Source: an uncultured Lachnospiraceae bacterium (GTDB lineage: Bacteria > Bacillota > Clostridia > Lachnospirales > Lachnospiraceae). From it: a DNA stretch of 64,000 bases. The notes beneath the pieces were generated by a model, which saw nothing but the letters and a program-made list of their open reading frames with translations, was not told the DNA's origin and ran no database searches. The DNA lies in the NCBI GenBank assembly GCA_947174495.1, contig CAMWJC010000004.1:1-64000 (forward strand), given 5' to 3'. Both the position numbers and the translations under genes were made by a program. Positions 1 through 64,000 of the stretch are shown here, in pieces (the first letter of the stretch is position 1; every line of letters starts with the position of its first letter).

Positions 1-12
1 GGATTGGGAAAG

Positions 13-45
13 ACTAAATTCCATCCCAAGGTGGAATTTAGTTTT
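13..45 (+). terminator. Intrinsic terminator-like hairpin at window edge
   Basis: An 11-bp perfect stem (13-23 with 32-42) is followed by a short T run. It probably ends a gene lying to the left of the window. Confidence 0.55.
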
Positions 46-81
46 GCAAATGAGATTTGTGCAAAAAATTAAAAAAATTCA

Positions 82-110
82 TTGACAAAGTGAAAATCAT
101 ATAGTATATT
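82..110 (+). promoter_or_regulatory. Sigma-A promoter of tRNA-Gly
   Basis: TTGACA at 82-87 and TATATT at 105-110 are separated by 17 bp, a near-consensus promoter about 33 bp before the tRNA. Confidence 0.75.
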
Positions 111-142
111 AATACTTGTCCGTCAGGTACGGATAAGTAAAT

Positions 143-215
143 GCGCGAGTGGCTCAGTTGGTGGAGCGCGACCTTGCCAAGGTCGAGGCCGCGGGTTCGA
201 GTCCCGTCTCGCGCT
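143..215 (+). tRNA. tRNA-Gly (anticodon GCC)
   Basis: The acceptor arm GCGCGAG (143-149) pairs with CTCGCGC (208-214), and the discriminator base is T215. The anticodon stem CGACC/GGTCG holds the loop TTGCCAA with GCC at 176-178. The T arm contains GGTTCGAGTCC. The 3' part of the gene is repeated at 7351-7375, so this gene served as the integration site of the neighbouring element and was left intact by the element's own copy of the 3' end. Confidence 0.95.
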
Positions 216-217
216 CT
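193..217 (+). repeat. attL core (tRNA 3' end)
   Basis: This 25-bp segment of the T arm and acceptor end is repeated exactly at 7351-7375. The two copies bound a 7,158-bp unit with an integrase gene just inside this end, which is the normal arrangement for tRNA-targeting integrases. Confidence 0.9.
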
Positions 218-228
218 TTTAAAAAGTG

Positions 229-262
229 CGGAAACGTTGATAGATACAGCGTTTCCGTTTTT
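229..262 (+). terminator. Terminator after tRNA-Gly, copy 1
   Basis: CGGAAACG (229-236) pairs with CGTTTCCG (250-257), followed by T's. Near-identical hairpins occur at 7385-7417 and 8449-8477. This copy lies inside the element, downstream of attL. Confidence 0.75.
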
Positions 263-278
263 CTTTGTGCCTTTCAAA

Positions 279-297
279 TTGAAGACAGTTGAAGACA
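279..297 (+). repeat. Tandem TTGAAGACA sites, left end
   Basis: TTGAAGACA occurs at 279-287 and 289-297. The same pair occurs near the right end at 7287-7295 and 7298-7306. Paired short repeats near both ends are typical arm-type integrase binding sites, but that role is inferred. Confidence 0.6.
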
Positions 298-299
298 GT

Positions 300-1517
300 C
301 TATAAAGCCTTTGATATTAGGTTATATGTCTCTGAATCTGTTAGCGGATTGTATACATATCCTAGTGTAGTGGTTAAGTTGCTATGACCGAGTATTTCTC
401 TAATGCAGTCCAGAGGAACACCGTTTGCATTGAGAAGACTGGCAAAGGTTTTACGCATTTTATGAGTACTTTTTGTATTTATTCCTTGACGTTCTGCATA
501 TTTTTCAAGTACGTATGCAATCTGCCTAGAGGTAATCCGTTCCCCGTTCCTCATAAAGATATAACTGCCCTGTTTTGGTATTTTTTCCAAAATAGATATA
601 GCTTTTGGGACAAGTGGCACATAACGGTCACGGTTTGTTTTCGTATGCTCTACCACATCATAACGATTTGTTTCTTGATTTCTAATTTCCATACGTACAA
701 CATGAATGTCAGGTTTTTCTGTGCAATCTTCCCATTTGAGGGCTACTAATTCACCAACCCGCAGACCTAACAGAAAATCTATTTTGACAGCTAAGAAAAC
801 CGTATCTTCTGTTTCTGCATACATTGTATCAAGATACTTGTTCAGATCTTCTAATTCTTTCGTATTAAAAGTTTCTGTTTTTCCTGTTTTTTTCACTACC
901 TGCCGATATTTCACAAGAATTTTTACATTATCCATTGGATTGACTGTAATATATTTTTTCCGGACAGCATATTCAAAACAACCTAAAAGAATAGTCTTTA
1001 CATTAGTCCATTCTTTTCTGGATATATTGTATTTTTTTACAAGGCGGTTACATTCGGATTCTAATAACAGTGTATCTATCCGGCGGACTGGCATATTATG
1101 TAGTTTTGACCGCTCAAAATAACGCTTGTAATGCTGTATATGGCGTTTAATCGTGTTAGGACTATCGGTAATAGTCTTTTTGTATTCCAGCCATTCTAAA
1201 AACAAATCAGAGAATATAAACTTGTCAAGGTGCGATTCTTGAAAATAAATCGGGATAAGTTTTTCAAGTAGCGCATCTTTCGTTTGTGCGCGGATAATTT
1301 TTCTTTCCCCGTTCGCGTCCCTATAATATGTCTGCCATCGTCCCTTTTCGGAGTTTGGTTCTGTGATTTTATAGGGGTGCATTTTTGATAATAACTTTTC
1401 TTTTTGTGCGTTCATAATTGCTTCTTGTATGTTGTCTGTATATATTATATCATCGGCGATATTTGCAGACAAGATATTGAATTGATTAAGTTTTTGATTG
1501 TTGCTTTTTCTTGCCAT
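300..1517 (-). CDS. int: Tyrosine recombinase / integrase
   Basis: A 405-residue site-specific recombinase that would insert and excise the element at tRNA-Gly. It has an N-terminal arm-binding region (about 50-95), a SAM-like core-binding domain (about 100-200) and a C-terminal catalytic domain. The catalytic set is visible: R253 in GLRVGELVALKW, K293, H352-x-x-R355, H378 in LGHSN and Y387. The start used here is the ATG at 1517, which has AAAGGAG about ten bases upstream; an ATG 29 codons earlier lacks such a site. The gene points inward from attL and its last codon is about 80 bp from the att core, as usual for Tn916-type integrases. It is last in the leftward gene series rep-int. Confidence 0.92.
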   Translation of the reverse strand: MARKSNNQKLNQFNILSANIADDIIYTDNIQEAIMNAQKEKLLSKMHPYKITEPNSEKGRWQTYYRDANGERKIIRAQTKDALLEKLIPIYFQESHLDKFIFSDLFLEWLEYKKTITDSPNTIKRHIQHYKRYFERSKLHNMPVRRIDTLLLESECNRLVKKYNISRKEWTNVKTILLGCFEYAVRKKYITVNPMDNVKILVKYRQVVKKTGKTETFNTKELEDLNKYLDTMYAETEDTVFLAVKIDFLLGLRVGELVALKWEDCTEKPDIHVVRMEIRNQETNRYDVVEHTKTNRDRYVPLVPKAISILEKIPKQGSYIFMRNGERITSRQIAYVLEKYAERQGINTKSTHKMRKTFASLLNANGVPLDCIREILGHSNLTTTLGYVYNPLTDSETYNLISKAL

Positions 1518-1640
1518 TGCAAATATCTCTCCTTTCTGGTAACATTCTTTTTTATAAGTAACTTGAAAATTACCGTAATGTATATCTTTTCTATATACAG
1601 ACACAATGTTTTATCTTGGCAAAATATCTTTATATATTTC

Positions 1641-2876
1641 TTACGTACTTGTCTTATCTATGTTCTCTTCCTTTCCTGCCGGAGCGGTATTTTCAGTTTC
1701 CTCACATGGTGCTTCGGTGAACAGGGATTCAAATAGGTCTTTCGGGTCACTGGCGGGGCAGGCCTTTTCCCGGTTTTGTTTGGAATAGCTGTTTTCTTTT
1801 TCGGCATTATCCACAGCGCAGTAAGTTTTTTTCTCCCTATCATATTCGACTGCACGGATATGAGATGCGTCCATTTCAATGGTCAGAGTAATCCTTCTAA
1901 GCAGCTGTTCCAGACCGTCAACAGAATCCTCGGAGGAATTGCTAAACAACTGACAGTAGATTTCTTCCGGGTCATATGGAGAGGTGATGAGAATCAGGTC
2001 ACAGGCAAGTGGCTTGTCATTGTATCTGGACGGAGCCATGACCTGACTGCCGAAAGGGTCTAGGATACGCAACAAATCCGCATATTTCATCATGTCAGCC
2101 CGGAGTTCGTCAATTATCATGGTATGTTCACCAGAATAATTCTGGAAAAGGTCACGACTGCTTCCCGTAATGAAGTAAGGCTGGTTTGTTTTTTCAGCGT
2201 ATTCTCTTGCTAAGCTTGTCTTTCCTGTTCCCGATTCCCCGCTAATCCATATGACTTTTATCCGTTTCCCGCTCTTTTTCATTTCCTCCCGCCATTTAGC
2301 CGCCTCAAATTGCAGGTGTTTACACCACACATCTTCAATCTGGCGTTTCATTCTCCCGTACTGGTTTCCGTTCAGTTTTCTTTCCAGTTCCTCTTTCGTG
2401 ATTTCCCCTTTATATAGGGAATTTAAAAGGATACTGCTGTTTGCTGTCTGTATGCTCTTTTTGACTTCTTCCGTTATCCGCCGTATCTCTTCCAGATAAT
2501 TAAAATTTGCTTTGACATTTTCCGGCGGATACTGGTGTTTGCTGATGGATTTTTCTGTAGCGTGGATAAGGTAAGCATAGCCGTTTTCATCTTTCCCTTT
2601 CCACATTTGCAGGTACTGTGGCTCGTCTCCGAGTTCCTTGGCAATGCTGTTGACGGAACGGGCATTTTCAAAGGACATCATCACATGTACGTGGTCTTCT
2701 GCGGGTTCTCCCTTTTCATTAACATCACTGTCATGCAAAATCAGTGCATATTTCTTCGGTGCTAGTTTTTCCAGCAGTTCGGTTAAATGCTCAATGGTTT
2801 TGGCTGGGAGTTTGTCTATCTGTTGTGTGTACATCATGTTTTTGGCTCTGGCACGGCAGTTTTCGTTATCGCTCAT
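1641..2876 (-). CDS. HUH replication initiator with SF3-type helicase (CRESS-like Rep)
   Basis: A 411-residue protein likely to nick and unwind the element DNA for rolling-circle replication, and possibly to act as its mobilisation relaxase. The N-terminal Rep_OBD-type endonuclease shows YALILHDSD (43-51), the HUH motif HVHVMMSF (62-69) and the tyrosine motif YAYLIH (100-105). The C-terminal ATPase shows Walker A GESGTGKT (213-220), Walker B MIIDEL (253-258), a motif C-like ILITSPYDP (296-304) and a possible arginine finger LLRRI (325-329). This two-domain order is that of eukaryotic CRESS-DNA virus Reps and of related bacterial pCRESS plasmids. Two strong inverted repeats lie directly upstream (2942-3038). 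The C-terminal tail of about 60 residues is acidic and low-complexity. Confidence 0.85.
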   Translation of the reverse strand: MSDNENCRARAKNMMYTQQIDKLPAKTIEHLTELLEKLAPKKYALILHDSDVNEKGEPAEDHVHVMMSFENARSVNSIAKELGDEPQYLQMWKGKDENGYAYLIHATEKSISKHQYPPENVKANFNYLEEIRRITEEVKKSIQTANSSILLNSLYKGEITKEELERKLNGNQYGRMKRQIEDVWCKHLQFEAAKWREEMKKSGKRIKVIWISGESGTGKTSLAREYAEKTNQPYFITGSSRDLFQNYSGEHTMIIDELRADMMKYADLLRILDPFGSQVMAPSRYNDKPLACDLILITSPYDPEEIYCQLFSNSSEDSVDGLEQLLRRITLTIEMDASHIRAVEYDREKKTYCAVDNAEKENSYSKQNREKACPASDPKDLFESLFTEAPCEETENTAPAGKEENIDKTST

Positions 2877-2941
2877 TTTGGTGTTGCTCCTTTCCTTGAT
2901 TTTACTGTGCTTCTGGATATTTCTGACACTTTGACACCGTG

Positions 2942-3038
2942 GTTTTCTGGCGGTATAACAAGCCCACCGCCAGAAAACAAAAGCTTTTTAAAGAAATTGG
3001 CATTGACACCACGATCCCGGCAAGCCGGAATCGTGGTG
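2942..3038. other. Candidate origin (ori/oriT): two strong inverted repeats
   Basis: In the gap between tcpA and rep, a perfect 13-bp inverted repeat (2942-2954 with 2966-2978) encloses an 11-nt loop containing ATAACAAG. A second hairpin has a 9-bp outer stem (3007-3015 with 3030-3038) and an inner CCGGC-AA-GCCGG. TGACAC occurs at 2924, 2932 and 3004 as possible iterons. HUH Reps nick at or near such hairpin loops, and the position just upstream of rep fits an origin. The nick site is inference. The T run after the second hairpin would also allow termination on the + strand. Confidence 0.55.
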
Positions 3039-3043
3039 GATTT

Positions 3044-4408
3044 TTATTCTTTGGGGGCATAGTATTCGTTCACCAGTCTCCGCAGTTCCGCGTAAACTTC
3101 AAATTCCATGTTCGGAAAATGAAGATAACACGGCATATCGTGTACGCCGTCCGTGGAGGAAAACCAGCAGTCCCCGGCTCCATAAGCGCGCCCTACATTC
3201 AGGCACCTCAACCGTTCACTGTTCCAAATCAGCCGGGCTTCTTCCACCGTGGGCTTGAACAGAATTTTGGTTGTCAATGCTGATTTCAGCATTGAAGGCA
3301 GTCCACCTTCTTCCACGGACGCCTCCGCAATGGAGATAATAACAAAGCACCCGGCAGACGCCCCCATGGTTATAATGCGTTTCAGAGAATCCTCAAAACC
3401 AGCAAGATTGAATCCCCCGTCCCCCTTGGCAGGTTTCCGGAGGAGGCATTTCAATGTCACATATTCATCAATGAATAGGAAACTCGGGTTCATTCCTGCG
3501 TCCCACCATTTGACGGCATTCCCGGTCTCTTCTGAAAGCCGGTTCAATACTGCCTGCCGGGTTCGCATCGTCTCTTCAAATTCTTTCATCTTCGTTATGA
3601 CTGGTTCAGCGTCCCCGTTGGGGTTTACCGTAAGGGTACGGGGGATTCTTGACAGTTCCGCAAGTTTCGGGTCAATGATTATAACATTGGAATCATACTC
3701 GTCCCGTCCATGCTGTAAGACTGAAAGCAGGATTGCAATAATACCCGTAGTCTTCCCACTCCTTGTTTTTCCGGCAACAAGAATACTGCCGGAGGTCTTA
3801 AGGTCAATAAATGTTTCCGTGTCAATCGGGATTTTCGTCTTGTCCGGCGATTTCAGCCTTTCTGTGGAATACGCCGTCAGGCTTTTATCTGCCAGCACAT
3901 CTACAATCCGGTAAGTCACGCGGTTAAAGGCTTCGTCTGCTTCGCTGCTGATTACTGCATACTGTCTGTATCTCCCGTTTATGGAAGAGGATATGGCGGG
4001 TGCAATCTTCAATAAATCCTCTACTGTACGTGATACAGTATCAATAGTGAGGTCAAATATTGTACTGTTGATTTTCCGGCACTTAACAGGCGGGAGCACT
4101 TCGCCGTCTTTAAAATTCAGCGGGTTCCCATACCTTGGGTCAAACAGCCTCTTCTTGACACAGCATTCTATCCGCTTTCTGTCGCCTCCCATAACATGCA
4201 GGGCAAGCCATACCGTAAGCAGGACAACTGCCCCCAGCATGGACATGTCGGAAATTTTCCCGAAAACAGGGTTCATACCGAACACGTCTGACTGGTTTAT
4301 GGCTCTTATCAGGTTAAAAAACAATGAAAAAAAGAGGGAGAATCCCCCCGCCGCAAGAATCCAAGCGGTGGGGGAAATGTAAGGTCTTCCCTTCGCATAA
4401 TGCATCAT
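3044..4408 (-). CDS. FtsK/SpoIIIE-family DNA translocase, TcpA-like
   Basis: A 454-residue membrane-anchored ATPase probably acting as coupling protein or DNA pump for the element. Two hydrophobic segments (about 14-34 and 53-72) precede a cytosolic motor with Walker A GKTRSGKTT (213-221), the strand NVIIIDPK (241-248) and Walker B SFLFIDEY (309-316). The family includes Tn916 ORF21 and TcpA of clostridial plasmids, which handle DNA entering the conjugation channel. An ATG with AGAGAGG upstream supports the start. It lies 19 bp downstream of the DUF961 gene, as in Tn916-like modules, and in front of the candidate origin and rep. Confidence 0.85.
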   Translation of the reverse strand: MMHYAKGRPYISPTAWILAAGGFSLFFSLFFNLIRAINQSDVFGMNPVFGKISDMSMLGAVVLLTVWLALHVMGGDRKRIECCVKKRLFDPRYGNPLNFKDGEVLPPVKCRKINSTIFDLTIDTVSRTVEDLLKIAPAISSSINGRYRQYAVISSEADEAFNRVTYRIVDVLADKSLTAYSTERLKSPDKTKIPIDTETFIDLKTSGSILVAGKTRSGKTTGIIAILLSVLQHGRDEYDSNVIIIDPKLAELSRIPRTLTVNPNGDAEPVITKMKEFEETMRTRQAVLNRLSEETGNAVKWWDAGMNPSFLFIDEYVTLKCLLRKPAKGDGGFNLAGFEDSLKRIITMGASAGCFVIISIAEASVEEGGLPSMLKSALTTKILFKPTVEEARLIWNSERLRCLNVGRAYGAGDCWFSSTDGVHDMPCYLHFPNMEFEVYAELRRLVNEYYAPKE

Positions 4409-4427
4409 GATGATACCTCTCTTTCTG

Positions 4428-4781
4428 TTACTTGTTTACAGGGAGAATCCGGATATCGTCAGCTGTTATTGACAGCTGGTTGCGGTAATCACCGTATACG
4501 GTGGCGACTGCATTGACAGGCACTACATAAGCACCCACCGGAACCTTTACGTCCTTACGAACCTTAAAAGTCAATTTCTCATAAAGATTCGTGACGTTTT
4601 CGCCTTCTTTCTGCTTGTACGGGGTGGCATCTCTGGTAATGACTGCTTCTAACTTAGTCCCCATATGGACCTTGCTTGTAAAATCCACCCATTCGCTTGT
4701 GCCAGTAACCTGGCACGCTTTCCCTTTGATAAATTCCTCAAAGTCAAACTTTAAAAACTGCGAAAGCTTCTTTAAACCCAT
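4428..4781 (-). CDS. DUF961 family protein (Tn916 ORF23-like)
   Basis: A 117-residue protein resembling the DUF961/ORF23 family found at the head of transfer modules in Tn916-like elements; its biochemical role is not established. The sequence predicts a small mixed alpha/beta protein with a C-terminal beta-rich part (PVGAYVVPVNAVATVYGD). It is preceded by an excellent GGAAGGAGGTG ribosome site. It is the first gene of the apparent leftward operon DUF961-tcpA-rep-int. A 6-4-6 inverted repeat at 4843-4858 lies about 60 bp upstream, overlapping its likely promoter. Confidence 0.75.
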   Translation of the reverse strand: MGLKKLSQFLKFDFEEFIKGKACQVTGTSEWVDFTSKVHMGTKLEAVITRDATPYKQKEGENVTNLYEKLTFKVRKDVKVPVGAYVVPVNAVATVYGDYRNQLSITADDIRILPVNK

Positions 4782-4842
4782 GTTTACACCTCCTTCCCAA
4801 AATGTTTTTTATTGGCTATAAGTATAGTGAACCACATTGGTC

Positions 4843-4858
4843 AGCCGGCTGTCCGGCT
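4843..4858. promoter_or_regulatory. Candidate operator O1 (AGCCGG-N4-CCGGCT)
   Basis: A perfect 6-4-6 inverted repeat upstream of the DUF961-tcpA-rep operon, overlapping a weak minus-strand promoter (CTGACC, then TATAGC). The identical half-sites recur at 5357-5372 on the other side of the XRE gene, which suggests both are bound by that repressor. Confidence 0.6.
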
Positions 4859-4910
4859 AACTTTTTTCCAGTCTGTGGCTTTTCCCATAACAGTCTTTGG
4901 CATGGAGTCC

Positions 4911-5231
4911 CTAGCGTTGTCTGCCAGTAATGCTGTCATCTATAAGGTCAGAGAGATTACACTGGAGCACCTGTGCGATTTTTATAACCGTTTTCAGTTT
5001 GATGTTGTCGCTGGCGCCGGACAGGTAATCCTTATAAGTGGAATGACCTATACCAGCCATCACAGCCAGTTTCTCCTGGCTGTATTCACTGGAAACGCAC
5101 CTGAGATATTCGATTTTTTGCATCAAATTCTCTATCAAGCGATAATTTTGTGTATCGTCCATTTCACGGTCAACAACCGCATTCCGTTTTAATTCCTGTT
5201 CCAGTTCTGCTTGTTTCTTTTTGTTATTCAT
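4911..5231 (-). CDS. XRE-family HTH repressor of the element
   Basis: A 106-residue regulator with a charged N-terminal helix (1-25) and a Cro/CI-type HTH in the C-terminal half (LAVMAGIGHSTYKDYLSGAS, with TVIKIAQVLQCNLSDLI). Such proteins usually hold integrative elements quiescent by repressing the transfer or replication operon. Here inverted repeats with the same half-sites, AGCCGG-N4-CCGGCT, lie downstream (4843-4858, before the DUF961 operon) and upstream (5357-5372) of the gene. A perfect 14-bp palindrome sits right before its ribosome site (5246-5259). Control of both its own gene and the operon is inferred from that layout. The start has a GAGGAG site. Confidence 0.8.
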   Translation of the reverse strand: MNNKKKQAELEQELKRNAVVDREMDDTQNYRLIENLMQKIEYLRCVSSEYSQEKLAVMAGIGHSTYKDYLSGASDNIKLKTVIKIAQVLQCNLSDLIDDSITGRQR

Positions 5232-5245
5232 ATGAGTCTCCTCAT

Positions 5246-5259
5246 ATGATGGCCATCAT
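5246..5259. promoter_or_regulatory. 14-bp perfect palindrome in XRE leader
   Basis: ATGATGGCCATCAT lies immediately upstream of the ribosome site of the XRE gene. It may be an autoregulatory site or mRNA hairpin. Confidence 0.4.
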
Positions 5260-5317
5260 GATTTAGTAGGCGGATATCCTAATTTGTTAGTTGCAATTTC
5301 CGCATTTGCAACTGCGG

Positions 5318-5372
5318 GGCGGTCATTACCGCCAATACCATCATCGCATACACAATAGCCGGTCAACCGGCT
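5318..5372. promoter_or_regulatory. Candidate operators O2/O3 upstream of XRE gene
   Basis: Two 6-4-6 inverted repeats: GGCGGT-CATT-ACCGCC (5318-5333) and AGCCGG-TCAA-CCGGCT (5357-5372). The second has the same half-sites as O1. On the minus strand its centre creates TTGACC, a possible -35 box for the XRE gene. Confidence 0.55.
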
Positions 5373-5474
5373 CTATTTTTTTATGCAGATGTTTTGTCTT
5401 CCCGGATTGACCATGGAGAAAATGGCATTTTCTTAATGTTTCATTAATATTTTATTAATTTTTGTTCGAACTGC

Positions 5475-5502
5475 TTGACAACTCAACCCAAAATGCTAGC
5501 AT
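5475..5502 (+). promoter_or_regulatory. Rightward promoter inside element
   Basis: TTGACA (5475-5480) and TAGCAT (5497-5502) are 16 bp apart. It would drive a transcript of about 180 nt ending at the hairpin 5661-5687. Confidence 0.5.
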
Positions 5503-5516
5503 TACATATAGAAGAG

Positions 5517-5621
5517 GTGAGAAAGAGAAGAATAAAAAACTTATTCAAAAAGAGAGAGGGGTTCGGGGGCGTAGACCCCGTGATAGCTCCGCGTAGGCGG
5601 AGCGCACAACCTGAAATATAA
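5517..5621 (+). other. Short rightward transcript: possible 34-residue basic ORF or structured RNA
   Basis: Between the promoter at 5475 and the terminator at 5661, a GTG-initiated frame could encode 34 very basic residues (MRKRRIKNLFKKREGFGG at the start), with only a purine-rich AGAAGAGG abutting the start. The same stretch folds into two GC-rich hairpins (5564-5580 and 5586-5603). It may instead be a small RNA, for example an antisense or copy-control RNA. I do not recognise it; the rest of 5373-5825 contains only terminators and the gene fragment listed separately. Confidence 0.3.
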
Positions 5622-5660
5622 AAAAATAATGAGTGGATTAATGTAGTAGTGGGATAAGAG

Positions 5661-5687
5661 AGAGCAGACGAAAGTCGCTCTTTTTTT
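5661..5687 (+). terminator. Intrinsic terminator with GAAA tetraloop
   Basis: AGAGC-A-GAC, loop GAAA, GTC-GCTCT, then seven T's. It ends the short rightward transcript. Confidence 0.75.
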
Positions 5688-5698
5688 AATTGAAAAAA

Positions 5699-5726
5699 GA
5701 ACCGCCTGCGTTGATGCAGACGGTTC
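5699..5726 (-). terminator. Intrinsic terminator of the secreted cargo gene
   Basis: GAACCG-C-CTGC pairs with GCAG-A-CGGTTC around a 6-nt loop. On the minus strand it is followed by six T's. Confidence 0.7.
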
Positions 5727-5746
5727 TCTACATTATGTATTTATTG

Positions 5747-5812
5747 TTATTTTTCTTTCGTAGCGGAAATCGTGAATAATACCAATGTATCGTTGACCTT
5801 AATTCCGCTTAC
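5747..5812 (-). pseudogene. Orphan C-terminal fragment homologous to the cargo protein
   Basis: In another frame just past the stop codon of the cargo gene, 21 codons read VSGIKVNDTLVLFTISATKEK followed by TAA, with no start of their own. They match the cargo's internal segment VSGIKINGTVVLSTV in both protein and DNA. This looks like an older C-terminus left behind after a duplication, or after insertion of the present Cys-containing tail. Confidence 0.6.
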
Positions 5813-5825
5813 TTATGCTGGCTGA

Positions 5826-6617
5826 TTATTTATCAGTATATCTTGCAGATTCGCCCTTTGTAGCGTGTTCTCTCGCATGTGCAGACCAAGCATCTTTATC
5901 AATACCACTGTTCTCGTAAATATCAAAGGAAGCACCACAACTGCAATAACGATGACCAATAACAGCCTCAGCAGGAACTGTTTCAGCAGGAACTGTTGAC
6001 AGCACTACTGTACCATTAATCTTGATTCCACTCACACCAAGTTCCGTTGACAGGTAGGTTGCATCACCTTTTGTTACGTTTAATGTGAAATCCTTGGTAT
6101 CAACATTATCTGCAAATGTAATATTTTCATACCAAAGCTTATCTTCACCCTGTTCAAGTTTTACGGTCTTATATGTTACGGTATTACCTTCAGAATCTGT
6201 TACTTCGAAAGTAACTATGCTGTTACCACAATGATATACCTGATAAGATGTGTGTTCTGTATTCATAACATTGCGGAATGTCTGACCACCTGCTACTCTA
6301 ACAATTACATCGTTAGGGTTCTTAGCAGTAGGTTTTACACCATCACCGTCATAATGTTCGGGTGCATTAGCGTTGAATCCATGATTAGAACCTCTGTCAT
6401 ATGAATCATTGGATTCATTGTAAGAGCTACTGGGTTCACTGTAAGAGTTACTGGAACCGCTGTCAGAAGAACTGGGTTTCTTACCATCACCATCATAATG
6501 TTCAGGTGCATCAATGTTGAATCCCTGTGCATGAGTTATTAGAGTTGTTATCGGTGAAGCTACCATGATTGCCATTGCAAAAGCTGTTGCTAAAATTCTG
6601 TAATTGTTTTTCTTCAT
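5826..6617 (-). CDS. Secreted cargo protein of the integrative element
   Basis: A 263-residue exported protein of unknown function. A signal peptide (about 1-31, ending near THAQG) is followed by a low-complexity Ser/Asn/Tyr linker framed by two copies of a repeat (FNIDAPEHYDGDGKKP at about 33-48 and FNANAPEHYDGDGVKP further on). A beta-rich domain follows, and then a C-terminal module with CSCG and two His in SAHAREHA, which could bind a metal. There is no sortase or membrane anchor. It has its own leader (6618-6835, AT-rich) and terminator (5699-5726), so it is not part of the transfer operon. A homologous fragment of its tail follows its stop codon. Confidence 0.7.
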   Translation of the reverse strand: MKKNNYRILATAFAMAIMVASPITTLITHAQGFNIDAPEHYDGDGKKPSSSDSGSSNSYSEPSSSYNESNDSYDRGSNHGFNANAPEHYDGDGVKPTAKNPNDVIVRVAGGQTFRNVMNTEHTSYQVYHCGNSIVTFEVTDSEGNTVTYKTVKLEQGEDKLWYENITFADNVDTKDFTLNVTKGDATYLSTELGVSGIKINGTVVLSTVPAETVPAEAVIGHRYCSCGASFDIYENSGIDKDAWSAHAREHATKGESARYTDK

Positions 6618-6835
6618 TAGTATATACCTCCGTGTTTTAAATTTGTCTTAAGTTATTAGAATTATTTGTTATCCAAGTCCCCCCCTTTTTTTTAACGTAT
6701 ACATTACTTGTATTTATACATTTATAGAATGCATTATCTTATGCAATCCTACTTTATATTACTTTATCCTACTTAAAGCCACAAGTCAATACTTAATCCC
6801 ATAAGATGGTATGCTTTCAATAAAAAGGAGTAACT

Positions 6836-7003
6836 ATGATGAAACCATTAAAAACGAAAGTTAGCATAACGCTTGATGACAACATAATAAAGGAAATAAA
6901 AGATTTGGCAGAAAAAGACGACCGTTCATTTAGCCAATATGTCAATAAAATTTTAAAAGACTGGCTTGTAAACAACACTCATACAATAAACGGTGATTTT
7001 TAA
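6836..7003 (+). CDS. Small ribbon-helix-helix (CopG/Arc-like) protein
   Basis: A 55-residue protein too short for most gene callers. It reads MMKPLKTKVSITLDDNIIKE, then IKDLAEKDDRSFSQYVNKIL and a short tail: a beta strand followed by two helices, as in ribbon-helix-helix DNA-binding proteins. A strong AAGGAG ends six bases before the first ATG. Proteins of this kind act as plasmid copy-number regulators, antitoxins or relaxosome accessory factors. No toxin partner follows, so a regulatory or relaxosome role in the element is more likely, but this is inference. Confidence 0.7.
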   Translation: MMKPLKTKVSITLDDNIIKEIKDLAEKDDRSFSQYVNKILKDWLVNNTHTINGDF

Positions 7004-7350
7004 TAACCGTACCAGTCAGTCGGACTAAGTTCGCAAAAACCTCACTAAGTCCTTCGTGCCAGCCTAGACGCTAGGCATTTATCAGACAAGGAAATAGGGG
7101 AGAGTGCAACTTAAACTTTTACGGCTATCTGTCAATGCACTGTAAAACCTTTAAATAAAGATTGACGATATACTCTGAATAAAATATAATTTTGTTGAAA
7201 AGAATAAAAAAACAAGATATCTATGACGATACCTTGTTTTTACAGTATTTCCGTTTGCTTATATAGTCTGTTCAAGAAGTCTTCATTTGAAGACACGTTG
7301 AAGACAACGTGCATTCCTCCTTGATTTTATGGGCTTTTTTAAGCGTTTTT
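7004..7350. other. Non-coding right end of the element
   Basis: No gene is seen. It holds a pair of ACTAAGT repeats (7025 and 7044), a perfect hairpin GCCTAG-ACG-CTAGGC (7062-7076), an AAACAAG...CTTGTTT stem with T's near 7209-7241, and the right-hand TTGAAGACA pair. It may contain an accessory origin or RHH binding sites. Confidence 0.35.
7287..7306 (+). repeat. Tandem TTGAAGACA sites, right end
   Basis: TTGAAGACA at 7287-7295 and 7298-7306, matching the pair at 279-297. These are probable arm-type integrase sites. Confidence 0.6.
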
Positions 7351-7375
7351 GGGTTCGAGTCCCGTCTCGCGCTCT
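7351..7375 (+). repeat. attR core (tRNA-Gly 3' fragment)
   Basis: An exact second copy of 193-217 without the 5' part of a tRNA. It marks the right end of the integrative element and the original 3' end of the host tRNA gene. Confidence 0.9.
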
Positions 7376-7384
7376 CTTTAATGA

Positions 7385-7423
7385 AGTGGAAACGTTGGTA
7401 AATACAGCGTTTCCACTATTTTT
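7385..7423 (+). terminator. Terminator hairpin, copy 2 (probably the original tRNA terminator)
   Basis: AGTGGAAACG (7385-7394) pairs with CGTTTCCACT (7408-7417), followed by a T-rich stretch. It is nearly identical to the hairpin after attL. The following 7424-7698 holds no recognisable gene, only two TTTTGAATCA repeats near 7435-7455 and an AT-rich promoter region. Confidence 0.7.
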
Positions 7424-7698
7424 GTTTTATGTGATTTTTGAATCATTTTGAATCACACAGCTCTTTTACTGATTCTATGATGAGCTTGTACAAGAAATGA
7501 GTAATGTTTTTTCTGATGATTGATTAAAAGAAATTTGTTATAAGATTATTGTGAAATAATTAATTTCATTAAATACAATATGAAACATTACATGTGTATT
7601 GATTTAGTAATGAATTGGAACTATAATTGATATGAATAAAATTATATGCGATGAAGACTGGGAACTTAGAGAAAAGATATTCTGGAAAGGAGTTTATT

Positions 7699-8001
7699 AT
7701 GGCAAGTACAATCCAAGTGAGGGTGGATGATGATTTAAAGCGGAAATCAGATATGTTGTTTAAGGACCTTGGCACTGATACAACAACTGCAATTAGAATG
7801 TTTCTAACACAGGCAGTTGCAAGCAACGGTTTTCCTTTTGAGATCAGAAGGAATAGCAGGACAGAGTACAATCCATATGAGGCAATGACTGAAGAGGAAA
7901 TGTTGGCAAAGCTGGAGCAATCTAGAAAGCATTGCAAAGAAGGGCGATACAGTGAAGCGGATGCAGTGGTTTCTGGTTTGAGGGGGAAGTATGGATTATA
8001 A
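7699..8001 (+). CDS. RelB/DinJ-type antitoxin
   Basis: A 100-residue antitoxin of a type II toxin-antitoxin pair. The N-terminus (MASTIQVRVDDDLKRKSDML, then FKDLGTDTTTAIRMFLTQAV) is a ribbon-helix-helix domain of the RelB/DinJ family, used for dimerisation and operator binding. The C-terminal half is charged and would wrap the toxin. The ATG at 7699 has GGAAAGGAG upstream and is preferred over an ATG 16 codons earlier. It overlaps the toxin gene by 11 bp, as is usual for translational coupling. Confidence 0.88.
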   Translation: MASTIQVRVDDDLKRKSDMLFKDLGTDTTTAIRMFLTQAVASNGFPFEIRRNSRTEYNPYEAMTEEEMLAKLEQSRKHCKEGRYSEADAVVSGLRGKYGL

Positions 8002-8305
8002 AGTAATCATTACAGAAGATGCACAGGAGGATATGGACAGGTTTGTACGCTATCTTCTATTTGAAAAGGCGAATGAACAAGCTGCTGGTAATCTGATAGA
8101 TGACTTTGAAGAAACCATAGCTGCTCTGGTTCGCACAGCAGGAAGTTTGAAAATGTGTGAAAATCAACATTTGAAAGAACTAGGTTATAGGCGTATCAAT
8201 TTTATGTCCCACAGGTATTTTGCGCTTTACAGAGTGGAAGAAGATACGGTTTTTGTAGATAATATCTTTCATGAATTGCAGGATTATGAAAATAAGATGA
8301 TTTAG
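7991..8305 (+). CDS. RelE/ParE-superfamily toxin
   Basis: A 104-residue toxin partner of the upstream antitoxin. The fold pattern of the family is visible: an N-terminal strand and helix (MDYKVIITEDAQEDMDRFVR), a middle region with KELGYRRINFM, and C-terminal strands HRYFALYRVEEDTVFVDNIFH. ParE-like members poison gyrase and RelE-like members cut mRNA; the sequence alone does not decide which. The pair sits between two copies of the same terminator hairpin (7385 and 8449), next to the integrative element but outside its att repeats. Confidence 0.85.
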   Translation: MDYKVIITEDAQEDMDRFVRYLLFEKANEQAAGNLIDDFEETIAALVRTAGSLKMCENQHLKELGYRRINFMSHRYFALYRVEEDTVFVDNIFHELQDYENKMI

Positions 8306-8448
8306 CATTTACATAGCAGCATACAGGCAGACATAAGCGCATTATACAGAGAGAGGAGATTCAGTCTGAATGATGCATTGTCATGAATTTGTATCAGCAA
8401 AGACTGCGATGAAGGAGTTAGGGTTATCGTAAATTTACAAATAAGAGT

Positions 8449-8482
8449 GGAAACGTTGATAAATATAGCGTTTCCATTTTTG
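8449..8482 (+). terminator. Terminator hairpin, copy 3
   Basis: TGGAAACG (8449-8456) pairs with CGTTTCCA (8470-8477), then T's. It is the third copy of the hairpin found after both att cores. The rest of 8306-8531 has no supported gene; a 20-codon frame at 8370-8432 has no good ribosome site. Confidence 0.65.
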
Positions 8483-8531
8483 GCATTGTTATGTCCTGCA
8501 GATGTTTTATGCTTTACAGAGTGCAAGCTTA

Positions 8532-9389
8532 CTATTCTTTAATATCATTAACATCAATACGCTTTAAAACCTCCGCATATGATATTAACTGAGAATGGCA
8601 GGCCAAATAATAGGTAACATTCGCGTCCGGATCAGTCACAGGAATTTTTATCCTGTCAGCCAGAAGGTTTTGGCTATCTTTCGCAAGGTTTGTAGTAAAA
8701 CAAGGCAGTGAAGATTCTCTGACCAATTCTTCAAATTCAAACTGGTTTGTCTGTACTAAAAATCTTGAGGCGGGCATTCGAACCCGGCACATTTCATCCC
8801 AAAATCCAATTTCTGAACCCAGAAGGAAATTAAACCCATTCAGATCTGAAAATGTTACGGAAGACTTGTCTGACAGGGCATGGGAGGCTGCTACACAGAC
8901 AGACAGATTTTCTTTCAGGAATGGGATATTTACGTAATGGTCATACTGTATATTATGAGGAAGGATTGCCAGTTGGCAGAATTCGGAATCAAGGTCTTCA
9001 TAGATAGCAGGAACATTTTTTATTGAGGACGCAATTGTCATATCAGGATATGCAGAGGAAAGTGCAGGAAGCACATACCATAAAGGAGCAGGTGCACAGG
9101 AACTGATTGTAATGGTATGCAGACTTTTATCAAATGCCTTTACAGTTTTTAATGCGTTATCTGCTGCTGACAGAAGCTGTCTTGCCTGTTCTACTGCTTT
9201 TAGACCCGTATCATTGAGCATGATCTTATTTTTCCCTCTTACAAACAGGGATACCCCAAAAGTCTCTTCAAGATGTTGCATTGTCCTTGTGATCGTGGGC
9301 TGTGAAATATGAAGTTTTTCCGCAGCCATAGACAGAGTTCCCGTGTCTGCAAAGGTGGTAAGTTGTTCTAATTCAGTTAAATCCAACAT
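8532..9389 (-). CDS. LysR-family transcriptional regulator
   Basis: A 285-residue regulator. The N-terminal winged HTH is clear (LEQLTTFADTGTLSMAAEKL, then HISQPTITRTMQHLEETFGV), followed by a periplasmic-binding-like effector domain (about 90-285). It is divergent from the aldo/keto reductase gene across a 139-bp gap, the usual arrangement in which a LysR protein controls its neighbour and itself in response to a small molecule. The effector is unknown. The length is normal for the family. Confidence 0.9.
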   Translation of the reverse strand: MLDLTELEQLTTFADTGTLSMAAEKLHISQPTITRTMQHLEETFGVSLFVRGKNKIMLNDTGLKAVEQARQLLSAADNALKTVKAFDKSLHTITISSCAPAPLWYVLPALSSAYPDMTIASSIKNVPAIYEDLDSEFCQLAILPHNIQYDHYVNIPFLKENLSVCVAASHALSDKSSVTFSDLNGFNFLLGSEIGFWDEMCRVRMPASRFLVQTNQFEFEELVRESSLPCFTTNLAKDSQNLLADRIKIPVTDPDANVTYYLACHSQLISYAEVLKRIDVNDIKE

Positions 9390-9528
9390 AATGCTTCTCC
9401 GTATTCAGTATTCATTTTATGAAATGTAGATTCCGATATTCTTATTGTACATTTTCCAAAGAAAAAAGTAAAATGCAATTATCAAAAGCAAATGAGAATT
9501 CAGAATATGAATATCAGGAGGACTGGAA

Positions 9529-10368
9529 ATGGAATATGTAGAATTAAATAACGGAGTAAAAATGCCTATGCTTGGATACGGAGTCTATCAGACACCGCCG
9601 GAGCAGACAGAAAGGTGCGTGCTGGATGCAATCAACATAGGATACAGAAGCATTGATACCGCGCAGGCTTATGGAAATGAGGAAGGAGTAGGAAATGCCA
9701 TAGCAAAGTGCGGGCTGCCAAGAGAAGAGTTCTTCATTACCACCAAGGTATGGATATCCAATGCAGGATATGAGAAAGCAAAAGCCTCTATTGAGGAATC
9801 TTTAAGGAAGCTACAGGTTTCCTATATTGACCTGTTACTGATCCATCAGCCGTTTGGTGATTATTATGGAACTTACCGGGCAATGGAGGAGGCATACAAA
9901 GAAGGAAAGGTAAGGGCAATCGGCGTATCCAACTTTTATCCTGACAGGTATATAGATATCCATCATTTTGCAGAGGTTAAGCCGGCTGTCAACCAGGTGG
10001 AGACTCATGTATTCCAGCAGCAGAAAATTGCGAAGGAATATATGAAGAAAAACGGCACGCAGATTGAGTCATGGGGACCGTTCGCAGAGGGAAAAAATGA
10101 TTACTTTAATAATCCTGTTTTAAAAGAAGTCGGTGTATGTCATGGTAAATCTGCGGCACAGGTTGCCTTACGCTTTCTGATTCAGAGTGGTGTGGTGGTA
10201 ATTCCAAAATCTACACATAAGGAAAGGATGGAGGAAAACTTCAATGTGTTTGATTTTGAACTGACAGCGGACGAGATGGCAAAGGTGGAAGCACTGGATG
10301 GCGGAGAAAGTCTGTTCTTTTCTCATCACGATCCCAAAACAGTAGAATGGTTTATGACGTTTGTATAA
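9529..10368 (+). CDS. Aldo/keto reductase
   Basis: A 279-residue NAD(P)H-dependent oxidoreductase of the AKR superfamily, reducing carbonyl compounds in the cytosol. The catalytic tetrad is in place: D43, Y48, K73 and H106 (SIDTAQAYGN, TTKVW, LLIHQPFG). The C-terminal cofactor region has VVIPKSTHKERMEEN. The length and the GYGVYQTPP start resemble the 2,5-diketo-gluconate reductase group; the natural substrate cannot be read from sequence. A GGAGG site precedes the ATG. Control by the divergent LysR gene is likely. Confidence 0.9.
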   Translation: MEYVELNNGVKMPMLGYGVYQTPPEQTERCVLDAINIGYRSIDTAQAYGNEEGVGNAIAKCGLPREEFFITTKVWISNAGYEKAKASIEESLRKLQVSYIDLLLIHQPFGDYYGTYRAMEEAYKEGKVRAIGVSNFYPDRYIDIHHFAEVKPAVNQVETHVFQQQKIAKEYMKKNGTQIESWGPFAEGKNDYFNNPVLKEVGVCHGKSAAQVALRFLIQSGVVVIPKSTHKERMEENFNVFDFELTADEMAKVEALDGGESLFFSHHDPKTVEWFMTFV

Positions 10369-10374
10369 AAGTGG

Positions 10375-10411
10375 AGACCGTACCTGTAAGGAGAAGCAGA
10401 TACGGTCTTTT
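10375..10411 (+). terminator. Intrinsic terminator between convergent genes
   Basis: AGACCGTA (10375-10382) pairs with TACGGTCT (10401-10408), then T's. It ends the aldo/keto reductase transcript and faces the AraC gene end. Confidence 0.75.
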
Positions 10412-10428
10412 CTGGTTCTGTTGTAAAT

Positions 10429-11406
10429 TTAGTTGTTTTCCTGTAAAGAAACCGGCTGTTTTGCTTTTTCACATAATTGCAGAGTATCTGCTGTCTGCCT
10501 TTCAACATGCACTTTAAGGTGTCCGATATCCTCAATCCGCTCTTTTAGCCATGAACGGACCTCGGTGTCGGAAGGTGTTGTGCTGCCGAAAATGGCAGTA
10601 TCCGGTTTCAATGTAATTTCTGTACCTGATGGATGTTCCGTACTTTCACTTAGCACTTCATGTTGCGGAATTCCGCGGACATAGTCCTGCTTAAAACACA
10701 TACCGTCTCTATAGACACATACCTGTAGGCTTTCGCAGAGAGAATTGACTGTCTGCATTCCAATTCCTGAAAAATCTCCCATTTGGCTGTATTCAGCATT
10801 GGTGATCGGGTGTCCTGCAAGTATTTTATCAAGAATCACTTGATCGGCATGTTTGTTTTGGGTTAAGGGGATTCCTCTTCCGTTATCGGTAATTTTAATT
10901 GTTCCATCATCTGCGATAGTTACTTCAATTTCAGTACAATAGCCTTCCTTTGCTTCTTTTATGGATTCTGTGAGAACCTCGTAGATAAGCTGGTGTAAAT
11001 TTTCTTGTAATTTGTCAGTGTAATTTGTTTCCATTTTTTTCCTCCTGAAATTTGTGACAGGTACGACATATTCGGGCACACGGTAAGAAGTCATATACTT
11101 TTTGACGGTGCTCGGTGTCGAACCAAAAAGCTGTGTAAAAGCTCTTGTAAAACCTTCATGTGAGTCAAATGCATACATGAGTGAAACATCCAGAACTTTT
11201 TTCCCTTCCAACAAAGACGTTATAGCATGCTGCAATTTCCTGATCCGGATGTATCCTGTCACGGGCATGCCCATTGCCTCTGAAAATAATTTGCTAAAAT
11301 AGAAAGGGCTGTAACCTGCAAGTTCAGCTAACTCTCCCAAGGTAATTTTTTCATAAATATGCGTATCGATATAAGTGAGTATTTGGCCTAAATCGATTGT
11401 TACCAT
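10429..11406 (-). CDS. AraC-type HTH fused to GyrB-like GHKL ATPase domain
   Basis: A 325-residue protein with an AraC DNA-binding domain (about 1-110, two HTHs, LGELAELAGYSPFYFSKLFS) followed by a GyrB-like ATPase domain (from about 125). The ATPase keeps DNGRGIP (G1 box), the alternating TEIEVTIADDGTIKITDN and a G2-like GDFSGIGMQTVNSL. The N-box reads EVLTESIKEA where GyrB has E-x-x-D-N-x-x-D-E, so the Mg-chelating Asn is missing. At the junction an AGGAGG with a 6-nt spacer precedes an in-frame ATG at 11034, which would yield a free 201-residue ATPase domain. The start at 11406 has GAGGTG; an ATG seven codons earlier has none. Target genes are unknown. Confidence 0.8.
   Translation of the reverse strand: MVTIDLGQILTYIDTHIYEKITLGELAELAGYSPFYFSKLFSEAMGMPVTGYIRIRKLQHAITSLLEGKKVLDVSLMYAFDSHEGFTRAFTQLFGSTPSTVKKYMTSYRVPEYVVPVTNFRRKKMETNYTDKLQENLHQLIYEVLTESIKEAKEGYCTEIEVTIADDGTIKITDNGRGIPLTQNKHADQVILDKILAGHPITNAEYSQMGDFSGIGMQTVNSLCESLQVCVYRDGMCFKQDYVRGIPQHEVLSESTEHPSGTEITLKPDTAIFGSTTPSDTEVRSWLKERIEDIGHLKVHVERQTADTLQLCEKAKQPVSLQENN
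11041..11046 (-). promoter_or_regulatory. Internal Shine-Dalgarno at the AraC/GyrB-like junction
   Basis: On the minus strand AGGAGG is followed by AAAAAA and an in-frame ATG (11034). This is a better initiation site than that of the full-length protein, so a separate ATPase-domain product is plausible. Confidence 0.6.
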
Positions 11407-11580
11407 ATATGCACCTCGCATTTTCACTATGAATGAAGCTCATAATGATAGTATTATGACAAGCCTGATGCTTCATATCAGTCTTGTTAGTTATATATTA
11501 ATATAATTATATCGGCATTTCTTGACCGTAAATATTCTTTGAAAAGGATATCGAAGGATAAAGTCATTTGACCAGACGTC

Positions 11581-11609
11581 TTTACAAAATCCGATAAAAA
11601 CTATATACT
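11581..11609 (+). promoter_or_regulatory. Promoter of the Cys-rich surface protein gene
   Basis: TTTACA (11581-11586), a 17-bp spacer and TATACT (11604-11609), about 60 bp before the start codon at 11669. The rest of 11407-11668 also holds an imperfect ACAAG...CTTGT inverted repeat near 11459-11487 close to the AraC gene start. Confidence 0.6.
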
Positions 11610-11668
11610 AAACATATGAAAATTATGCATTGCAAAATCTTGCGATGAGTGACTAATGGAGAACCCGT

Positions 11669-12871
11669 ATGAGTGGATTAGTGAAAGTTTTGACCGGTAT
11701 ATTGGGTGTGATGGCAGTGGTTGCCTGTCTTGCTACTATAGGAATTATAGGATATTCCATGACAGGGGCAGGAGCGGAGAAGAATGTGGATGTGACTGCG
11801 GAAGCAACTGTGTCACCGATAGTAGATCAGGTGCTGGTAACGGCAGTCCCGGAACAGACACCGGGAGAGGCAGAACCTTCTCAAAGTGCAGAACCGGTGC
11901 AGACACCCAGACCGATAGGAAATGCAGATCATATTCATGATTATGAAGAGACAATGGTTAAAAGAGCGACCTGTTATAGTGCAGGGAAAGTCAGATACAT
12001 TTGTGAGTGCGGAGATGAATACTATGTGGATATTATGTCCATAGGACATGTAGCGGGTGATTGGGAGATGACCAGAATCCCAACCACAGAAAGAGACGGC
12101 ATCCGGGTACAGAAGTGTATCTATTGTGATGACATTGTGGCTCAGGAAAATGTTCTTTTTGTAGATGAAACTAAGAAGGACGAAGACAGCAATGGAAGCG
12201 AAAGTGGAGACGGCACTGATAAAGACGAGCCACATATTCACCAGTATACGGCAGAAATTGTCAGAGAGCCTTCTTGTATTCTGGCAGGATTAAGAAAATA
12301 CACATGCAGTTGTGGTAATTTTTATACGGAAATGATTCCTGCACCGGGACATGTGGCGACTGATTGGACTGTGGCGGAGGAGCCGACTACAACTTATATG
12401 GGAACGGAACAGAGAACCTGCAGCGTGTGCGGCGTGGTTTTGGATTCCAGACCAGTTCCTATGCTTTCTCCAAGTCCGTCAGCAAGTGCTGCCGCAACTG
12501 GCAATGCGCAGACCACTACTCAGCCCACCACACAGCCGACAGCAACTTTGACGATAGTGCCTACATCGGGTAGTACCACTACGCAGACAGCATCACCTGG
12601 TGCATCGGCTACTCCGTCGGCAACACCGCATTCACATCAGTACAGATCCTATGTGTTAAAGGAGGCAAACTGTACAGAGAAAGGGATCAGATCCTTTGTA
12701 TGTAATTGTGGAAGCAGCTACGCAGAAAGCATAGAACTGGATCTCAACAGACACAGCTATCGTGCAGTGGTGATTCCACCTACCCAGTTCACGACGGGAC
12801 AGACGGTTTATACCTGCGTCAGATGCAATTATAGTTATTTTGATAATCTTACGCCTGCACTTGGTAAATAG
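11669..12871 (+). CDS. Membrane-anchored protein with three Cys-rich repeats
   Basis: A 400-residue surface protein of unknown function. A single N-terminal membrane segment (about 8-33) is followed by a Pro/Thr/Glu-rich spacer and three repeats of about 70 residues (88-157, 189-258, 321-391). Each begins with a H-x-H pair plus a Tyr (HIHDY, HIHQY, HSHQY), then a lone Cys, a C-x-C-G and a final C-x-x-C (ICECGD, CSCGN, CNCGS; CIYCD, CSVCG, CVRCN), which suggests one zinc or disulphide-bonded unit per repeat. A long Thr/Ser/Pro linker (about 265-320) separates repeats 2 and 3. Similar Cys units occur in large clostridial surface proteins. It has its own promoter. Confidence 0.65.
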   Translation: MSGLVKVLTGILGVMAVVACLATIGIIGYSMTGAGAEKNVDVTAEATVSPIVDQVLVTAVPEQTPGEAEPSQSAEPVQTPRPIGNADHIHDYEETMVKRATCYSAGKVRYICECGDEYYVDIMSIGHVAGDWEMTRIPTTERDGIRVQKCIYCDDIVAQENVLFVDETKKDEDSNGSESGDGTDKDEPHIHQYTAEIVREPSCILAGLRKYTCSCGNFYTEMIPAPGHVATDWTVAEEPTTTYMGTEQRTCSVCGVVLDSRPVPMLSPSPSASAAATGNAQTTTQPTTQPTATLTIVPTSGSTTTQTASPGASATPSATPHSHQYRSYVLKEANCTEKGIRSFVCNCGSSYAESIELDLNRHSYRAVVIPPTQFTTGQTVYTCVRCNYSYFDNLTPALGK

Positions 12872-12890
12872 ACAACGTTTTGTTCATATT

Positions 12891-12930
12891 CCCTCCGGCT
12901 CCTGCATATAAAATCATAGGAGCAGGAGGG
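12891..12930 (+). promoter_or_regulatory. Hairpin covering the ribosome site of the P-type ATPase gene
   Basis: CCCTCCGGCTCCT (12891-12903) pairs with AGGAGCAGGAGGG (12918-12930) with one mismatch. The right arm contains the AGGAGG Shine-Dalgarno of the gene starting at 12938, so the hairpin would block initiation. No T run follows, which argues against a plain terminator. Confidence 0.55.
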
Positions 12931-12937
12931 ATTAACT

Positions 12938-15667
12938 ATGTATGAGAACCGGAATAGGGAGGAAGTTTTTAAACAGCTTGATACAGACAGAAAAACAGGT
13001 CTTTCATCGGGACAGGCAGATGAGAGAAGAAACAGGTATGGTTTAAATAAACTGGAAGAACAGAAGAAAAAAGGGGTCTTTGTGCTGTTTTTTGAGCAGC
13101 TTCAGGATCCCCTTATTTATATTTTAATGGCAGCAATTGCCATTTCCCTTTTTCTGGGAGAGGCGGGCGATGCTATGATTATTGCCGCAGTTATACTGCT
13201 TAATTCTGTTGTGGGTGTTGTGCAGGAGGATAAGGCACGTAAGGCAATTGATGCACTAAAGCAGCTTGCAAGCCCCAAGGCACTAGTTAGACGTGATGGA
13301 AAAGAAGTAGAACTGCCAAGTGAACAGATTGTTCCGGGGGATATTGTTCTTTTGGAAGCAGGAAGACAAGTTCCGGCGGACATGCGTCTTTTGCAGGCAG
13401 TCAACTTAAAAATCGAAGAATCGGCGTTGACAGGTGAGTCTGTTCCGGTGGACAAGACCGATGCAGAGCAGGAGACGGAAACGCTCAGTATTGGTGATCG
13501 GACAGACATGGCGTTTATGTCCACTTCAGTAACTTACGGGCGTGGGGAAGGAATCGTCACTGCAACGGGGATGGAAACGGAAATTGGAAAAATTGCCGGT
13601 ATGATAAGCAGCAGTGGAAATGAATTGACACCGCTGCAAAAGCGCCTTGCAGATCTTGGTAAAGTATTGAGTATCCTGGCAGTAGGAATCTGCGTTTTTC
13701 TTTTTCTGGTTGCAGTGCTGCAAAAGCGTGATGTGGGAGATATGCTCCTGACAGCAATATCGCTGGCGGTAGCAGCAGTCCCGGAGGGACTGGCAGCAAT
13801 TGTAACAATTGTTTTGGCGCTGAGCGTTTCAAGGATGGTAAAGGTGGGGACCATTGTAAGAAGACTTCCATCGGTGGAAACGCTGGGGGCTGTAAATGTG
13901 GTATGTTCCGATAAAACGGGGACACTAACTCAAAATCAAATGATGATTAAGAAATGTTATGTAAACTGCATGATGCAGGATGCATCGAAGTTGGACAAGA
14001 CGGAGGATGGGTTGTTTCTAGAAGCATGTACTTTGTGTAATGATGCTTCTGTTGGAGAAAGTCGTCTTGGGGACCCCACGGAATTAGCTTTTTTGGATAT
14101 GACCGAAAAGTATGGATATCATAAAGATAAATTGGAAAAGAGCTTTCCACGTGTGGATGAAAAGGCGTTTGATTCCGACCGGAAGAGAATGACCACTGTT
14201 CACAAGAGGGGAGCGGAAAAAATCGCCTTTTGTAAAGGGGCGGCGGACGAATTACTGGATCGCTGCGTGAGCGTGCGAATGCATGGAAAGGAAATTCCTT
14301 TTTCCACCAGAGCGAGGAAGGAAGCAAAGGAAGCGCTGGACCAGATGGCCGGAAGCGCCCTGCGGGTGTTGGCAGTTACCTTAAAGCGTAAGGGAGACCT
14401 CACGGACGAAAAGAACATGGTATTTTTGGGATTAGTAGGAATGATAGACCCTCCCAGGCAGGAAGCCAAAGGCGCTGTGGAAAGCTTTCGGGAGGCACAT
14501 GTGGATACTGTAATGATTACCGGAGATCATGCGGATACGGCATTAGCCATTGCGGGAGAATTAGGAATTGCCAGAGATAAAAGTGAGTGCATGACGGGCA
14601 GTGAGCTGGAAGAACTTTCTTCGGAAGCGCTTGCCGGGCGAGTGGAAAAAGTGAGAGTTTTCGCGCGTGTTTCTCCGGAGCATAAGGTTCGCATTGTGGA
14701 GGCTTTTAAAGCGAACGGAAAGATTGTGGCAATGACCGGAGACGGGATTAATGATGCGCCTTCCTTAAAGGCGGCGGATGTGGGAATTGCAATGGGAAAA
14801 AGCGGAACGGATGTGGCGCGGAATGCTGCAGATTTAGTACTGACAGACGATAATTTTGCAACCATTGAAAAGGCTATGCGCGAAGGACGGGGAATTTATG
14901 AAAATATCCGAAAGACCATTCTGTTTTTACTCTCTTCCAATTTCGGCGAGATCATCACAATGCTTGCCGCGGTCCTGGCGGGATTTCCGGCACCTTTAAA
15001 AGCAAGTCATATTTTATGGGTGAATTTAATCACGGACTCGCTTCCGGCGTTAGCTCTTGGAATGGATCAAAACGATGGAGATGCGTTGATGAAGCAGGCA
15101 CCACGCAAGAGCACAGACAGCATGTTTTCTCATGGGGGACTTGCCTGTACTCTATGCTTCGGGATTGTAATAGGAGTAATCAGTCTGCTGGCATTTTTGA
15201 CAGTTCCTTATCAGGAGCTTTTAAGAGAGCAGCTTCCGATAACCTTACAGAATCTGGAAAAAATGCTGAGGCTGGAAGCGGTTCTTGCCAAGGCGCAGAC
15301 CCATGCATTTACCGTATTGGGAATGAGTCAGCTGGTACATGCAGTAGGGATGCGCGATGTCAATAAGTCTGTGTTCCGGATGAAGCATCTGGACAATCCC
15401 TATATGCTTCTGGCGTTGGGAGCTGGTGTTGTGCTTCAGATGTTAGTAACGGAATTTCCTTATTTTGTTACATTATTTGGGACCAGCAGACTGAGTATCA
15501 GCGAATGGGGAATGCTGGGAGTATTGTCTTTAACACCGATAGCAGTGCATGAAATACTGATCTTATCGGAATATCTGTCAAAGGGAAGTCCGGCGGGGCT
15601 TTTACAAAAGACGACAGAAAGCCAGAAGCATGAGAATAGCAGCTCCCAGCCAGGAGAAGCTGCATAA
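12938..15667 (+). CDS. P-type ATPase, calcium-transporting (P2A-like)
   Basis: A 909-residue cation pump in the cytoplasmic membrane, probably exporting Ca2+ (or Mn2+) at the cost of ATP. The order of domains is normal: N-terminal cation-ATPase domain, actuator domain with TGES (about 169-172), phosphorylation site D325 in CSDKTGTLT, nucleotide-binding domain, TGDGINDAP hinge and about ten membrane segments. PEGL at the end of M4 (AVPEGLAAIV) and NLITDSLPALALG in M6 match SERCA/PMR1-type bacterial pumps. Its ribosome site lies inside a hairpin. Its last 66 bp overlap the convergent ytaF-like gene. Confidence 0.92.
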   Translation: MYENRNREEVFKQLDTDRKTGLSSGQADERRNRYGLNKLEEQKKKGVFVLFFEQLQDPLIYILMAAIAISLFLGEAGDAMIIAAVILLNSVVGVVQEDKARKAIDALKQLASPKALVRRDGKEVELPSEQIVPGDIVLLEAGRQVPADMRLLQAVNLKIEESALTGESVPVDKTDAEQETETLSIGDRTDMAFMSTSVTYGRGEGIVTATGMETEIGKIAGMISSSGNELTPLQKRLADLGKVLSILAVGICVFLFLVAVLQKRDVGDMLLTAISLAVAAVPEGLAAIVTIVLALSVSRMVKVGTIVRRLPSVETLGAVNVVCSDKTGTLTQNQMMIKKCYVNCMMQDASKLDKTEDGLFLEACTLCNDASVGESRLGDPTELAFLDMTEKYGYHKDKLEKSFPRVDEKAFDSDRKRMTTVHKRGAEKIAFCKGAADELLDRCVSVRMHGKEIPFSTRARKEAKEALDQMAGSALRVLAVTLKRKGDLTDEKNMVFLGLVGMIDPPRQEAKGAVESFREAHVDTVMITGDHADTALAIAGELGIARDKSECMTGSELEELSSEALAGRVEKVRVFARVSPEHKVRIVEAFKANGKIVAMTGDGINDAPSLKAADVGIAMGKSGTDVARNAADLVLTDDNFATIEKAMREGRGIYENIRKTILFLLSSNFGEIITMLAAVLAGFPAPLKASHILWVNLITDSLPALALGMDQNDGDALMKQAPRKSTDSMFSHGGLACTLCFGIVIGVISLLAFLTVPYQELLREQLPITLQNLEKMLRLEAVLAKAQTHAFTVLGMSQLVHAVGMRDVNKSVFRMKHLDNPYMLLALGAGVVLQMLVTEFPYFVTLFGTSRLSISEWGMLGVLSLTPIAVHEILILSEYLSKGSPAGLLQKTTESQKHENSSSQPGEAA

Positions 15668-16180
15668 ACCTTTTTGCGAAAGCAGTCTTCCCGTGAAAAG
15701 TCCCAGGCGGATGGAGAACAGATGAATCAGTGTGGTTATGAGTAAAAGCAGACAGGGATTTAAATTTAGGGTTCCTGTGCACAAACCGGCAGATACGTTG
15801 TCTACGGATAAAGCCATGCCAAGCAGTGCTGCTTCCTTTTTGGACAGGATGGACGGGGAGGCGTAATTGATCTTTTGGGAGATCTTGTCGGTAGTAAGAC
15901 CGGAATTTCTTTTATGAAGCCATGGGATTGTGTCATAAAGTTTGTATAAGGATAAAAGAAAAAGAACCGTAAAGGATACAATTTTTGTAAGACCTGCCGG
16001 AAGGAATAGCAGGAGAAAATCTCCGGCATACAGGGAAAGAGTAAGCATACATCCCGACAGGAATGCAACGGTTAGGATAGAAGAAAAGGGTACCCGGACG
16101 CCGTCCATACCATAAGAAAGTCCGGCAGTGAATGCATCCATGGACAAAACAATGATTAATATAAGTAATAGGTAAAACAT
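15602..16180 (-). CDS. ytaF: YtaF/MntP-like sporulation membrane protein
   Basis: A 192-residue membrane protein of the YtaF family, related to the manganese exporter MntP. The family has two repeats of three membrane segments each with a short acidic signature; here SMDAFTAGLSYG (about 13-24) and ALSVDNVSAGL (near 128) are the paired signatures. In Bacillus ytaF is a sporulation gene of unknown activity. The C-terminus overlaps the end of the P-type ATPase gene on the opposite strand. The co-location of a divalent-cation pump and an MntP relative may reflect shared metal handling, which is inference. Confidence 0.82.
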   Translation of the reverse strand: MFYLLLILIIVLSMDAFTAGLSYGMDGVRVPFSSILTVAFLSGCMLTLSLYAGDFLLLFLPAGLTKIVSFTVLFLLSLYKLYDTIPWLHKRNSGLTTDKISQKINYASPSILSKKEAALLGMALSVDNVSAGLCTGTLNLNPCLLLLITTLIHLFSIRLGLFTGRLLSQKGLCSFSWLGAAILMLLAFCRLL

Positions 16181-16199
16181 AATGCGCTGCCTTATTTAT

Positions 16200-16229
16200 T
16201 TGCTATATCATATTCGACTATGGTATAAT
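16200..16229 (+). promoter_or_regulatory. Extended -10 promoter
   Basis: TGGTATAAT (16221-16229) forms an extended -10 box with a weak TTGCTA about 18 bp upstream. It would drive the SDR-fragment and beta-CASP genes. Confidence 0.55.
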
Positions 16230-16286
16230 TTGACTACGAGAAAAGATGTTTTTTGTCGGTAAGAGAAGAAAGGTGTAAGATTTATC

Positions 16287-16562
16287 ATGAGAGATACGAA
16301 AGTGTGTATCCTTGTTGGTATGACAGGATCAAAAGAGTATTCTCTGTTGGAAAAGTACGCCGGACAGGGATGTGGGATTGCAATTATGGACAGAAACAAG
16401 GAATTGGGAAGAAAAATCAAGGCGGAACTGGAAAGAATCTATCATATTAATGTGTTTTTTTTTCATGGAGATATGAACGACGAGGAGGATAGAGATATTT
16501 TTTTTACAGCAGTAAGTGAGATGTACGGAAATGCAAACTATATCATATGTAATAATTACTGA
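16287..16562 (+). CDS. Small Rossmann-like protein resembling an SDR N-terminus
   Basis: A 91-residue protein that looks like the first half of a short-chain dehydrogenase: a first strand (KVCILVGM), the acidic strand end AIMDRN, an FFFHGDMND segment and a final YIICNNY where SDRs have NNAG. The glycine-rich TGxxxGxG loop is degenerate and the catalytic half is absent. Its AAAGGTG ribosome site and 14-bp distance to the next gene suggest it is expressed. It may be a relic or a small nucleotide-binding partner; function unknown. Confidence 0.5.
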   Translation: MRDTKVCILVGMTGSKEYSLLEKYAGQGCGIAIMDRNKELGRKIKAELERIYHINVFFFHGDMNDEEDRDIFFTAVSEMYGNANYIICNNY

Positions 16563-16576
16563 ATGGAGGCGAAAGG

Positions 16577-18178
16577 ATGAAACTGATATTTATTGGGGCG
16601 GCACATGAAGTTACAGGAAGTTGTCATTATTTAAATGCATGTGGAAAGCATATATTGGTAGACTACGGAATGGAACAGGGAATTAACGTGTTTGAGAACT
16701 GTGAACTCCCGGTTCAGGAGTCGTGTATTGATTATGTACTGCTCACCCATGCGCATATTGATCATTCAGGTATGATCCCGCAGTTAGTGGCGAGAGGATT
16801 CCGGGGACAGATTATGACAACGGAGGCAACTGCCGATCTATGTAGTATCATGCTTCGCGACTGTGCCCATATTCAGATGCAGGAGGCAGAGTGGAAGAAC
16901 CGGAAGTCCAAAAGAAGTTCCGGTGAGGCGCAAAGTGAGCCTTTATATACTATGGAGGATGCAGATGGCGCTATCAGACGCCTGGTTCCGTGTGCTTATG
17001 GACAAGAAATTGAATTGTGTGAGGGTATCAGGATTCGTTTTACAGATGTGGGACATCTTCTTGGGTCAGCCAGCATTGAGGTATGGGCGACAGAGGAGGA
17101 TACCACGCGGAAAATAGTTTTTTCTGGAGACATTGGTAACAAAAACCAGCCTCTTATTAAGAACCCGGTATTGACGGAATCCGCAGATTATGTGGTGATG
17201 GAATCCACTTACGGTGACAGGTTTCACTCTACGGAAAGACCGGATTATGTGGGCGAATTAACCCAGATTCTGAAGGAGACTTTTGACAGAGGCGGAAATG
17301 TGGTTATTCCGTCATTTGCAGTGGGAAGAACACAGGAAATTTTATATTTCCTGCGGAAAATCAAAGTGGAAGGTCTGGTAAAAGGGTATGAAGATTTTCC
17401 TGTTTATGTGGACAGCCCCCTTGCAGTGGAAGCAACCGGTATTTTCCACAAAAATGAGATGCAGTGCTTTGATGAAGAGGCGATGGATCTGGTGCGGGCA
17501 GGAATCAATCCCATTGCATTTCCGGGGCTTCGGCTTACAGTCACCAGTGATGAGTCCAAAGGGATTAATTTTGAAAATACGCCCAAAGTAATAATTTCCG
17601 CTTCTGGTATGTGTGAGGCGGGAAGAATCCGCCATCACTTAAAGCATAATCTTTGGAGAGAGGAATGTACGATCCTGTTTGTAGGGTATCAGGCAGTAGG
17701 AACCTTGGGACGTATGCTGATCGAAGGAGTTGATGAAGTCAAGCTCTTTGGGGAAACGATTGGTGTGCGGGCTTCTATCCGGACGTTGATCGGAATGTCG
17801 GGACATGCGGATAAGGAAGGTCTGATTGAATGGATTGAAGGCTTTTCGGAAAAGCCCCGTCGCGTTTTTGTGGTACACGGAGAGGATGCTGTATGCAAAT
17901 CCTTTGTGGAATGCCTTAAGGTAGAGCATGGTATCAAGTCTTATGCGCCTTACAGCGGAACCGTATTTAATCTTCTTACGGATAAATTGGAATATGAAGG
18001 GGTTCCGATTCCTGTTAAGAAGAAAGTCAGGACAGTATCAGATGTATTTAGCCGCCTGCTGGCAGCAGGGCAGAGACTGCTTGCAGTCATTCATAAGAAC
18101 GAAGGAGGAGCAAACAAGGATCTTGCCAAGTTTGCGGATCAGATTACTGCTCTTTGTGATAAATGGGATATAAAATAA
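16577..18178 (+). CDS. MBL-fold RNA metallo-hydrolase (beta-CASP family)
   Basis: A 533-residue cytosolic metallo-beta-lactamase fold enzyme of the CPSF/YSH1-like beta-CASP group, likely an RNase. Zinc ligands are visible in THAHIDH (H58, H60, D62, H63), in DVGHLLGSAS and in FSGDIG. The beta-CASP motifs include the acidic strand VVMESTYGD, PSFAVGRTQE, and ASGMCEAGRIRHHL; MSGHAD and VVHGE complete the motif A-C series. A C-terminal extension of about 70 residues follows the catalytic core. It is 14 bp after the small Rossmann protein and 16 bp before thyA, so it probably shares their transcript. Confidence 0.85.
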   Translation: MKLIFIGAAHEVTGSCHYLNACGKHILVDYGMEQGINVFENCELPVQESCIDYVLLTHAHIDHSGMIPQLVARGFRGQIMTTEATADLCSIMLRDCAHIQMQEAEWKNRKSKRSSGEAQSEPLYTMEDADGAIRRLVPCAYGQEIELCEGIRIRFTDVGHLLGSASIEVWATEEDTTRKIVFSGDIGNKNQPLIKNPVLTESADYVVMESTYGDRFHSTERPDYVGELTQILKETFDRGGNVVIPSFAVGRTQEILYFLRKIKVEGLVKGYEDFPVYVDSPLAVEATGIFHKNEMQCFDEEAMDLVRAGINPIAFPGLRLTVTSDESKGINFENTPKVIISASGMCEAGRIRHHLKHNLWREECTILFVGYQAVGTLGRMLIEGVDEVKLFGETIGVRASIRTLIGMSGHADKEGLIEWIEGFSEKPRRVFVVHGEDAVCKSFVECLKVEHGIKSYAPYSGTVFNLLTDKLEYEGVPIPVKKKVRTVSDVFSRLLAAGQRLLAVIHKNEGGANKDLAKFADQITALCDKWDIK

Positions 18179-18194
18179 AAGTAAGGAGAAAAAG

Positions 18195-19043
18195 ATGAGT
18201 TTAGCAGATGATATTTTTATCCGGATGTGCAGGGATATTCTGGAAAATGGGACAAGCACGGAGGGAGAAAAGGTGCGTCCTCACTGGGAGGATGGGACAA
18301 AGGCATACACGATCAAAAAGTTTGGCGTGGTGAATCGGTATGATCTGTCCAAAGAGTTTCCTATTCTTACACTTCGTAAAACGGCACTGAAAAGCGCAAC
18401 AGATGAGATCTTGTGGATCTGGCAGCAAAAATCCAACAATATCAAAGATCTTCACAGCCACATCTGGGATGAATGGGCGGATGAGGATGGCTCGATCGGT
18501 AAAGCATACGGATATCAGTTAGGAGTAAAGCATCAGTATAAGGAAGGCATGATGGATCAGGTGGATCGTGTGATCTATGATCTGAAGAATAATCCTTTCA
18601 GCAGACGGATCATGACGAATATTTATGTACATCAGGATCTTCATGAGATGAACCTGTATCCTTGCGCATACAGTATGACCTTCAATGTTACCCAGAAGAA
18701 GGGAGAGGAAAAGCTTGTTTTAAATGCTGTTTTAAATCAAAGATCACAGGATGTTCTTGCAGCAAACAACTGGAATGTAGTTCAGTATGCCGTTCTGGTA
18801 CATATGCTGGCGCAGGTTTGCGATATGCAGCCGGGAGAACTGGTACATGTGATTGCGGATGCACATATTTATGACCGCCATGTACCGATCATAGAAGAAC
18901 TGATAGGGAGAACACCTTATCCGGCACCGAAATTCTGGCTGAATCCCGAAGTTAAGGATTTTTATCAATTCACCAGAAATGATGTGCGGGTTGAAGACTA
19001 TGTGACAGGAGAACAGATTGCGAATATTCCTATTGCTATTTGA
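18195..19043 (+). CDS. thyA: Thymidylate synthase
   Basis: A 282-residue enzyme converting dUMP to dTMP with methylene-tetrahydrofolate. Family signatures are the active-site Cys in LYPCAYSMTFNV, the QRSQDVLAANNWNV motif that binds phosphate and substrate, and HIYDRHVPIIEELI. The usual LPPCH-type sequence around the nucleophile is LYPCAY here, a variant seen in a subset of bacterial ThyA. It is followed at 65 bp by folA, which regenerates tetrahydrofolate from the dihydrofolate ThyA produces. An AAGGAG site supports the start. Confidence 0.93.
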   Translation: MSLADDIFIRMCRDILENGTSTEGEKVRPHWEDGTKAYTIKKFGVVNRYDLSKEFPILTLRKTALKSATDEILWIWQQKSNNIKDLHSHIWDEWADEDGSIGKAYGYQLGVKHQYKEGMMDQVDRVIYDLKNNPFSRRIMTNIYVHQDLHEMNLYPCAYSMTFNVTQKKGEEKLVLNAVLNQRSQDVLAANNWNVVQYAVLVHMLAQVCDMQPGELVHVIADAHIYDRHVPIIEELIGRTPYPAPKFWLNPEVKDFYQFTRNDVRVEDYVTGEQIANIPIAI

Positions 19044-19107
19044 AATTTAATAATGTTTTTGAAATAAGAATAAGACCGATTATCATACGTAAGGAGAAGA
19101 GAGACAT

Positions 19108-19599
19108 ATGAATTTAATTGTGGCAGTAGATGAAAACTGGGCAATTGGAAATAAAAATGAGTTATTGATCAGCATTCCGGCGGATCATAAGTTCTTCAGA
19201 CAGGAGACAACCGGGAAGGTAATAATTCTTGGACGAAAGACTCTTGAGACCTTTCCTCAGGGGCTTCCCCTTAAAAACCGTACTAACATTATTATGTCAA
19301 CCAATAAAGACTATCGGGTGAAAGATGCGGTGGTAGTCCATGATCTGGATGAATTGCTTTCTCAGATCGAAAAATATGATACTGAGGATGTGTATGTGGT
19401 GGGAGGAGAAAGCGTATACCGTTTGTTACTGCCATATTGCGACACTGCTCATGTGACAAAGATTGATCATGCCTATGAGGCAGATGCCTATTTCCCGGAT
19501 CTGGATGCCATGCCGGAGTGGAAGATCACAGCGGACAGTGAGGAACAGACCTATTTTGATATTACCTATCATTTCCTGAAATACGAGCGTGTAAAGTAA
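19108..19599 (+). CDS. folA: Dihydrofolate reductase
   Basis: A 163-residue enzyme reducing dihydrofolate to tetrahydrofolate with NADPH. The N-terminal LIVAVDENWAIGNKNELL, the substrate-site acid in the helix IPADHKFFRQETTG, the cofactor motif VIILGRKTLETFP and VYVVGGESVYRLLL are all typical. It stands after thyA, a common pairing in Firmicutes because ThyA oxidises the folate cofactor. AAGGAG precedes the ATG. Confidence 0.95.
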   Translation: MNLIVAVDENWAIGNKNELLISIPADHKFFRQETTGKVIILGRKTLETFPQGLPLKNRTNIIMSTNKDYRVKDAVVVHDLDELLSQIEKYDTEDVYVVGGESVYRLLLPYCDTAHVTKIDHAYEADAYFPDLDAMPEWKITADSEEQTYFDITYHFLKYERVK

Positions 19600-19648
19600 C
19601 ATAGGTCAGTGAATAGGAAAATATGCGAAAAGAAAGGACAAGATAACG

Positions 19649-21040
19649 ATGAGGAAGTACAGATGGAAGGTAATGCCAATAATTTTGGCAGCAGCTATGA
19701 TGCTTGGGGGCTGCGGTGCCGCGAAAGGCGGGGCAGAACAGACGGAGACGGTAGCACCGCAGGCAGACGAGGCTCTGGATGAGGATAATAATATGGATGA
19801 GAATTTGAATGTGCAGACAGACGAGGAAGAAAAAGAGGTAGAACAGGTTCCGGAGGAGACAGAACAGGCATCGGCGGAAGAAACAGAGGAAACGACGGAG
19901 CAGAATCTGGAAAGCGGAATTACTATTCCAGAGGTGAAGATCGCACCGGATAATATTCCAGACACGGAAGCGATGGAATTTGTAAAGAACATGAAGGCAG
20001 GATGGAATCTTGGAAATACATTGGATGCATTCAATGGAAGCGGAAACGCAGGACTTGCATCGGAGCAGTGCTGGGGAAATCCGGCGACCACAAAAGAAAT
20101 GGTCACGGAGTTGAAGAATGCAGGATTTAAAACGATCCGTATACCTGTGACCTGGCATAATCATATGGAGAAGGAAGAGGGAAGCGATGCCTTCACCATA
20201 AGCATTGAATGGCTGGACCGGGTGCAGGAAGTAGTGGATTATGCATATGACAATGAAATGTATATCATTATAAATATCCATCATGACACGGATATGGAGG
20301 TATATTATCCGGACAGTGATCACTATGACCAGTCGGAAAACTATATCCGGACTATATGGGAAACCGTAGCGGAAAGATTTAAGGATTATGATCAGCATTT
20401 GATCTTTGAAAGCATGAATGAGCCCAGACTGGTTGGCAACAGTTATGAGTGGAATTTTCAGAGCTCATCGACAGAATGTCAAGACAGCGCAGATTGTATT
20501 AACAAATTGAATCAGGTATTTGTTGATGTAGTGAGAGCTAGCGGAGGAAACAATGCAGAGAGGTATTTGATGGTGCCCGGTTATTCAGCTTCTCTTGCTG
20601 GTGTGATTACGGATTTGTTTGTACTGCCGACAGATAGCGCGGAGAATAAACTGATCGTATCTACACATGCTTATACGCCGTATAACTTTGCGCTTCAGGC
20701 TCCGACAGAGGGTGGTTCTACAGACAGCTTCCCGGCGGAAGGCGGACAGGGAAGAAAAGATATCGATTATTTAGTAGACAGTTTATATCAGAAATTTGTG
20801 TCGCAGGGAATTCCGGTGGTCATGGGAGAGTATGGAGCCAGAGATAAGAATGATAATCTTCAGGATCGTGTGAACTTTTATGCATATTATATAGCAGCTG
20901 CAAGGGCAAAGGGAATCACATGCTGTGTTTGGGATAACGGCGCTTTTGCAGGGAATGGAGAGTTGTTTGGATTAATGGACCGTCGGAAATGTGAGTGGGC
21001 ATATCCGGAAGTGGTGAAAGCAATTATGACATATGCTTAA
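19649..21040 (+). CDS. GH5-family glycoside hydrolase lipoprotein (cellulase-like)
   Basis: A 463-residue exported enzyme likely to cut beta-1,4-glucans or related plant polysaccharides. A lipoprotein signal peptide ends at LGGC (Cys 21-23 region), followed by an acidic Glu-rich linker of about 70 residues. The GH5 catalytic domain follows: WNLGNTLDA, IRIPVTWHNH, IINIHHD, the acid/base Glu in SMNEPR, the THAYTPYNF strand and the nucleophile Glu in VVMGEYGARDK. Attachment to the outer membrane face is expected. It appears to be a single gene between folA and ilvE. Confidence 0.87.
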   Translation: MRKYRWKVMPIILAAAMMLGGCGAAKGGAEQTETVAPQADEALDEDNNMDENLNVQTDEEEKEVEQVPEETEQASAEETEETTEQNLESGITIPEVKIAPDNIPDTEAMEFVKNMKAGWNLGNTLDAFNGSGNAGLASEQCWGNPATTKEMVTELKNAGFKTIRIPVTWHNHMEKEEGSDAFTISIEWLDRVQEVVDYAYDNEMYIIINIHHDTDMEVYYPDSDHYDQSENYIRTIWETVAERFKDYDQHLIFESMNEPRLVGNSYEWNFQSSSTECQDSADCINKLNQVFVDVVRASGGNNAERYLMVPGYSASLAGVITDLFVLPTDSAENKLIVSTHAYTPYNFALQAPTEGGSTDSFPAEGGQGRKDIDYLVDSLYQKFVSQGIPVVMGEYGARDKNDNLQDRVNFYAYYIAAARAKGITCCVWDNGAFAGNGELFGLMDRRKCEWAYPEVVKAIMTYA

Positions 21041-21085
21041 GCGATTATTTGAATTGCTCAAAGCAATCATGGAGAATAATTAGAA

Positions 21086-21114
21086 TTGTTGACTTTTTGA
21101 AGGAAAAGTATAAT
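21086..21114 (+). promoter_or_regulatory. Promoter of ilvE
   Basis: TTGTTG (21086-21091), a 17-bp spacer and a consensus TATAAT (21109-21114), about 50 bp before the start codon. Confidence 0.6.
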
Positions 21115-21166
21115 AATGAAAATGTCTTAGACAGGAATGATATAACAGAAGAGGGAGTGCAGAGTG

Positions 21167-22189
21167 ATGGAAAAGAAAAATATTGATTGGGCTGAGTTGG
21201 GATTTGGTTATATTAAGACAGATTACCGCTTTGTGTCCAACTATAAAAACGGAGCATGGGATGAAGGTGTTTTAACTGAAGATTCAAACGTAGTAATCAG
21301 TGAATGCGCGGGTGTTCTTCAGTACGCACAGACGATTTTTGAAGGTATGAAGGCATACACTACCGCTGACGGACGCATTGTTACTTTCCGTCCGGATTTA
21401 AACGGCGAGAGAATGGAAAACAGCGCAGAACGTCTGGAAATGCCGGTTTATCCTAAGGATGAATTTGTGAAAGCGGTTCTTAAGACGATCAAGGCAAATG
21501 AAGCCTATGTACCTCCTTACGGAAGCGGCGCTACATTGTATGTCCGTCCGTATATGTTTGGCAGTAATCCTGTAATCGGTGTAAAACCGGCTGACGAGTA
21601 TCAGTTCCGTGTATTTACCACGCCGGTTGGACCTTATTTCAAAGGTGGTGTAAAGCCTTTAACTATCCGTATTTCTGATTTTGACCGTGCCGCACCAAAC
21701 GGAACGGGACATATCAAGGCAGGACTTAATTACGCTATGAGTCTTCATGCGATCGTAGATGCTCATAAACAGGGATATGATGAGAATATGTATCTGGATG
21801 CGTCCAGCAGAACAAAAGTAGAAGAAACAGGCGGAGCGAATTTCCTCTTTGTTACCAGAGACGGTAAGGTAGTGACGCCCAAATCAGACAGTATTCTTCC
21901 TTCGATTACCAGACGTTCCCTGATGCAGGTTGCCAGAGAGTATTTGGGCTTGGAAGCAGAGGAAAGGGAAGTTTATGTGGAAGAACTTGCAGATTTTGCA
22001 GAGTGCGGTCTGTGCGGTACAGCAGCAGTTATTTCTCCGGTTGGAAAGATTGTTGATCATGGGAAAGAGATCTGCCTGCCCAGCGGCATGAGCGAAATGG
22101 GACCTGTTACTAAGAAACTGTATGACACCCTTACCGGTATTCAGATGGGGACTATTAAGGCTCCGGAAGGATGGGTAGTGGAGGTATAG
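21167..22189 (+). CDS. ilvE: Branched-chain amino acid aminotransferase
   Basis: A 340-residue PLP enzyme of fold type IV that transaminates leucine, isoleucine and valine with their keto acids. The PLP lysine is in GTGHIKAGLNYA; other landmarks are FEGMKAY, the arginine-rich RPDLNGERM, YVRPYMFG, EETGGANFLFV and CGTAAVISPVG. The start is ATG 21167 (a GTG lies one codon earlier), with GAGGGAG upstream. It ends just before a strong terminator, so it is probably monocistronic. Confidence 0.93.
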   Translation: MEKKNIDWAELGFGYIKTDYRFVSNYKNGAWDEGVLTEDSNVVISECAGVLQYAQTIFEGMKAYTTADGRIVTFRPDLNGERMENSAERLEMPVYPKDEFVKAVLKTIKANEAYVPPYGSGATLYVRPYMFGSNPVIGVKPADEYQFRVFTTPVGPYFKGGVKPLTIRISDFDRAAPNGTGHIKAGLNYAMSLHAIVDAHKQGYDENMYLDASSRTKVEETGGANFLFVTRDGKVVTPKSDSILPSITRRSLMQVAREYLGLEAEEREVYVEELADFAECGLCGTAAVISPVGKIVDHGKEICLPSGMSEMGPVTKKLYDTLTGIQMGTIKAPEGWVVEV

Positions 22190-22201
22190 ATGTACGTTTA
22201 A

Positions 22202-22357
22202 CAGTTCAGCCAGACAGGATAAAGAGCGAAAAATTGTGCTTGCACAAATTTTTCGCTCTTTGTTCTGTCTGAGGGAACGCCCTGGTAATGAGCAAGGAGT
22301 TGCGTAGCAACAGTAAGCACCGAAGGTGCGGCCTTGCGAATGGGCGTGGCTGAACTG
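22202..22357. repeat. Multi-hairpin palindromic element after ilvE
   Basis: Outer arms CAGTTCAGCC (22202-22211) and GGCTGAACTG (22348-22357) enclose the ilvE terminator and a cloverleaf-like region. In that region GCAAGG and CCTTGC bracket the small hairpins GTTGC-GTA-GCAAC and GCACC-GAA-GGTGC. This looks like a small interspersed palindromic element; no gene is seen in 22272-22456. Confidence 0.45.
22211..22271 (+). terminator. Strong intrinsic terminator of ilvE
   Basis: A stem of about 19 bp (AAAGAGCGAAAAATTGTGC with its near-perfect complement, 22221-22261), itself flanked by CAGACAG and CTGTCTG. The AT-rich arms could terminate in both directions. Confidence 0.7.
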
Positions 22358-22456
22358 CTTGATGTGGCCTGAACTTCCCTAGCAAAAACAATACTCAGGC
22401 GATTGCTGGATATAGAATATAATTGCACTGATAAATTACAATTGGAGGGAAAAGTT

Positions 22457-22957
22457 ATGTATATAAAATCAGAAAGATTTATTATAACAGATTTGACTAT
22501 GGATATGTGTAATGATTATCAAAAGAATTCTCTAGATGATGACAATAGGCGTTTCGTTCCGGATGAGGTATGTGAAACTTTGGAGGACGCAGAGAAAACT
22601 TTAAAATGGCTGATTGGGTCATATTCTACTTCAAGCGGTCCCTTTGTATACCCGATCATAACAAATGAAAATATAAATATTGGATACGTTCAAGCCTGTC
22701 CATTGGGAGAAGAATTTGAGATTGGATATCATATAGCCCAAAAGTATACAGGCAACGGATTTGCTACAGAAGCGGTAAAAGTATTTTTACCAGTGATAAT
22801 GGAAATGCTTCAAATTGATAAAATATATGGTATAGTTTTGGAAGAAAATATTGCTTCACATAAAGTTTTGGAAAAGAATGGTTTCAAATTAATTTTTAAA
22901 GGCATTGATAAATATCAAGGTAAGGATCGGGAGCTAAGAAAATATATTTTTGAATAG
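22457..22957 (+). CDS. GNAT-family N-acetyltransferase
   Basis: A 166-residue acetyl-CoA-dependent acetyltransferase of the RimJ/RimL type. The signature YTGNGFATEAVKVFLP corresponds to the acetyl-CoA pyrophosphate-binding loop, preceded by the strand FEIGYHIAQ, and the C-terminal NIASHKVLEKNGFKL is the usual motif B. The acceptor cannot be inferred. The ATG at 22457 has GGAGGGA seven bases upstream and is preferred over an in-frame ATG 18 codons before. Confidence 0.85.
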   Translation: MYIKSERFIITDLTMDMCNDYQKNSLDDDNRRFVPDEVCETLEDAEKTLKWLIGSYSTSSGPFVYPIITNENINIGYVQACPLGEEFEIGYHIAQKYTGNGFATEAVKVFLPVIMEMLQIDKIYGIVLEENIASHKVLEKNGFKLIFKGIDKYQGKDRELRKYIFE

Positions 22958-23005
22958 TAATTTTCAATTTGTCATACTGGAAAAGGGAGTAAAAATATAA
23001 AAAAT

Positions 23006-23049
23006 GATGCAACTATGATGCAATTACGATGCAACTATGATGCATACAT
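23006..23049 (+). repeat. Four 11-bp tandem repeats (GATGCA-type)
   Basis: GATGCAACTAT, GATGCAATTAC, GATGCAACTAT and GATGCATACAT follow each other with an exact 11-bp period, placing each copy on the same DNA face. They lie upstream of the lipoprotein gene pair. Confidence 0.7.
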
Positions 23050-23060
23050 CTTGTAAAATG

Positions 23061-23100
23061 ATAGCGTAGGCTGATAAATTTGTCGGTTTGCGCTATTTTT
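23061..23100 (+). terminator. Hairpin with T run in the leader of the lipoprotein pair
   Basis: ATAGCG (23061-23066) pairs with CGCTAT (23091-23096), with partial pairing inside, followed by T's. It lies 36 bp before the start codon, so it could act as an attenuator or end upstream transcription. Confidence 0.45.
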
Positions 23101-23135
23101 CTGATTTTGTAATTTTGAAGAGGGGGAAGACGGAA

Positions 23136-24122
23136 ATGGATAAACGAAAGACAGTGGGAGTGATTATTTTTGCAGCTATAATGCTTGTTTCCTGTAAGGG
23201 CAGGGCTGTAAATGTTCCTGACAATGATTTTGTCTTGCTGGAAAACAGTGTGGTAGAAGCAACAGAAATTTTACGCAATAGTGGACAAATTAACCAGAAA
23301 AATAATGATATGACATCGGAAAATGAGGAAGTACAAAATGAGGATGTGCAAAAACAGGATGTACATATGGGGATGACCATTAAACGAGTGTCAAGACCGA
23401 TTACAAATGATGAAGGAAAAGTGCTGGCAAATGTGTACTATGAAAAACCGGTGCTATTAGATGATTGCGAGGCGGCGCAAAAGATTAACCAGTTTTTTGA
23501 ACAGGAGGAAAAAATATGGCTCGAGGGAAAAGCCGGCAAAATCACGGAATATATGGATGATTATTATACCGATTTCCAAGAGGGAGTAGAACTTATGCGG
23601 GAGAGGTATGGAGATGAGGCGCTGATTGATTTCCCACTGCATTATACCATTAGTACAATAATTACTTTATTGGATAATGATATGTTGAGCATTTTACAAA
23701 TAAGAGATGTTATGTTGGAACACAAGCATTGCCATTATTATGGATATACTTTTGATCTAAAAAGTGGTGAGCAGATTCCACTCAATGCCTTGGCAAATAT
23801 AACCCCGGAAGGGCTGAAAAAGATTATTGGCGATATGGGAGAAATGTATGACGCCTTGGAAGGTGAAAATTATATGATTCACTATGGGGAAGATGAAATA
23901 GCAATGAATTATGAGTATTACTATGATGGGAGTCATTTTTTCATTATTATAAATCAGGCGGATGGACTAGGAATAGAGTTTCAGGATGGCGAAATTAGAG
24001 AATGGAATGGGAGATGGGGAGATGCGTATGAGGTGACAGCATTTTGGTACTGGATTTATCCATTAAATGAAGAAATAGAAAAAGAGATTTTTTACACTGA
24101 AGAAGGGGAAAGAAGTGAATGA
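23136..24122 (+). CDS. Lipoprotein with RsiV-like DUF3298 domain
   Basis: A 328-residue exported lipoprotein of unknown role. The signal peptide ends in MLVSCKG (Cys near residue 18). An acidic, Gln-rich stretch follows, then a region resembling the DUF4163/DUF3298 pair (VYYEKPVLLDDCEAAQKINQ; then YGYTFDLKSGEQIPLNALAN and later FFIIINQADG). In Bacillus such domains form the extracellular part of RsiV, which senses lysozyme; here the membrane helix of RsiV is replaced by a lipid anchor. The start at 23136 has GAGGGGG. The stop overlaps the next gene (ATGA), so the two are co-translated. Confidence 0.65.
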   Translation: MDKRKTVGVIIFAAIMLVSCKGRAVNVPDNDFVLLENSVVEATEILRNSGQINQKNNDMTSENEEVQNEDVQKQDVHMGMTIKRVSRPITNDEGKVLANVYYEKPVLLDDCEAAQKINQFFEQEEKIWLEGKAGKITEYMDDYYTDFQEGVELMRERYGDEALIDFPLHYTISTIITLLDNDMLSILQIRDVMLEHKHCHYYGYTFDLKSGEQIPLNALANITPEGLKKIIGDMGEMYDALEGENYMIHYGEDEIAMNYEYYYDGSHFFIIINQADGLGIEFQDGEIREWNGRWGDAYEVTAFWYWIYPLNEEIEKEIFYTEEGERSE

Positions 24123-26587
24123 AAAGAATTAATTGTATTATTTTAGTAATGTTGGCGGTGATGTTGTTTGCTTCCTGTGGAAAAGAAAGTAAAGAGCTGG
24201 ATGAAGACTCTGTTGGTGATCTGAGTCCTGTAGTAGAAGCGGAAGAAAATGAGAACTACCAGAAGATAAAGGATGATGCTGGAGAAATTGAGATCCCGGA
24301 AGGATATGTGCTGGTTGATTATGAAGAACTGGCAGGAGAGGAATATGACTTTTATTTGTTTGCAGATTGCTTTTTGAGGGAATTGTCTGATTTTTTGGCA
24401 GAGAAAAGTGATGATATTGATGTATTTGCAGGATATATTAATCAGGAAAAAGAGGTAGAGGGCGTTTCTGCTTTTATTTCAGGATTAAGGGAATCGGGAA
24501 CCACAATCAGTGGATATTATTTCTTGCGACAGGATAACGGTTCTGTATCATTTAACAATTTTCAGGAGGTTCCGGTTATCATAGAGTTTGTTTATGAGAA
24601 TCAAACAAGGAAAAAAGAAATTGAATTACTTTTCATTCAAAAGACTATAGATGGGGAAGATACTTTTTGGAGATTGGAGAAAATAGAACCATGGGTTGAG
24701 GAAGAGATAGAAGCGACGATTACGGAGGAGGAACAGGCGGAAAGCCCGAAAGAAATTGACAATTCCAGATGGAGTTGGTTTATTGAACCGGGAGAATATT
24801 CGGATATCGTATTGTATGATGAAAATTTCATTGCAGTGGCGGATTCTTCGGGGAAATATGGTTTTCTTGATGGGGATAAGAATTTGATCGTGGATTGCCA
24901 GTATATGAATGTGCTAGGTGTCTCTGAGCAGATTGCAAGAGTGATAGATATGGATCAAAATTATTTGTTCCTTGATTATAGTGGAAAAATGATTACGGAA
25001 GAAGTTTTCCAGGATGCCAATGATTTCAGCGAAGGCTTTGCGGCGGTGGAAAAGGAGGAAAAGTGGGGATTTATCAACACATCGGGAAAGATCGCCATAG
25101 CCTGTCAATATGACAATGTGACAGAATTCCATGAAGGGCTTGTAGCAGTGGAAAAGGACGGAAACTGGCATTATATTGATCAGAGAGGGAAAGAGGTCTT
25201 TGAAGAGGAATATGAAGATGCAATGTATTTCTCGGAAGGCCTGGCAGCAGTAAAAAAGGATGGAAAATGGGGTTTTATTGATAAAAATGGTAATTTAAAA
25301 ATTGATTTTCAATATGAGGATGCGGGAAATTTCAGCGAAGGAAAAGCGGCTGTTGCAAATACTATTGATGGATACCAGGAATGGGCGTATATCAATGCAG
25401 AGAATGAGGTGGTTATAGATTATAAATTGTATAGTGCCACAGAAGGAAGGCTGGTGCTTGTGGGAGAATTTCAAGATGGATATGCCCTTGTCACCAGTGA
25501 TTTGTATTGTCTGATCAACGAAGAGGGAAAGGAGGTTCTGGGAAATAATTCTTATTTCCTGACAGGCGGGAGCACATATAGTATTGAACTTGGCTGGATT
25601 GTGGCATATGATTATACAGACGATTCAATGATAGAGGAAAAATATGGTTTTGTGGATATCAATGGAAGAATCAAGGTGCCTTTTATCTTTGAGCACATAT
25701 CGGAAACACATGATGATTTGGCGGCAGTGCGCTATGAGCAGGAAGGGAAGACGGAAGCAGGAGTGATCCGGCTTAATTTGAGAAGCTATGACAGCCACAG
25801 GGAGTTTCCCTATGGAAATATGGAATATGTGGATAAGGAGACTTATGTGTTCTTAAAGAAAACATATGATGAAATAGATTTTACCGGCGAATATCAGATG
25901 GGAAATTTGGAATTATATGAGGAGTACATCAACGAATATAAGAAGCTGGTGGATAATGAAATTACATTTACAGAACCAGAGACAGGGACGGCGTATTATC
26001 TAAAGGAATATGGAGGCTTGAAGGTGTACAATAATGAGGAATTTGAACCTGACAAGTTCCGCTATTATCTGTTTGATATGGATGGTGATGCTACCCCTGA
26101 ATTATGCATATGGGATACGGAAACATACATTTTTAAGTACCACAGTGATTCCGGGAAAATGGAATTATGGAATGAGATACCGTTTTATAATATGCAGATC
26201 CATGGAACAAAGGCATTCTCTTGGAACTGGGAAGGGGTGCGTTATGGGTTTGAAAGGATAGATGAGCGGGGAGAAGAGATATTTGATGTTTATTTTCTGG
26301 TGGAGGCTTCCTGGAGTAATGGAATTGAGACTTATATGGTTGCAATGCCTTTTTATAATGGAAAACAGGTAGAAATGCCAAAGGAGATGGAAGAACAGGG
26401 ATATTTCAGCGAGGAAAATGGGCTGTATCTTTACCAGGTGACAGAAGAACAATTTGATGAATTGACACAGGACTATTTTAAAGCCCTAAAGGAATCAGAT
26501 GAGGAGAGAGAAAAGGTTACTTTCACTTATGAGGAGCTGTTTGGGACAGATGATGATATGAAAACAGATAATGGTCTGATAGATTGA
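24119..26587 (+). CDS. WG-repeat lipoprotein
   Basis: An 822-residue exported lipoprotein (signal peptide ending in LFASCG). The centre (about 235-450) holds WG beta repeats such as KYGFLDGDKNLIVDCQY, KWGFINTSGKIAIACQY, NWHYIDQRGKEVFEEEY and KWGFIDKNGNLKIDFQY. Such repeats form surface or periplasmic binding structures of largely unknown ligand. The C-terminal third has a FDMDGDATPELCIWD segment, similar to calcium-binding or FG-GAP-like motifs found at the end of such proteins. It is translationally coupled to the RsiV-like lipoprotein. Confidence 0.75.
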   Translation: MKRINCIILVMLAVMLFASCGKESKELDEDSVGDLSPVVEAEENENYQKIKDDAGEIEIPEGYVLVDYEELAGEEYDFYLFADCFLRELSDFLAEKSDDIDVFAGYINQEKEVEGVSAFISGLRESGTTISGYYFLRQDNGSVSFNNFQEVPVIIEFVYENQTRKKEIELLFIQKTIDGEDTFWRLEKIEPWVEEEIEATITEEEQAESPKEIDNSRWSWFIEPGEYSDIVLYDENFIAVADSSGKYGFLDGDKNLIVDCQYMNVLGVSEQIARVIDMDQNYLFLDYSGKMITEEVFQDANDFSEGFAAVEKEEKWGFINTSGKIAIACQYDNVTEFHEGLVAVEKDGNWHYIDQRGKEVFEEEYEDAMYFSEGLAAVKKDGKWGFIDKNGNLKIDFQYEDAGNFSEGKAAVANTIDGYQEWAYINAENEVVIDYKLYSATEGRLVLVGEFQDGYALVTSDLYCLINEEGKEVLGNNSYFLTGGSTYSIELGWIVAYDYTDDSMIEEKYGFVDINGRIKVPFIFEHISETHDDLAAVRYEQEGKTEAGVIRLNLRSYDSHREFPYGNMEYVDKETYVFLKKTYDEIDFTGEYQMGNLELYEEYINEYKKLVDNEITFTEPETGTAYYLKEYGGLKVYNNEEFEPDKFRYYLFDMDGDATPELCIWDTETYIFKYHSDSGKMELWNEIPFYNMQIHGTKAFSWNWEGVRYGFERIDERGEEIFDVYFLVEASWSNGIETYMVAMPFYNGKQVEMPKEMEEQGYFSEENGLYLYQVTEEQFDELTQDYFKALKESDEEREKVTFTYEELFGTDDDMKTDNGLID

Positions 26588-26592
26588 AATGG

Positions 26593-26750
26593 ATGGTGAC
26601 GGAGGAAGAATATGAGGAGGCAAGGTGTAATTTATTAAAATGATTTTGATTGACGGGAAGGAGAACTTAGTTGTAGAATTTCTGTATATGAAGGTGCATG
26701 ACTATGGCGAATTGATGGATGATAAGATTCAAAAAGTAGAAGAAAATTGA
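26593..26750 (+). pseudogene. Remnant of a lipoprotein-like gene
   Basis: A 16-codon frame (MVTEEEYEEARCNLLK) and a 36-codon frame (from 26640) overlap by ATGA. The first resembles VTEEQFDELTQDYFKALK near the end of the preceding WG-repeat protein, so this may be the decayed tail of a duplicated copy. The similarity is short and the call is weak. Confidence 0.3.
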
Positions 26751-26833
26751 AATAAACAAAATAGTTATGCAAAAATATCCAAGCCTGAAAATGTAAATGT
26801 CTGTATGAAGAAATGACATACGAGGGAGCGAAA

Positions 26834-28345
26834 ATGCAGAGTGTTGAAAAATGGGGAGTGTTTGAAGTTTCGTGCACAGGTAAAACAGAAGGGAATCCTT
26901 TTGCGGACTATGCTGTTTGGGGAGAGTTTAAAGGCGAACAGGAGCAGGTCAGGGTTAGGGGATTTTATGATGGCAACGGGATCTATAAGATCAGGTTTAT
27001 GCCCATGTATGAGGGATATTATCATTACAGGGTAAGCGGAACTTTTTCGGAAGATACATATGAGGGAGACTTTCTTGTGCTGCCTGCCTCTGAAGGAAAT
27101 CATGGTCCGGTAAAGGTTTTTGGACAGTATCATTTCAAATATCAGGATGGGACAAGCTATTTTCCACTTGGGACGACCTGCTATGTCTGGAATCTGCAAA
27201 ATGATGAACTGGTCAGTCAGACCCTTAAAGCGCTCAGGGAATCTCCTTTTAACAAGATACGGTTTTGTATTTTTCCCAAGCATTATGTCTATAATTTAGG
27301 TGAACCGAGATCTTATCCTTATGAAGGGACGCCCATGGACAGCAGTGTTTTGACAGAGGAGAATTTTGATCAGTTTACGGGAAATACAGAGCTAAGTAAT
27401 TTTGATTTTTCACGGTTCCATACAGAACACTTCCGCCACATTGAGTACTGTATAAACGAACTGATGGCGATGGGGATCGAGGCAGATCTCATTTTATTCC
27501 ATCCTTATGATAGGTGGGGGTTCTCCAAAATGAGCAGAGAGCAGGATTCCTTTTTCCTGAAATATGTTGTTGCACGTTTGGCAGCGTATAGAAATGTATG
27601 GTGGGCATTTGCTAATGAGTATGATCTTATGGATAAATCTCATGAGGACTGGAAACATTGCGGGGAATTGGTTCAACAAGAAGATCCTTATCAGCATCTT
27701 CGGTCGATCCACAACTGCATAAAGCTTTATGACCACAAGGAGGAGTGGATCACACATTGCAGCATCCAGAGGACGGATTTGTATCGGACAACTGAAAATA
27801 CAGATGAGTGGCGAAGAACATACCAAAAGCCTGTTGTTTTAGATGAGATTGCTTATGAGGGGAACATTCAGCATGGCTGGGGAAACATCAGTGGAAAGGA
27901 ACTGGTGCGCCGGTATTATGAAGGAATATGCCGGGGAGGTTATCCTCAGCACGGTGAAACATTTACCAGCGCGGATAATATTCTCTGGTGGTCTCATGGC
28001 GGAATCCTAAAAGGAGAAAGCGTGTCACGGATTGCATTCCTTCGTAAGCTTTTGGAGCAAAGCGGCGTACAGGGACTTAAGCTTTGGGAGAAGGCTGCAT
28101 GGGATGAGGTATGCGGAGTGCCGGAAAAAGACGAGGACCCGGAATATTATCTTTTCTATTATGGTTTTATGCGTCCGTGTGTAAGAAACTATCATCTTAA
28201 GGAAGAGAAAAGCTATCATGTCAGGGTGATTGATACATGGAATATGACGATTGAGGATAGAGGAACATACAGCGGAAGTTTTAAGATTGATCTTCCGGGA
28301 AGAGAATATATAGCGGTGGAAATTCAGGAAGGAGTGCATGCATGA
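26834..28345 (+). CDS. DUF5060/DUF4038-type glycoside hydrolase
   Basis: A 503-residue probable cytosolic glycosidase. The N-terminal beta-sandwich ([20 protein letters not shown], 1-85) matches DUF5060; a TIM barrel follows ([45 protein letters not shown]), with Glu residues in NEYD and DEIAYEG as likely catalytic pair; a C-terminal beta domain (about 420-503) resembles DUF5605. Such proteins act on plant-derived oligosaccharides, and some DUF4038 members are apiosidases; substrate uncertain. No signal peptide is seen. GAGGGAG precedes the ATG at 26834. It overlaps ispF by 4 bp, which is an odd partner for a sugar enzyme. Confidence 0.7.
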
Positions 28346-28884
28346 GAATAGGAATGGGCTATGATGTTCACAGACTTACAGAAGAAAGAGCGCTGATCAT
28401 AGGCGGCGTGGAGATACCATACGAAAAGGGGCTTTTGGGACATTCGGATGCGGATGTGCTGCTTCATGCTATTATGGATGCCTTGCTGGGGGCGGCGGCG
28501 CTGGGAGATATCGGCAAGCATTTTCCGGATACGGATCCGGCTTATAAAGGGATTTCTTCCATGAAGCTGCTTGAGCATGTAGGGAAGCTTTTGGAGGACA
28601 ACCTGTTTTTGATTGAAAATATCGACGCAACGATCATTGCGCAGGCGCCTAAAATGCGCCCCTATATTGATACCATGAGAGAAAATATTGCAAAAGCACT
28701 GGGGATTCAGGTGGAGCAGGTCAATGTAAAAGCAACGACAGAGGAAGGACTTGGTTTTACAGGAACGGGAGAAGGTATTTCTTCGCAGGCAATTTGCATG
28801 CTTACAAGTCCGGTGAATCTTGCCAGTGAGGACGTTATGATGAGGGGCTGTGAGGGATGCAGCGGATGCCCTCAGCAGAAGTAG
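28342..28884 (+). CDS. ispF: 2-C-methyl-D-erythritol 2,4-cyclodiphosphate synthase
   Basis: A 180-residue enzyme of the MEP isoprenoid pathway, cyclising CDP-methylerythritol phosphate. The metal-binding DVHRL (8-12) and [21 protein letters not shown], and the C-terminal [17 protein letters not shown] are diagnostic. The usual length is about 157 residues; here a 20-residue tail with CEGCSGC follows the enzyme core, which could bind a metal or form a disulphide. Overlap with the upstream gene suggests coupling. Confidence 0.93.
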
Positions 28885-28933
28885 GAATCAGACAGTGGAA
28901 GTGTGAATCAGACATGAAAGGAAGATAAGGCAG

Positions 28934-29353
28934 ATGAAGATACTGGTGATCGATGCTCAGGGAGGCGGTGTCGGTAAACAATTGATTACGGCCATGAAAC
29001 AAAGTATGCAGGACATTGTGATAACCGCAGTGGGAACCAATTCTGCGGCCACCTCCGCCATGCTGAAGGCAGGGGCGGATTTTGCGGCAACCGGGGAGAA
29101 TGCCGTGGTAGTGGCATGTCGTAAGACGGATGTTATTGTGGGACCGGTTGGAATTGTGATTGCAGATGCGTTATTGGGAGAAATCACTCCCAGGATGGCA
29201 GTGGCAGTGGCTCAAAGTGATGCCAAAAGAATTCTGTTGCCATTCAATCATTGCAATAATATTATTGTGGGGGTGTCGGAGTTTCAAGTAGGAAAGCTGG
29301 TGCAGGCGGCAATTGCGGAATTGACAAAAACACAAAATTCCTGTAAGATATAA
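28934..29353 (+). CDS. DUF3842 family protein
   Basis: A 139-residue protein of the DUF3842 family, widespread in Clostridia and without known function. It has a Rossmann-like start MKILVIDAQGGGVGKQL with a glycine-rich loop, then alternating strands and helices (VVACRKTDVIVGPVGIVIAD; RILLPFNHCNNIIVGV). The NHCNN segment with conserved-looking His and Cys could be an active or metal site. It lies upstream of the lar gene cluster but a terminator-like hairpin separates them. Confidence 0.75.
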   Translation: MKILVIDAQGGGVGKQLITAMKQSMQDIVITAVGTNSAATSAMLKAGADFAATGENAVVVACRKTDVIVGPVGIVIADALLGEITPRMAVAVAQSDAKRILLPFNHCNNIIVGVSEFQVGKLVQAAIAELTKTQNSCKI

Positions 29354-29476
29354 CAAACAGTTGGCAGAAGCCGGCAAGGGAATGCAGAAGTGTTCCGGGT
29401 TAATGATTAAAGTGCTTTTTGAAAGAATACCAGGGAGGTATGCAGTTTCTCAGAAGAGAAATTACATGCCTTTTTT
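29354..29476 (+). promoter_or_regulatory. Leader with terminator: possible attenuator before the lar operon
   Basis: An 80-nt region with short hairpins (TTGGC-AGAA-GCC; GGAA...TTCC) is followed by a 15-bp stem with one mismatch (29437-29451 with 29456-29470) and six T's. Only 46 bp without a clear promoter separate it from the next gene. It is either the DUF3842 terminator or a transcription attenuator controlling the downstream five genes. Confidence 0.45.
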
Positions 29477-29522
29477 GTGTTCAGACAAACAGCGCACATG
29501 AAAAATAAGGAGGAAAATTCAA

Positions 29523-29897
29523 ATGGGATGTTTTATTGTTCCGGCAACAGAGGCAATCGTAACAACGGTTGTGGCAAAGACACAGAAAACAAATGAAGAG
29601 AAATGCGAGGCTAAGAGAAGTCCTTTTACAGGAAAAGTTAAATGGCTTACGAATCTGCTTTGGGGCGGCAGTGCGCTGCTTGTATTTGAGCATGTGTGGC
29701 ACGGAGAGGTAGTGCCTTGGTTTCCGTTTCTGACGGCAGCCTCCAACCCAGCGGACGCTTCGGTTATGCTTCATGAAATGGCAACGGCAGGTGTGGGCAT
29801 GGCGGTACTGGTGAGCGCAGTCTGGCTTGGTATGGTGGCGGTGGCTAATGTGATTGAGAAAAGAGAAGATACTGAAGGCGCAGAGGCAGTGAAATAG
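29523..29897 (+). CDS. Small membrane protein of unknown function, lar operon
   Basis: A 124-residue protein that I do not recognise. It has a hydrophobic N-terminus (FIVPATEAIVTTVVA), a basic stretch, then two or three membrane segments (LLWGGSALLVFEHVW; PWFPFL; GVGMAVLVSAVWLGMVAVANVI). His and Glu residues in EHVWHGE and MLHEM lie at or within the membrane part and could bind metal. GGAGG precedes the ATG. It is 19 bp before the next small membrane gene and is the first gene in the series leading to larE-larB-larC. Confidence 0.55.
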   Translation: MGCFIVPATEAIVTTVVAKTQKTNEEKCEAKRSPFTGKVKWLTNLLWGGSALLVFEHVWHGEVVPWFPFLTAASNPADASVMLHEMATAGVGMAVLVSAVWLGMVAVANVIEKREDTEGAEAVK

Positions 29898-29916
29898 AAA
29901 GGCAGGAACGACCATC

Positions 29917-30249
29917 ATGACATTGCTTACAACAATATTTGCGGCAATTATTTCTACAGTTATATGGTATAGGCACGCGCCGGAAAACGAAATGAAGGTC
30001 AGTGTTCTGTGCTGGATGTACTGGGGAGCTTCTCTGATGTGGCTGGTGGATGCAATATTTGAATATGCCGAACTTCATGAGGCATATTTTACTCCGGAAC
30101 CGATAGAAATGCTGAATGATTTTTATTTGGGGCTGTCTGTGGTGGCATTGGGATTAATCATCTGGCTGGTCATTCTTTTGGTTAAGGATCCGAAAGGTGT
30201 TGTCAGGGCATCACTGAGGAAACAGAGGACACAACAAAAAGAAGGATAA
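29917..30249 (+). CDS. Second small membrane protein of unknown function, lar operon
   Basis: A 110-residue protein with three predicted membrane segments (TLLTTIFAAIISTVIWY; VLCWMYWGASLMWLVDAIF; YLGLSVVALGLIIWLVILLV) and a basic C-terminal tail. Acidic and His residues cluster in the loop YAELHEAYFTPEPIEM. I recognise no family. With 19 bp before it and 20 bp after it (to larE), it is very likely co-transcribed with the lactate-racemase cofactor genes; a role in nickel supply or cofactor handling is a guess from that context. Confidence 0.55.
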   Translation: MTLLTTIFAAIISTVIWYRHAPENEMKVSVLCWMYWGASLMWLVDAIFEYAELHEAYFTPEPIEMLNDFYLGLSVVALGLIIWLVILLVKDPKGVVRASLRKQRTQQKEG

Positions 30250-30269
30250 TTTCAAAAGAAGTTAATATT

Positions 30270-31016
30270 ATGAATTTAAAAGAATTTTTTGGAGAAAACA
30301 GAAGAGCTGCTATTGCGTTTTCTGGAGGTGTTGATTCGGCGTATCTGATGTATGCTGCTCAAAGGTATGGAGCAGAGGTGAAAGCCTATTATGTGAAATC
30401 GGCATTTCAACCGGAATTTGAATGGAGGGATGCGCTGCGCCTTTCCGCGGAACTGAATGTGGAAATGAAAGTGCTCCCGGTTCAAATTCTGGGAAATAGC
30501 GATGTGACATCAAATCCATATAATAGATGCTATTATTGTAAAAAAATAATATTTTCTGAAATTATAAAGGCGGCACTGGAAGATGGATTTCCTCTGATTC
30601 TCGATGGAACCAATGCATCTGATGAGGAGCGCGACAGGCCGGGAATGCAGGCGATAAGGGAATTAAAGGTTCGTTCTCCGCTGCGGGAGTGCGGATTGAC
30701 CAAGAAGGAGATACGAAGGCTTTCCAAGGAGGCAGGACTTTTTACCTGGGATAAGCCGGCTTATGCCTGTCTCGCAACAAGAATCCCAACAGGATGTGAA
30801 ATTACCAAAGAAAAGCTTTTTAAGACGGAACAGGCGGAAGAGGCTTTGTTCCGTCTTGGATTTACTGATTTCCGGGTGCGGATGCTGGGAGAAGCGGCAA
30901 AGCTTCAAGTCCCGGCAAGCCAGTTTGAGAAGGTACTTATAGAAAAGAGAAGTATTATAGCCGAATTGAAGAAGTATTATAGCTCCGTACTTTTGGATTT
31001 GGAGGAAAGAGGATGA
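30270..31016 (+). CDS. larE: LarE, sulfur transferase for the nickel-pincer cofactor
   Basis: A 248-residue PP-loop ATPase that adenylates a carboxylate of the pyridinium cofactor precursor and donates sulfur, the second step of nickel-pincer nucleotide (NPN) synthesis. The PP-loop SGGVDS (about 19-24) is intact. Cys residues occur in NRCYYCKK and in ACLATRIPTGC; LarE enzymes use either a sacrificial Cys or a [4Fe-4S] cluster here, and the spacing alone does not let me decide. It overlaps larB by 4 bp. Confidence 0.88.
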   Translation: MNLKEFFGENRRAAIAFSGGVDSAYLMYAAQRYGAEVKAYYVKSAFQPEFEWRDALRLSAELNVEMKVLPVQILGNSDVTSNPYNRCYYCKKIIFSEIIKAALEDGFPLILDGTNASDEERDRPGMQAIRELKVRSPLRECGLTKKEIRRLSKEAGLFTWDKPAYACLATRIPTGCEITKEKLFKTEQAEEALFRLGFTDFRVRMLGEAAKLQVPASQFEKVLIEKRSIIAELKKYYSSVLLDLEERG

Positions 31017-31768
31017 ATTTTGAATTAAAAAAGGTTCTGGAGGCAGTAAGGGACGGCGGAATGACCGTAGATGAGGCAATGCTCAAAATTAAAACAGAAC
31101 CTTTTGAGGATATAGGGTATGCCAAGGTGGATCTGCACCGCAAGGTGCGTCAGGGAGCAGCTGAGGTAATCTTTGGCGAAGGAAAAACACCGGAGCAGAT
31201 AGCTGGAATTATGAAAACAATGAAGAAGAATGGTCAGGGGACGATTTTGATTACCAGACTTTCGAAGGAGAAAGCGGAAGCGCTCGACAAAGAGTACAGA
31301 CTGACTTATTATAAAGAGGCAGGGATCGGGATTGCGGGAGAAATTCCTGCTCCCGATGGGATTGGAAAGATTGTTGTGGCTACCGGCGGAACAAGTGATA
31401 TTCCGGTGGCGGAGGAAGCTGCCCTTACAGCAATGGTATTAGGCAATGAAGTGGTAAGGTTATGTGATGTGGGAGTTGCAGGACTTCACAGGCTTCTGGC
31501 GCACAAAGAAGAAATTATGAGTGCCAGCGTTATTATAGCCATCGCAGGTATGGAAGGAGCACTTGCCAGTGTGATCGGAGGATTGGCGGATTGTCCGGTC
31601 ATTGCTGTTCCTACCAGTATAGGCTATGGCGCATCCTTTCAGGGGCTTTCCGCATTGCTTTCTATGCTTAATTCCTGTGCCAGTGGTGTATCGGTGGTAA
31701 ATATAGACAATGGATTCGGAGCCGGATATCTGGCATCCATGATCAATCATATGGAAGCTAAAGTATGA
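31013..31768 (+). CDS. larB: LarB, carboxylase/hydrolase for the nickel-pincer cofactor
   Basis: A 251-residue protein that carboxylates nicotinic acid adenine dinucleotide and cleaves it, the first step of NPN synthesis. The C-terminal two thirds resemble the PurE/AIR carboxylase fold: VVATGGTSDIPVAEEAA, RLCDVGVAGLHRLL, IAIAGMEGALASVI and PTSIGYGASFQG. The N-terminal domain (about 1-110) is specific to LarB. Overlap with larE and 19 bp to larC show one operon. Confidence 0.92.
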   Translation: MNFELKKVLEAVRDGGMTVDEAMLKIKTEPFEDIGYAKVDLHRKVRQGAAEVIFGEGKTPEQIAGIMKTMKKNGQGTILITRLSKEKAEALDKEYRLTYYKEAGIGIAGEIPAPDGIGKIVVATGGTSDIPVAEEAALTAMVLGNEVVRLCDVGVAGLHRLLAHKEEIMSASVIIAIAGMEGALASVIGGLADCPVIAVPTSIGYGASFQGLSALLSMLNSCASGVSVVNIDNGFGAGYLASMINHMEAKV

Positions 31769-31787
31769 TGTCCAAAACGGAGGAAAT

Positions 31788-32963
31788 ATGAAAACATTAT
31801 ATCTGGATTGTAATATGGGTGCCGCAGGGGATATGATTGCGGCGTCCCTTTTGGAACTTTTGCCCGATAAAGAGGCATTTCTGGAGCAGATGAACGGATT
31901 GGGGATTCCCCACGTTAAGATGGAAACAGAGCGGGTCAGTAAGTGCGGTATTTTGGGAACTTATTTCTGTGTAAAAGTGGGAGATGCGCAGGAGGGAGAG
32001 GAACTCCATGACCACGGACATCATCATAGCAGCATGCAGGAAATTGAGCATATTATTTCCCATTTAAACCTGAAGGAAAAGGTGAAAAAGGATGTGCTTG
32101 CGGTATATAGTCTGATTGCGGAGGCGGAAAGTCATGTTCATGGCGTTCCGGTTACGGATATTCATTTTCACGAGGTGGGAACTCTGGACGCCATTGCGGA
32201 TATCACCGCAGTGTGTCTTCTGATCGATCATATTGGGGCTGATCAGGTATTGGTATCGCCCATTCAGGTGGGAAGCGGGGAGGTCAGATGCGCTCATGGC
32301 ATTTTGCCGGTACCGGCTCCTGCAACGGCATATCTTTTAAAAGGAATTCCCATTTTTAGCGGAGAGATAAAGGGCGAGCTTTGTACACCAACCGGTGCGG
32401 CGCTTTTAAAGCATTTTGCTTCCGGATTTGAAGAAATGCCCGAAATGAAAGTGGATGCAATCGGCTACGGAATGGGAAAGAAAGACTTTGGAAGAGCGAA
32501 CTGTATTCGTGTCCTGTTGGGAGAAACAAAGGATCAAAAGGATCTTGTGCTGGAACTTTCCTGCAATGTGGATGACATGACAGCGGAAGAAATAGGGTTT
32601 GCAATGGAGCGACTATTTGAAGGAGGAGCGCTGGAGGTTTATACCATCCCTATCGGAATGAAGAAATCCAGACCGGGTACGCTGATTCGTGCAATCTGCA
32701 CACAAGAGAAACGGGAAAAGGTGACGGAATTATTGTTCCGATATACTACCACGCTTGGAATCCGGGAGGTGAAAACGCAAAGGTGTGTGTTGGAGCGGGA
32801 GATCGTCACATTGGAGACACCTTACGGACCGGTGCGGCGAAAGGATTCCTTCGGGTACGGAGTGAGACGTTCCAAATATGAGTATGAGGATCTTGCCCGG
32901 ATTGCAAAGGAACAGGGGATCAGTATAGAGGAAGTAAGGAACAGAATAGAAAATATCGGTTGA
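31788..32963 (+). CDS. larC: LarC, nickel insertion enzyme
   Basis: A 391-residue CTP-dependent cyclometallase that inserts nickel to complete the pincer cofactor. The start MKTLYLDCNMGAAGDMIAAS is diagnostic, a His-rich segment (HDHGHHHSS, about 73-81) may collect nickel, and the second domain has VDDMTAEEIGF and MKKSRPG. In Lactobacillus plantarum the gene is split by a programmed frameshift into larC1 and larC2; here it is one continuous frame. The lactate racemase LarA that normally uses the cofactor is not in this window. Its stop codon overlaps the -35 box of the cysE promoter. Confidence 0.92.
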   Translation: MKTLYLDCNMGAAGDMIAASLLELLPDKEAFLEQMNGLGIPHVKMETERVSKCGILGTYFCVKVGDAQEGEELHDHGHHHSSMQEIEHIISHLNLKEKVKKDVLAVYSLIAEAESHVHGVPVTDIHFHEVGTLDAIADITAVCLLIDHIGADQVLVSPIQVGSGEVRCAHGILPVPAPATAYLLKGIPIFSGEIKGELCTPTGAALLKHFASGFEEMPEMKVDAIGYGMGKKDFGRANCIRVLLGETKDQKDLVLELSCNVDDMTAEEIGFAMERLFEGGALEVYTIPIGMKKSRPGTLIRAICTQEKREKVTELLFRYTTTLGIREVKTQRCVLEREIVTLETPYGPVRRKDSFGYGVRRSKYEYEDLARIAKEQGISIEEVRNRIENIG

Positions 32964-32988
32964 CAAAACCGTCGCTTTTGCATATTCT
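32960..32988 (+). promoter_or_regulatory. Promoter of the T-box cysE-cysS transcript
   Basis: TTGACA (32960-32965), 17 bp, TATTCT (32983-32988). The -35 box includes the stop codon of larC. Confidence 0.7.
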
Positions 32989-33009
32989 GTTAATGTAAAA
33001 AGATTTTCG

Positions 33010-33294
33010 GTTTCTATATAGTGAAATGCTTGGAACGGAAAGAGTATATTATCCATTAGTCTGATTATCAGACGGACTTTGGACAGAGAGGGAGTGTCAT
33101 CGGCTGGAAGCATTCCTGCAAAGAGATAATAGAAGTGCATCCGGGAGCAGGTTCTGTGAGCAGACAGCCTAGAGCAGGTCAGGTAGCAGAACACGTTTTA
33201 CACGTTACGTAACATGAGCGGAAGCAGCTTTGCTTCTAAAATAGAGTGGAACCACGGATAACTTCGTCTCTTAGAGAGAGGTTATCCTTTTTTT
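33010..33294 (+). promoter_or_regulatory. T-box riboswitch, probably tRNA-Cys specific
   Basis: The T-box consensus AGAGTGGAACCACGG (33243-33257) is followed by a terminator stem GGATAAC (33256-33262) with GTTATCC (33281-33287) and seven T's. A stem III-like hairpin (GAAGCA...TGCTTC) precedes it. The likely specifier codon is TGC (33136-33138) in GAAGTGCATCC, matching the downstream cysteine genes. Uncharged tRNA-Cys would stabilise the antiterminator and switch on cysE-cysS. Confidence 0.88.
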
Positions 33295-33304
33295 GCGCGG
33301 AAGG

Positions 33305-33412
33305 CATAAGCCAAGCTGGAATGCTTGCATTCCAATTTGGCGCCGCCCGCGAACGTGAGAAACTCGCAAAGCGTGTTTCTCATCGTTTGTGACTTGTCAT
33401 TTGGCTTTATCT
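33305..33412. repeat. Palindromic insertion between T-box and cysE
   Basis: The arms ATAAGCCAA (33306-33314) and TTGGCTTTAT (33401-33410) enclose two perfect hairpins: GCCAA-GCT-GGAATGC with its complement (33310-33341) and AACG-TGAGAAAC with GTTTCTCA-T-CGTT (33352-33387). It looks like a small palindromic repeat element transcribed in the cysE leader. No gene is seen between 33295 and 33465. Confidence 0.45.
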
Positions 33413-33465
33413 GCGAAGGCTCAGCGGCAGATAATGACAGAAACCGGATTAAGGGGTTGATATCA

Positions 33466-34179
33466 GTGGGTTTTATTAAAAATATTAAAGAAGAAATTGC
33501 AATTATTAGGGAGAGAGATGCGGCGATTCATTCGTCCATGGAAGTGTTTTTATATCCCAGCTTTAAGGCAATGATTCATTACCGGATTTCCCATAAGCTG
33601 TATGTGCGGAAGCATTATTTTCTGGCAAGATGGGTGTCCCAGCGGGGTGTGCGTAAGACAGGGATCGAGATTCATCCCGGGGCGCAGATCGGGAAAGGAT
33701 TTTTTATTGATCATGGGAACGGGGTGATCATTGGCGAAACCACCATTATCGGTGATAATGTGACGCTTTATCAGGGGGTCACATTGGGAGGAACCGGTAA
33801 GGAGCAAGGGAAAAGGCATCCGACTTTGGGGAATAATATTATGGTTGGAGCCGGTGCGAAGGTGCTTGGTTCCTGTACCATCGGGGACAATTCCAAGATT
33901 GGTGCGGGGAGCGTGGTGCTTGACGATGTACCTCCAGGTTCCACAGTGGTGGGTGTGCCGGGGCATGTGGTGAAGCGCCTGAAACAATCGCTGCCACAGG
34001 ATGAACTGGATCAGGTAGATTTACCTGATCCGGTGCAGGAGGATCTGAATGCACTGCATCATGCGAATTCAGAGCTTACTAACCGGGTTCTCGATCTTGA
34101 AAGAGAACTTCGTGAAATGAAAAAGAACAAAACAGACGCAGGAAGAAAGGAGCAGGTGTTGCAAAATGAAAATCTATAA
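33466..34179 (+). CDS. cysE: Serine O-acetyltransferase
   Basis: A 237-residue enzyme that acetylates serine for cysteine synthesis. Left-handed beta-helix hexapeptide repeats are clear (GIEIHPGAQIGKGFFIDHGN, then GVIIGETTIIGDNVTLYQGV), as is the LGGTGKEQGKRHP loop typical of CysE. A C-terminal helical extension (about 195-237) is highly charged. The start is the GTG at 33466 with AAGGGG nine bases upstream; the frame is open further upstream but through the palindromic leader. It overlaps cysS by 14 bp and is under T-box control. Confidence 0.92.
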   Translation: MGFIKNIKEEIAIIRERDAAIHSSMEVFLYPSFKAMIHYRISHKLYVRKHYFLARWVSQRGVRKTGIEIHPGAQIGKGFFIDHGNGVIIGETTIIGDNVTLYQGVTLGGTGKEQGKRHPTLGNNIMVGAGAKVLGSCTIGDNSKIGAGSVVLDDVPPGSTVVGVPGHVVKRLKQSLPQDELDQVDLPDPVQEDLNALHHANSELTNRVLDLERELREMKKNKTDAGRKEQVLQNENL

Positions 34180-35575
34180 TACGCTGTCAAAGAGAAAAGA
34201 GGAGTTTGTGCCGCTGGAAGAGGGAAAGGTGAAGATGTATGTATGCGGGCCTACCGTGTATAATTTGATTCATATCGGGAATGCCCGCCCAATGATCGTG
34301 TTCGACACGGTCAGGAGATATATGGAGCACAAAGGTTATGAGGTGAATTTTGTATCAAACTTTACGGATGTGGATGATAAGATCATCAAGAAAGCAATTG
34401 AGGAGGGCGTAGATGCTTCGGTGATCTCCGAGCGGTATATTGCTGAGTGCAAAAAGGACATGGAGGCAATGAATGTAAGGCCGGCAACCACACATCCCAA
34501 GGCAACGGAAGAAATAGACGGTATGCTGGATATGATCGGAACCCTGATCGAAAAAGGTCATGCGTATGTGGCAGCAGACGGTACCGTATATTTTCGGACA
34601 AGAAGCTTTAAAGGCTACGGAAAGCTTTCTCACAAAAATCTGGATGATTTGCAGGGAGGAAACCGTTCTTTACTTGTGACCGGTGAGGATCAAAAGGAAG
34701 ATCCCCTTGATTTTGTACTTTGGAAGCCCAAAAAAGACGGAGAACCTTATTGGGAATCGCCATGGTGTGACGGGCGTCCGGGCTGGCATATTGAGTGCTC
34801 CGTGATGAGCAAAAAGTATTTAGGCGAGGAGATTGATATTCATGCAGGTGGGGAGGATTTGGTTTTTCCCCATCATGAAAATGAGATTGCGCAGTCGGAA
34901 GCGGCAAATGGAAAGCCTTTTTCCAAATATTGGATGCATAATGCATTTCTCAATATCGATAATCGCAAGATGTCCAAGTCCGATGGAAACTTTTTTACGG
35001 TAAGAGATATTGGTGAAAAGTATGATCTTCAGGTATTCCGCTTTTTCATGCTTTCCGCTCATTACAGAAGTCCTTTGAATTTCAGCGCGGAACTTATTGA
35101 GGCGGCACAGAATGGCTATGACAGGATTGTGACCAGTGTCAGCAATTTAAGTTATTTGCTTGAAAACTCCGTTTCTGATACAATAAGTGAGGAAGAACAG
35201 AAGCTTCTGGAAGAGGCAAAGGGCTTTATTGCCGGATTTGATGAAGCCATGGACGATGATTTTAATACGGCAGATGCTATTGCCGCTATTTTTGAACTGG
35301 TCAAGTTTGCCAATGTCCATGCAAAGGCGGATTGCAGCAGGGAATTTTTGAAGGAACTGAAAGATGAGATCGTTATGCTTTCCGATATCTGCGGATTGAT
35401 TGTTGAGAAAAAGCAGGAAATGCTGGAGAGCGATATTGAGGCGTTGATTGAGGAGCGTCAGGCTGCAAGAAAGGCAAAGGACTTTAAACGGGCGGACGAA
35501 ATCCGGAATGAGCTGCTTGCAAAAGGAATTATTTTGGAGGATACCCGAGAGGGAGTTAAATGGAAAAGAGCGTAA
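34166..35575 (+). CDS. cysS: Cysteinyl-tRNA synthetase
   Basis: A 469-residue class I synthetase that charges tRNA-Cys. The HIGH-type signature is HIGN (36-39), the zinc Cys is in MYVCGPTVYN, the second zinc region is GRPGWHIECS with HAGGEDLVFPHHENE, and the KMSKS motif is intact in NRKMSKSDGN. The C-terminal DALR-like domain is present. It shares the Cys-responsive T-box with cysE, tying cysteine supply to its use. Confidence 0.96.
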   Translation: MKIYNTLSKRKEEFVPLEEGKVKMYVCGPTVYNLIHIGNARPMIVFDTVRRYMEHKGYEVNFVSNFTDVDDKIIKKAIEEGVDASVISERYIAECKKDMEAMNVRPATTHPKATEEIDGMLDMIGTLIEKGHAYVAADGTVYFRTRSFKGYGKLSHKNLDDLQGGNRSLLVTGEDQKEDPLDFVLWKPKKDGEPYWESPWCDGRPGWHIECSVMSKKYLGEEIDIHAGGEDLVFPHHENEIAQSEAANGKPFSKYWMHNAFLNIDNRKMSKSDGNFFTVRDIGEKYDLQVFRFFMLSAHYRSPLNFSAELIEAAQNGYDRIVTSVSNLSYLLENSVSDTISEEEQKLLEEAKGFIAGFDEAMDDDFNTADAIAAIFELVKFANVHAKADCSREFLKELKDEIVMLSDICGLIVEKKQEMLESDIEALIEERQAARKAKDFKRADEIRNELLAKGIILEDTREGVKWKRA

Positions 35576-36018
35576 GTCTGTTACAGTTGATAAAAGAAAG
35601 TTTTGATTTAAAAGAGGTGGATATTCGAACATATTCACCTCTTACCCTTGCGTATATCGGAGATGCGGTCTATGACCTGATTTTTCGTACAAAGGTGGTA
35701 GGGGAGGGAAATACTTCGGCAAACAAACTTCATAACAAGACTATCCGCTATGTAAAGGCACCTGCCCAGGCGCAGCTTGCCAATGCAGTGATGGAAGAAT
35801 TGACACCGGAGGAGCTTGCGGTGTATAAAAGAGGCAGAAATGCCAAGCCTTATACTATGGCCAAAAACGCAACCATTGCGGAATACAAAATGGCAACGGG
35901 ACTGGAAGCGCTTACCGGTTATCTGTATCTTACCGGACAAGTAGAACGGATACTTGAATTGATTCAAATTGGTTTACATAACTTAAATAATGAAGAAGGA
36001 AATGAACATGGAAGATAA
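35560..36018 (+). CDS. mrnC: Mini-ribonuclease III
   Basis: A 152-residue RNase III-like enzyme without the double-stranded RNA-binding domain, which in Bacillus matures 23S rRNA ends. The catalytic signature LAYIGDAVYDLIFR is present, with further helices containing LHNKTIRYVKAPAQA and RGRNAKPYTMAKNATIAEYK. It overlaps cysS by 16 bp; the order cysS-mrnC-rlmB is conserved in Firmicutes. Confidence 0.93.
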   Translation: MEKSVSLLQLIKESFDLKEVDIRTYSPLTLAYIGDAVYDLIFRTKVVGEGNTSANKLHNKTIRYVKAPAQAQLANAVMEELTPEELAVYKRGRNAKPYTMAKNATIAEYKMATGLEALTGYLYLTGQVERILELIQIGLHNLNNEEGNEHGR

Positions 36019-36781
36019 AAAGCGGGAAACAACAGATTTGAAGGAAGAGGAATTTACGATAGAGGGAAGAAATGCTGTGATTGAAGCGTTTCGTTCCGGA
36101 AAGACTATTGATAAAGTGTATATTCTTGACGGCTGTCAGGACGGTCCTGTCAATACGATTAAGCGGGAGGCCAAAAAGCAGGCAGCCATTATTAAATATG
36201 TAACCAGGCAGCGTCTTGATCAGATGTCGGAAACCGGAAAGCATCAGGGTGTGATCGCTGTGGCAGCGGCCTATTCTTATGCAGAGATTGAGGACATGTT
36301 TTCCTTAGCGGAGCAAAAAGGAGAGCCGCCCTTTTTCCTCCTGCTGGATAATATCGAAGATCCCCATAATCTTGGGGCGATCATAAGAACGGCGAATCTG
36401 GCAGGAGCACATGGGGTGATCATTCCGAAAGACCGGGCGGCAGGTCTTACCGCCGTGGTGGCAAGAACTTCCGCCGGAGCGTTGAATTATACCCCGGTAG
36501 CAAGAGTGACCAATTTATCAAGAACCATTAAGGATCTGAAGGAAAAGGGAATGTGGTTCGTCTGTGCGGATATGGATGGAACTACGATGTATGACCTGAA
36601 TCTGACGGGGCCAATAGGACTTGTCATTGGGAGTGAAGGAGAAGGAGTGAGCAGGCTGGTAAAGGAAAACTGCGACATGACTGCCTCAATTCCAATGAAA
36701 GGGGATATTGATTCACTGAATGCCTCTGTGGCAGCAGGTATCCTTGCCTATGAGATTGTCCGTCAGAGAATCGGAAGGTAG
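36008..36781 (+). CDS. rlmB: 23S rRNA 2'-O-ribose methyltransferase (RlmB/TrmH family)
   Basis: A 257-residue SPOUT methyltransferase, expected to methylate G2251 of 23S rRNA using SAM. An N-terminal L30e-like substrate domain (EFTIEGRNAVIEAFRSG) precedes the knotted catalytic domain with motif 1 LDNIEDPHNLGAIIRTA, motif 2 GLVIGSEGEGVS and motif 3 SIPMKGDIDSLNASVA. The start used is the ATG at 36008 with AAGGAA upstream; an ATG six codons earlier is possible. It follows mrnC as in other Firmicutes. Confidence 0.9.
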   Translation: MEDKKRETTDLKEEEFTIEGRNAVIEAFRSGKTIDKVYILDGCQDGPVNTIKREAKKQAAIIKYVTRQRLDQMSETGKHQGVIAVAAAYSYAEIEDMFSLAEQKGEPPFFLLLDNIEDPHNLGAIIRTANLAGAHGVIIPKDRAAGLTAVVARTSAGALNYTPVARVTNLSRTIKDLKEKGMWFVCADMDGTTMYDLNLTGPIGLVIGSEGEGVSRLVKENCDMTASIPMKGDIDSLNASVAAGILAYEIVRQRIGR

Positions 36782-36796
36782 AAATCAGGGAAAGAA

Positions 36797-38161
36797 ATGG
36801 GAAAAGCAAATAGGGTTTTATTGATGCTGATTGCAATGGTGGCTATTATGATCACAGCAGTGGGAATCAACAAAGCCATGGAGCATTACAGCACTGCGAA
36901 GTGGGTCAGAGAACAGCGGGAGCGCTGTGAGGAGACCAGGGCAGATATGGCGCAGATTCAGATGACCATCAGTGAATTGTCGCAGGATCAGCAGGCGTTG
37001 GAAGAATTTATTAAGGAAAATGAGCAATACTTTGAAGATTCGGTACAGGTTTATGAGGAAGACCGGCAGGATTTCCCCGGGGATATTTCGGAGACTGTGC
37101 ATGAGGGTGATTTTGCTGACCCTAATATCTCAGGGAATAGTTTGCTCCAAGATATGGTCTCCGGGAATGATCTGTTTGTAGGCGATGTGTCTGAAAATGA
37201 TGTATCCGGGAACCAGCTCTCAGAACACAGCATATCAGGAAACGATGTTTCTGAAAACAGTGCTTCTGGGAATAGTGTATCTGGAAATAGTGTTTCGGGA
37301 AACAGTGTATCAGGGAACAGTATATCAGGAAACAGCGTATCAGGAAATACTGTGCCCGGAAAGGGTATGACGGAAAGCTTTATGTCAAGTAATGAAGGAT
37401 TTGAAAATCGGAAAAAGCGGGGATCTTATGAGGAGACGATCCTTCAAAACAAGTACAATCAGGAAAAAATCGAGGATAGTGGGATTGATTTTTCAGATAA
37501 AAAGATTGTTTGTCTGGGTGACAGCATTACAGCAGCTACAAATCTGGAAGATTTGGAGGATTATCAGCAGTATTCCTATCCCACGTATCTCAAGGAATTT
37601 CTCGGCGCCGGGAGCGTGGAAAACTTAGGGATAGGAGGATCTTCCATAGGAAGATACTGGGAAAATGCGTTTGTGGACCGCTATAAGGATATTCCGCAGG
37701 ATGCGGATATTATCCTCGTTATGGGAGGAACCAATGACGGATTCTGCGTATCGCAGGAGGAGTTCGGAACCATGGAAGAGCGGAAAGAGAGAACCTTTAT
37801 CGGAGACCTCGATGAGCTGATGCGGGGGCTTAAGGAGGACTATCCGAATGCGAAGATCATTTTTGTGACGCCCCTTCCCAATGTGCTTCATGATATGCTT
37901 CGAAAGGAGAGAGACTATCTGCTTCCGCAGTCTATGATCGCGAATGCCATGAAGACACTAGGAGAAGAATATGAGATTCCGGTGATTGACCTTTATGGTT
38001 CCAATTTGCTGGATTCTCATGATGCAGCAGTAATCTATAATTACATGCCCGACGGTGTTCATTGCAACCAGCAGGGATACAAGGTACTGGCAAGGAAAAT
38101 TGCGGCAGAACTGATCAGTTTGTACGAAATGCAGGAGGACGATATTGAAGAAGAATTATGA
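36797..38161 (+). CDS. Membrane-anchored SGNH/GDSL hydrolase with VSGNS repeats
   Basis: A 454-residue surface esterase or acyl hydrolase. One N-terminal membrane helix (about 7-27), a coiled-coil-like stretch (about 34-80) and an S-G-N repeat tract (111-188, mostly VSGNS or ISGNS pentapeptides) hold a C-terminal SGNH domain away from the cell. The catalytic blocks are GDSIT (241-245), GIGGSS, MGGTNDG and the Asp/His motif DGVHCN near the end. The substrate could be acetylated peptidoglycan or a polysaccharide; not decided. It overlaps sigH by 17 bp. Confidence 0.8.
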   Translation: MGKANRVLLMLIAMVAIMITAVGINKAMEHYSTAKWVREQRERCEETRADMAQIQMTISELSQDQQALEEFIKENEQYFEDSVQVYEEDRQDFPGDISETVHEGDFADPNISGNSLLQDMVSGNDLFVGDVSENDVSGNQLSEHSISGNDVSENSASGNSVSGNSVSGNSVSGNSISGNSVSGNTVPGKGMTESFMSSNEGFENRKKRGSYEETILQNKYNQEKIEDSGIDFSDKKIVCLGDSITAATNLEDLEDYQQYSYPTYLKEFLGAGSVENLGIGGSSIGRYWENAFVDRYKDIPQDADIILVMGGTNDGFCVSQEEFGTMEERKERTFIGDLDELMRGLKEDYPNAKIIFVTPLPNVLHDMLRKERDYLLPQSMIANAMKTLGEEYEIPVIDLYGSNLLDSHDAAVIYNYMPDGVHCNQQGYKVLARKIAAELISLYEMQEDDIEEEL

Positions 38162-38771
38162 GGAATGCGGTGATGAAGAACTGATTCTGCGTCTTAGGGA
38201 TGGGGAAGAGGCCATCACGGACTATATTATGGATAAGTATAAGAATCTGGTTCGGAGTAAGGCAAAGTCCATGTACATTCTGGGAGCAGACCGTGATGAT
38301 CTGATTCAGGAAGGAATGATCGGGCTTTTTAAGGCGGTCAGAGATTATGATATCGGGCGGGATGCCAGCTTTTTTACCTTTGCGGAGCTGTGTGTATCCA
38401 GACAGATGTACACGGCAATTCAGGCAGCAGGAAGGCAAAAGCACACACCGTTAAATACATACATATCCCTTTATGCCGGCTCCGCCGAGCAGGATGCGGA
38501 AGGCAGAGATGGGGAGTGGGAGCTTTCGGGAAGCCTGCTGTCACAGCCGGAAAGAAATCCGGAAGAGCTTCTGATTGACAGAGAAAATGTGGAGCGTCTG
38601 GAAAAGACCATTGAGAAGGAGCTGAGCAGCTTTGAAAAGCAGGTGCTGGATCTGTATCTTACAGGTATGAAATACAGTGAGATTGCCCGTGTTTTGGGAC
38701 GGGATGAGAAGTCTACGGACAATGCGCTGCAGAGGATTAAGAGTAAGCTGAAAAAAGCGATTCAGAAATAA
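38145..38771 (+). CDS. sigH: RNA polymerase sigma factor SigH (Spo0H-like)
   Basis: A 208-residue sigma-70 family factor that in spore formers controls entry into stationary phase and sporulation. Region 2 is seen in LVRSKAKSMYILGADRDDLI and QEGMIGLFKAVRDYD, with FFTFAELCVSRQMYTAIQ following. Region 4 is seen in FEKQVLDLYLTGMKYSEIAR with LGRDEKSTDNALQRIK. It starts with TTG at 38145, five bases after an AGGAGGA site. Its place after rlmB is the conserved clostridial location of sigH. Confidence 0.9.
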   Translation: MKKNYEECGDEELILRLRDGEEAITDYIMDKYKNLVRSKAKSMYILGADRDDLIQEGMIGLFKAVRDYDIGRDASFFTFAELCVSRQMYTAIQAAGRQKHTPLNTYISLYAGSAEQDAEGRDGEWELSGSLLSQPERNPEELLIDRENVERLEKTIEKELSSFEKQVLDLYLTGMKYSEIARVLGRDEKSTDNALQRIKSKLKKAIQK

Positions 38772-38787
38772 ATATCGGAGCAATGAT

Positions 38788-39495
38788 ATGAGGATTGCAA
38801 TTTGTGATGACGAAGAAGCGCAGCGTATGCTGCTGTCAGATTATTTAACAGAATGGGGAAAAGGCAGGAAGAACCTGCCGGAGATATCCAGCTTTTCCAG
38901 CGGAGAAAGCCTTCTTTTTTCCTGGGAGGATGAGAGCTTTGACCTTCTTATCCTGGATATTGAAATGGGGGATTTAAGCGGGATGGAGCTTGCCGGGAAA
39001 ATCCGAAAGGAAAACGATGAGATTCCTATCCTGTTTATTACAGGTTATGAAAAATACATGGCTCAGGGCTATGACGTGGCAGCACTCCATTATCTGTTAA
39101 AACCGGTTCATAAGGAGAAGCTTTTTGAGGTGCTGGACGGGCTGTCAAAGAAGAGAAAGCCCGAAGAAAAGCTGATTTTTCCTACAGCTGAGGGACATCT
39201 GCTGCTTCCTGCCAGTCAGATTTGGTATGTGGAAGCTATGGGACATGACTGCCTGTTATGTACGGCGGAAGATAAAAAACAGATACGCATGTCCATGGGA
39301 GATGCCATTAAGCTGCTGGGGGGTCAAAAAGGATTTGTGCAGTGCCACCGTTCTTACATGGTTAATTTACAGCATATCTCAGCTATTGTCAGGGCGGAAA
39401 TCGTACTGGATGACGGGACAAGGCTGCCGGTAAGCCGCAGGGCACAGAAAGAAGTAAACGAAGCCTTTATTCGAAATTACAGGTATGAGAATTAA
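38788..39495 (+). CDS. LytTR-family response regulator
   Basis: A 235-residue response regulator. The receiver domain (1-120) has DDEEAQ, the phosphoacceptor Asp in LLILDIEMGDLSG and the conserved Lys in LLKPVHK. The C-terminal LytTR DNA-binding domain (about 130-230) shows IWYVEAMGHDCLL and FVQCHRSYMVNLQHI. AgrA/ComE-like members of this class usually control peptide signalling, bacteriocin or transporter genes. It is followed directly by its kinase and then by two ABC exporter genes, the likely targets. Confidence 0.9.
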   Translation: MRIAICDDEEAQRMLLSDYLTEWGKGRKNLPEISSFSSGESLLFSWEDESFDLLILDIEMGDLSGMELAGKIRKENDEIPILFITGYEKYMAQGYDVAALHYLLKPVHKEKLFEVLDGLSKKRKPEEKLIFPTAEGHLLLPASQIWYVEAMGHDCLLCTAEDKKQIRMSMGDAIKLLGGQKGFVQCHRSYMVNLQHISAIVRAEIVLDDGTRLPVSRRAQKEVNEAFIRNYRYEN

Positions 39496-39532
39496 GTATT
39501 TCAGCGTAAAATACTTGGGAAGGGAGAAGAAA

Positions 39533-40258
39533 ATGATTTTTGTAATCATTGGAGCATTCTGCATATTATGTTCCATAAATTTTCTGTTGTGGCGCTTTTG
39601 GATGCCCTGGTATGTGGAACGCCGAATCTCCCGTTTTCAGAACGAGCTGGTGGACCGGCACTATGACGAGGTGGAGATCATGTATCGGAAGATGCGGGGA
39701 TGGCGCCACGATTACCATAACCATATTCAGGCACTGAAAGCTTACATGAGCCTTTCCCAGTATGAACAGGCCACAGCTTATCTGGACGGTCTGGAAAAGG
39801 ACCTGACCATGGTGGATACGGTGTTAAAAACAGGGAATGTAATGGTGGATGCTATTTTGAACAGTAAGCTTTCCCTGATACAGGAAAAGAAAATCGCCGT
39901 AGATGCCACTGCCCTTGTACCGGAAGATATTGCTGTTTCCGGTATTGATCTGTCCGTGATAATCGGCAATCTTCTGGATAATGCCATGGAGGCCTGCATG
40001 GAGCTTCCCAGCGAACAAGACCGCTTTATCCGGATCTATATAGACATCATCAAAAAGCAGCTATATATTTCAGTGACCAATTCCATGAAGGGAAAGGCGG
40101 GGAAATCAGGAGGACGCTTCCTCTCACGCAAGACAGGAAGCCATGGATTCGGCCTTTATCGGATTGACAGCATTGTTGCCAGATATGGCGGCTTTTTAAA
40201 CCGACAGACAGAGGAAGGAGTATTTGCTACTGAGATCATGCTGCCCCTGGTCAGCTGA
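39533..40258 (+). CDS. GHKL sensor kinase with reduced sensor domain
   Basis: A 241-residue AgrC-like histidine kinase. The phosphoacceptor region is RHDYHNHIQALKAYM, the N-box is IIGNLLDNAMEAC and the G-box is GSHGFGLYRID. Only one membrane segment (about 2-22) remains where AgrC-type kinases have six or seven, so it cannot sense a peptide in the usual way. The start at 39533 has AAGGGAGAAG; an ATG at 39485 inside the regulator gene has none. It pairs with the LytTR regulator just upstream. Confidence 0.85.
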   Translation: MIFVIIGAFCILCSINFLLWRFWMPWYVERRISRFQNELVDRHYDEVEIMYRKMRGWRHDYHNHIQALKAYMSLSQYEQATAYLDGLEKDLTMVDTVLKTGNVMVDAILNSKLSLIQEKKIAVDATALVPEDIAVSGIDLSVIIGNLLDNAMEACMELPSEQDRFIRIYIDIIKKQLYISVTNSMKGKAGKSGGRFLSRKTGSHGFGLYRIDSIVARYGGFLNRQTEEGVFATEIMLPLVS

Positions 40259-40307
40259 AGATAGCATCGCTTGATCAGCATCGCCTGATGGCGATTCAAA
40301 AATATGC

Positions 40308-40350
40308 AATTCGTGCGAAATGGGATACCATTTGTGCACGAATTTTTTTT
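40308..40350 (+). terminator. Intrinsic terminator between kinase and ABC genes
   Basis: AATTCGTGC (40308-40316) pairs with GCACGAATT (40336-40344) and AAATGG with CCATTT inside, followed by eight T's. A -10-like TATGAT lies downstream near 40367, so the ABC genes may have their own promoter. Confidence 0.8.
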
Positions 40351-40403
40351 GAGGGCTAATTTATGGTATGATGGGGACAATTTTAAGGAAAGGCAAGGGA
40401 AAA

Positions 40404-42281
40404 ATGAAAAACCAAAGGATACAAGGTGAAAGAAAATACGGGTTGGTCAGCAATGTGGTCTACAACATGAGATCATCCAAAGCATGGGATCCAAAGCTTT
40501 TTTACTACCAGCTTCTGATGATATTTCCGGACGTGGCAGCTGCCTGTATGGGAGTACTGCTTCCCGCATGGCTGGTAAAGGGGCTGGAGGCCAAATGGGA
40601 TTTGGGAAAGCTGCTCCTTACCATTTTTTTGCTTGCGTTTGGAATATGGGTTTTTGAGATGCTGCGTGAGGGCATGCAGGAATATTTGTACCGGAATTCT
40701 CTGTCTTTTAATCTGTACTATGAAAAATGCTGTTTTGCCAAAGTCATGGACATGGATTATGAAATGCTGGAAGACCCGAAAATCCGGGAGCTGACAGGAA
40801 ATACATGGAATGTGGTCCGCAACGTATTTGGAATCCGCAATTCTTTTCTGACAATCCCAAAGCTTCTTAGCGGAATTCTCGGCGCAGGTCTGTATGGCAT
40901 TCTGATAGGAAGCGAAAGCATTCTACTTCTTGTACTGATTATCCTGAATACAGCCGCCAGCTTCCTGTTGCTCTCCTTCGTGCGGAGAAAGCATGAAAAA
41001 TATCACAAAAGCTTAAGCTCCTTTACAGCAAAAGCTTCCTATATCAGCAGACAGACTATGGAAAAGACAGCCGGAAAGGAAATCCGAATCTATCAGATGG
41101 CGGACTGGTTTGTCCAAAAATATGAAGAATGCCTTAAGGGAATCGACGGAATCTACGGGCATATCCACAACTGGTATTTTGTAAGAGGAACCGCGGAGGC
41201 GCTCCTTTCCTTCCTCTCTGGGGGCTTTTCCTACGGCTATCTACTTTACCGTCTGGTACAGGGAAGCCTTGGAGCGGCAGACTTTGTGTTTTACACGGGG
41301 CTGCTGGGCGGCTTTGGCTCCTATTTCGGACAGATGCTTTATGGGATACTGTCCTTAAATGAATTGGATACCTCCATCAGCTATATCAGAAAATTTTTGT
41401 CTCTCCCGGAAAGTGTCTGGAACCCAGCCGGGATAGGCGAAAAGAGACTTGAAGCTATAAAGCAAAATGGCATAACGGTGGAACTGGAAAACATAAGTTA
41501 TACTTATCCCGGCGGGAAAGAACCTGTCCTTTCCGATATCAGCCTTGTGATCCGCCCCGGTGAAAGACTGGCGCTGATCGGACTGAATGGAGCAGGGAAG
41601 ACTACTTTAGTTAAGCTTCTTTGTGGATTTTATCAGCCTACGAAAGGGAAAATACTGATCAATGGTATCCCTGCAGCAGAATTTTCCAGGGAAGAATATT
41701 ACAGTCTGGTTTCTGTGCTGTTCCAGGATTCCTGCATACTTCCCATGACTCTGGATGAAAATCTTACCGGGCAGCCTATGAAAGCAAATCACTCCGCAGA
41801 AGAAGCCTGCCGGGAAAGGCTCTCGTGGGCGCTTAAGATTTCCGGCTTTTACGAAAAGTATGAAAGCCTTCCCGAAAAGGGCAATACTCTCCTTGTCAGG
41901 GAGGCAAACAAGGAAGCGCTGGATTTTTCGGGCGGGGAACGGCAGAAGATGCTTTTTGCAAGGGCGATCTATAAAGAGGCGCCTCTCCTGATTTTGGATG
42001 AGCCCACGGCCGCTCTTGACCCCATAGCGGAAAATGAACTGTATATGAAATACGGAGAAGCTGTAAAAGGACGAACCTGCATTTACATCTCCCACCGCTT
42101 ATCCAGCACCCGGTTTTGTGACCGGATCTGCCTGCTATCCGGTGGAAAGATTATAGAAGAGGGCACCCATGATGAGCTGATGGAAAAGAACGGAAGTTAT
42201 GCCAACCTTTACGAAGTCCAAAGCCGGTATTACAAAGAACAGGACATGCGGAAGAAAATGGAGGAAGCGTTTGATGAATAG
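40404..42281 (+). CDS. ABC exporter half-transporter 1
   Basis: A 625-residue protein joining an exporter-type membrane domain (six segments, about 35-330) to an ATPase. Walker A is GLNGAGKTT (near 393), the signature is DFSGGERQKM, Walker B is LLILDEPTAALDP and the H-loop is YISHRLSS. It overlaps the second half-transporter by 8 bp, so the two probably form a heterodimer. The chosen start (40404) follows AAGGGA; an ATG 12 codons upstream lacks a site. No peptidase C39 domain and no precursor peptide gene are seen, so the cargo is unknown. Regulation by the adjacent LytTR/GHKL pair is likely. Confidence 0.88.
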   Translation: MKNQRIQGERKYGLVSNVVYNMRSSKAWDPKLFYYQLLMIFPDVAAACMGVLLPAWLVKGLEAKWDLGKLLLTIFLLAFGIWVFEMLREGMQEYLYRNSLSFNLYYEKCCFAKVMDMDYEMLEDPKIRELTGNTWNVVRNVFGIRNSFLTIPKLLSGILGAGLYGILIGSESILLLVLIILNTAASFLLLSFVRRKHEKYHKSLSSFTAKASYISRQTMEKTAGKEIRIYQMADWFVQKYEECLKGIDGIYGHIHNWYFVRGTAEALLSFLSGGFSYGYLLYRLVQGSLGAADFVFYTGLLGGFGSYFGQMLYGILSLNELDTSISYIRKFLSLPESVWNPAGIGEKRLEAIKQNGITVELENISYTYPGGKEPVLSDISLVIRPGERLALIGLNGAGKTTLVKLLCGFYQPTKGKILINGIPAAEFSREEYYSLVSVLFQDSCILPMTLDENLTGQPMKANHSAEEACRERLSWALKISGFYEKYESLPEKGNTLLVREANKEALDFSGGERQKMLFARAIYKEAPLLILDEPTAALDPIAENELYMKYGEAVKGRTCIYISHRLSSTRFCDRICLLSGGKIIEEGTHDELMEKNGSYANLYEVQSRYYKEQDMRKKMEEAFDE

Positions 42282-44094
42282 AGAGGATCTTAAATATATC
42301 TGGATGCTTTTTAAAGAAATAGCAAGCCGGGAAAAGAAGATTGTGGTATGTACCTTCCTGCTGTCCATACTGGAAGCCATATTACCCTATATCACCATTT
42401 TGTGCACCGGATATCTGGTGGATGGTATATATCGGGGAGAAAATTGGGAAACGCTGCTTTTTTATACGGTTGTAGCTCTTACCATAAAGCTCTTTTTCCA
42501 AATTCTGCATTCCCGTGTGGAGGAATGGTTTAACCAGAAGCTGGACTACACCAGGATATTGGATGAAGAACAGCTAAACCGCCAGAGCCTTTCCATGGAC
42601 TATGAATATCTAGAGGACACTGATGTGCAGGAGCTGCGTACCAGAGCCCTGGCAAGATCCTTCTATGGAATAAGAGGCTGGCTCCTTCTGCAGACCAAGG
42701 ATTTTTTTCATCACATCCTGTCCGTCCTTACCGCTGTGGTAATCATACTTCCTATGATCACACAGGGAGGGGTGTTTCGGAAGACAGGGGCATTTTCGCT
42801 TTGTGCTTCTCTGCTCTTGTTCCTGGTGATTGGAGTGCTGGTGTGGGGAAATTACAGGGCAGGGATCTATTATACCCGTAAATCTATGAAAATGCTTGAT
42901 GAACTGGACGGCATCCATAATAAAAGCGCTTATTATCTGGATATGCTCTCCGGCATAGAATCTCAAAAGGACTTAAGGATTAACGGACAGAAGGGAATGA
43001 TCGCAAAAGATGTGGACACACTGTTTGAGGCGTCAAGAAAAGGCGAATGGAGAATCGGTCAGATGTACATTAAGAGGCAGTACCTCGGTGTGACTTTTCC
43101 GGGAATCAGCGGGCTTTTTATTTATCTGTTTGCAGGGGTAAAAGCCTATCTGGGACAAATATCTATTGGAGATGTGGTAACTTACACGGCAAGCATTGTC
43201 CGGCTGGCTAAATCTGCCTCTTCCCTTGCAAACTGCACGGGACGTCTGAAAAGTGTAGCTGACTATGCCAGAGATTATATCAACTACAGGGATCTGGAAA
43301 AGAGAAAGCAGCAGGGCACGATTCCGGTGGAAAAGCGCAGGGACAATCGGTTTCAGATTGATTTTGAGCATGTCTCTTTCCGCTACCCGGGAACAGAAGC
43401 TTATGTGATCCGTGACCTGACCCTTTCCTTCGTGATTGGGGAAAAGATGGCTATCGTGGGGCGGAACGGGTCTGGGAAGACCACCTTTATCAAGCTCCTT
43501 TGCAGACTGTACGATGTGACAGAAGGCTGTATCAAGCTGAATGGGATAGACATCCGCAAATATGACTATCAGGAATATTGTGCCCTCTTTGCTGTAGTGT
43601 TTCAGGATTTTTGCATCTTTGCCTTTCCTCTGGGTGAAAACATTGCATCAGGCAGTACTGTGGAAAAGGGCAGAGCCCTGGATGCTCTCATAAGAGCAGG
43701 ATTGAAAGATCGTCTTGGGGAGCTGGCTGGGGAACTTGAGACTTACGTCGGAAGAGAATTTTGCGATGGAGGCATCTCTTTTTCCGGCGGGGAGAAGCAG
43801 AAGATGGCTATTGCCCGGGCAATTTACAAGGATGCACCTTTTGTCATCATGGATGAACCCACTGCAGCCCTTGACCCTCTTGCGGAATGTGATGTTTATG
43901 CAGGGTTTGACAAGATGGTGGGAAAAAAGACAGCGCTGTATATCTCACACCGGCTTGCTTCCTGCCGGTTCTGCGAGGATATCCTGGTGTTTGATAAAGG
44001 ACAGGTGGTGCAGAGAGGAAGTCATGAGGATCTGGCGGGACAGGACGGAATCTATCGGGAACTTTGGAATGCCCAGGCGCAATATTATCAGTAA
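42274..44094 (+). CDS. ABC exporter half-transporter 2
   Basis: A 606-residue partner of the preceding half-transporter, with six membrane segments (about 20-330) and an ATPase carrying Walker A GRNGSGKTT (near 396), signature SFSGGEKQKM, Walker B FVIMDEPTAALDP and YISHRLAS. Both subunits keep the Glu after Walker B, so both ATP sites look competent. The start at 42274 has GGAGGAAG and lies within the end of the first gene, showing translational coupling. Export of a peptide, lipid or drug is possible. Confidence 0.88.
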   Translation: MNREDLKYIWMLFKEIASREKKIVVCTFLLSILEAILPYITILCTGYLVDGIYRGENWETLLFYTVVALTIKLFFQILHSRVEEWFNQKLDYTRILDEEQLNRQSLSMDYEYLEDTDVQELRTRALARSFYGIRGWLLLQTKDFFHHILSVLTAVVIILPMITQGGVFRKTGAFSLCASLLLFLVIGVLVWGNYRAGIYYTRKSMKMLDELDGIHNKSAYYLDMLSGIESQKDLRINGQKGMIAKDVDTLFEASRKGEWRIGQMYIKRQYLGVTFPGISGLFIYLFAGVKAYLGQISIGDVVTYTASIVRLAKSASSLANCTGRLKSVADYARDYINYRDLEKRKQQGTIPVEKRRDNRFQIDFEHVSFRYPGTEAYVIRDLTLSFVIGEKMAIVGRNGSGKTTFIKLLCRLYDVTEGCIKLNGIDIRKYDYQEYCALFAVVFQDFCIFAFPLGENIASGSTVEKGRALDALIRAGLKDRLGELAGELETYVGREFCDGGISFSGGEKQKMAIARAIYKDAPFVIMDEPTAALDPLAECDVYAGFDKMVGKKTALYISHRLASCRFCEDILVFDKGQVVQRGSHEDLAGQDGIYRELWNAQAQYYQ

Positions 44095-44158
44095 ACAAAA
44101 ATTCAGCTTATGCAAGTTCCATAAATATAAAAAATGAATTAAATTCTTAAAAGGTATA

Positions 44159-44187
44159 TTGACAGAGTAGTTCTTTGTTAATATACT
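44159..44187 (+). promoter_or_regulatory. Promoter of the RND transporter gene
   Basis: Consensus TTGACA (44159-44164), a 17-bp spacer and TATACT (44182-44187). An operator-like palindrome follows at 44201. Confidence 0.8.
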
Positions 44188-44200
44188 TTTTTTGGTTAAT

Positions 44201-44218
44201 TCCGACCGACTGGTCGGA
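44201..44218. promoter_or_regulatory. TetR-type operator
   Basis: TCCGACC-GACT-GGTCGGA is an 18-bp inverted repeat just downstream of the promoter start point, well placed for repression by the TetR protein encoded right after the transporter gene. Confidence 0.7.
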
Positions 44219-44237
44219 CGAAAAGGAGAGTTTACAT

Positions 44238-47200
44238 ATGCTAGGAAAATTCAGTGTCAAAAAACCATATACAGTTTTGGTAGCAGTAGTGCTTGTTATT
44301 GTGTTGGGAGTGGTATCTTTTACGAAAATGACCACAGACCTTCTGCCAAGTATCAGCTTACCTTATGTAATCGTTATGACGTCTTATCCGGGGGCCAGCC
44401 CGGAAACGGTGGAAATGGTGGTGACAAAGCCGGTGGAAGCATCCATGGCTACGGTAAGTAATATAGAAGGAATCAGTTCCGTGTCCAATGAGAACTATTC
44501 TATGGTAATTTTGGAATTTGCCCAGTCCACGGATATGAACGGCGCTTCGTTGGAAATCCGTGAAAATCTGGATCAGATCAAAAGCTATTGGGATGATTCC
44601 GTTGGAAATCCTATTATTATGAAATTGAATCCGGATATGCTCCCGATCATGATTGCCGCAGTAGGCGGAAACAACATGACTTCTGCCGAGGTTACGGAGC
44701 TTACCCAAAATACGATTATTCCGGAACTGGAAAGTATTGAAGGAGTGGCATCGGCCAGTGCTACCGGGCTTTTGGAAGAAAGCGTTCATGTGATCATTCG
44801 CCAGGAGAAGATCGATTTGATCAATGAACAGGTTTTTGGCTCTATTGATAAGGAAATTGATGAGACAAAAGAAGAGCTTGAGGAGAAGAAGCAGGAGGTT
44901 TATGACGGGCAGTCAGAACTTGCGGATGCCCGCAAAGAGCTTGCCGATTCTGAGGTGGATCTGGAGGAGAGCCGACAGAAGCTGGAAGACTCTAAGCAGG
45001 AACTGGAGGATTCCCGTAAGGAAATTGAGGACGGAAAGGCAGAGATTGCAGAGAATAAGCAGAAGCTGGAGGAGGGAAAGACGGAGCTTTCGGATAAAAA
45101 GGAGGCTACAACGAAGCAGCTTGCGGAGGCGGAGGCCCAGATCATAACGGCAAAGGCGGATCTGGAAGCGACGAAGGTGCACTTTACAGCGGAGATTGCT
45201 ACTTTGGAAGCGACGAATGAAGGGTATAATTCTGGAATTTCACAGATCAACGAGGCAAAAAAAGAGATTGAGGAGAATAAAAAGAAATTAGAGACGGCTA
45301 AAGATACAATTAATATGATTGATAAGGCAGAAGACATATCAGCCAAACGGCAGATTTTAGCTGCTTTGACAGGAATGGATGCGGAGGTAGTGGCAGCCCT
45401 TCTAGATGGGGAGGTTGAAAAGCAGTTAGATGCGTTGAAAGCTGGTATTAATGCAGAGTTGAATGGACAAACATTTGATGAGGCAATTAGTGCACTGGAT
45501 CAGGCAATTAGTGAACTGGAAGAAAAGATTACGGAGATGGAATCCCAGATTGCTTTGAACAATGCCGCCATCACGCAAATGGAATCCACTCTTGCTGACA
45601 TTGAAGGAAACATTGCCAAGCTGGACGCTGCCCTGATAGAGCTTTATCAGGGTAACCTTACCGCTGCTATCGAATTTGCTAATGCTCAGACCGCTATCAG
45701 TCTGGGAGAACTGCAGATCACCACGGCTGAGTCTCAGCTGAAAGCAGGGGAATCCCAGTTGGAAGCAGGTGAAGAACAGATCAAATCCGGCGAGGAACAG
45801 CTGGAAGCGGGAAGAGAACAGATTGAGTCTGCCTATGAGCAGTTAAATGATACGGCAGAGCAGCTTGCCGATGCATTGCAGCAGATATTAGACGGGGAAG
45901 AAGAACTTGAGGAAGCAAGGGAGGACGCTTATGATAAAGCGGATATGAGCAGTGTCCTTACCGTGGATACAGTAAAAGCCTTGCTGGCGGCGCAAAACTT
46001 TTCCATGCCGGCAGGTTATGTGACAGAGGAAGGAATTTCTTATCTGATCCGGGTAGGTGATAAGCCTAGAGATATCGAAGAACTGAAGAAAATGCCACTG
46101 CTCAACACGGAAATGGATGATGTGGATGTGATCACTCTGGGAGATGTGGCGGACGTATTTATGACGGATAATTCGGCGGATATTTATGCCAATGTGAACG
46201 GAGCGCCGGGTATTATGGTGACCATTCAGAAGCAGACCGGTTATTCCACAGGTGATGTTTCGGATAAGATTCTTGATAAATTTGCGGAATTGATGGAAGA
46301 GAACGAGAACCTGATGCTGATTACCCTGATGGATCAGGGAATTTACATTGATCTGGTGATGGATTCCATTATCAACAATATATTATTTGGGGCAGTGCTT
46401 GCGATTTTGATCCTGATTCTGTTCCTTAAAGATTTACGGCCTACGGCTGTGATTGCCTGCTCTATTCCCATCAGCCTTGTTACAGCCATTGTGTGCATGT
46501 ATTTCAGCGGTGTGACACTGAACGTAATCTCATTGTCCGGTTTGGCGCTTGGAATAGGTATGCTGGTGGATAACTCTATTGTGGTTATTGAAAACATTTA
46601 CCGAATGCGCAAGGAAGGTCTTTCGGCAAAAGAAGCAGCGGTGGAAGGTGCCGGTGAAGTGGCAGGGGCAATCATGGCATCTACCCTTACGACCGTATGT
46701 GTATTTTTGCCTATTGTTTTCACTGAAGGAATTACCAGACAGCTGTTTGTAGATATGGGACTGACCATTGCTTACTCTTTGCTGGCAAGTCTTGCCATCG
46801 CCCTTACCGTGGTTCCGGCAATGGCTTCCAAAATGCTGACCAAAACAAAGGAGCAGAAGGAGAGCAGGTTTTTTACAACATTGATAGGCGGATATGAGAA
46901 GCTGCTTTACCTGTCACTTAAAGGAAAGCCCATTGTGTTGCTTGCGGTTGTGGCGCTTTTGGTGTTCAGTGCAATTGCTTCTTATGCGAAAGGTACGGCT
47001 TTTATGCCGGAGATGGACAGTACCCAGATGACGTTATCGCTGACCATGCCGGATGATACACCTCTTGCTGAGACTGCGGTGGTTACAGATGAGATCGTGG
47101 ACCGGTTATTACAAATGAAAGAAGTAACTGATGTGGGAGCTATGGCAAGCACCTCTTCCATGAGCATGTTGACAGGAAGCGGAGATGCAGCCACTAATGC

Positions 47201-48449
47201 AGCGGATGTATATATTTCATTAAGCGAGGACAAAAAGAAGAGTAATAAAGTACTGGCAGTTGAGATTGAAGAAATGCTTACGGATCTTTGTGAAAAAAAT
47301 AATGCAGAGATCGATATAGAAACTTCCAACATGGATATGAGTGCATTAGGAGGAAGTGGAATCTCCATTCAGGTTCGGGGACGTGAGATCGACACGATGC
47401 AGAGGGTAGCAGAGGAAGTGGCCGAAATTGTAAAAGGAGTGGAAGGGACGCAGAATGTTTCCAACGGTCTGGAGGATTCCACCGGAGAAATGCGTATCCT
47501 TATTGACCGGGATAAGGCCATTGAGCACGGTCTTACGGTTGCGGAAATTTTTCAGCAGATCAGTGTCAAACTTGCGGACGCATCCAGTTCTACCACGCTT
47601 GAGACCGAGATCAAGGAATATGATGTTTATGTAAAACATGGATCGGATATGGAACTTACCAGATCTTTAGTTAAAAATATTGAGATCGATCGTACGAAAC
47701 AGGACGGAACCAGAGAAAAGATTCCTCTTTCCGAGCTGGCATCTTTTGAAGATACTATTTCGCCCAAGTCCATTAACCGTACGGAGCAGACCAGATACAT
47801 CGGTGTGTCAGCAGAGATCGCGGATGGTTACAATGTTGGTCTGGTGTCGGATGATGTAGAACGGGCATTAAAGGACTACCAGGTTCCTACAGGTTATTCT
47901 CTGGTAATGTCAGGGGAAAACGAGACCATCACTGATGCAATGGAACAATTGTATTTGATGCTTTTGCTGGCTTTGATCTTTATGTATTTGATCATGGTAG
48001 CGCAGTTCCAGTCTTTGCTTTCGCCTTTTATCATTATGTTCACTATTCCTCTTGCATTTACAGGCGGTTTCCTGGGACTGGTGATCAGTGGAAGCGAACT
48101 GAGCGTTATTGCACTGATCGGTTTTGTTATGCTTTCCGGTATTATTGTTAATAACGGTATTGTGCTTGTGGATTACATGAACCAATTAAGAGCAGAAGGA
48201 ATGGAAAAGAAAGAGGCGATCCTTACGGCAGGAAAGACAAGGCTTCGTCCGGTGCTTATGACGGCACTGACAACCATTTTAGCCTTGTGTACCATGGTGT
48301 TCAGTAACGACATGGGTTCAGAGATGGCAAAACCAATGGCCATCGTTACCATCGGCGGACTGGTTTACGGTACACTGCTTACGCTGGTAGTGATTCCTTG
48401 TATTTATGACATATTTTCACGGGAAAAGAAGATTCCTGATATAAAATAA
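44238..48449 (+). CDS. RND-family efflux transporter with coiled-coil insertion
   Basis: A 1403-residue membrane pump of the HAE/SwrC type driven by the proton gradient. The RND core is intact: N-terminal helix, first extracellular loop (YPGASPETVEMVVTKPVEAS), helix block with LGIGMLVDNSIVVIENIYR, the second loop, and the final helices (MLSGIIVNNGIVLVDYMNQL). Between about residues 201 and 568 a Glu/Lys/Gln/Ala-rich coiled coil is inserted in the first loop, near the part that docks to TolC in Gram-negative pumps. Without the insertion the length is the normal 1030. The start has AAGGAGAG. The adjacent palindrome and TetR gene suggest ligand-induced expression. Confidence 0.9.
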   Translation: MLGKFSVKKPYTVLVAVVLVIVLGVVSFTKMTTDLLPSISLPYVIVMTSYPGASPETVEMVVTKPVEASMATVSNIEGISSVSNENYSMVILEFAQSTDMNGASLEIRENLDQIKSYWDDSVGNPIIMKLNPDMLPIMIAAVGGNNMTSAEVTELTQNTIIPELESIEGVASASATGLLEESVHVIIRQEKIDLINEQVFGSIDKEIDETKEELEEKKQEVYDGQSELADARKELADSEVDLEESRQKLEDSKQELEDSRKEIEDGKAEIAENKQKLEEGKTELSDKKEATTKQLAEAEAQIITAKADLEATKVHFTAEIATLEATNEGYNSGISQINEAKKEIEENKKKLETAKDTINMIDKAEDISAKRQILAALTGMDAEVVAALLDGEVEKQLDALKAGINAELNGQTFDEAISALDQAISELEEKITEMESQIALNNAAITQMESTLADIEGNIAKLDAALIELYQGNLTAAIEFANAQTAISLGELQITTAESQLKAGESQLEAGEEQIKSGEEQLEAGREQIESAYEQLNDTAEQLADALQQILDGEEELEEAREDAYDKADMSSVLTVDTVKALLAAQNFSMPAGYVTEEGISYLIRVGDKPRDIEELKKMPLLNTEMDDVDVITLGDVADVFMTDNSADIYANVNGAPGIMVTIQKQTGYSTGDVSDKILDKFAELMEENENLMLITLMDQGIYIDLVMDSIINNILFGAVLAILILILFLKDLRPTAVIACSIPISLVTAIVCMYFSGVTLNVISLSGLALGIGMLVDNSIVVIENIYRMRKEGLSAKEAAVEGAGEVAGAIMASTLTTVCVFLPIVFTEGITRQLFVDMGLTIAYSLLASLAIALTVVPAMASKMLTKTKEQKESRFFTTLIGGYEKLLYLSLKGKPIVLLAVVALLVFSAIASYAKGTAFMPEMDSTQMTLSLTMPDDTPLAETAVVTDEIVDRLLQMKEVTDVGAMASTSSMSMLTGSGDAATNAADVYISLSEDKKKSNKVLAVEIEEMLTDLCEKNNAEIDIETSNMDMSALGGSGISIQVRGREIDTMQRVAEEVAEIVKGVEGTQNVSNGLEDSTGEMRILIDRDKAIEHGLTVAEIFQQISVKLADASSSTTLETEIKEYDVYVKHGSDMELTRSLVKNIEIDRTKQDGTREKIPLSELASFEDTISPKSINRTEQTRYIGVSAEIADGYNVGLVSDDVERALKDYQVPTGYSLVMSGENETITDAMEQLYLMLLLALIFMYLIMVAQFQSLLSPFIIMFTIPLAFTGGFLGLVISGSELSVIALIGFVMLSGIIVNNGIVLVDYMNQLRAEGMEKKEAILTAGKTRLRPVLMTALTTILALCTMVFSNDMGSEMAKPMAIVTIGGLVYGTLLTLVVIPCIYDIFSREKKIPDIK

Positions 48450-48494
48450 GATGAACTAGAAGTGATATCAAGTGGTCATTTAACGGAGGATGAA

Positions 48495-49127
48495 ATGGAA
48501 AAACAGGAATTATCACCCAAAGTGCTTGCTGCCTATAAGGCGGTAGCGGAATTATTTATGGAAGGGGCAGATTTAAGCAGCCTTACGGTTTCGGAAATCA
48601 CTGCCCGGGCGGGAATCGGCAAGGGTACGGTTTACGATTATTTTGCAAACAAGGAAGAAATGCTGGCAGGCGCCCTGTATCATGAAATGGATGTAGTCTG
48701 TGCAGAGCTCTATAAGCAACTTCAGAAAAAACGAAATTTGTATGAAAAGATGGAGCAGATTCTGGTGGATATGGAGGAACACATGCAGGAAGTGGGATGT
48801 GCATTTAAAGTACTTCATCTGCTGATGGATAATTCGCAGGTCAGCAAGCAGCTCCGGGAACTTTTTCGAAGGAGAAAAGATAACGAGATCCCGCTTTTTG
48901 CACTTCTCCGTGAGTTAATCATAGAGGAGCTTGGAGAGGATATCAGTCTTTCCGGGGAGGATATTACCTATCTGGTCATGAATACAGTTTCCCGTCTGAT
49001 CTGCTATGCTATGTATTTAAATCAGGATGAAGCAGTGCGCTCTTTTGACACTAAGACGATGAGAGAGCGTCTGTGCCGGGATATCTGTAGGGATGTGGAG
49101 GAAAACAGACAGCCGGGAGAGGATTGA
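48495..49127 (+). CDS. TetR-family regulator of the RND pump
   Basis: A 210-residue regulator with an N-terminal TetR HTH (LSSLTVSEITARAGIGKGTV, then YDYFANKEEMLAGAL) and a helical ligand domain. It is 45 bp after the RND gene, in the same direction, and a perfect TetR-like palindrome lies in the RND promoter, so autorepression of the pump operon is likely. The chosen start has ACGGAGG; an upstream in-frame ATA/ATG extension is weaker. The inducing ligand is unknown. Confidence 0.88.
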   Translation: MEKQELSPKVLAAYKAVAELFMEGADLSSLTVSEITARAGIGKGTVYDYFANKEEMLAGALYHEMDVVCAELYKQLQKKRNLYEKMEQILVDMEEHMQEVGCAFKVLHLLMDNSQVSKQLRELFRRRKDNEIPLFALLRELIIEELGEDISLSGEDITYLVMNTVSRLICYAMYLNQDEAVRSFDTKTMRERLCRDICRDVEENRQPGED

Positions 49128-49140
49128 TGAAGGAGATTGA

Positions 49141-49767
49141 ATGAAAACTTGTTATATTGTGGGGGCAGGAGAAGTGGTGTCGCTGCCTTTTAGACCGGAG
49201 AAAGAAGATCTTGTGATTGCCTGTGATGGAGGATACGAGCATTGCAGGAAATGGAATATAAATGCAGATTTGGTGATTGGTGATTTTGATTCGCTGGGAT
49301 TTGTGCCGGAGCATCCCAATGTGATCCGGTTGAGGCCCGAAAAAGATGATACAGATACAGCCTGTGCCGTAAAGACGGGATTGGAACAGGGATTTCGAAG
49401 GTTTGTTATTTACGGGGGAACCGGTGGCCGGATTTCTCATACCATAGCGAATATTCAACTGCTTTGCGGCCTCGCGCGAAAGGGCTGTTACGGCATTCTG
49501 ATTGGCAAAGACGAATGGTATCGCGCGATTTGTAATGAGGAAATTTGCTTTGGCAAAGAAATGTCAGGTTATCTGTCTGTATTTTGTATGGGTGACAAGG
49601 CACTGGGGGTGTATGAGCACGGATTGAAATATTCCCTTGAGGATGCGGTGCTGGTAAAGGAAGACCCTCTGGGAGTGAGCAACGAATTTGTGGGAAAAGA
49701 AAGCAGGGTATCGGTAAAGGACGGCATGCTGCTGCTGGTTGGAGAGGGAATGGGAATGATTCCGTGA
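49141..49767 (+). CDS. thiN: Thiamine pyrophosphokinase
   Basis: A 208-residue enzyme converting thiamine to thiamine diphosphate. Landmarks are VIACDGGYEHC, the catalytic acidic motif LVIGDFDSLG, RPEKDDTDTACAVK and YGGTGGRISHTIANI, and the C-terminal beta domain. In Firmicutes this gene often follows ribosome-assembly genes; here it follows the TetR gene by 13 bp, perhaps by chance. The length is normal. Confidence 0.9.
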   Translation: MKTCYIVGAGEVVSLPFRPEKEDLVIACDGGYEHCRKWNINADLVIGDFDSLGFVPEHPNVIRLRPEKDDTDTACAVKTGLEQGFRRFVIYGGTGGRISHTIANIQLLCGLARKGCYGILIGKDEWYRAICNEEICFGKEMSGYLSVFCMGDKALGVYEHGLKYSLEDAVLVKEDPLGVSNEFVGKESRVSVKDGMLLLVGEGMGMIP

Positions 49768-49786
49768 TGAAAAAGGAAGCAGCTGA

Positions 49787-50809
49787 CTATTCAAATGTAT
49801 CTTCCAGATAGCAATTCAGTAAATACGTTTTGAAATCGTTAATGGAAAATACCTTTTGTGATTGCTTGTTTCCGTATTTTTCTACCAGCCCTCCAACAGT
49901 TATAGTTTTTGCCAAATTTAGTGCGGGAATATCTTCTTCCACAATTCTGCGAACTATTTCTTCCTGACGATCGCCCCTTAAGTTGCCGATTTTCCAGGAC
50001 TCAGACATATGCGTAAAATTAAAGAAAGCATCGTACGAATTGGAAATATATAATACAATCAAATTTTCATTATGGTGAACCACATTTGAGGTATCATCCA
50101 TGAGCAAACGGCAGCACTCCTGCTCGGAAAAAACATTTTTGTAATCCAGATAATATGGAATTAATGATGCCGGAATATTCTGCTTTTCGATACGTATATC
50201 GTATAATTTGCGATTTTCGCCATCACAGCTTCCTTCATGTACAAAAAACGTGAATTCTCCTTGAAAGCTGTGACACCTTTCTTCCAATTTCAGGGTTTTG
50301 ACCAGATTTTGTAATTCCACGATTTCACTTATATTTTCCTCATTAATAAAAGCCTGCCATCTTGGAGAAATCTGGTTTGTGATTAAGATTTCGGTTGCCT
50401 CCAATAATTCATGGAACGCCCCTTTTCGGCCAACGTATTTATCCGTCATTTTTTCCATGCCAAAGAATGTCAGCTGAACCTTCTTCACACCAACTTCTTT
50501 CAAAAAATGAATATACTGAGGATCTCTGACTAGGCGCCAAAAACTTGCAAGCTCAAATCGTTCAGGTAATGTGTCGATAGACAGCTGATTATCTTTGCGC
50601 CAGCGTTGTTCGTAATCATTACAATAATCAGGCTCTCTTAACCAACTGTAATATGTAATATTACTAAAATACGGTTTGAAATAATTGACCAGCCAAATAT
50701 CAGCATCTTTTTCCATTTCTCTGTTTGGCATATGACCAATCCAGCAGTGTCTGCACCGGTTAGGGCAGCCGTACATATCAACAACCAGTGATAAGGGTTT
50801 ATTAATCAT
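49787..50809 (-). CDS. Radical SAM protein of unknown function
   Basis: A 340-residue radical SAM protein. The cluster motif is CPNRCRHC (Cys 15, 19, 22) right at the N-terminus after SLVVDMYG, and the barrel continues with KKVQLTFFGMEKMTDKYVGR. The C-terminal half (from about 190) lacks the extra Cys clusters of SPASM enzymes but keeps isolated Cys in EQECCRLL. No peptide precursor lies next to it, so neither substrate nor pathway can be named. It is divergent from the Rpn nuclease gene across a palindrome-rich gap. Confidence 0.7.
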   Translation of the reverse strand: MINKPLSLVVDMYGCPNRCRHCWIGHMPNREMEKDADIWLVNYFKPYFSNITYYSWLREPDYCNDYEQRWRKDNQLSIDTLPERFELASFWRLVRDPQYIHFLKEVGVKKVQLTFFGMEKMTDKYVGRKGAFHELLEATEILITNQISPRWQAFINEENISEIVELQNLVKTLKLEERCHSFQGEFTFFVHEGSCDGENRKLYDIRIEKQNIPASLIPYYLDYKNVFSEQECCRLLMDDTSNVVHHNENLIVLYISNSYDAFFNFTHMSESWKIGNLRGDRQEEIVRRIVEEDIPALNLAKTITVGGLVEKYGNKQSQKVFSINDFKTYLLNCYLEDTFE

Positions 50810-50858
50810 ATCCGTTTCCTTCCGTAAATACCGATTTCCCTAAACTACGATATACAAG

Positions 50859-50949
50859 TATTTTATCAGACACCTCTGCAGATTTCTATTTCTTTTAAGA
50901 AAATTTTATAATAGAAATATTGTAAAAAGTCTGATTATCTGATAAAATA
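50859..50949. repeat. AT-rich nested inverted repeat before the Rpn gene
   Basis: TATTTTATCAG (50859-50869) is inverted at 50939-50949, and ATTTCTATT (50882-50890) at 50910-50918. It lies between the radical SAM and Rpn genes and could be an operator, a cruciform or one end of a palindromic element. Confidence 0.45.
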
Positions 50950-51056
50950 ACCGCATCTTAGATTCGTATACATTCTATCGCCGGAATTATTCTGTGTATT
51001 ATTTCTTAAGAGGTTTTATCAGTCACATTCCCCACAACTATGTAAGGAGTATATTT

Positions 51057-52004
51057 ATGGGACAAAAGAATAATGTTATATGCAGCTATTTATCAGAACC
51101 TGCTATTTTTGCGGATTTTATTAATGGAAGTATCCATAATGGAAAGAAAGTTGTTTTTCCGCACCAGTTGTCAGCTAATGGGACGGTCTATTACCAGAAA
51201 GAAAAACATAGAGCATCTGATAAGCATACACCCCAATATATCGAAAGGCAGCGGGATACCCTCAAAACTATCTGCAACAATAACTGTTATGTTGTAATCG
51301 GCATTGAGGCACAGGATAAAGTGAATTACACCATGCCGCTTCGGTGTATGGAGTATGATGTTATCGAGTACAAAAGGCAGTTAAAAGAATTGGGCAGAAA
51401 CCGGATAGAAAAGTTGTCTGGCAGTGAATTCCTTTCCAGCATGGCAAGGGATGAAAAACTAAATCCCGTTACAACAATTGTGTTTTACCATGGAGAAGAT
51501 CCATATGACGGTTGCACCAATTTACATGATATGTTAGAATTAGGAAAAGAAAACCAAACGTTTAAACGCTTGGTTGCAGACTATCATATCAATTTGGTCA
51601 AAGCCGAAGATCTTGATGAAAACATGTTTGAAACAGGCCTGCATGAGCTGATTGGGTTTTTAAAACACCGGAATAATAAGCAAGAATTAATGCATTTTAT
51701 TGAACAGGACAAAGAGCGGATCCAGAATATGGATGAGGCGACTCTTGATGCGGTTAGCGTTATGCTGAGCATCCCTGCTTTTATTACCAAGGGGGAGGAC
51801 AAAATGGAAGGAGAGGAACATAATTTGTGTAAAGCATTGACGGAATGGCTTGCCGATGAGCGGAAGGCCGGGATAGAAGAAGGACAAAATCGTTTTGCCA
51901 GTCTGACTTCTTTTTTACTGGCGGCTGACAGGATAAGTGACCTTACCAAAGCAGCTTCTGATACAGTATATAGAGAATCTTTATATCGAGAATTTGCGTT
52001 ATAA
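51057..52004 (+). CDS. Rpn-family nuclease (PD-(D/E)XK, transposase-like)
   Basis: A 315-residue protein of the Rpn/YhgA-like family, DNA endonucleases of the PD-(D/E)XK fold that raise RecA-independent recombination and have recently been linked to phage defence. The core shows VVIGIEAQDKVNYTMPLRCM (the E-x-Q catalytic strand), then YDVIEYKRQ and VTTIVFYHGEDPYDG; the C-terminal region is helical (about 200-315). AAGGAG precedes the ATG. The stop codon TAA (52002-52004) touches the first base of a 436-bp nested inverted-repeat element, and an inverted repeat also precedes the gene. Confidence 0.8.
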   Translation: MGQKNNVICSYLSEPAIFADFINGSIHNGKKVVFPHQLSANGTVYYQKEKHRASDKHTPQYIERQRDTLKTICNNNCYVVIGIEAQDKVNYTMPLRCMEYDVIEYKRQLKELGRNRIEKLSGSEFLSSMARDEKLNPVTTIVFYHGEDPYDGCTNLHDMLELGKENQTFKRLVADYHINLVKAEDLDENMFETGLHELIGFLKHRNNKQELMHFIEQDKERIQNMDEATLDAVSVMLSIPAFITKGEDKMEGEEHNLCKALTEWLADERKAGIEEGQNRFASLTSFLLAADRISDLTKAASDTVYRESLYREFAL

Positions 52005-52439
52005 AATTAACGTTTAGCTTGGGTATGCATATGCGAGACATCCGCTCAGATGAAAAGAAATCCTCTCGTCAACACGCTCGATAAAGCGTTCGCAAATTGT
52101 TTCCTCAAGGATTTCTTTTCATCTGAGCTGGGTTATCGAATAACGCAACGCCCAACTAGGAACTTCACTAAGGCGAAATGGTCTACTCTTTAGGGGACAG
52201 TCAAACTGTGGATTAGGCGGCTATAGTGGAGTCATTAGCTGATTTCACGTCAGCCAATAACTTAAAAACCGGATAGAATCAAATTCTTAAGGAGCCCTTC
52301 AAAAAGCGTTGGTGCTTAGCGAGGTTCCTAACGAGCTTAGCACCATTACGCTTTTTGTAGAACGAGAGTGAGGCGACGTAGAATTTGATTCTATCCGGTT
52401 TCTTGTATTTCTCTTTGAAACTCAGCTAAACGTTAATTT
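52004..52439. repeat. 436-bp nested-palindrome element (MITE-like or structured RNA)
   Basis: Perfect 16-bp terminal inverted repeats (52004-52019 and 52424-52439) enclose a perfect 21-bp stem (52044-52064 with 52108-52128) and a perfect 22-bp stem (52266-52287 with 52380-52401). The 22-bp stem holds a further stem of about 20 bp (52300-52320 with 52335-52357, one mismatch and a 2-nt bulge). There is no open reading frame of note. It fills the whole gap between the Rpn stop codon and the convergent ECF gene. It could be a non-autonomous mobile element, a long structured RNA or a target of the nuclease. Confidence 0.8.
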
Positions 52440-52442
52440 CAC

Positions 52443-52979
52443 CTATCTCATCTTGCGATACAGCTCCACCAGCTCAAACTTAAAGCACAGAACCATGGAC
52501 ACGATGGCGCCCACCGCTGCCTGCAGGATCTGAAAAGGAAGTTTCAGGATAGCATATTCTGGGGTGCTGTAAAGGAAAGCCCTGCCTAAAGAGTATCCGA
52601 TTACCATGATAATCGCACCCAGAAAAACTCCGGTTCCGGAGGCTATAGCTTTTCTGTCTTTAAAAAGATGACGGGTGCACAGAGATATGACAACAGCTTG
52701 TAGACCGTGTGTAGCCAGAGATACAAACATCGGGGTGGGGTAAAAGAAGAAATCACCCAGAAAAGAGCCAACACCACCTACAAGAAATGCATAGAAGGGC
52801 TCCAGTAAAATACCGGCAGTGCAGATAACAATATCGTTTAAATATAGATGACCGCCGGGAACAGGAACGCCAAAGGAGCTTAACGCCACATTCATTGCCA
52901 TGAGCATAGCTGTAACAGCCATCTTGCGCATGGATATTTGATTATTTACGGTTGTTTGTGTTTTTATTTGTGTTGCCAT
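52443..52979 (-). CDS. ECF transporter S component
   Basis: A 178-residue membrane protein that would bind a vitamin-like substrate for an energy-coupling factor transporter. After a short hydrophilic start it has about six hydrophobic segments with MAVTAMLMAMNVALSSFG, GGVGSFLGDFFFYP and GVFLGAIIMVIGYSLGRAF. The AMLMA-type first helix is typical of S components that meet the EcfT subunit. The substrate cannot be named and no riboswitch was seen upstream. The start at 52979 has GGGAGGAA. Confidence 0.75.
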   Translation of the reverse strand: MATQIKTQTTVNNQISMRKMAVTAMLMAMNVALSSFGVPVPGGHLYLNDIVICTAGILLEPFYAFLVGGVGSFLGDFFFYPTPMFVSLATHGLQAVVISLCTRHLFKDRKAIASGTGVFLGAIIMVIGYSLGRAFLYSTPEYAILKLPFQILQAAVGAIVSMVLCFKFELVELYRKMR

Positions 52980-53130
52980 TAAAATTCCTCCCATATATGA
53001 ATACTTAGCATATGCTTGTAGCTATCATACATGGAAGGTGGATTGGTGAAAAGCGCCAGAATGAATATATTTGACCATACCAGATTGACAACATTATATC
53101 ATAATATCTTTTTGTATGTTCTCTTTGGAT

Positions 53131-53754
53131 TTACCACGCCAGCATTCTCTCATTTACGTAGTCAAAACCATTATATAACGAATTTATCTCTTGTTCACAT
53201 TTTTCACGGGCATATGTTATAAATTCGTCAGCCATCTCCCTTGTAAAGAAGAATGGCGTACCTGTTGAGCGGCTTTGAAAGTCTGTTTTCATATCAGCAA
53301 TAAATTGATGAATTGTAAAAATTCCCAATTCGTTCAGAGGTTCTGCGTCAAATGCAGCAGGAATTGTGATCGTATCCGATAGCGTATATTTTTGAATCAC
53401 ATATTGATTTATTAGCGCATAATCATTATGAAGTCTTTCGACATTTCCAGGTGGTAATGGATTCCAATGGTAGCGATTATACACAAAATTTCTAAAAAAC
53501 AAATCTTGTATCAAATGCAAATAGTAGCCGAGATATAAATCATCTTCCATCATTTTAGATAAAAATTTGGAGCGGTAACCAGTTAAATCATATGTTTTTT
53601 TAGTTCCATTTGCGATGGAGATTTTCAAATGACTGTTTCCACTTGTAACAGCATCAGGTAAAATAGAACCAAGTTCCAGCCTGTTTTTATCTTTATATCT
53701 ATAACTTTTTGATATACAATCTGTTATTGCTAAATGAATTATCCTTGAGGCCAT
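53131..53754 (-). CDS. Zinc-dependent phospholipase C-like protein
   Basis: A 207-residue cytosolic protein resembling the zinc-dependent phospholipase C fold used by several uncharacterised Firmicute proteins. The pattern is His near the start (MASRIIHLAI), GSILPDAV with an Asp, a helix GYYLHLIQDLFFRNFVY with His and Asp, and RLHNDYALINQYV. Those His/Asp residues fit a metal site. It lacks a signal peptide, so a lipid-degrading role outside the cell is unlikely. The ATG at 53754 has AGGAGCG. About 100 bp separate it from degV. Confidence 0.55.
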   Translation of the reverse strand: MASRIIHLAITDCISKSYRYKDKNRLELGSILPDAVTSGNSHLKISIANGTKKTYDLTGYRSKFLSKMMEDDLYLGYYLHLIQDLFFRNFVYNRYHWNPLPPGNVERLHNDYALINQYVIQKYTLSDTITIPAAFDAEPLNELGIFTIHQFIADMKTDFQSRSTGTPFFFTREMADEFITYAREKCEQEINSLYNGFDYVNERMLAW

Positions 53755-53854
53755 TATTATCGCTCCTGCCAATTTTGATTTGTTAGTGCAATTATAGCCA
53801 ATTTTTAACGGGTACACAATTCTCAAAAGGGAGTAAAAAAAGGAGCATATGAAG

Positions 53855-54697
53855 TTATTTTTCTTTGGCAAAGAAAGCAACTGCAATGGCGCCGGGACCC
53901 GCATGAGTACCGATGGTGCCGCCTACCGTGCTGACAGGAAGATTTTGAGTATGATCCTGCCATAATTCCTTGCTGTCTTCTATGTACTTTTGAAGAAGAG
54001 TATCATTTAAACCGGTGTAGCCAAGGAAGTAAGGTTTATTAAAATCAATGCCGCTCTCTTTAATTTTTTGCACCAGGAAATTGTTTCCCTGTTTGGAGCC
54101 TCTTGCCTTCCCTAAAATAATAACCTCGCCGTCAGTAACAGCGACAACGGGTTTGATGGACAAGATGCCGCCTGCAAAGGCAACTGCTTTGCTTACCCGT
54201 CCGCCCTTTTTCAGATATTCCAGGGTATCCAAAAGAGCGATTAGATGGATGTTCTTTTTTTCCTTTTCCAGCTTTTCCACAATAGAGGGAGCATCCATGC
54301 CCTGATCTTTCAGCTGGATAGCATATTCTACCAATGCACGTTCCCCTACGGTGACATTTTCACTGTCCACAACATAGACATGCTCATATTCGGAAGCAGC
54401 AATACAGGCGCTCTGCCATGTGCCGGAAAGCTTGGAGGATAAAGTAATAAGGATAACCTCCTTTTCTTCCGATAGGGCTTTTTTAATAGCCGCTTCAAAA
54501 TCATAAGGCGGAATTTGACTGGTAGTGGGAAGCTCTCCATTTTCAATCAGTCTTTCATAAAATTCCTGATGGGACAGATTGACTCCATCTTGATATTCTG
54601 TGTCTCCAAAAGTAATGGTCATAGGAAGGACTGTTACATCTTCCCTTGAGTGGTCAACGATATCTGATGCGGAATCGGTGATGATCTGAATATTCAT
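53855..54697 (-). CDS. DegV family fatty-acid-binding protein
   Basis: A 280-residue protein of the DegV/FakB family, which present fatty acids to the kinase FakA for phosphorylation. The N-terminal IITDSASDIV, the TSQIPP motif, ITLSSKLSGTWQSA and the lipid-pocket helix LEYLKKGGRVSKAVAF are typical; the C-terminal IGTHAGPGAIAVAFF carries the conserved H-x-GPG. The start has TGGAGAATTTT. FakA is not in the window. The length is usual. Confidence 0.9.
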   Translation of the reverse strand: MNIQIITDSASDIVDHSREDVTVLPMTITFGDTEYQDGVNLSHQEFYERLIENGELPTTSQIPPYDFEAAIKKALSEEKEVILITLSSKLSGTWQSACIAASEYEHVYVVDSENVTVGERALVEYAIQLKDQGMDAPSIVEKLEKEKKNIHLIALLDTLEYLKKGGRVSKAVAFAGGILSIKPVVAVTDGEVIILGKARGSKQGNNFLVQKIKESGIDFNKPYFLGYTGLNDTLLQKYIEDSKELWQDHTQNLPVSTVGGTIGTHAGPGAIAVAFFAKEK

Positions 54698-54844
54698 AAA
54701 ATTCTCCATTTCTGTGCTTAAAGTTGCACGTTATCATTTGACTGTCAGGTTCACCAGAAAATCACTTGGAAATTCTGTGATGTTCGTTCATGCCGTGACC
54801 AAGTGTAGCATACCCGGGGGAATACGTCAAATTTAAATATATTT

Positions 54845-55693
54845 TTAATCGACTAAATAAATCCTATCAATTCCTGAGATATTACGAGAAGAGATATACA
54901 TAAAATCATTTTCTATATGTGTACGCCCGGATAACTTTAACGGAGTATTAATTACTTTTATTTTCTCTAAGGTATCTTTATTCCAAAGGGCGATTTCTGA
55001 GCAGGGGTAAGAAACTGTTACCAGCATATCCTCGCATATCCCTGCACAAACAAACATTTTCTTGTGAACATTCTTCATTGAAGCCTCGATTTCAAAGCTT
55101 CTCAGACCAATTTTGAAAAGTTTTCCATCATGACTTGCGGCATATAGTGTTTCTCCATCGATATACAAGCTGCCGATGTTTTTCTTCCCTAAAACAAGAA
55201 TTTTTTCAGTGGAAAGAGTAGATTTATCCAGTAGCAGTAATTTTCCGTCTACTGTTCCGCAAATCAAGTATTGATCATATGTTTTAATGCTCCACATACT
55301 GCTTTCGGAGACAATAAACTCATTTACCAAATACGATTGTTTATCAAGGGTAATAATTTTTCCATTCCGGATGGAACAGTAAATAGTATCATGATCAACT
55401 GCTATCCCACATATATCAGAACTTAAGTCATTACCTAATTGCCATTTGCCAAGCAGCTCATAATTCTTTTGGTTTATTACATAAAGCGTGCAAAAATCAT
55501 ATATATAAATCTGTTTATCATCTGCAATTAGTTTTCTTGACAATCCTTCTTTCTCAAAGACTGACCTTTGTAAGATAATATCTTGGGAGTGTTTATCGAT
55601 TTTGATCAAATCTTTTCCACACATACAGTCAATACACTGCTCTGTAACATTGAAACCTGTAACAATTCCGCCCAACTCTGCTATGTGTTCCAT
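54845..55693 (-). CDS. Putative beta-propeller protein, unknown function
   Basis: A 282-residue protein made of short repeated beta-strand units (LIADDKQIYIYDFCTLYVIN; VDHDTIYCSIRNGKIITLDK; LICGTVDGKLLLLDKSTL; LYAASHDGKLFKIGLRSF), typical of WD40- or PQQ-like propellers with about six or seven blades. Two Cys close together (CIDCMCG, about 21-27) stand in the N-terminal part. There is no signal peptide or transmembrane segment. The ATG at 55693 has GAGGTG. I know of no function and no partner gene. Confidence 0.55.
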   Translation of the reverse strand: MEHIAELGGIVTGFNVTEQCIDCMCGKDLIKIDKHSQDIILQRSVFEKEGLSRKLIADDKQIYIYDFCTLYVINQKNYELLGKWQLGNDLSSDICGIAVDHDTIYCSIRNGKIITLDKQSYLVNEFIVSESSMWSIKTYDQYLICGTVDGKLLLLDKSTLSTEKILVLGKKNIGSLYIDGETLYAASHDGKLFKIGLRSFEIEASMKNVHKKMFVCAGICEDMLVTVSYPCSEIALWNKDTLEKIKVINTPLKLSGRTHIENDFMYISSRNISGIDRIYLVD

Positions 55694-55751
55694 ATTTTCA
55701 CCTCGTAAACTTCCAATTTGCGCTCTGATTATATCACGGTCAATTTTCGGT

Positions 55752-55780
55752 TTCAAGTTAATGAAAATATATGTTACAAT
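55752..55780 (+). promoter_or_regulatory. Possible birA promoter
   Basis: TTCAAG (55752-55757) and TACAAT (55775-55780) are 17 bp apart, upstream of the start codon at 55829. The -35 box is weak. Confidence 0.4.
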
Positions 55781-55828
55781 AAAGTAACTACAATTAGTGA
55801 TAAACGGAATTCAAGGACGGAGAAAATC

Positions 55829-56839
55829 ATGACAGTCAAAGAACAGGTGCTTCTTCTTCTGGAGAAGCAGAGGGACAGAGCGCTTTCGGGGGAGGAGCTG
55901 GCAGGGCAGCTTTCTGTCACAAGAGCAGCAGTCTGGAAAGCAATCAAATCACTGCAAAAAGACGGTTATGCCATAGAGGCGGTAAATAATAAAGGCTACA
56001 CATTGAAAAAAGCGCCGGATATCCTGTCGGCGGCATACATAGAACAAAATCTGAAAAAGGCGGGATTTGCAATTCCGGTTAAGACAGAGCGGATCGTCAG
56101 TTCCACCAATACGGTATTAAAGCAGTATGTGGCACAAGGACAGGAGGCGGATATGATCCTGCTAGCTGAGGAGCAGAGCGGAGGCAGGGGAAGAAGGGGG
56201 CGTTCTTTTTATTCACCGGAAGGGACCGGACTGTATATGAGCCTTCTGCTTCATCCAAAGATGACACCGGAGGAGGCCGCTATGCTGACCACGGTTGCGG
56301 CAGCGGCGGAAGCGGCAGCCCTGGAGCGGATTTCAGGACTGGATGTAAAGATTAAGTGGGTTAACGATGTCTGGATACGGAACAAAAAGATTTCCGGTAT
56401 TTTGACGGAAGGGTCTGTGTCTATGGAGGATGGGCATCTGGAATATGCCATTGTGGGAATCGGCATTAATATCTATGAGCCGGAGGGAGGTTTCCCCGAA
56501 GAGATAAAGGATGTGGCGGGAGCGGTATTTACTAATGATATTTCCAGAGAAAATCTCAGGAACCGTATTGCATCCGAGGTGCTTTGCCAGTTTCTCACTT
56601 ATTACCGGATGCTTCCGCAAAAAGCGTATCTGGAAGAATATCGGAAACGATCCATTGCCATTGGGAAGCAGGTGAAGATTATTCAACCGGAGGGAGCCAA
56701 AATCCCGGAAACCGAAAACGGCGCATCAAGAGAGCATGCGCTGGTGATCGGCATCGATGATCAGTGTCATTTACAGGTACAGTATGATGACGGAACCAGA
56801 GAAAGTCTTTCCAACGGAGAAATCAGTATTAAGCTATAG
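55829..56839 (+). CDS. birA: BirA bifunctional biotin ligase/repressor
   Basis: A 336-residue protein. An N-terminal winged HTH (LSGEELAGQLSVTRAAVWKA, then IKSLQKDG, 17-45) is joined to the biotin-protein ligase domain with the biotinyl-AMP loop SGGRGRRGRSFYSP, VKIKWVNDVWI and GIGINIY, and a short C-terminal SH3-like domain. It attaches biotin to acyl-CoA carboxylases and, with the HTH, can repress biotin genes. The ATG at 55829 has ACGGAG upstream. It is divergent from the propeller gene. Confidence 0.93.
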   Translation: MTVKEQVLLLLEKQRDRALSGEELAGQLSVTRAAVWKAIKSLQKDGYAIEAVNNKGYTLKKAPDILSAAYIEQNLKKAGFAIPVKTERIVSSTNTVLKQYVAQGQEADMILLAEEQSGGRGRRGRSFYSPEGTGLYMSLLLHPKMTPEEAAMLTTVAAAAEAAALERISGLDVKIKWVNDVWIRNKKISGILTEGSVSMEDGHLEYAIVGIGINIYEPEGGFPEEIKDVAGAVFTNDISRENLRNRIASEVLCQFLTYYRMLPQKAYLEEYRKRSIAIGKQVKIIQPEGAKIPETENGASREHALVIGIDDQCHLQVQYDDGTRESLSNGEISIKL

Positions 56840-56853
56840 GACTTCCCGGGGAA

Positions 56854-58125
56854 CTATTTTCTCAGGAAAAAGAGACAGCAGACACCAAGGATGCTTTGAA
56901 CGGCAGGGATGGTGTACCATACGCCGTCAAGTCCCAGAAACAACGGTAAGATAAACACCAGTGCTAATGTCAGCAGAATTTCTCCGTAAACTAAGATCGT
57001 GGAGCGGACTACCTTGTGGGTGGCATAGAGATAGGACACTGCCGGTTTGGTCAGACCATAGAGTGCCATGATCAGGGAAAAGGCAGGAGTGGCGTAGACG
57101 ATGTACCGGGCGGCAGTTCCGGAAGTACCATAGAGCACGGGAATGAGATCCCGCGACAGGAAAAAGACTACAGCACCTGCAATACCGAAGCTGATTCCAA
57201 GAAGAAAAGTCCACTTGGCGTAGGTTTTTAATGATTTTTGGTCACCACTTCCTTTACTTAAAGAGAACAGAGGCTGACTTCCGTCACCGATGCCCTGTAC
57301 CAGAAGTTCCATAAAGGAAATGATATATGCCAAAACTGCATAAGCGCTTACCGCCTCCTCGCCGCCATATTTCAAGGCCTGCAGGTTCATGAAAATAATG
57401 GTGATGGAAGGAAGATAAGTAAGTCCGAAGGGGGAGAGTGCAACCCGGAGAATGGACTTAATGATTGTAAAATCCGGTTTCAGATGGGAGAGAGGGATTC
57501 GGTGTTTCTTTTGCATAAAGAAGGCTCCGCACATCAGCAGAGTGAGAATTTGACCGAAAACGGTAGCCAGAGCGGCACCCTTGATACCCATACGAAGAGC
57601 GATGACCAGATAATAATCCAGTAGAATGTTCGTGATGCATCCAACTGCCATTGAGCACATTGCGTAAAAGGACGCACCGTGATTGCGCATAAGGGGCACC
57701 ATTCCGGTAGCAAAAACCTGAATAATGCCTCCGATCAGGATGTAGCGCAGATAGGTAAGTGCAATGGAAAGTATTTCATCCTTTGCACCCAGAAGAATTA
57801 ACAGCGGCCTGCCGGACAAAAGCAGGATCAGGGTAAGAAGTACGGAACCTGCAAAGAGCAGAAAGAAAGCATTTCCCTCAGCGAGAAGTGCTTTTTTTGT
57901 GTTTCCGGCACCGTTGTTCATGGAAACCACAACGGAGGCACCCATGCCGATGCCGGTGCCAAGGGAAATGATCAGTGCCACTAAGGGCCATGCAATGTTG
58001 ATGGCGGCAAGTCCGGGATCACCCATGGCTCTGCCTACAAAAATCCCATCCACAATAGAATAAATGCCGGTCAGAAGAAAGGAAAGCATGGAAGGGAAAA
58101 TATATCTCATGTATTTTTTGCGCAT
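56854..58125 (-). CDS. MATE-family multidrug/sodium antiporter
   Basis: A 423-residue membrane protein of the NorM/DinF-like MATE superfamily, exporting cationic compounds in exchange for Na+ or H+. About twelve segments are seen; the N-terminal GIYSIVDGIFVGRAMGDPGLAA and the ISLGTGIGMGASVVVSMNNGA motif are hallmarks, and the second half repeats the pattern. The start at 58125 may be slightly early or late, as the ribosome site is weak. It is convergent with birA, 14 bp apart. Confidence 0.88.
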   Translation of the reverse strand: MRKKYMRYIFPSMLSFLLTGIYSIVDGIFVGRAMGDPGLAAINIAWPLVALIISLGTGIGMGASVVVSMNNGAGNTKKALLAEGNAFFLLFAGSVLLTLILLLSGRPLLILLGAKDEILSIALTYLRYILIGGIIQVFATGMVPLMRNHGASFYAMCSMAVGCITNILLDYYLVIALRMGIKGAALATVFGQILTLLMCGAFFMQKKHRIPLSHLKPDFTIIKSILRVALSPFGLTYLPSITIIFMNLQALKYGGEEAVSAYAVLAYIISFMELLVQGIGDGSQPLFSLSKGSGDQKSLKTYAKWTFLLGISFGIAGAVVFFLSRDLIPVLYGTSGTAARYIVYATPAFSLIMALYGLTKPAVSYLYATHKVVRSTILVYGEILLTLALVFILPLFLGLDGVWYTIPAVQSILGVCCLFFLRK

Positions 58126-58154
58126 ATTAGTATCCTCACACCTATCATACCTGC

Positions 58155-59471
58155 TTATGCCGGATTTTGCAAATAATTCTGCAAAAGAAACAGGGCAGCC
58201 ACATTAGGAAGGATCATAAATGCGTTGATCAGGTCCGTACATTCCCATACCAGATTTAAGGGAAGCACAGCACCGATATAGATCATTACAATATAGGCAA
58301 CCTTATAGACATTGATGCCCCGGTTCCCAGTCACATAGCGGTATGCCTGTTCGCCAAGGTAAGACCATCCGATCAGGGTGGTAATGGCAAATGCTACAAG
58401 ACATAAGGAGAGAAACACGTTTCCCAGAACCGGCAGGTAGGAAAATGCGGCATCGGTCAATCCTGCTTCGTTGACACCTTCTATGGAAGCGGGGTGAAGC
58501 ATCATATTAGTGACAATAACCAGACCGCTTAACAGACACATGACTACCGTATCCCAAAAAACAGCCGTCATGGAAACTAAGGCCTGATAGGCGGGATTAC
58601 AGGTATCAGAGGCGGCGGCAGCGATAGCGGAGGTGCCGATACCGGCCTCATTGGTGAACAGTCCTCTGGCAATTCCGTAGCGCGCCGTAAGCATCAGGGA
58701 AGATCCCACAGCGCCTCCTAAGGCAGCGCGGGGGGCTAGCGCATGTGTAACGATTAGCCGGATAGCAGGAAAAAAGGCCTCTCGGTTCAGGAAGAGCAGG
58801 AATATACAGCTTCCGGTATAGAGAACGGCAAGAAAAGGAACCAGTTTCATGCATACATTTCCGATAGAACGGACACCGCCAATGATCACCAGACCTGCAA
58901 GCACTGCTGCGGCTATCCCGGCAATATGGGGATTTAATCCAAAGCTTGTGGTGGTGGTCTGAGTGATGGAATTTGACTGGGTGGTACAACCGACACCGAA
59001 GGCAGCAGTCAAAGTCAACAGTGCATAAAGCTTCCCAATAAAGGGGTTATGTAAACCATTTTGCCATACGTACATAGGACCGCCCTGATAGATCCCCTCT
59101 TTGTCGCGGCTGCGGAAGCGAACGCTTAAAAAGCACTCTGCATAGGCGGTTGCCATGCCCAGAATACCGGTGACCCAGCACCAGAAGATTGCGCCGGGAC
59201 CGCCTAAGGCAACAGCAGTGGACACGCCGATGATATTTCCCGTTCCCAGCGTGGCTGCGAGGGTGGTAGACAGGGTGGCAAAGACAGAAAGATTCTGGCC
59301 GTTTTTATTGGAAGAAGGGGTTATGGACAATTTGATGGCATGAAAGATTTTTTTCTGCGGAAAGTGAAGTTTCATGGTAAAATAAAGATGAGTTCCCATT
59401 AACAGGAATAATAGGGGGCCGCTCCATAGAAACTGATTAGCGGATTGAATGCCGGATAAAATGAACTGCAT
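58155..59471 (-). CDS. Sodium:alanine symporter (AGCS family)
   Basis: A 438-residue transporter for alanine or glycine coupled to sodium. The diagnostic LSTTLAATLGTGNIIGVSTA with the following GGPGAIFWCW, the GGPMYVWQNGL loop, and the NEAGIGTSAIAAAA motif are present, with about ten membrane segments. The length is slightly short relative to the usual 450-480. It is upstream of the MATE gene (29 bp) and may be co-transcribed with it. Confidence 0.92.
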   Translation of the reverse strand: MQFILSGIQSANQFLWSGPLLFLLMGTHLYFTMKLHFPQKKIFHAIKLSITPSSNKNGQNLSVFATLSTTLAATLGTGNIIGVSTAVALGGPGAIFWCWVTGILGMATAYAECFLSVRFRSRDKEGIYQGGPMYVWQNGLHNPFIGKLYALLTLTAAFGVGCTTQSNSITQTTTTSFGLNPHIAGIAAAVLAGLVIIGGVRSIGNVCMKLVPFLAVLYTGSCIFLLFLNREAFFPAIRLIVTHALAPRAALGGAVGSSLMLTARYGIARGLFTNEAGIGTSAIAAAASDTCNPAYQALVSMTAVFWDTVVMCLLSGLVIVTNMMLHPASIEGVNEAGLTDAAFSYLPVLGNVFLSLCLVAFAITTLIGWSYLGEQAYRYVTGNRGINVYKVAYIVMIYIGAVLPLNLVWECTDLINAFMILPNVAALFLLQNYLQNPA

Positions 59472-59573
59472 AGTTTCTCCTTAGCAGGTAAACCTGCGGG
59501 TTTTACTATTAATATAGTAGAAAAGGGGCCATGTTATGAGTAGTTTTATACGCGTTTGGGGAGAAAAAGCAAA

Positions 59574-60710
59574 TTGAAGAAAATGAAAAAGTGGAAGATT
59601 ATAATACCTGCAGCGATGATTCTTTTTTCTGTGCTGCTGAACATACTGGCAAGAGCCAGCCGGGAATTTAGCATGTTTTATGTAAACCATATTTTCCCTC
59701 TTTGGGTAGAAACCTACGGAAGAGTGACCGGGCTGTTTCCTTTTTCGGTGGGGGAATGGATGCTCTATCTGGCAGTATGCCTTGTAGGAATATTAATTCT
59801 GGCAGGCTTCATTACCCTGGCAGGCAGACGAAGGATCTCTCCCCGGTGGAAAAAGGGCTATGGGAGTTATGCCATGTTTTTGTACTGGGTGTTTGGTATC
59901 GTCTGTGTGATCATGACATGGAACTGCTTCCTGCTTTATCAGGTGCCGACAATCCCTGAAAGATTCCGGATCGGAGGAGCGTCGGGCAGAGAATACGGTG
60001 TGGAGGAATTGGGAATTTTACGGGATTACGTGGTGGAGCAGGCCAATGAGCTGGCGGTATGTTTTGAGAGGGATGAAAAGGGTTATATTTTGTATGATAT
60101 GGATATGGAGGCGGAAGCAATTGCCCAGATGAAGGAACTGGAAGGACTCATACCTAATCTGAAGGGATATTATCCAAGACCGAAAAAGCTTGCTTATTCC
60201 GGTTTTTACAGTCAACAGTATATCATGGGCTATTATTTCCCTTTTTCCATGGAAGCGAATTATAACCGGCAGATGTATCTGACCAACATGCCGGTGACCA
60301 TGTGCCATGAATTATCTCATTTGAAAGGATTTATTTTGGAGGATGAGGCAAACTTTATCGGTTATCTTGCCAGTGCGGGTTCGGAGGATATGCTTTTCCG
60401 TTACAGCGCCATGCTCAGCGTGATTGGATATCTGGATCGGGACTTTGCCAGAGCGGTGGGAAAAGACAGCGAAGAATATCAAAGTCATGTTCCGATCAGT
60501 GAGCTTACCTCTTCGGATAGATTATTCCTGACGAAAGAAGCCTGGGAACAGGTGGAGGAAAAGGCAATATTAGATACCGAGACCGTGAGTCAGGCGGCGG
60601 ATACCTTTTTAAACACAACACTTACATTAAACGGGGTATCTGACGGAACAGTCAGTTACAGCAGAGTAGTGAAGCTGCTTTTATGGTATTATGACGGAAT
60701 CCTGTATTAG
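59574..60710 (+). CDS. DUF3810 membrane metallopeptidase-like protein
   Basis: A 378-residue membrane protein with three hydrophobic segments near the N-terminus (about 7-25, 62-85, 105-125) and a domain with CHELSHLKG, an HExxH zinc motif, followed by EDEANFIGYLAS, whose Glu may be the third ligand. The family (DUF3810) has no known function, but the motif suggests a peptidase. The start is uncertain: a TTG at 59574 with GGGGAG is used; an ATG three codons downstream is also possible. It is divergent from the AGCS gene. Confidence 0.75.
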   Translation: MKKMKKWKIIIPAAMILFSVLLNILARASREFSMFYVNHIFPLWVETYGRVTGLFPFSVGEWMLYLAVCLVGILILAGFITLAGRRRISPRWKKGYGSYAMFLYWVFGIVCVIMTWNCFLLYQVPTIPERFRIGGASGREYGVEELGILRDYVVEQANELAVCFERDEKGYILYDMDMEAEAIAQMKELEGLIPNLKGYYPRPKKLAYSGFYSQQYIMGYYFPFSMEANYNRQMYLTNMPVTMCHELSHLKGFILEDEANFIGYLASAGSEDMLFRYSAMLSVIGYLDRDFARAVGKDSEEYQSHVPISELTSSDRLFLTKEAWEQVEEKAILDTETVSQAADTFLNTTLTLNGVSDGTVSYSRVVKLLLWYYDGILY

Positions 60711-60759
60711 ATGCATTTAAATATGATCTGAGAACCATGGAAAGGAATGGGCTTGTCAT

Positions 60760-61953
60760 ATGAAAAATATCATTAGTTATGTAAAAGAGAGGGGACAATA
60801 TCGTTTGTCCGAGAAACCTTTTAATGAGGTGGATTCGCTGGTGCTATGCCAGTTAGTGTATCTGAATTATGGACCGTTTGTACCGGGATTGGATAGAGAG
60901 AGTGAGCCGGTAAGCATTCAGAGCATTTATGAGAATCCGGACAGGGACAGGATTCTGGACGATTATTGGTATCGTGAGAACAACAAAGAGCTGTTTGCGG
61001 CTGTGACAGCATCAAAACGTTTTGGCGGGCTTAAGGTGAACTATTATGTAAATATCATCAATGAGCAGGAGCAGACCCAGTTTTCGGCAATGACCTATGT
61101 ATTGGAGGATCAGTCGGTCTACATTGCCTATCGGGGGACGGACGCTACCATCGTGGGCTGGAAGGAGGACTTAAATCTTGCGTTTTCCAAGCCCCTTCCC
61201 AGTCATCATCTGGCAGTGGAATATATGGAGCATGTGGCGGATTTTGCGGAGGGGAACTTTTATACCGGCGGTCATTCCAAAGGAGGGAACCTTGCCGTTT
61301 ACGCGGCGATGAACTGCAAGCAGCAGGTCAGAGATCGTCTTATAAAAATTTTTAACAACGATGGGCCGGGATTTCGTCCGGAGATCCGGGAGCTGGGAAA
61401 ATATCATGAAATTGCAGATCGGATAGCGAAATTTATTCCCCGGTCTTCTCTGGTGGGAACGATTTTGGAGGATCAGGACGATTATACACTGGTAGAGAGC
61501 AGAGGTGTGGGCATGCTTCAGCATAATACCTATAGTTGGAAGGTAGAAGAGGATCATTTTATCCGCGCCAAAAACATGACAGAAGGGAAGATGGTGCGGG
61601 ATGCGGCATTAAATGAGTGGATTTTATCCCTTACAGAGGAGGAGACCCATGCCTTTGTGGATACTTTGTACGACGTGGTATCCGCATCGGAAGCCTCCAA
61701 TGTCTTTGAATTTGGAGCAGACTGGAAAAACTGCCTGCAAAATGTTTTTGAGGCAGCAAAGGAAATTGACGACACCACCCGGAAGATGATCTCGGGGATT
61801 ATTCGAACCCTTTTTGAGATCACCGGTGAGAGGGCAGCCGCGGAACTGAAAGAAAAGAGACGTGAACTGAAAGAAGAGATCAAGGCAGTAAGAAAAGGAA
61901 AGGGCGGAAAGCATTCCAAAGCTAAGCCATTGAATAATACCACAGATTCTTGA
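60760..61953 (+). CDS. Mbeg1-like alpha/beta hydrolase (DUF2974)
   Basis: A 397-residue cytosolic lipase-like protein. The N-terminal NEVDSLVLCQLVYLNYG and the nucleophile elbow GGHSKGGNLAVYAAM (Ser in GHSKG) are typical of the Mbeg1-like family related to class 3 lipases; FNNDGPGFRPEI follows, and a charged C-terminal helix (about 340-397) is rich in Lys and Glu. Its substrate is unknown. The last 32 bp overlap the end of the convergent C39-like gene. Confidence 0.78.
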   Translation: MKNIISYVKERGQYRLSEKPFNEVDSLVLCQLVYLNYGPFVPGLDRESEPVSIQSIYENPDRDRILDDYWYRENNKELFAAVTASKRFGGLKVNYYVNIINEQEQTQFSAMTYVLEDQSVYIAYRGTDATIVGWKEDLNLAFSKPLPSHHLAVEYMEHVADFAEGNFYTGGHSKGGNLAVYAAMNCKQQVRDRLIKIFNNDGPGFRPEIRELGKYHEIADRIAKFIPRSSLVGTILEDQDDYTLVESRGVGMLQHNTYSWKVEEDHFIRAKNMTEGKMVRDAALNEWILSLTEEETHAFVDTLYDVVSASEASNVFEFGADWKNCLQNVFEAAKEIDDTTRKMISGIIRTLFEITGERAAAELKEKRRELKEEIKAVRKGKGGKHSKAKPLNNTTDS

Positions 61954-62944
61954 TCTGATATCGGAGAGTATTAAAGTCCCAATGCCGGCTGCTGCGCTCC
62001 CGGCTGTTGGGATCATTGACCAGAAAGCCTTCCTCATCATAGCCGTAAAGTACGATAAAATGACCTGTCATGGTAAAATCGCCGGGACGCATGGAACAGA
62101 TGATAGGGCAGCCCCGGTCAAGACAGTACTTCATTTCGGCTTCGTCCAGTCCCAGTTCTGTGGCACGAAGACCATATAAGGCCGGGGCATCAGTCATTAA
62201 AGCCCATGCGGTTCCGGTGCCTTCCATATAATAACCGTTTTCCATAGCATAAGAAGAGAGCGCATCCGGTGTGGCAGATGGATCTCTGGTGAGAGCATAG
62301 ATCACCATGGACAGACAGGTCGGCCCGCAGCCGGAAACACCGATGTTCATTCCCCCATAAGGAGCATAGCCCCATCTGGAATCCCACTGCAAAAACAGGG
62401 GGAAATTCTGGGAAGCTTCCTGCTCGTTGATTCCGCCCGTTACCTGAAAGTCGGAAGTCAAATATCCTTTTACAAAATCTTTCATCTCCGCGTTGACGGA
62501 AAGCGCCATCAAAAGCATTTCAGGATATTCATTTCTGTGAGCGTAAATCTCGGCAATGTCCAAGTCCTGTGCGGCAAGATCCGCCAGACGGATTTCTGTT
62601 TCTTTATCATTTAGAACCCGTTGACCGTCAGGAAGCGGTGCGCTTTTTGAATCACCGGAAATTGAAGCGTCCAGAGATGCAGGCTGTACAGCCGTTGCAG
62701 AGACCTGATCGGCATGATATTTCTCCGTGTAATCAGTAATAGTGATAACAGGCTCTGCAGAAGGAATTTCTGCAGCCAAAGCGAGACGTAGGAAATCCTT
62801 TCCATAGGTGATCAAAACTCCTGCCAAGATACCTGCTAATATGAGATTTCGGACTAGGCGGAAGCGTTTACGCCTTTTTGCCCGGGCTTGCTTCCTTTTG
62901 GAAATTTGTTTTGAGGAATATATTTTCTTATGTGTGGCAGCCAT
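61922..62944 (-). CDS. Membrane-anchored C39-like peptidase
   Basis: A 340-residue protein with a basic N-terminus, one membrane segment (about 29-47) and a C-terminal papain-like domain of the C39_2 family. The start of the domain reads LQWDSRWGYAPYGG, the catalytic Cys is in SGCGPTCLSMV, and the His/Asp pair is in GHFIVLYGYDEEG with NDPNSRERS. Such proteins are cell-surface cysteine peptidases or bacteriocin-related processors; here nothing nearby suggests a bacteriocin. AAAGGA precedes the start at 62944. It overlaps the previous gene's end by 32 bp. Confidence 0.8.
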   Translation of the reverse strand: MAATHKKIYSSKQISKRKQARAKRRKRFRLVRNLILAGILAGVLITYGKDFLRLALAAEIPSAEPVITITDYTEKYHADQVSATAVQPASLDASISGDSKSAPLPDGQRVLNDKETEIRLADLAAQDLDIAEIYAHRNEYPEMLLMALSVNAEMKDFVKGYLTSDFQVTGGINEQEASQNFPLFLQWDSRWGYAPYGGMNIGVSGCGPTCLSMVIYALTRDPSATPDALSSYAMENGYYMEGTGTAWALMTDAPALYGLRATELGLDEAEMKYCLDRGCPIICSMRPGDFTMTGHFIVLYGYDEEGFLVNDPNSRERSSRHWDFNTLRYQIKNLWYYSMA

Positions 62945-63089
62945 TATAAAAATCCTTTCAGTTATTAAATGTATCATAACAGGTATTTATCTAAAATTTC
63001 TCTAAGGATAAAAGAGATTCTATCATGGGGAGAAGAGAAAAAAAGCATCGAAATGTAAAATGTGAGTAGTGGCATAGTTCTTATTTTCC

Positions 63090-63117
63090 TTGAAAAATAG
63101 CAGCATTTATGTATAAT
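63090..63117 (+). promoter_or_regulatory. Promoter of the ABC-F gene
   Basis: TTGAAA (63090-63095), a 16-bp spacer and consensus TATAAT (63112-63117), about 47 bp before the ATG at 63164. I saw no other gene in 62945-63163. Confidence 0.65.
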
Positions 63118-63157
63118 TATAGAGGTAACTTTTTAAAATGGAAAATATAGGAGCTAA

Positions 63158-64000
<843 letters not shown>

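Follow-up and report, generated by a model that had tools for sequence, protein, structure and literature searches.

Hybrid two-component systems combine a HATPase domain and an AraC output domain in one chain. In GyrB, the use of ATP involves the catalytic residue E42, the Mg-binding N46, K103, Y109 and the lid GGLHGVG, and R136 is a classic contact for aminocoumarins. Excerpts of PMC7997583 name D73, G77 and T165 as residues that hold a coumarin inhibitor, and R136 as one that binds different inhibitors of the GyrB site. Excerpts of PMC2893106 and PMC6078987 describe TipAL and TipAS as two in-frame products of one gene that is subject to autoinduction. An effector-like domain can also occur on its own, as in the GyrI-like Cass2 (excerpt of PMC3048380). 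Among the matches listed from one literature library, at the level of titles, no published AraC-GyrB fusion was found, nor were published internal starts in AraC regulators among the matches listed there; the excerpt of PMC11005335, a paper from the internal-start literature, contains no AraC.

The locus described here lies in the window, a stretch of 64,000 nucleotides from an uncultured Lachnospiraceae bacterium (contig CAMWJC010000004.1). A sequence-only reading had described an AraC regulator fused to a degenerate GyrB-like ATPase, with a start site at the junction. Loci (L) and genomes (G) are given by our own numbers.

The AraC-GyrB fusion and its family

The fused gene and its domains are located as follows.

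10429..11406, (-) strand: fused gene, AraC DNA-binding plus GyrB-like GHKL domain, 325 aa from the ATG at 11406
11095..11385, (-) strand: AraC two-HTH domain (Pfam HTH_18; NCBIfam RobA 2.5e-18, RamA 2.1e-17)
10483..11007, (-) strand: GyrB-type GHKL domain without transducer domain (homology and residue mapping)
10867..10887, (-) strand: G1 box DNGRGIP, equivalent to E. coli GyrB D73-P79 (alignment)

The in-frame joining of an AraC and a GyrB-type GHKL domain was borne out by the reading frame, by Pfam and by matches to GyrB and ParE in the PDB. With an upstream in-frame GTG at 11427 the fused frame spans 10429-11427 (-) and encodes 332 aa. Both HTH_18 (5.7e-17, 62.2 bits against a cut-off of 33.6) and HATPase_c (2.8e-11) scored above the Pfam cut-off in the window protein. 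HTH_18 did so in three more members as well, and HATPase_c stayed slightly below its cut-off in three other members (22.1-25.4 against 26.4 bits). The closest named NCBIfam models for the AraC part were RobA, RamA, SoxS and MarA. The NCBIfam gyrB model matched protein residues 131-308 with its positions 37-211 of 641; by this match the chain stops after the GHKL domain, and the transducer and TOPRIM domains are absent. A profile of 19 members matched 63 PDB sequences, the best at 2.5e-31, and the best 60 of these 63 were GyrB, ParE and a few topoisomerase II sequences. No histidine-kinase dimerisation or receiver domains appeared in Pfam scans of four members. The fused copy comes in addition to a type II topoisomerase B subunit of 647 aa (L003) that the same genome encodes separately.

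Beyond the window the family comprises 40 loci, 33 of them full-length, one internally deleted (L062) and six fragments, from Lachnospiraceae/Clostridia and from Treponema and its kin. Searches with the whole protein turned up full-length fusions in 4 of 60 genomes of a set of relatives (G000, G032, G021 and G005) and in 5 of 397 genomes of a family set, the own genome being included in both counts. The gene is thus patchy and accessory. A profile built on the region that follows the G1 box, picked as differing from GyrB, matched 43 loci in the species collection; three were true GyrB and 40 were family members, some of them the same genes as the homologues from the whole-protein searches. The stretch QxYVRGxxQH was fixed by the scan pattern, so its conservation is by choice. 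True GyrB-type matches (L063, L065, L066, L067 and L068) were kept out of the family counts and served as references. Excluded from the alignment were L049 and L064, which are cut by contig ends, L044, which is cut and frame-broken, and L038, L054 and L061, which are broken, deleted or rearranged. The damage in L038, L054, L061 and L062 consists of a frame break, deletions joining AraC and GHKL parts, and rearrangement, and some of it may reflect assembly errors. In 12 carrier genomes the gene was single in ten, present twice in G459 and represented in G457 by one copy split into two frames.

The fusion is not a rare joining of otherwise separate genes, a possibility that the sequence-only reading had raised: there are 33 other full-length fusions, and no intact unfused GyrB-like copy was seen in the set of relatives, the family set or the species collection. 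In a tree of GHKL domains the family formed one clade against 15 GyrB/ParE rows (support 100/100). Treponema was nested within Firmicutes, adjoining L033 (99/98), which points to transfer of the gene from Firmicutes to Treponema. The inner order of this tree is not firm because the tree program warned of long branches. A phage or plasmid origin was rejected, since tblastn against 72,556 plasmid and 50,697 phage records found no place covering 80% of the protein and viral contigs yielded only two full-size GyrB-type proteins.

Residues were mapped onto E. coli GyrB in 34 rows (L062 left out) and 14 references. E50, D73, R76, G77 and G164 were kept in all 34 rows, R136 in 32, T165 in 29 and the ATP-site residue Y109 in 33. 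P79 was kept in 16 rows and is Lys or Arg in the Treponema branch. K103 was replaced by Pro in 34/34, and H38, G114 and H116 were lost in every row. G119 remained in 11, E42 in 12 and N46 in 18 of the 34; N46 was retained in 17 of 18 Treponema-type rows and in L033, the only member with both E42 and N46, all others lacking at least one. The references keep all mapped residues except R136, which is Arg in five of the 14. In gyrase/topoisomerase IV B homologues of the same order, counting the best matches of those genomes only, R136 occurred in 0/9.

Alignment confirmed that the N-box Asn is replaced, E. coli N46 being Glu in the window protein, and that DNGRGIP is kept. The GyrB catalytic set of E42, N46, lid GGLHGVG and K103 was incomplete in the family, though Y109 was kept. 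Hydrolysis of ATP should be absent, since the family no longer has the ATP lid or K103 and every member except L033 lacks at least one of E42 and N46. The domain thus appears to have given up ATP hydrolysis and to have retained its pocket, and these losses support the earlier proposal of a degenerate GyrB fold, which is probably non-hydrolysing. The decay is selective: E50, D73, R76, G77 and R136 of the adenine/inhibitor pocket remain, and most of the residues for the phosphates and the lid have gone. The loss of the ATP-lid glycines and K103 goes beyond what had been noticed before, as do the conserved promoter motif and the covarying leader described below. The split between kept and lost pocket residues is not clean, as Y109, P79 and T165 illustrate with 33, 16 and 29 of 34 rows.

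The ribosome site in the linker

Two features concern the junction between the domains.

11041..11046, (-) strand: internal Shine-Dalgarno sequence AGGAGG in the linker, conserved in the family
10429..11034, (-) strand: predicted second product, a free GyrB-like domain of 201 aa from the internal ATG at 11034

The AGGAGG-N6-ATG arrangement noted at the junction is indeed present, with AGGAGG at 11046-11041, six A and ATG at 11034-11032. The energy of the internal Shine-Dalgarno sequence in the window gene was -10.3 kcal/mol. Linkers were readable in 37 members, including L038, L044 and L049 and leaving out L054, L061, L062 and L064. Every one of the 37 had a start codon, the best linker start being ATG in 36 and GTG in L033. 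Pairing with the 16S tail reached -7 kcal/mol or lower in 33/37 and -4 or lower in all; the four weaker than -7 were L029, L032, L034 and L048. In the controls, 251 further in-frame ATGs from these genes included only 18 with -7 or better, and the conserved Met of helix 1, a few residues downstream of the linker start, had a strong Shine-Dalgarno sequence in 0/27. The internal start site is conserved over the family.

The spacing between the Shine-Dalgarno sequence and the start was 5-10 nt in 36 members, and L032 has no Shine-Dalgarno core. The core is encoded by RR, EE, KEG, QEN and other codons in differing registers, which indicates that the nucleotides are kept and the linker peptide is not. 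The site is retained across two phyla, even in members only about 37-40% identical to the window protein. Since the best start had been chosen for each linker, the synonymous-codon null was rerun with a best-of-window choice restricted to ATG. Under these conditions 29/35 linkers reached -7 or better, and Fisher values against the null were 8e-6 for 15 representatives below 70% identity, 1e-4 for nine below 60% and 0.016 for four below 50%. These values suggest nucleotide-level selection on the internal site, a claim that we restrict to the GyrB-like family. The internal and the first ribosome site are similar in strength, with medians of -9.3 and -8.1, respectively, and the internal one stronger in 16/35.

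Junction starts are also found in sister AraC genes. Eight other AraC genes of the same genome, a subset of those matched by the genome search, were examined, and six (L002, L005, L006, L007, L008 and L119) carried a junction Shine-Dalgarno sequence and ATG at -7 or better. The site in L004 had -6.3 and L120 had none. The domains that follow these junction starts are GyrI-like, APH-like or unknown. In a larger sample, 27 of 40 other AraC genes with an N-terminal HTH, mutually related and mostly retrieved as GyrI-like matches, reached -7, against 10 of 261 non-AraC ORFs scored over a comparable stretch; the latter were six-frame ORFs of at least 250 aa from the studied loci, not deduplicated, and some may not be genes. 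Codon resampling gave no support for selection in these other AraC genes (p 0.24 on 36; 0.59 on five of the GGDEF group), and codon-level selection as a general AraC trait was not supported. The signal there may stem from the peptide KGGxxM. As most of the examined sister genes have one, the internal start may characterise this type of AraC regulator and not the AraC-GyrB fusion in particular. In E. coli rob no strong internal site occurs, and the one at the junction Met125 is weak (-3.7).

Several other fusions were seen along the way. An AraC-GGDEF fusion lies upstream of the AraC-GyrB gene in the Treponema loci L054 (4981-5901), L037, L042, L046 and L052, adjoining the deleted AraC-GyrB copy in L054, and these fusions have their own Shine-Dalgarno sequence and ATG at the domain junction. 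In a complete Anaerocolumna genome, L038:7403-8188 encodes a fusion of AraC with a bleomycin-resistance/glyoxalase domain near the broken family copy, with a weak junction site (-4.4). In the own genome, L002:505-1818 joins AraC to a domain resembling APH phosphotransferases, and the junction carries AGGAGG and ATG.

Promoter motif and leader RNA

The upstream region contains four features.

11519..11535, (-) strand: conserved motif ATAT-N5-GTCAAGAA, candidate operator at the -35 position (co-conservation)
11495..11500, (-) strand: candidate -10 element TAATAT, 18 bp past CAAGAA
11470..11476, (-) strand: leader strand AUGAAGC, complementary to the downstream hairpin loop
11424..11448, (-) strand: leader hairpin UCAUUAUGA-GCUUCAU-UCAUAGUGA with covarying stem, its 3' side 17 nt before the start codon

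RTCAAGAA occurred upstream of 32/36 family genes, 53-121 nt before the start, where 0.025 per region would be expected, and in 2 of 45 upstream regions of other AraC genes. In the window, L026 and L030 it lies 18 bp ahead of a -10-like box. Among the four upstream regions without the motif, L034 has RTCAAGAA further up and L027, L033 and L062 have partial forms. The shared promoter motif points to autoregulation and is the best sign of self-control.

Counts of the motif in whole genomes did not single out targets. ATAT-N5-RTCAAGAA had 32 sites in eight genomes against 30 for the reversed pattern, and TCAAGAA-N17-19-TANNAT had 135 in seven genomes against 152. Since these counts are about those of the reversed patterns, a motif-based regulon was dropped and no target beyond the gene itself is named. 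The excess in the own genome is small (4 against 1 and 21 against 12 sites), and further targets may exist. A conserved neighbour gene as target was also rejected, because clustering of ORFs over 41 loci gave no cluster in more than eight. The cluster found in eight loci consists of ABC transporters, at no fixed place. The aldo-keto reductase and LysR genes next to the window gene are missing even beside its 93% relative L028. Upstream of the fused gene, window 11669-12871 contains a divergent gene that is retained there in L028 too; its 400-aa product has a hydrophobic stretch at the N-terminus and repeated units rich in His and Cys. Elsewhere in the window, at 300-4408 (-), tyrosine-type integrase, replication-initiation-like and FtsK-like frames have, by eye, the look of an integrative element.

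The leader layout was present in nine Clostridia members (window, L024, L025, L026, L028, L033, L034, L055 and L059). Its hairpin has 6-11 bp and a 7-nt loop and ends 14-20 nt ahead of the start codon. The loop is complementary to the upstream strand at 7/7 positions in eight members and at 6/7 in L055. In eight sequences (seven distinct) all nine stem pairs were changed on both sides and 93.7% of cells were paired, a level reached by 0/500 shuffles. The loop helix was 100% paired in six sequences, with two of seven pairs changed on both sides. Folded singly, six leaders showed no clear gain in stability over shuffles (z -1.95 to 0.02), and a loose search for the layout matched 215/700 shuffled leaders and unrelated layouts in L035 and L042. 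The evidence for the leader is covariation and constant position, not stability. The position of the promoter suggests that the leader is transcribed, and the loop pairing could form either a pseudoknot or an alternative pairing. In L034 (5280-5425), about 146 nt with terminator-like hairpins lie between the pairing strands, and the seven pairs still hold.

Neither the Treponema leaders nor those of L027, L029, L030, L031, L032, L035, L038 and L041 showed this layout. Rfam 15 gave no model match up to E 1 in window 10300-11700. A search of 397 genomes with our leader model R1 under strict filters gave three strong matches (G000, G280 and G416), all ahead of a family gene and all source sequences of the model itself (window, L024 and L033). 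The other 18 listed matches had E values of 0.001 to 0.04 per genome, which is chance level over 397 genomes; the weak match in G062 lies in the leader region of L034, again ahead of a family gene. In the locus set, L059, which lies outside the model, was matched at E 2e-4.

Proposed mechanism and relation to known systems

We tentatively propose, as a quite possible account, that the protein is an autoregulated one-component sensor that works like TipAL/TipAS and uses a non-hydrolysing GyrB pocket as ligand site. The full-length protein would bind ATAT/ACAA-N5-RTCAAGAA at its own -35 region via the Rob/MarA-type AraC domain and control transcription there; binding to the own promoter is suggested by the co-conservation of motif and gene. 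The C-terminal former GyrB GHKL domain, in which the alignment shows the adenine/inhibitor side to be kept, would be the ligand-binding part, and binding of ligand would alter promoter activity. From the same mRNA the conserved internal ribosome site would yield a free GyrB-like domain, a second product that we infer from the conserved Shine-Dalgarno sequence and start codon. This free domain might sequester ligand or join the full-length protein in mixed complexes. In some members the leader upstream of the first ribosome site may set the amount of the DNA-binding form.

Several other explanations address different parts of this proposal and overlap, so their probabilities do not sum to one. 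The junction site could be a relic of fusion, the Shine-Dalgarno sequence and ATG of a formerly separate GyrB-like gene, with only the full-length form at work. We find this somewhat doubtful. That sister AraC genes with unrelated GyrI-like, APH-like and GGDEF domains carry the same junction signal, and that 27 of 40 other N-HTH genes reach -7 with codon-level selection undetected, agrees with a relic; against it, the site persists over two phyla to about 37-40% identity while linker peptide and codon registers change, the synonymous null is rejected at 8e-6 on 15 representatives (weakening to 0.016 on four), and the genome and species-collection searches revealed no intact unfused gene. It is highly improbable that the linker merely slows the ribosome by programmed pausing, so that AraC folds before GHKL, with no initiation. 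The SD-like stretch does lie exactly at the domain boundary, but a properly spaced start codon, present in 36/37 linkers (L032 being without a core), is needless for pausing, and the conserved Met of helix 1 is without a strong site (0/27).

Other alternatives concern the pocket. The GyrB-like domain could be a structural or dimerisation module, or bind a protein such as gyrase, with its pocket empty, as might be thought from the missing transducer domain, the lost lid and K103, and the lack of E42 or N46 everywhere but in L033. We consider this unlikely, since residues serving only a ligand site should decay in an empty pocket, and D73, E50, R76 and G77 do not vary and R136 hardly does, in the midst of ATP residues that are being replaced; a structural role is possible for some of these invariant residues. 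Binding of ATP or ADP without hydrolysis, as a sensor that reports energy state, would fit the retained adenine contacts, the presence of Y109 in 33/34 rows, and that of N46 in 17/18 Treponema-type rows and L033. This seems rather improbable, because all 34 rows have Pro in place of K103 and are without G114 and H116, so that a triphosphate should bind poorly.

Extending the TipAL/TipAS-like sensor that we prefer, one may imagine a drug target turned drug sensor in a self-controlling AraC switch: a GyrB pocket stripped of ATP use with inhibitor contacts kept, including R136, a free pocket acting as decoy, a leader RNA of a new type setting the ratio of the two forms, and AraC as a plug-in platform. 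This wider reading is unlikely to hold as a whole. If true, AraC regulators in these bacteria would be a platform for target- or resistance-derived sensor domains with their own ribosome site. The family, a conserved putative sensor family of gut and rumen bacteria, offers a direct test case for the re-use of the GyrB pocket as a pure sensor, and for asking if internal starts are widely used by bacterial regulators to produce the sensor domain as a separate protein. Should the leader RNA be confirmed, it would be a new regulatory element.

Among known systems, hybrid two-component proteins resemble the family in joining a GHKL ATPase domain to AraC in one chain; here the GHKL domain is of the GyrB type. 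The 24-kDa ATPase domain of GyrB/ParE is homologous over residues about 36-190, but the family is without the transducer, TOPRIM domain and N-terminal arm and has lost the lid GGLHGVG, K103 and H38. Rob and the AraC-GyrI-like proteins (PF12833 + PF06445) have the identical domain order, with the GyrI-like domain replaced here by a GyrB-derived one, and many AraC-GyrI-like members from Clostridia have a start codon at the junction as AraC-GyrB does. TipAL/TipAS of Streptomyces, as far as the cited excerpts describe TipA, shares the N-terminal HTH and has a drug-binding domain at the C-terminus. Its two in-frame products and the raising of its own expression have counterparts here that are predicted from sequence, and the internal in-frame ribosome site between HTH and sensor is found as a sequence signal. 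TipAL/TipAS differs in having a MerR HTH and the TipAS fold where AraC-GyrB has an AraC HTH and a GyrB GHKL domain. Since its HTH is of the AraC and not the MerR type, the family is not a member of TipAL/TipAS and would at most work alike.
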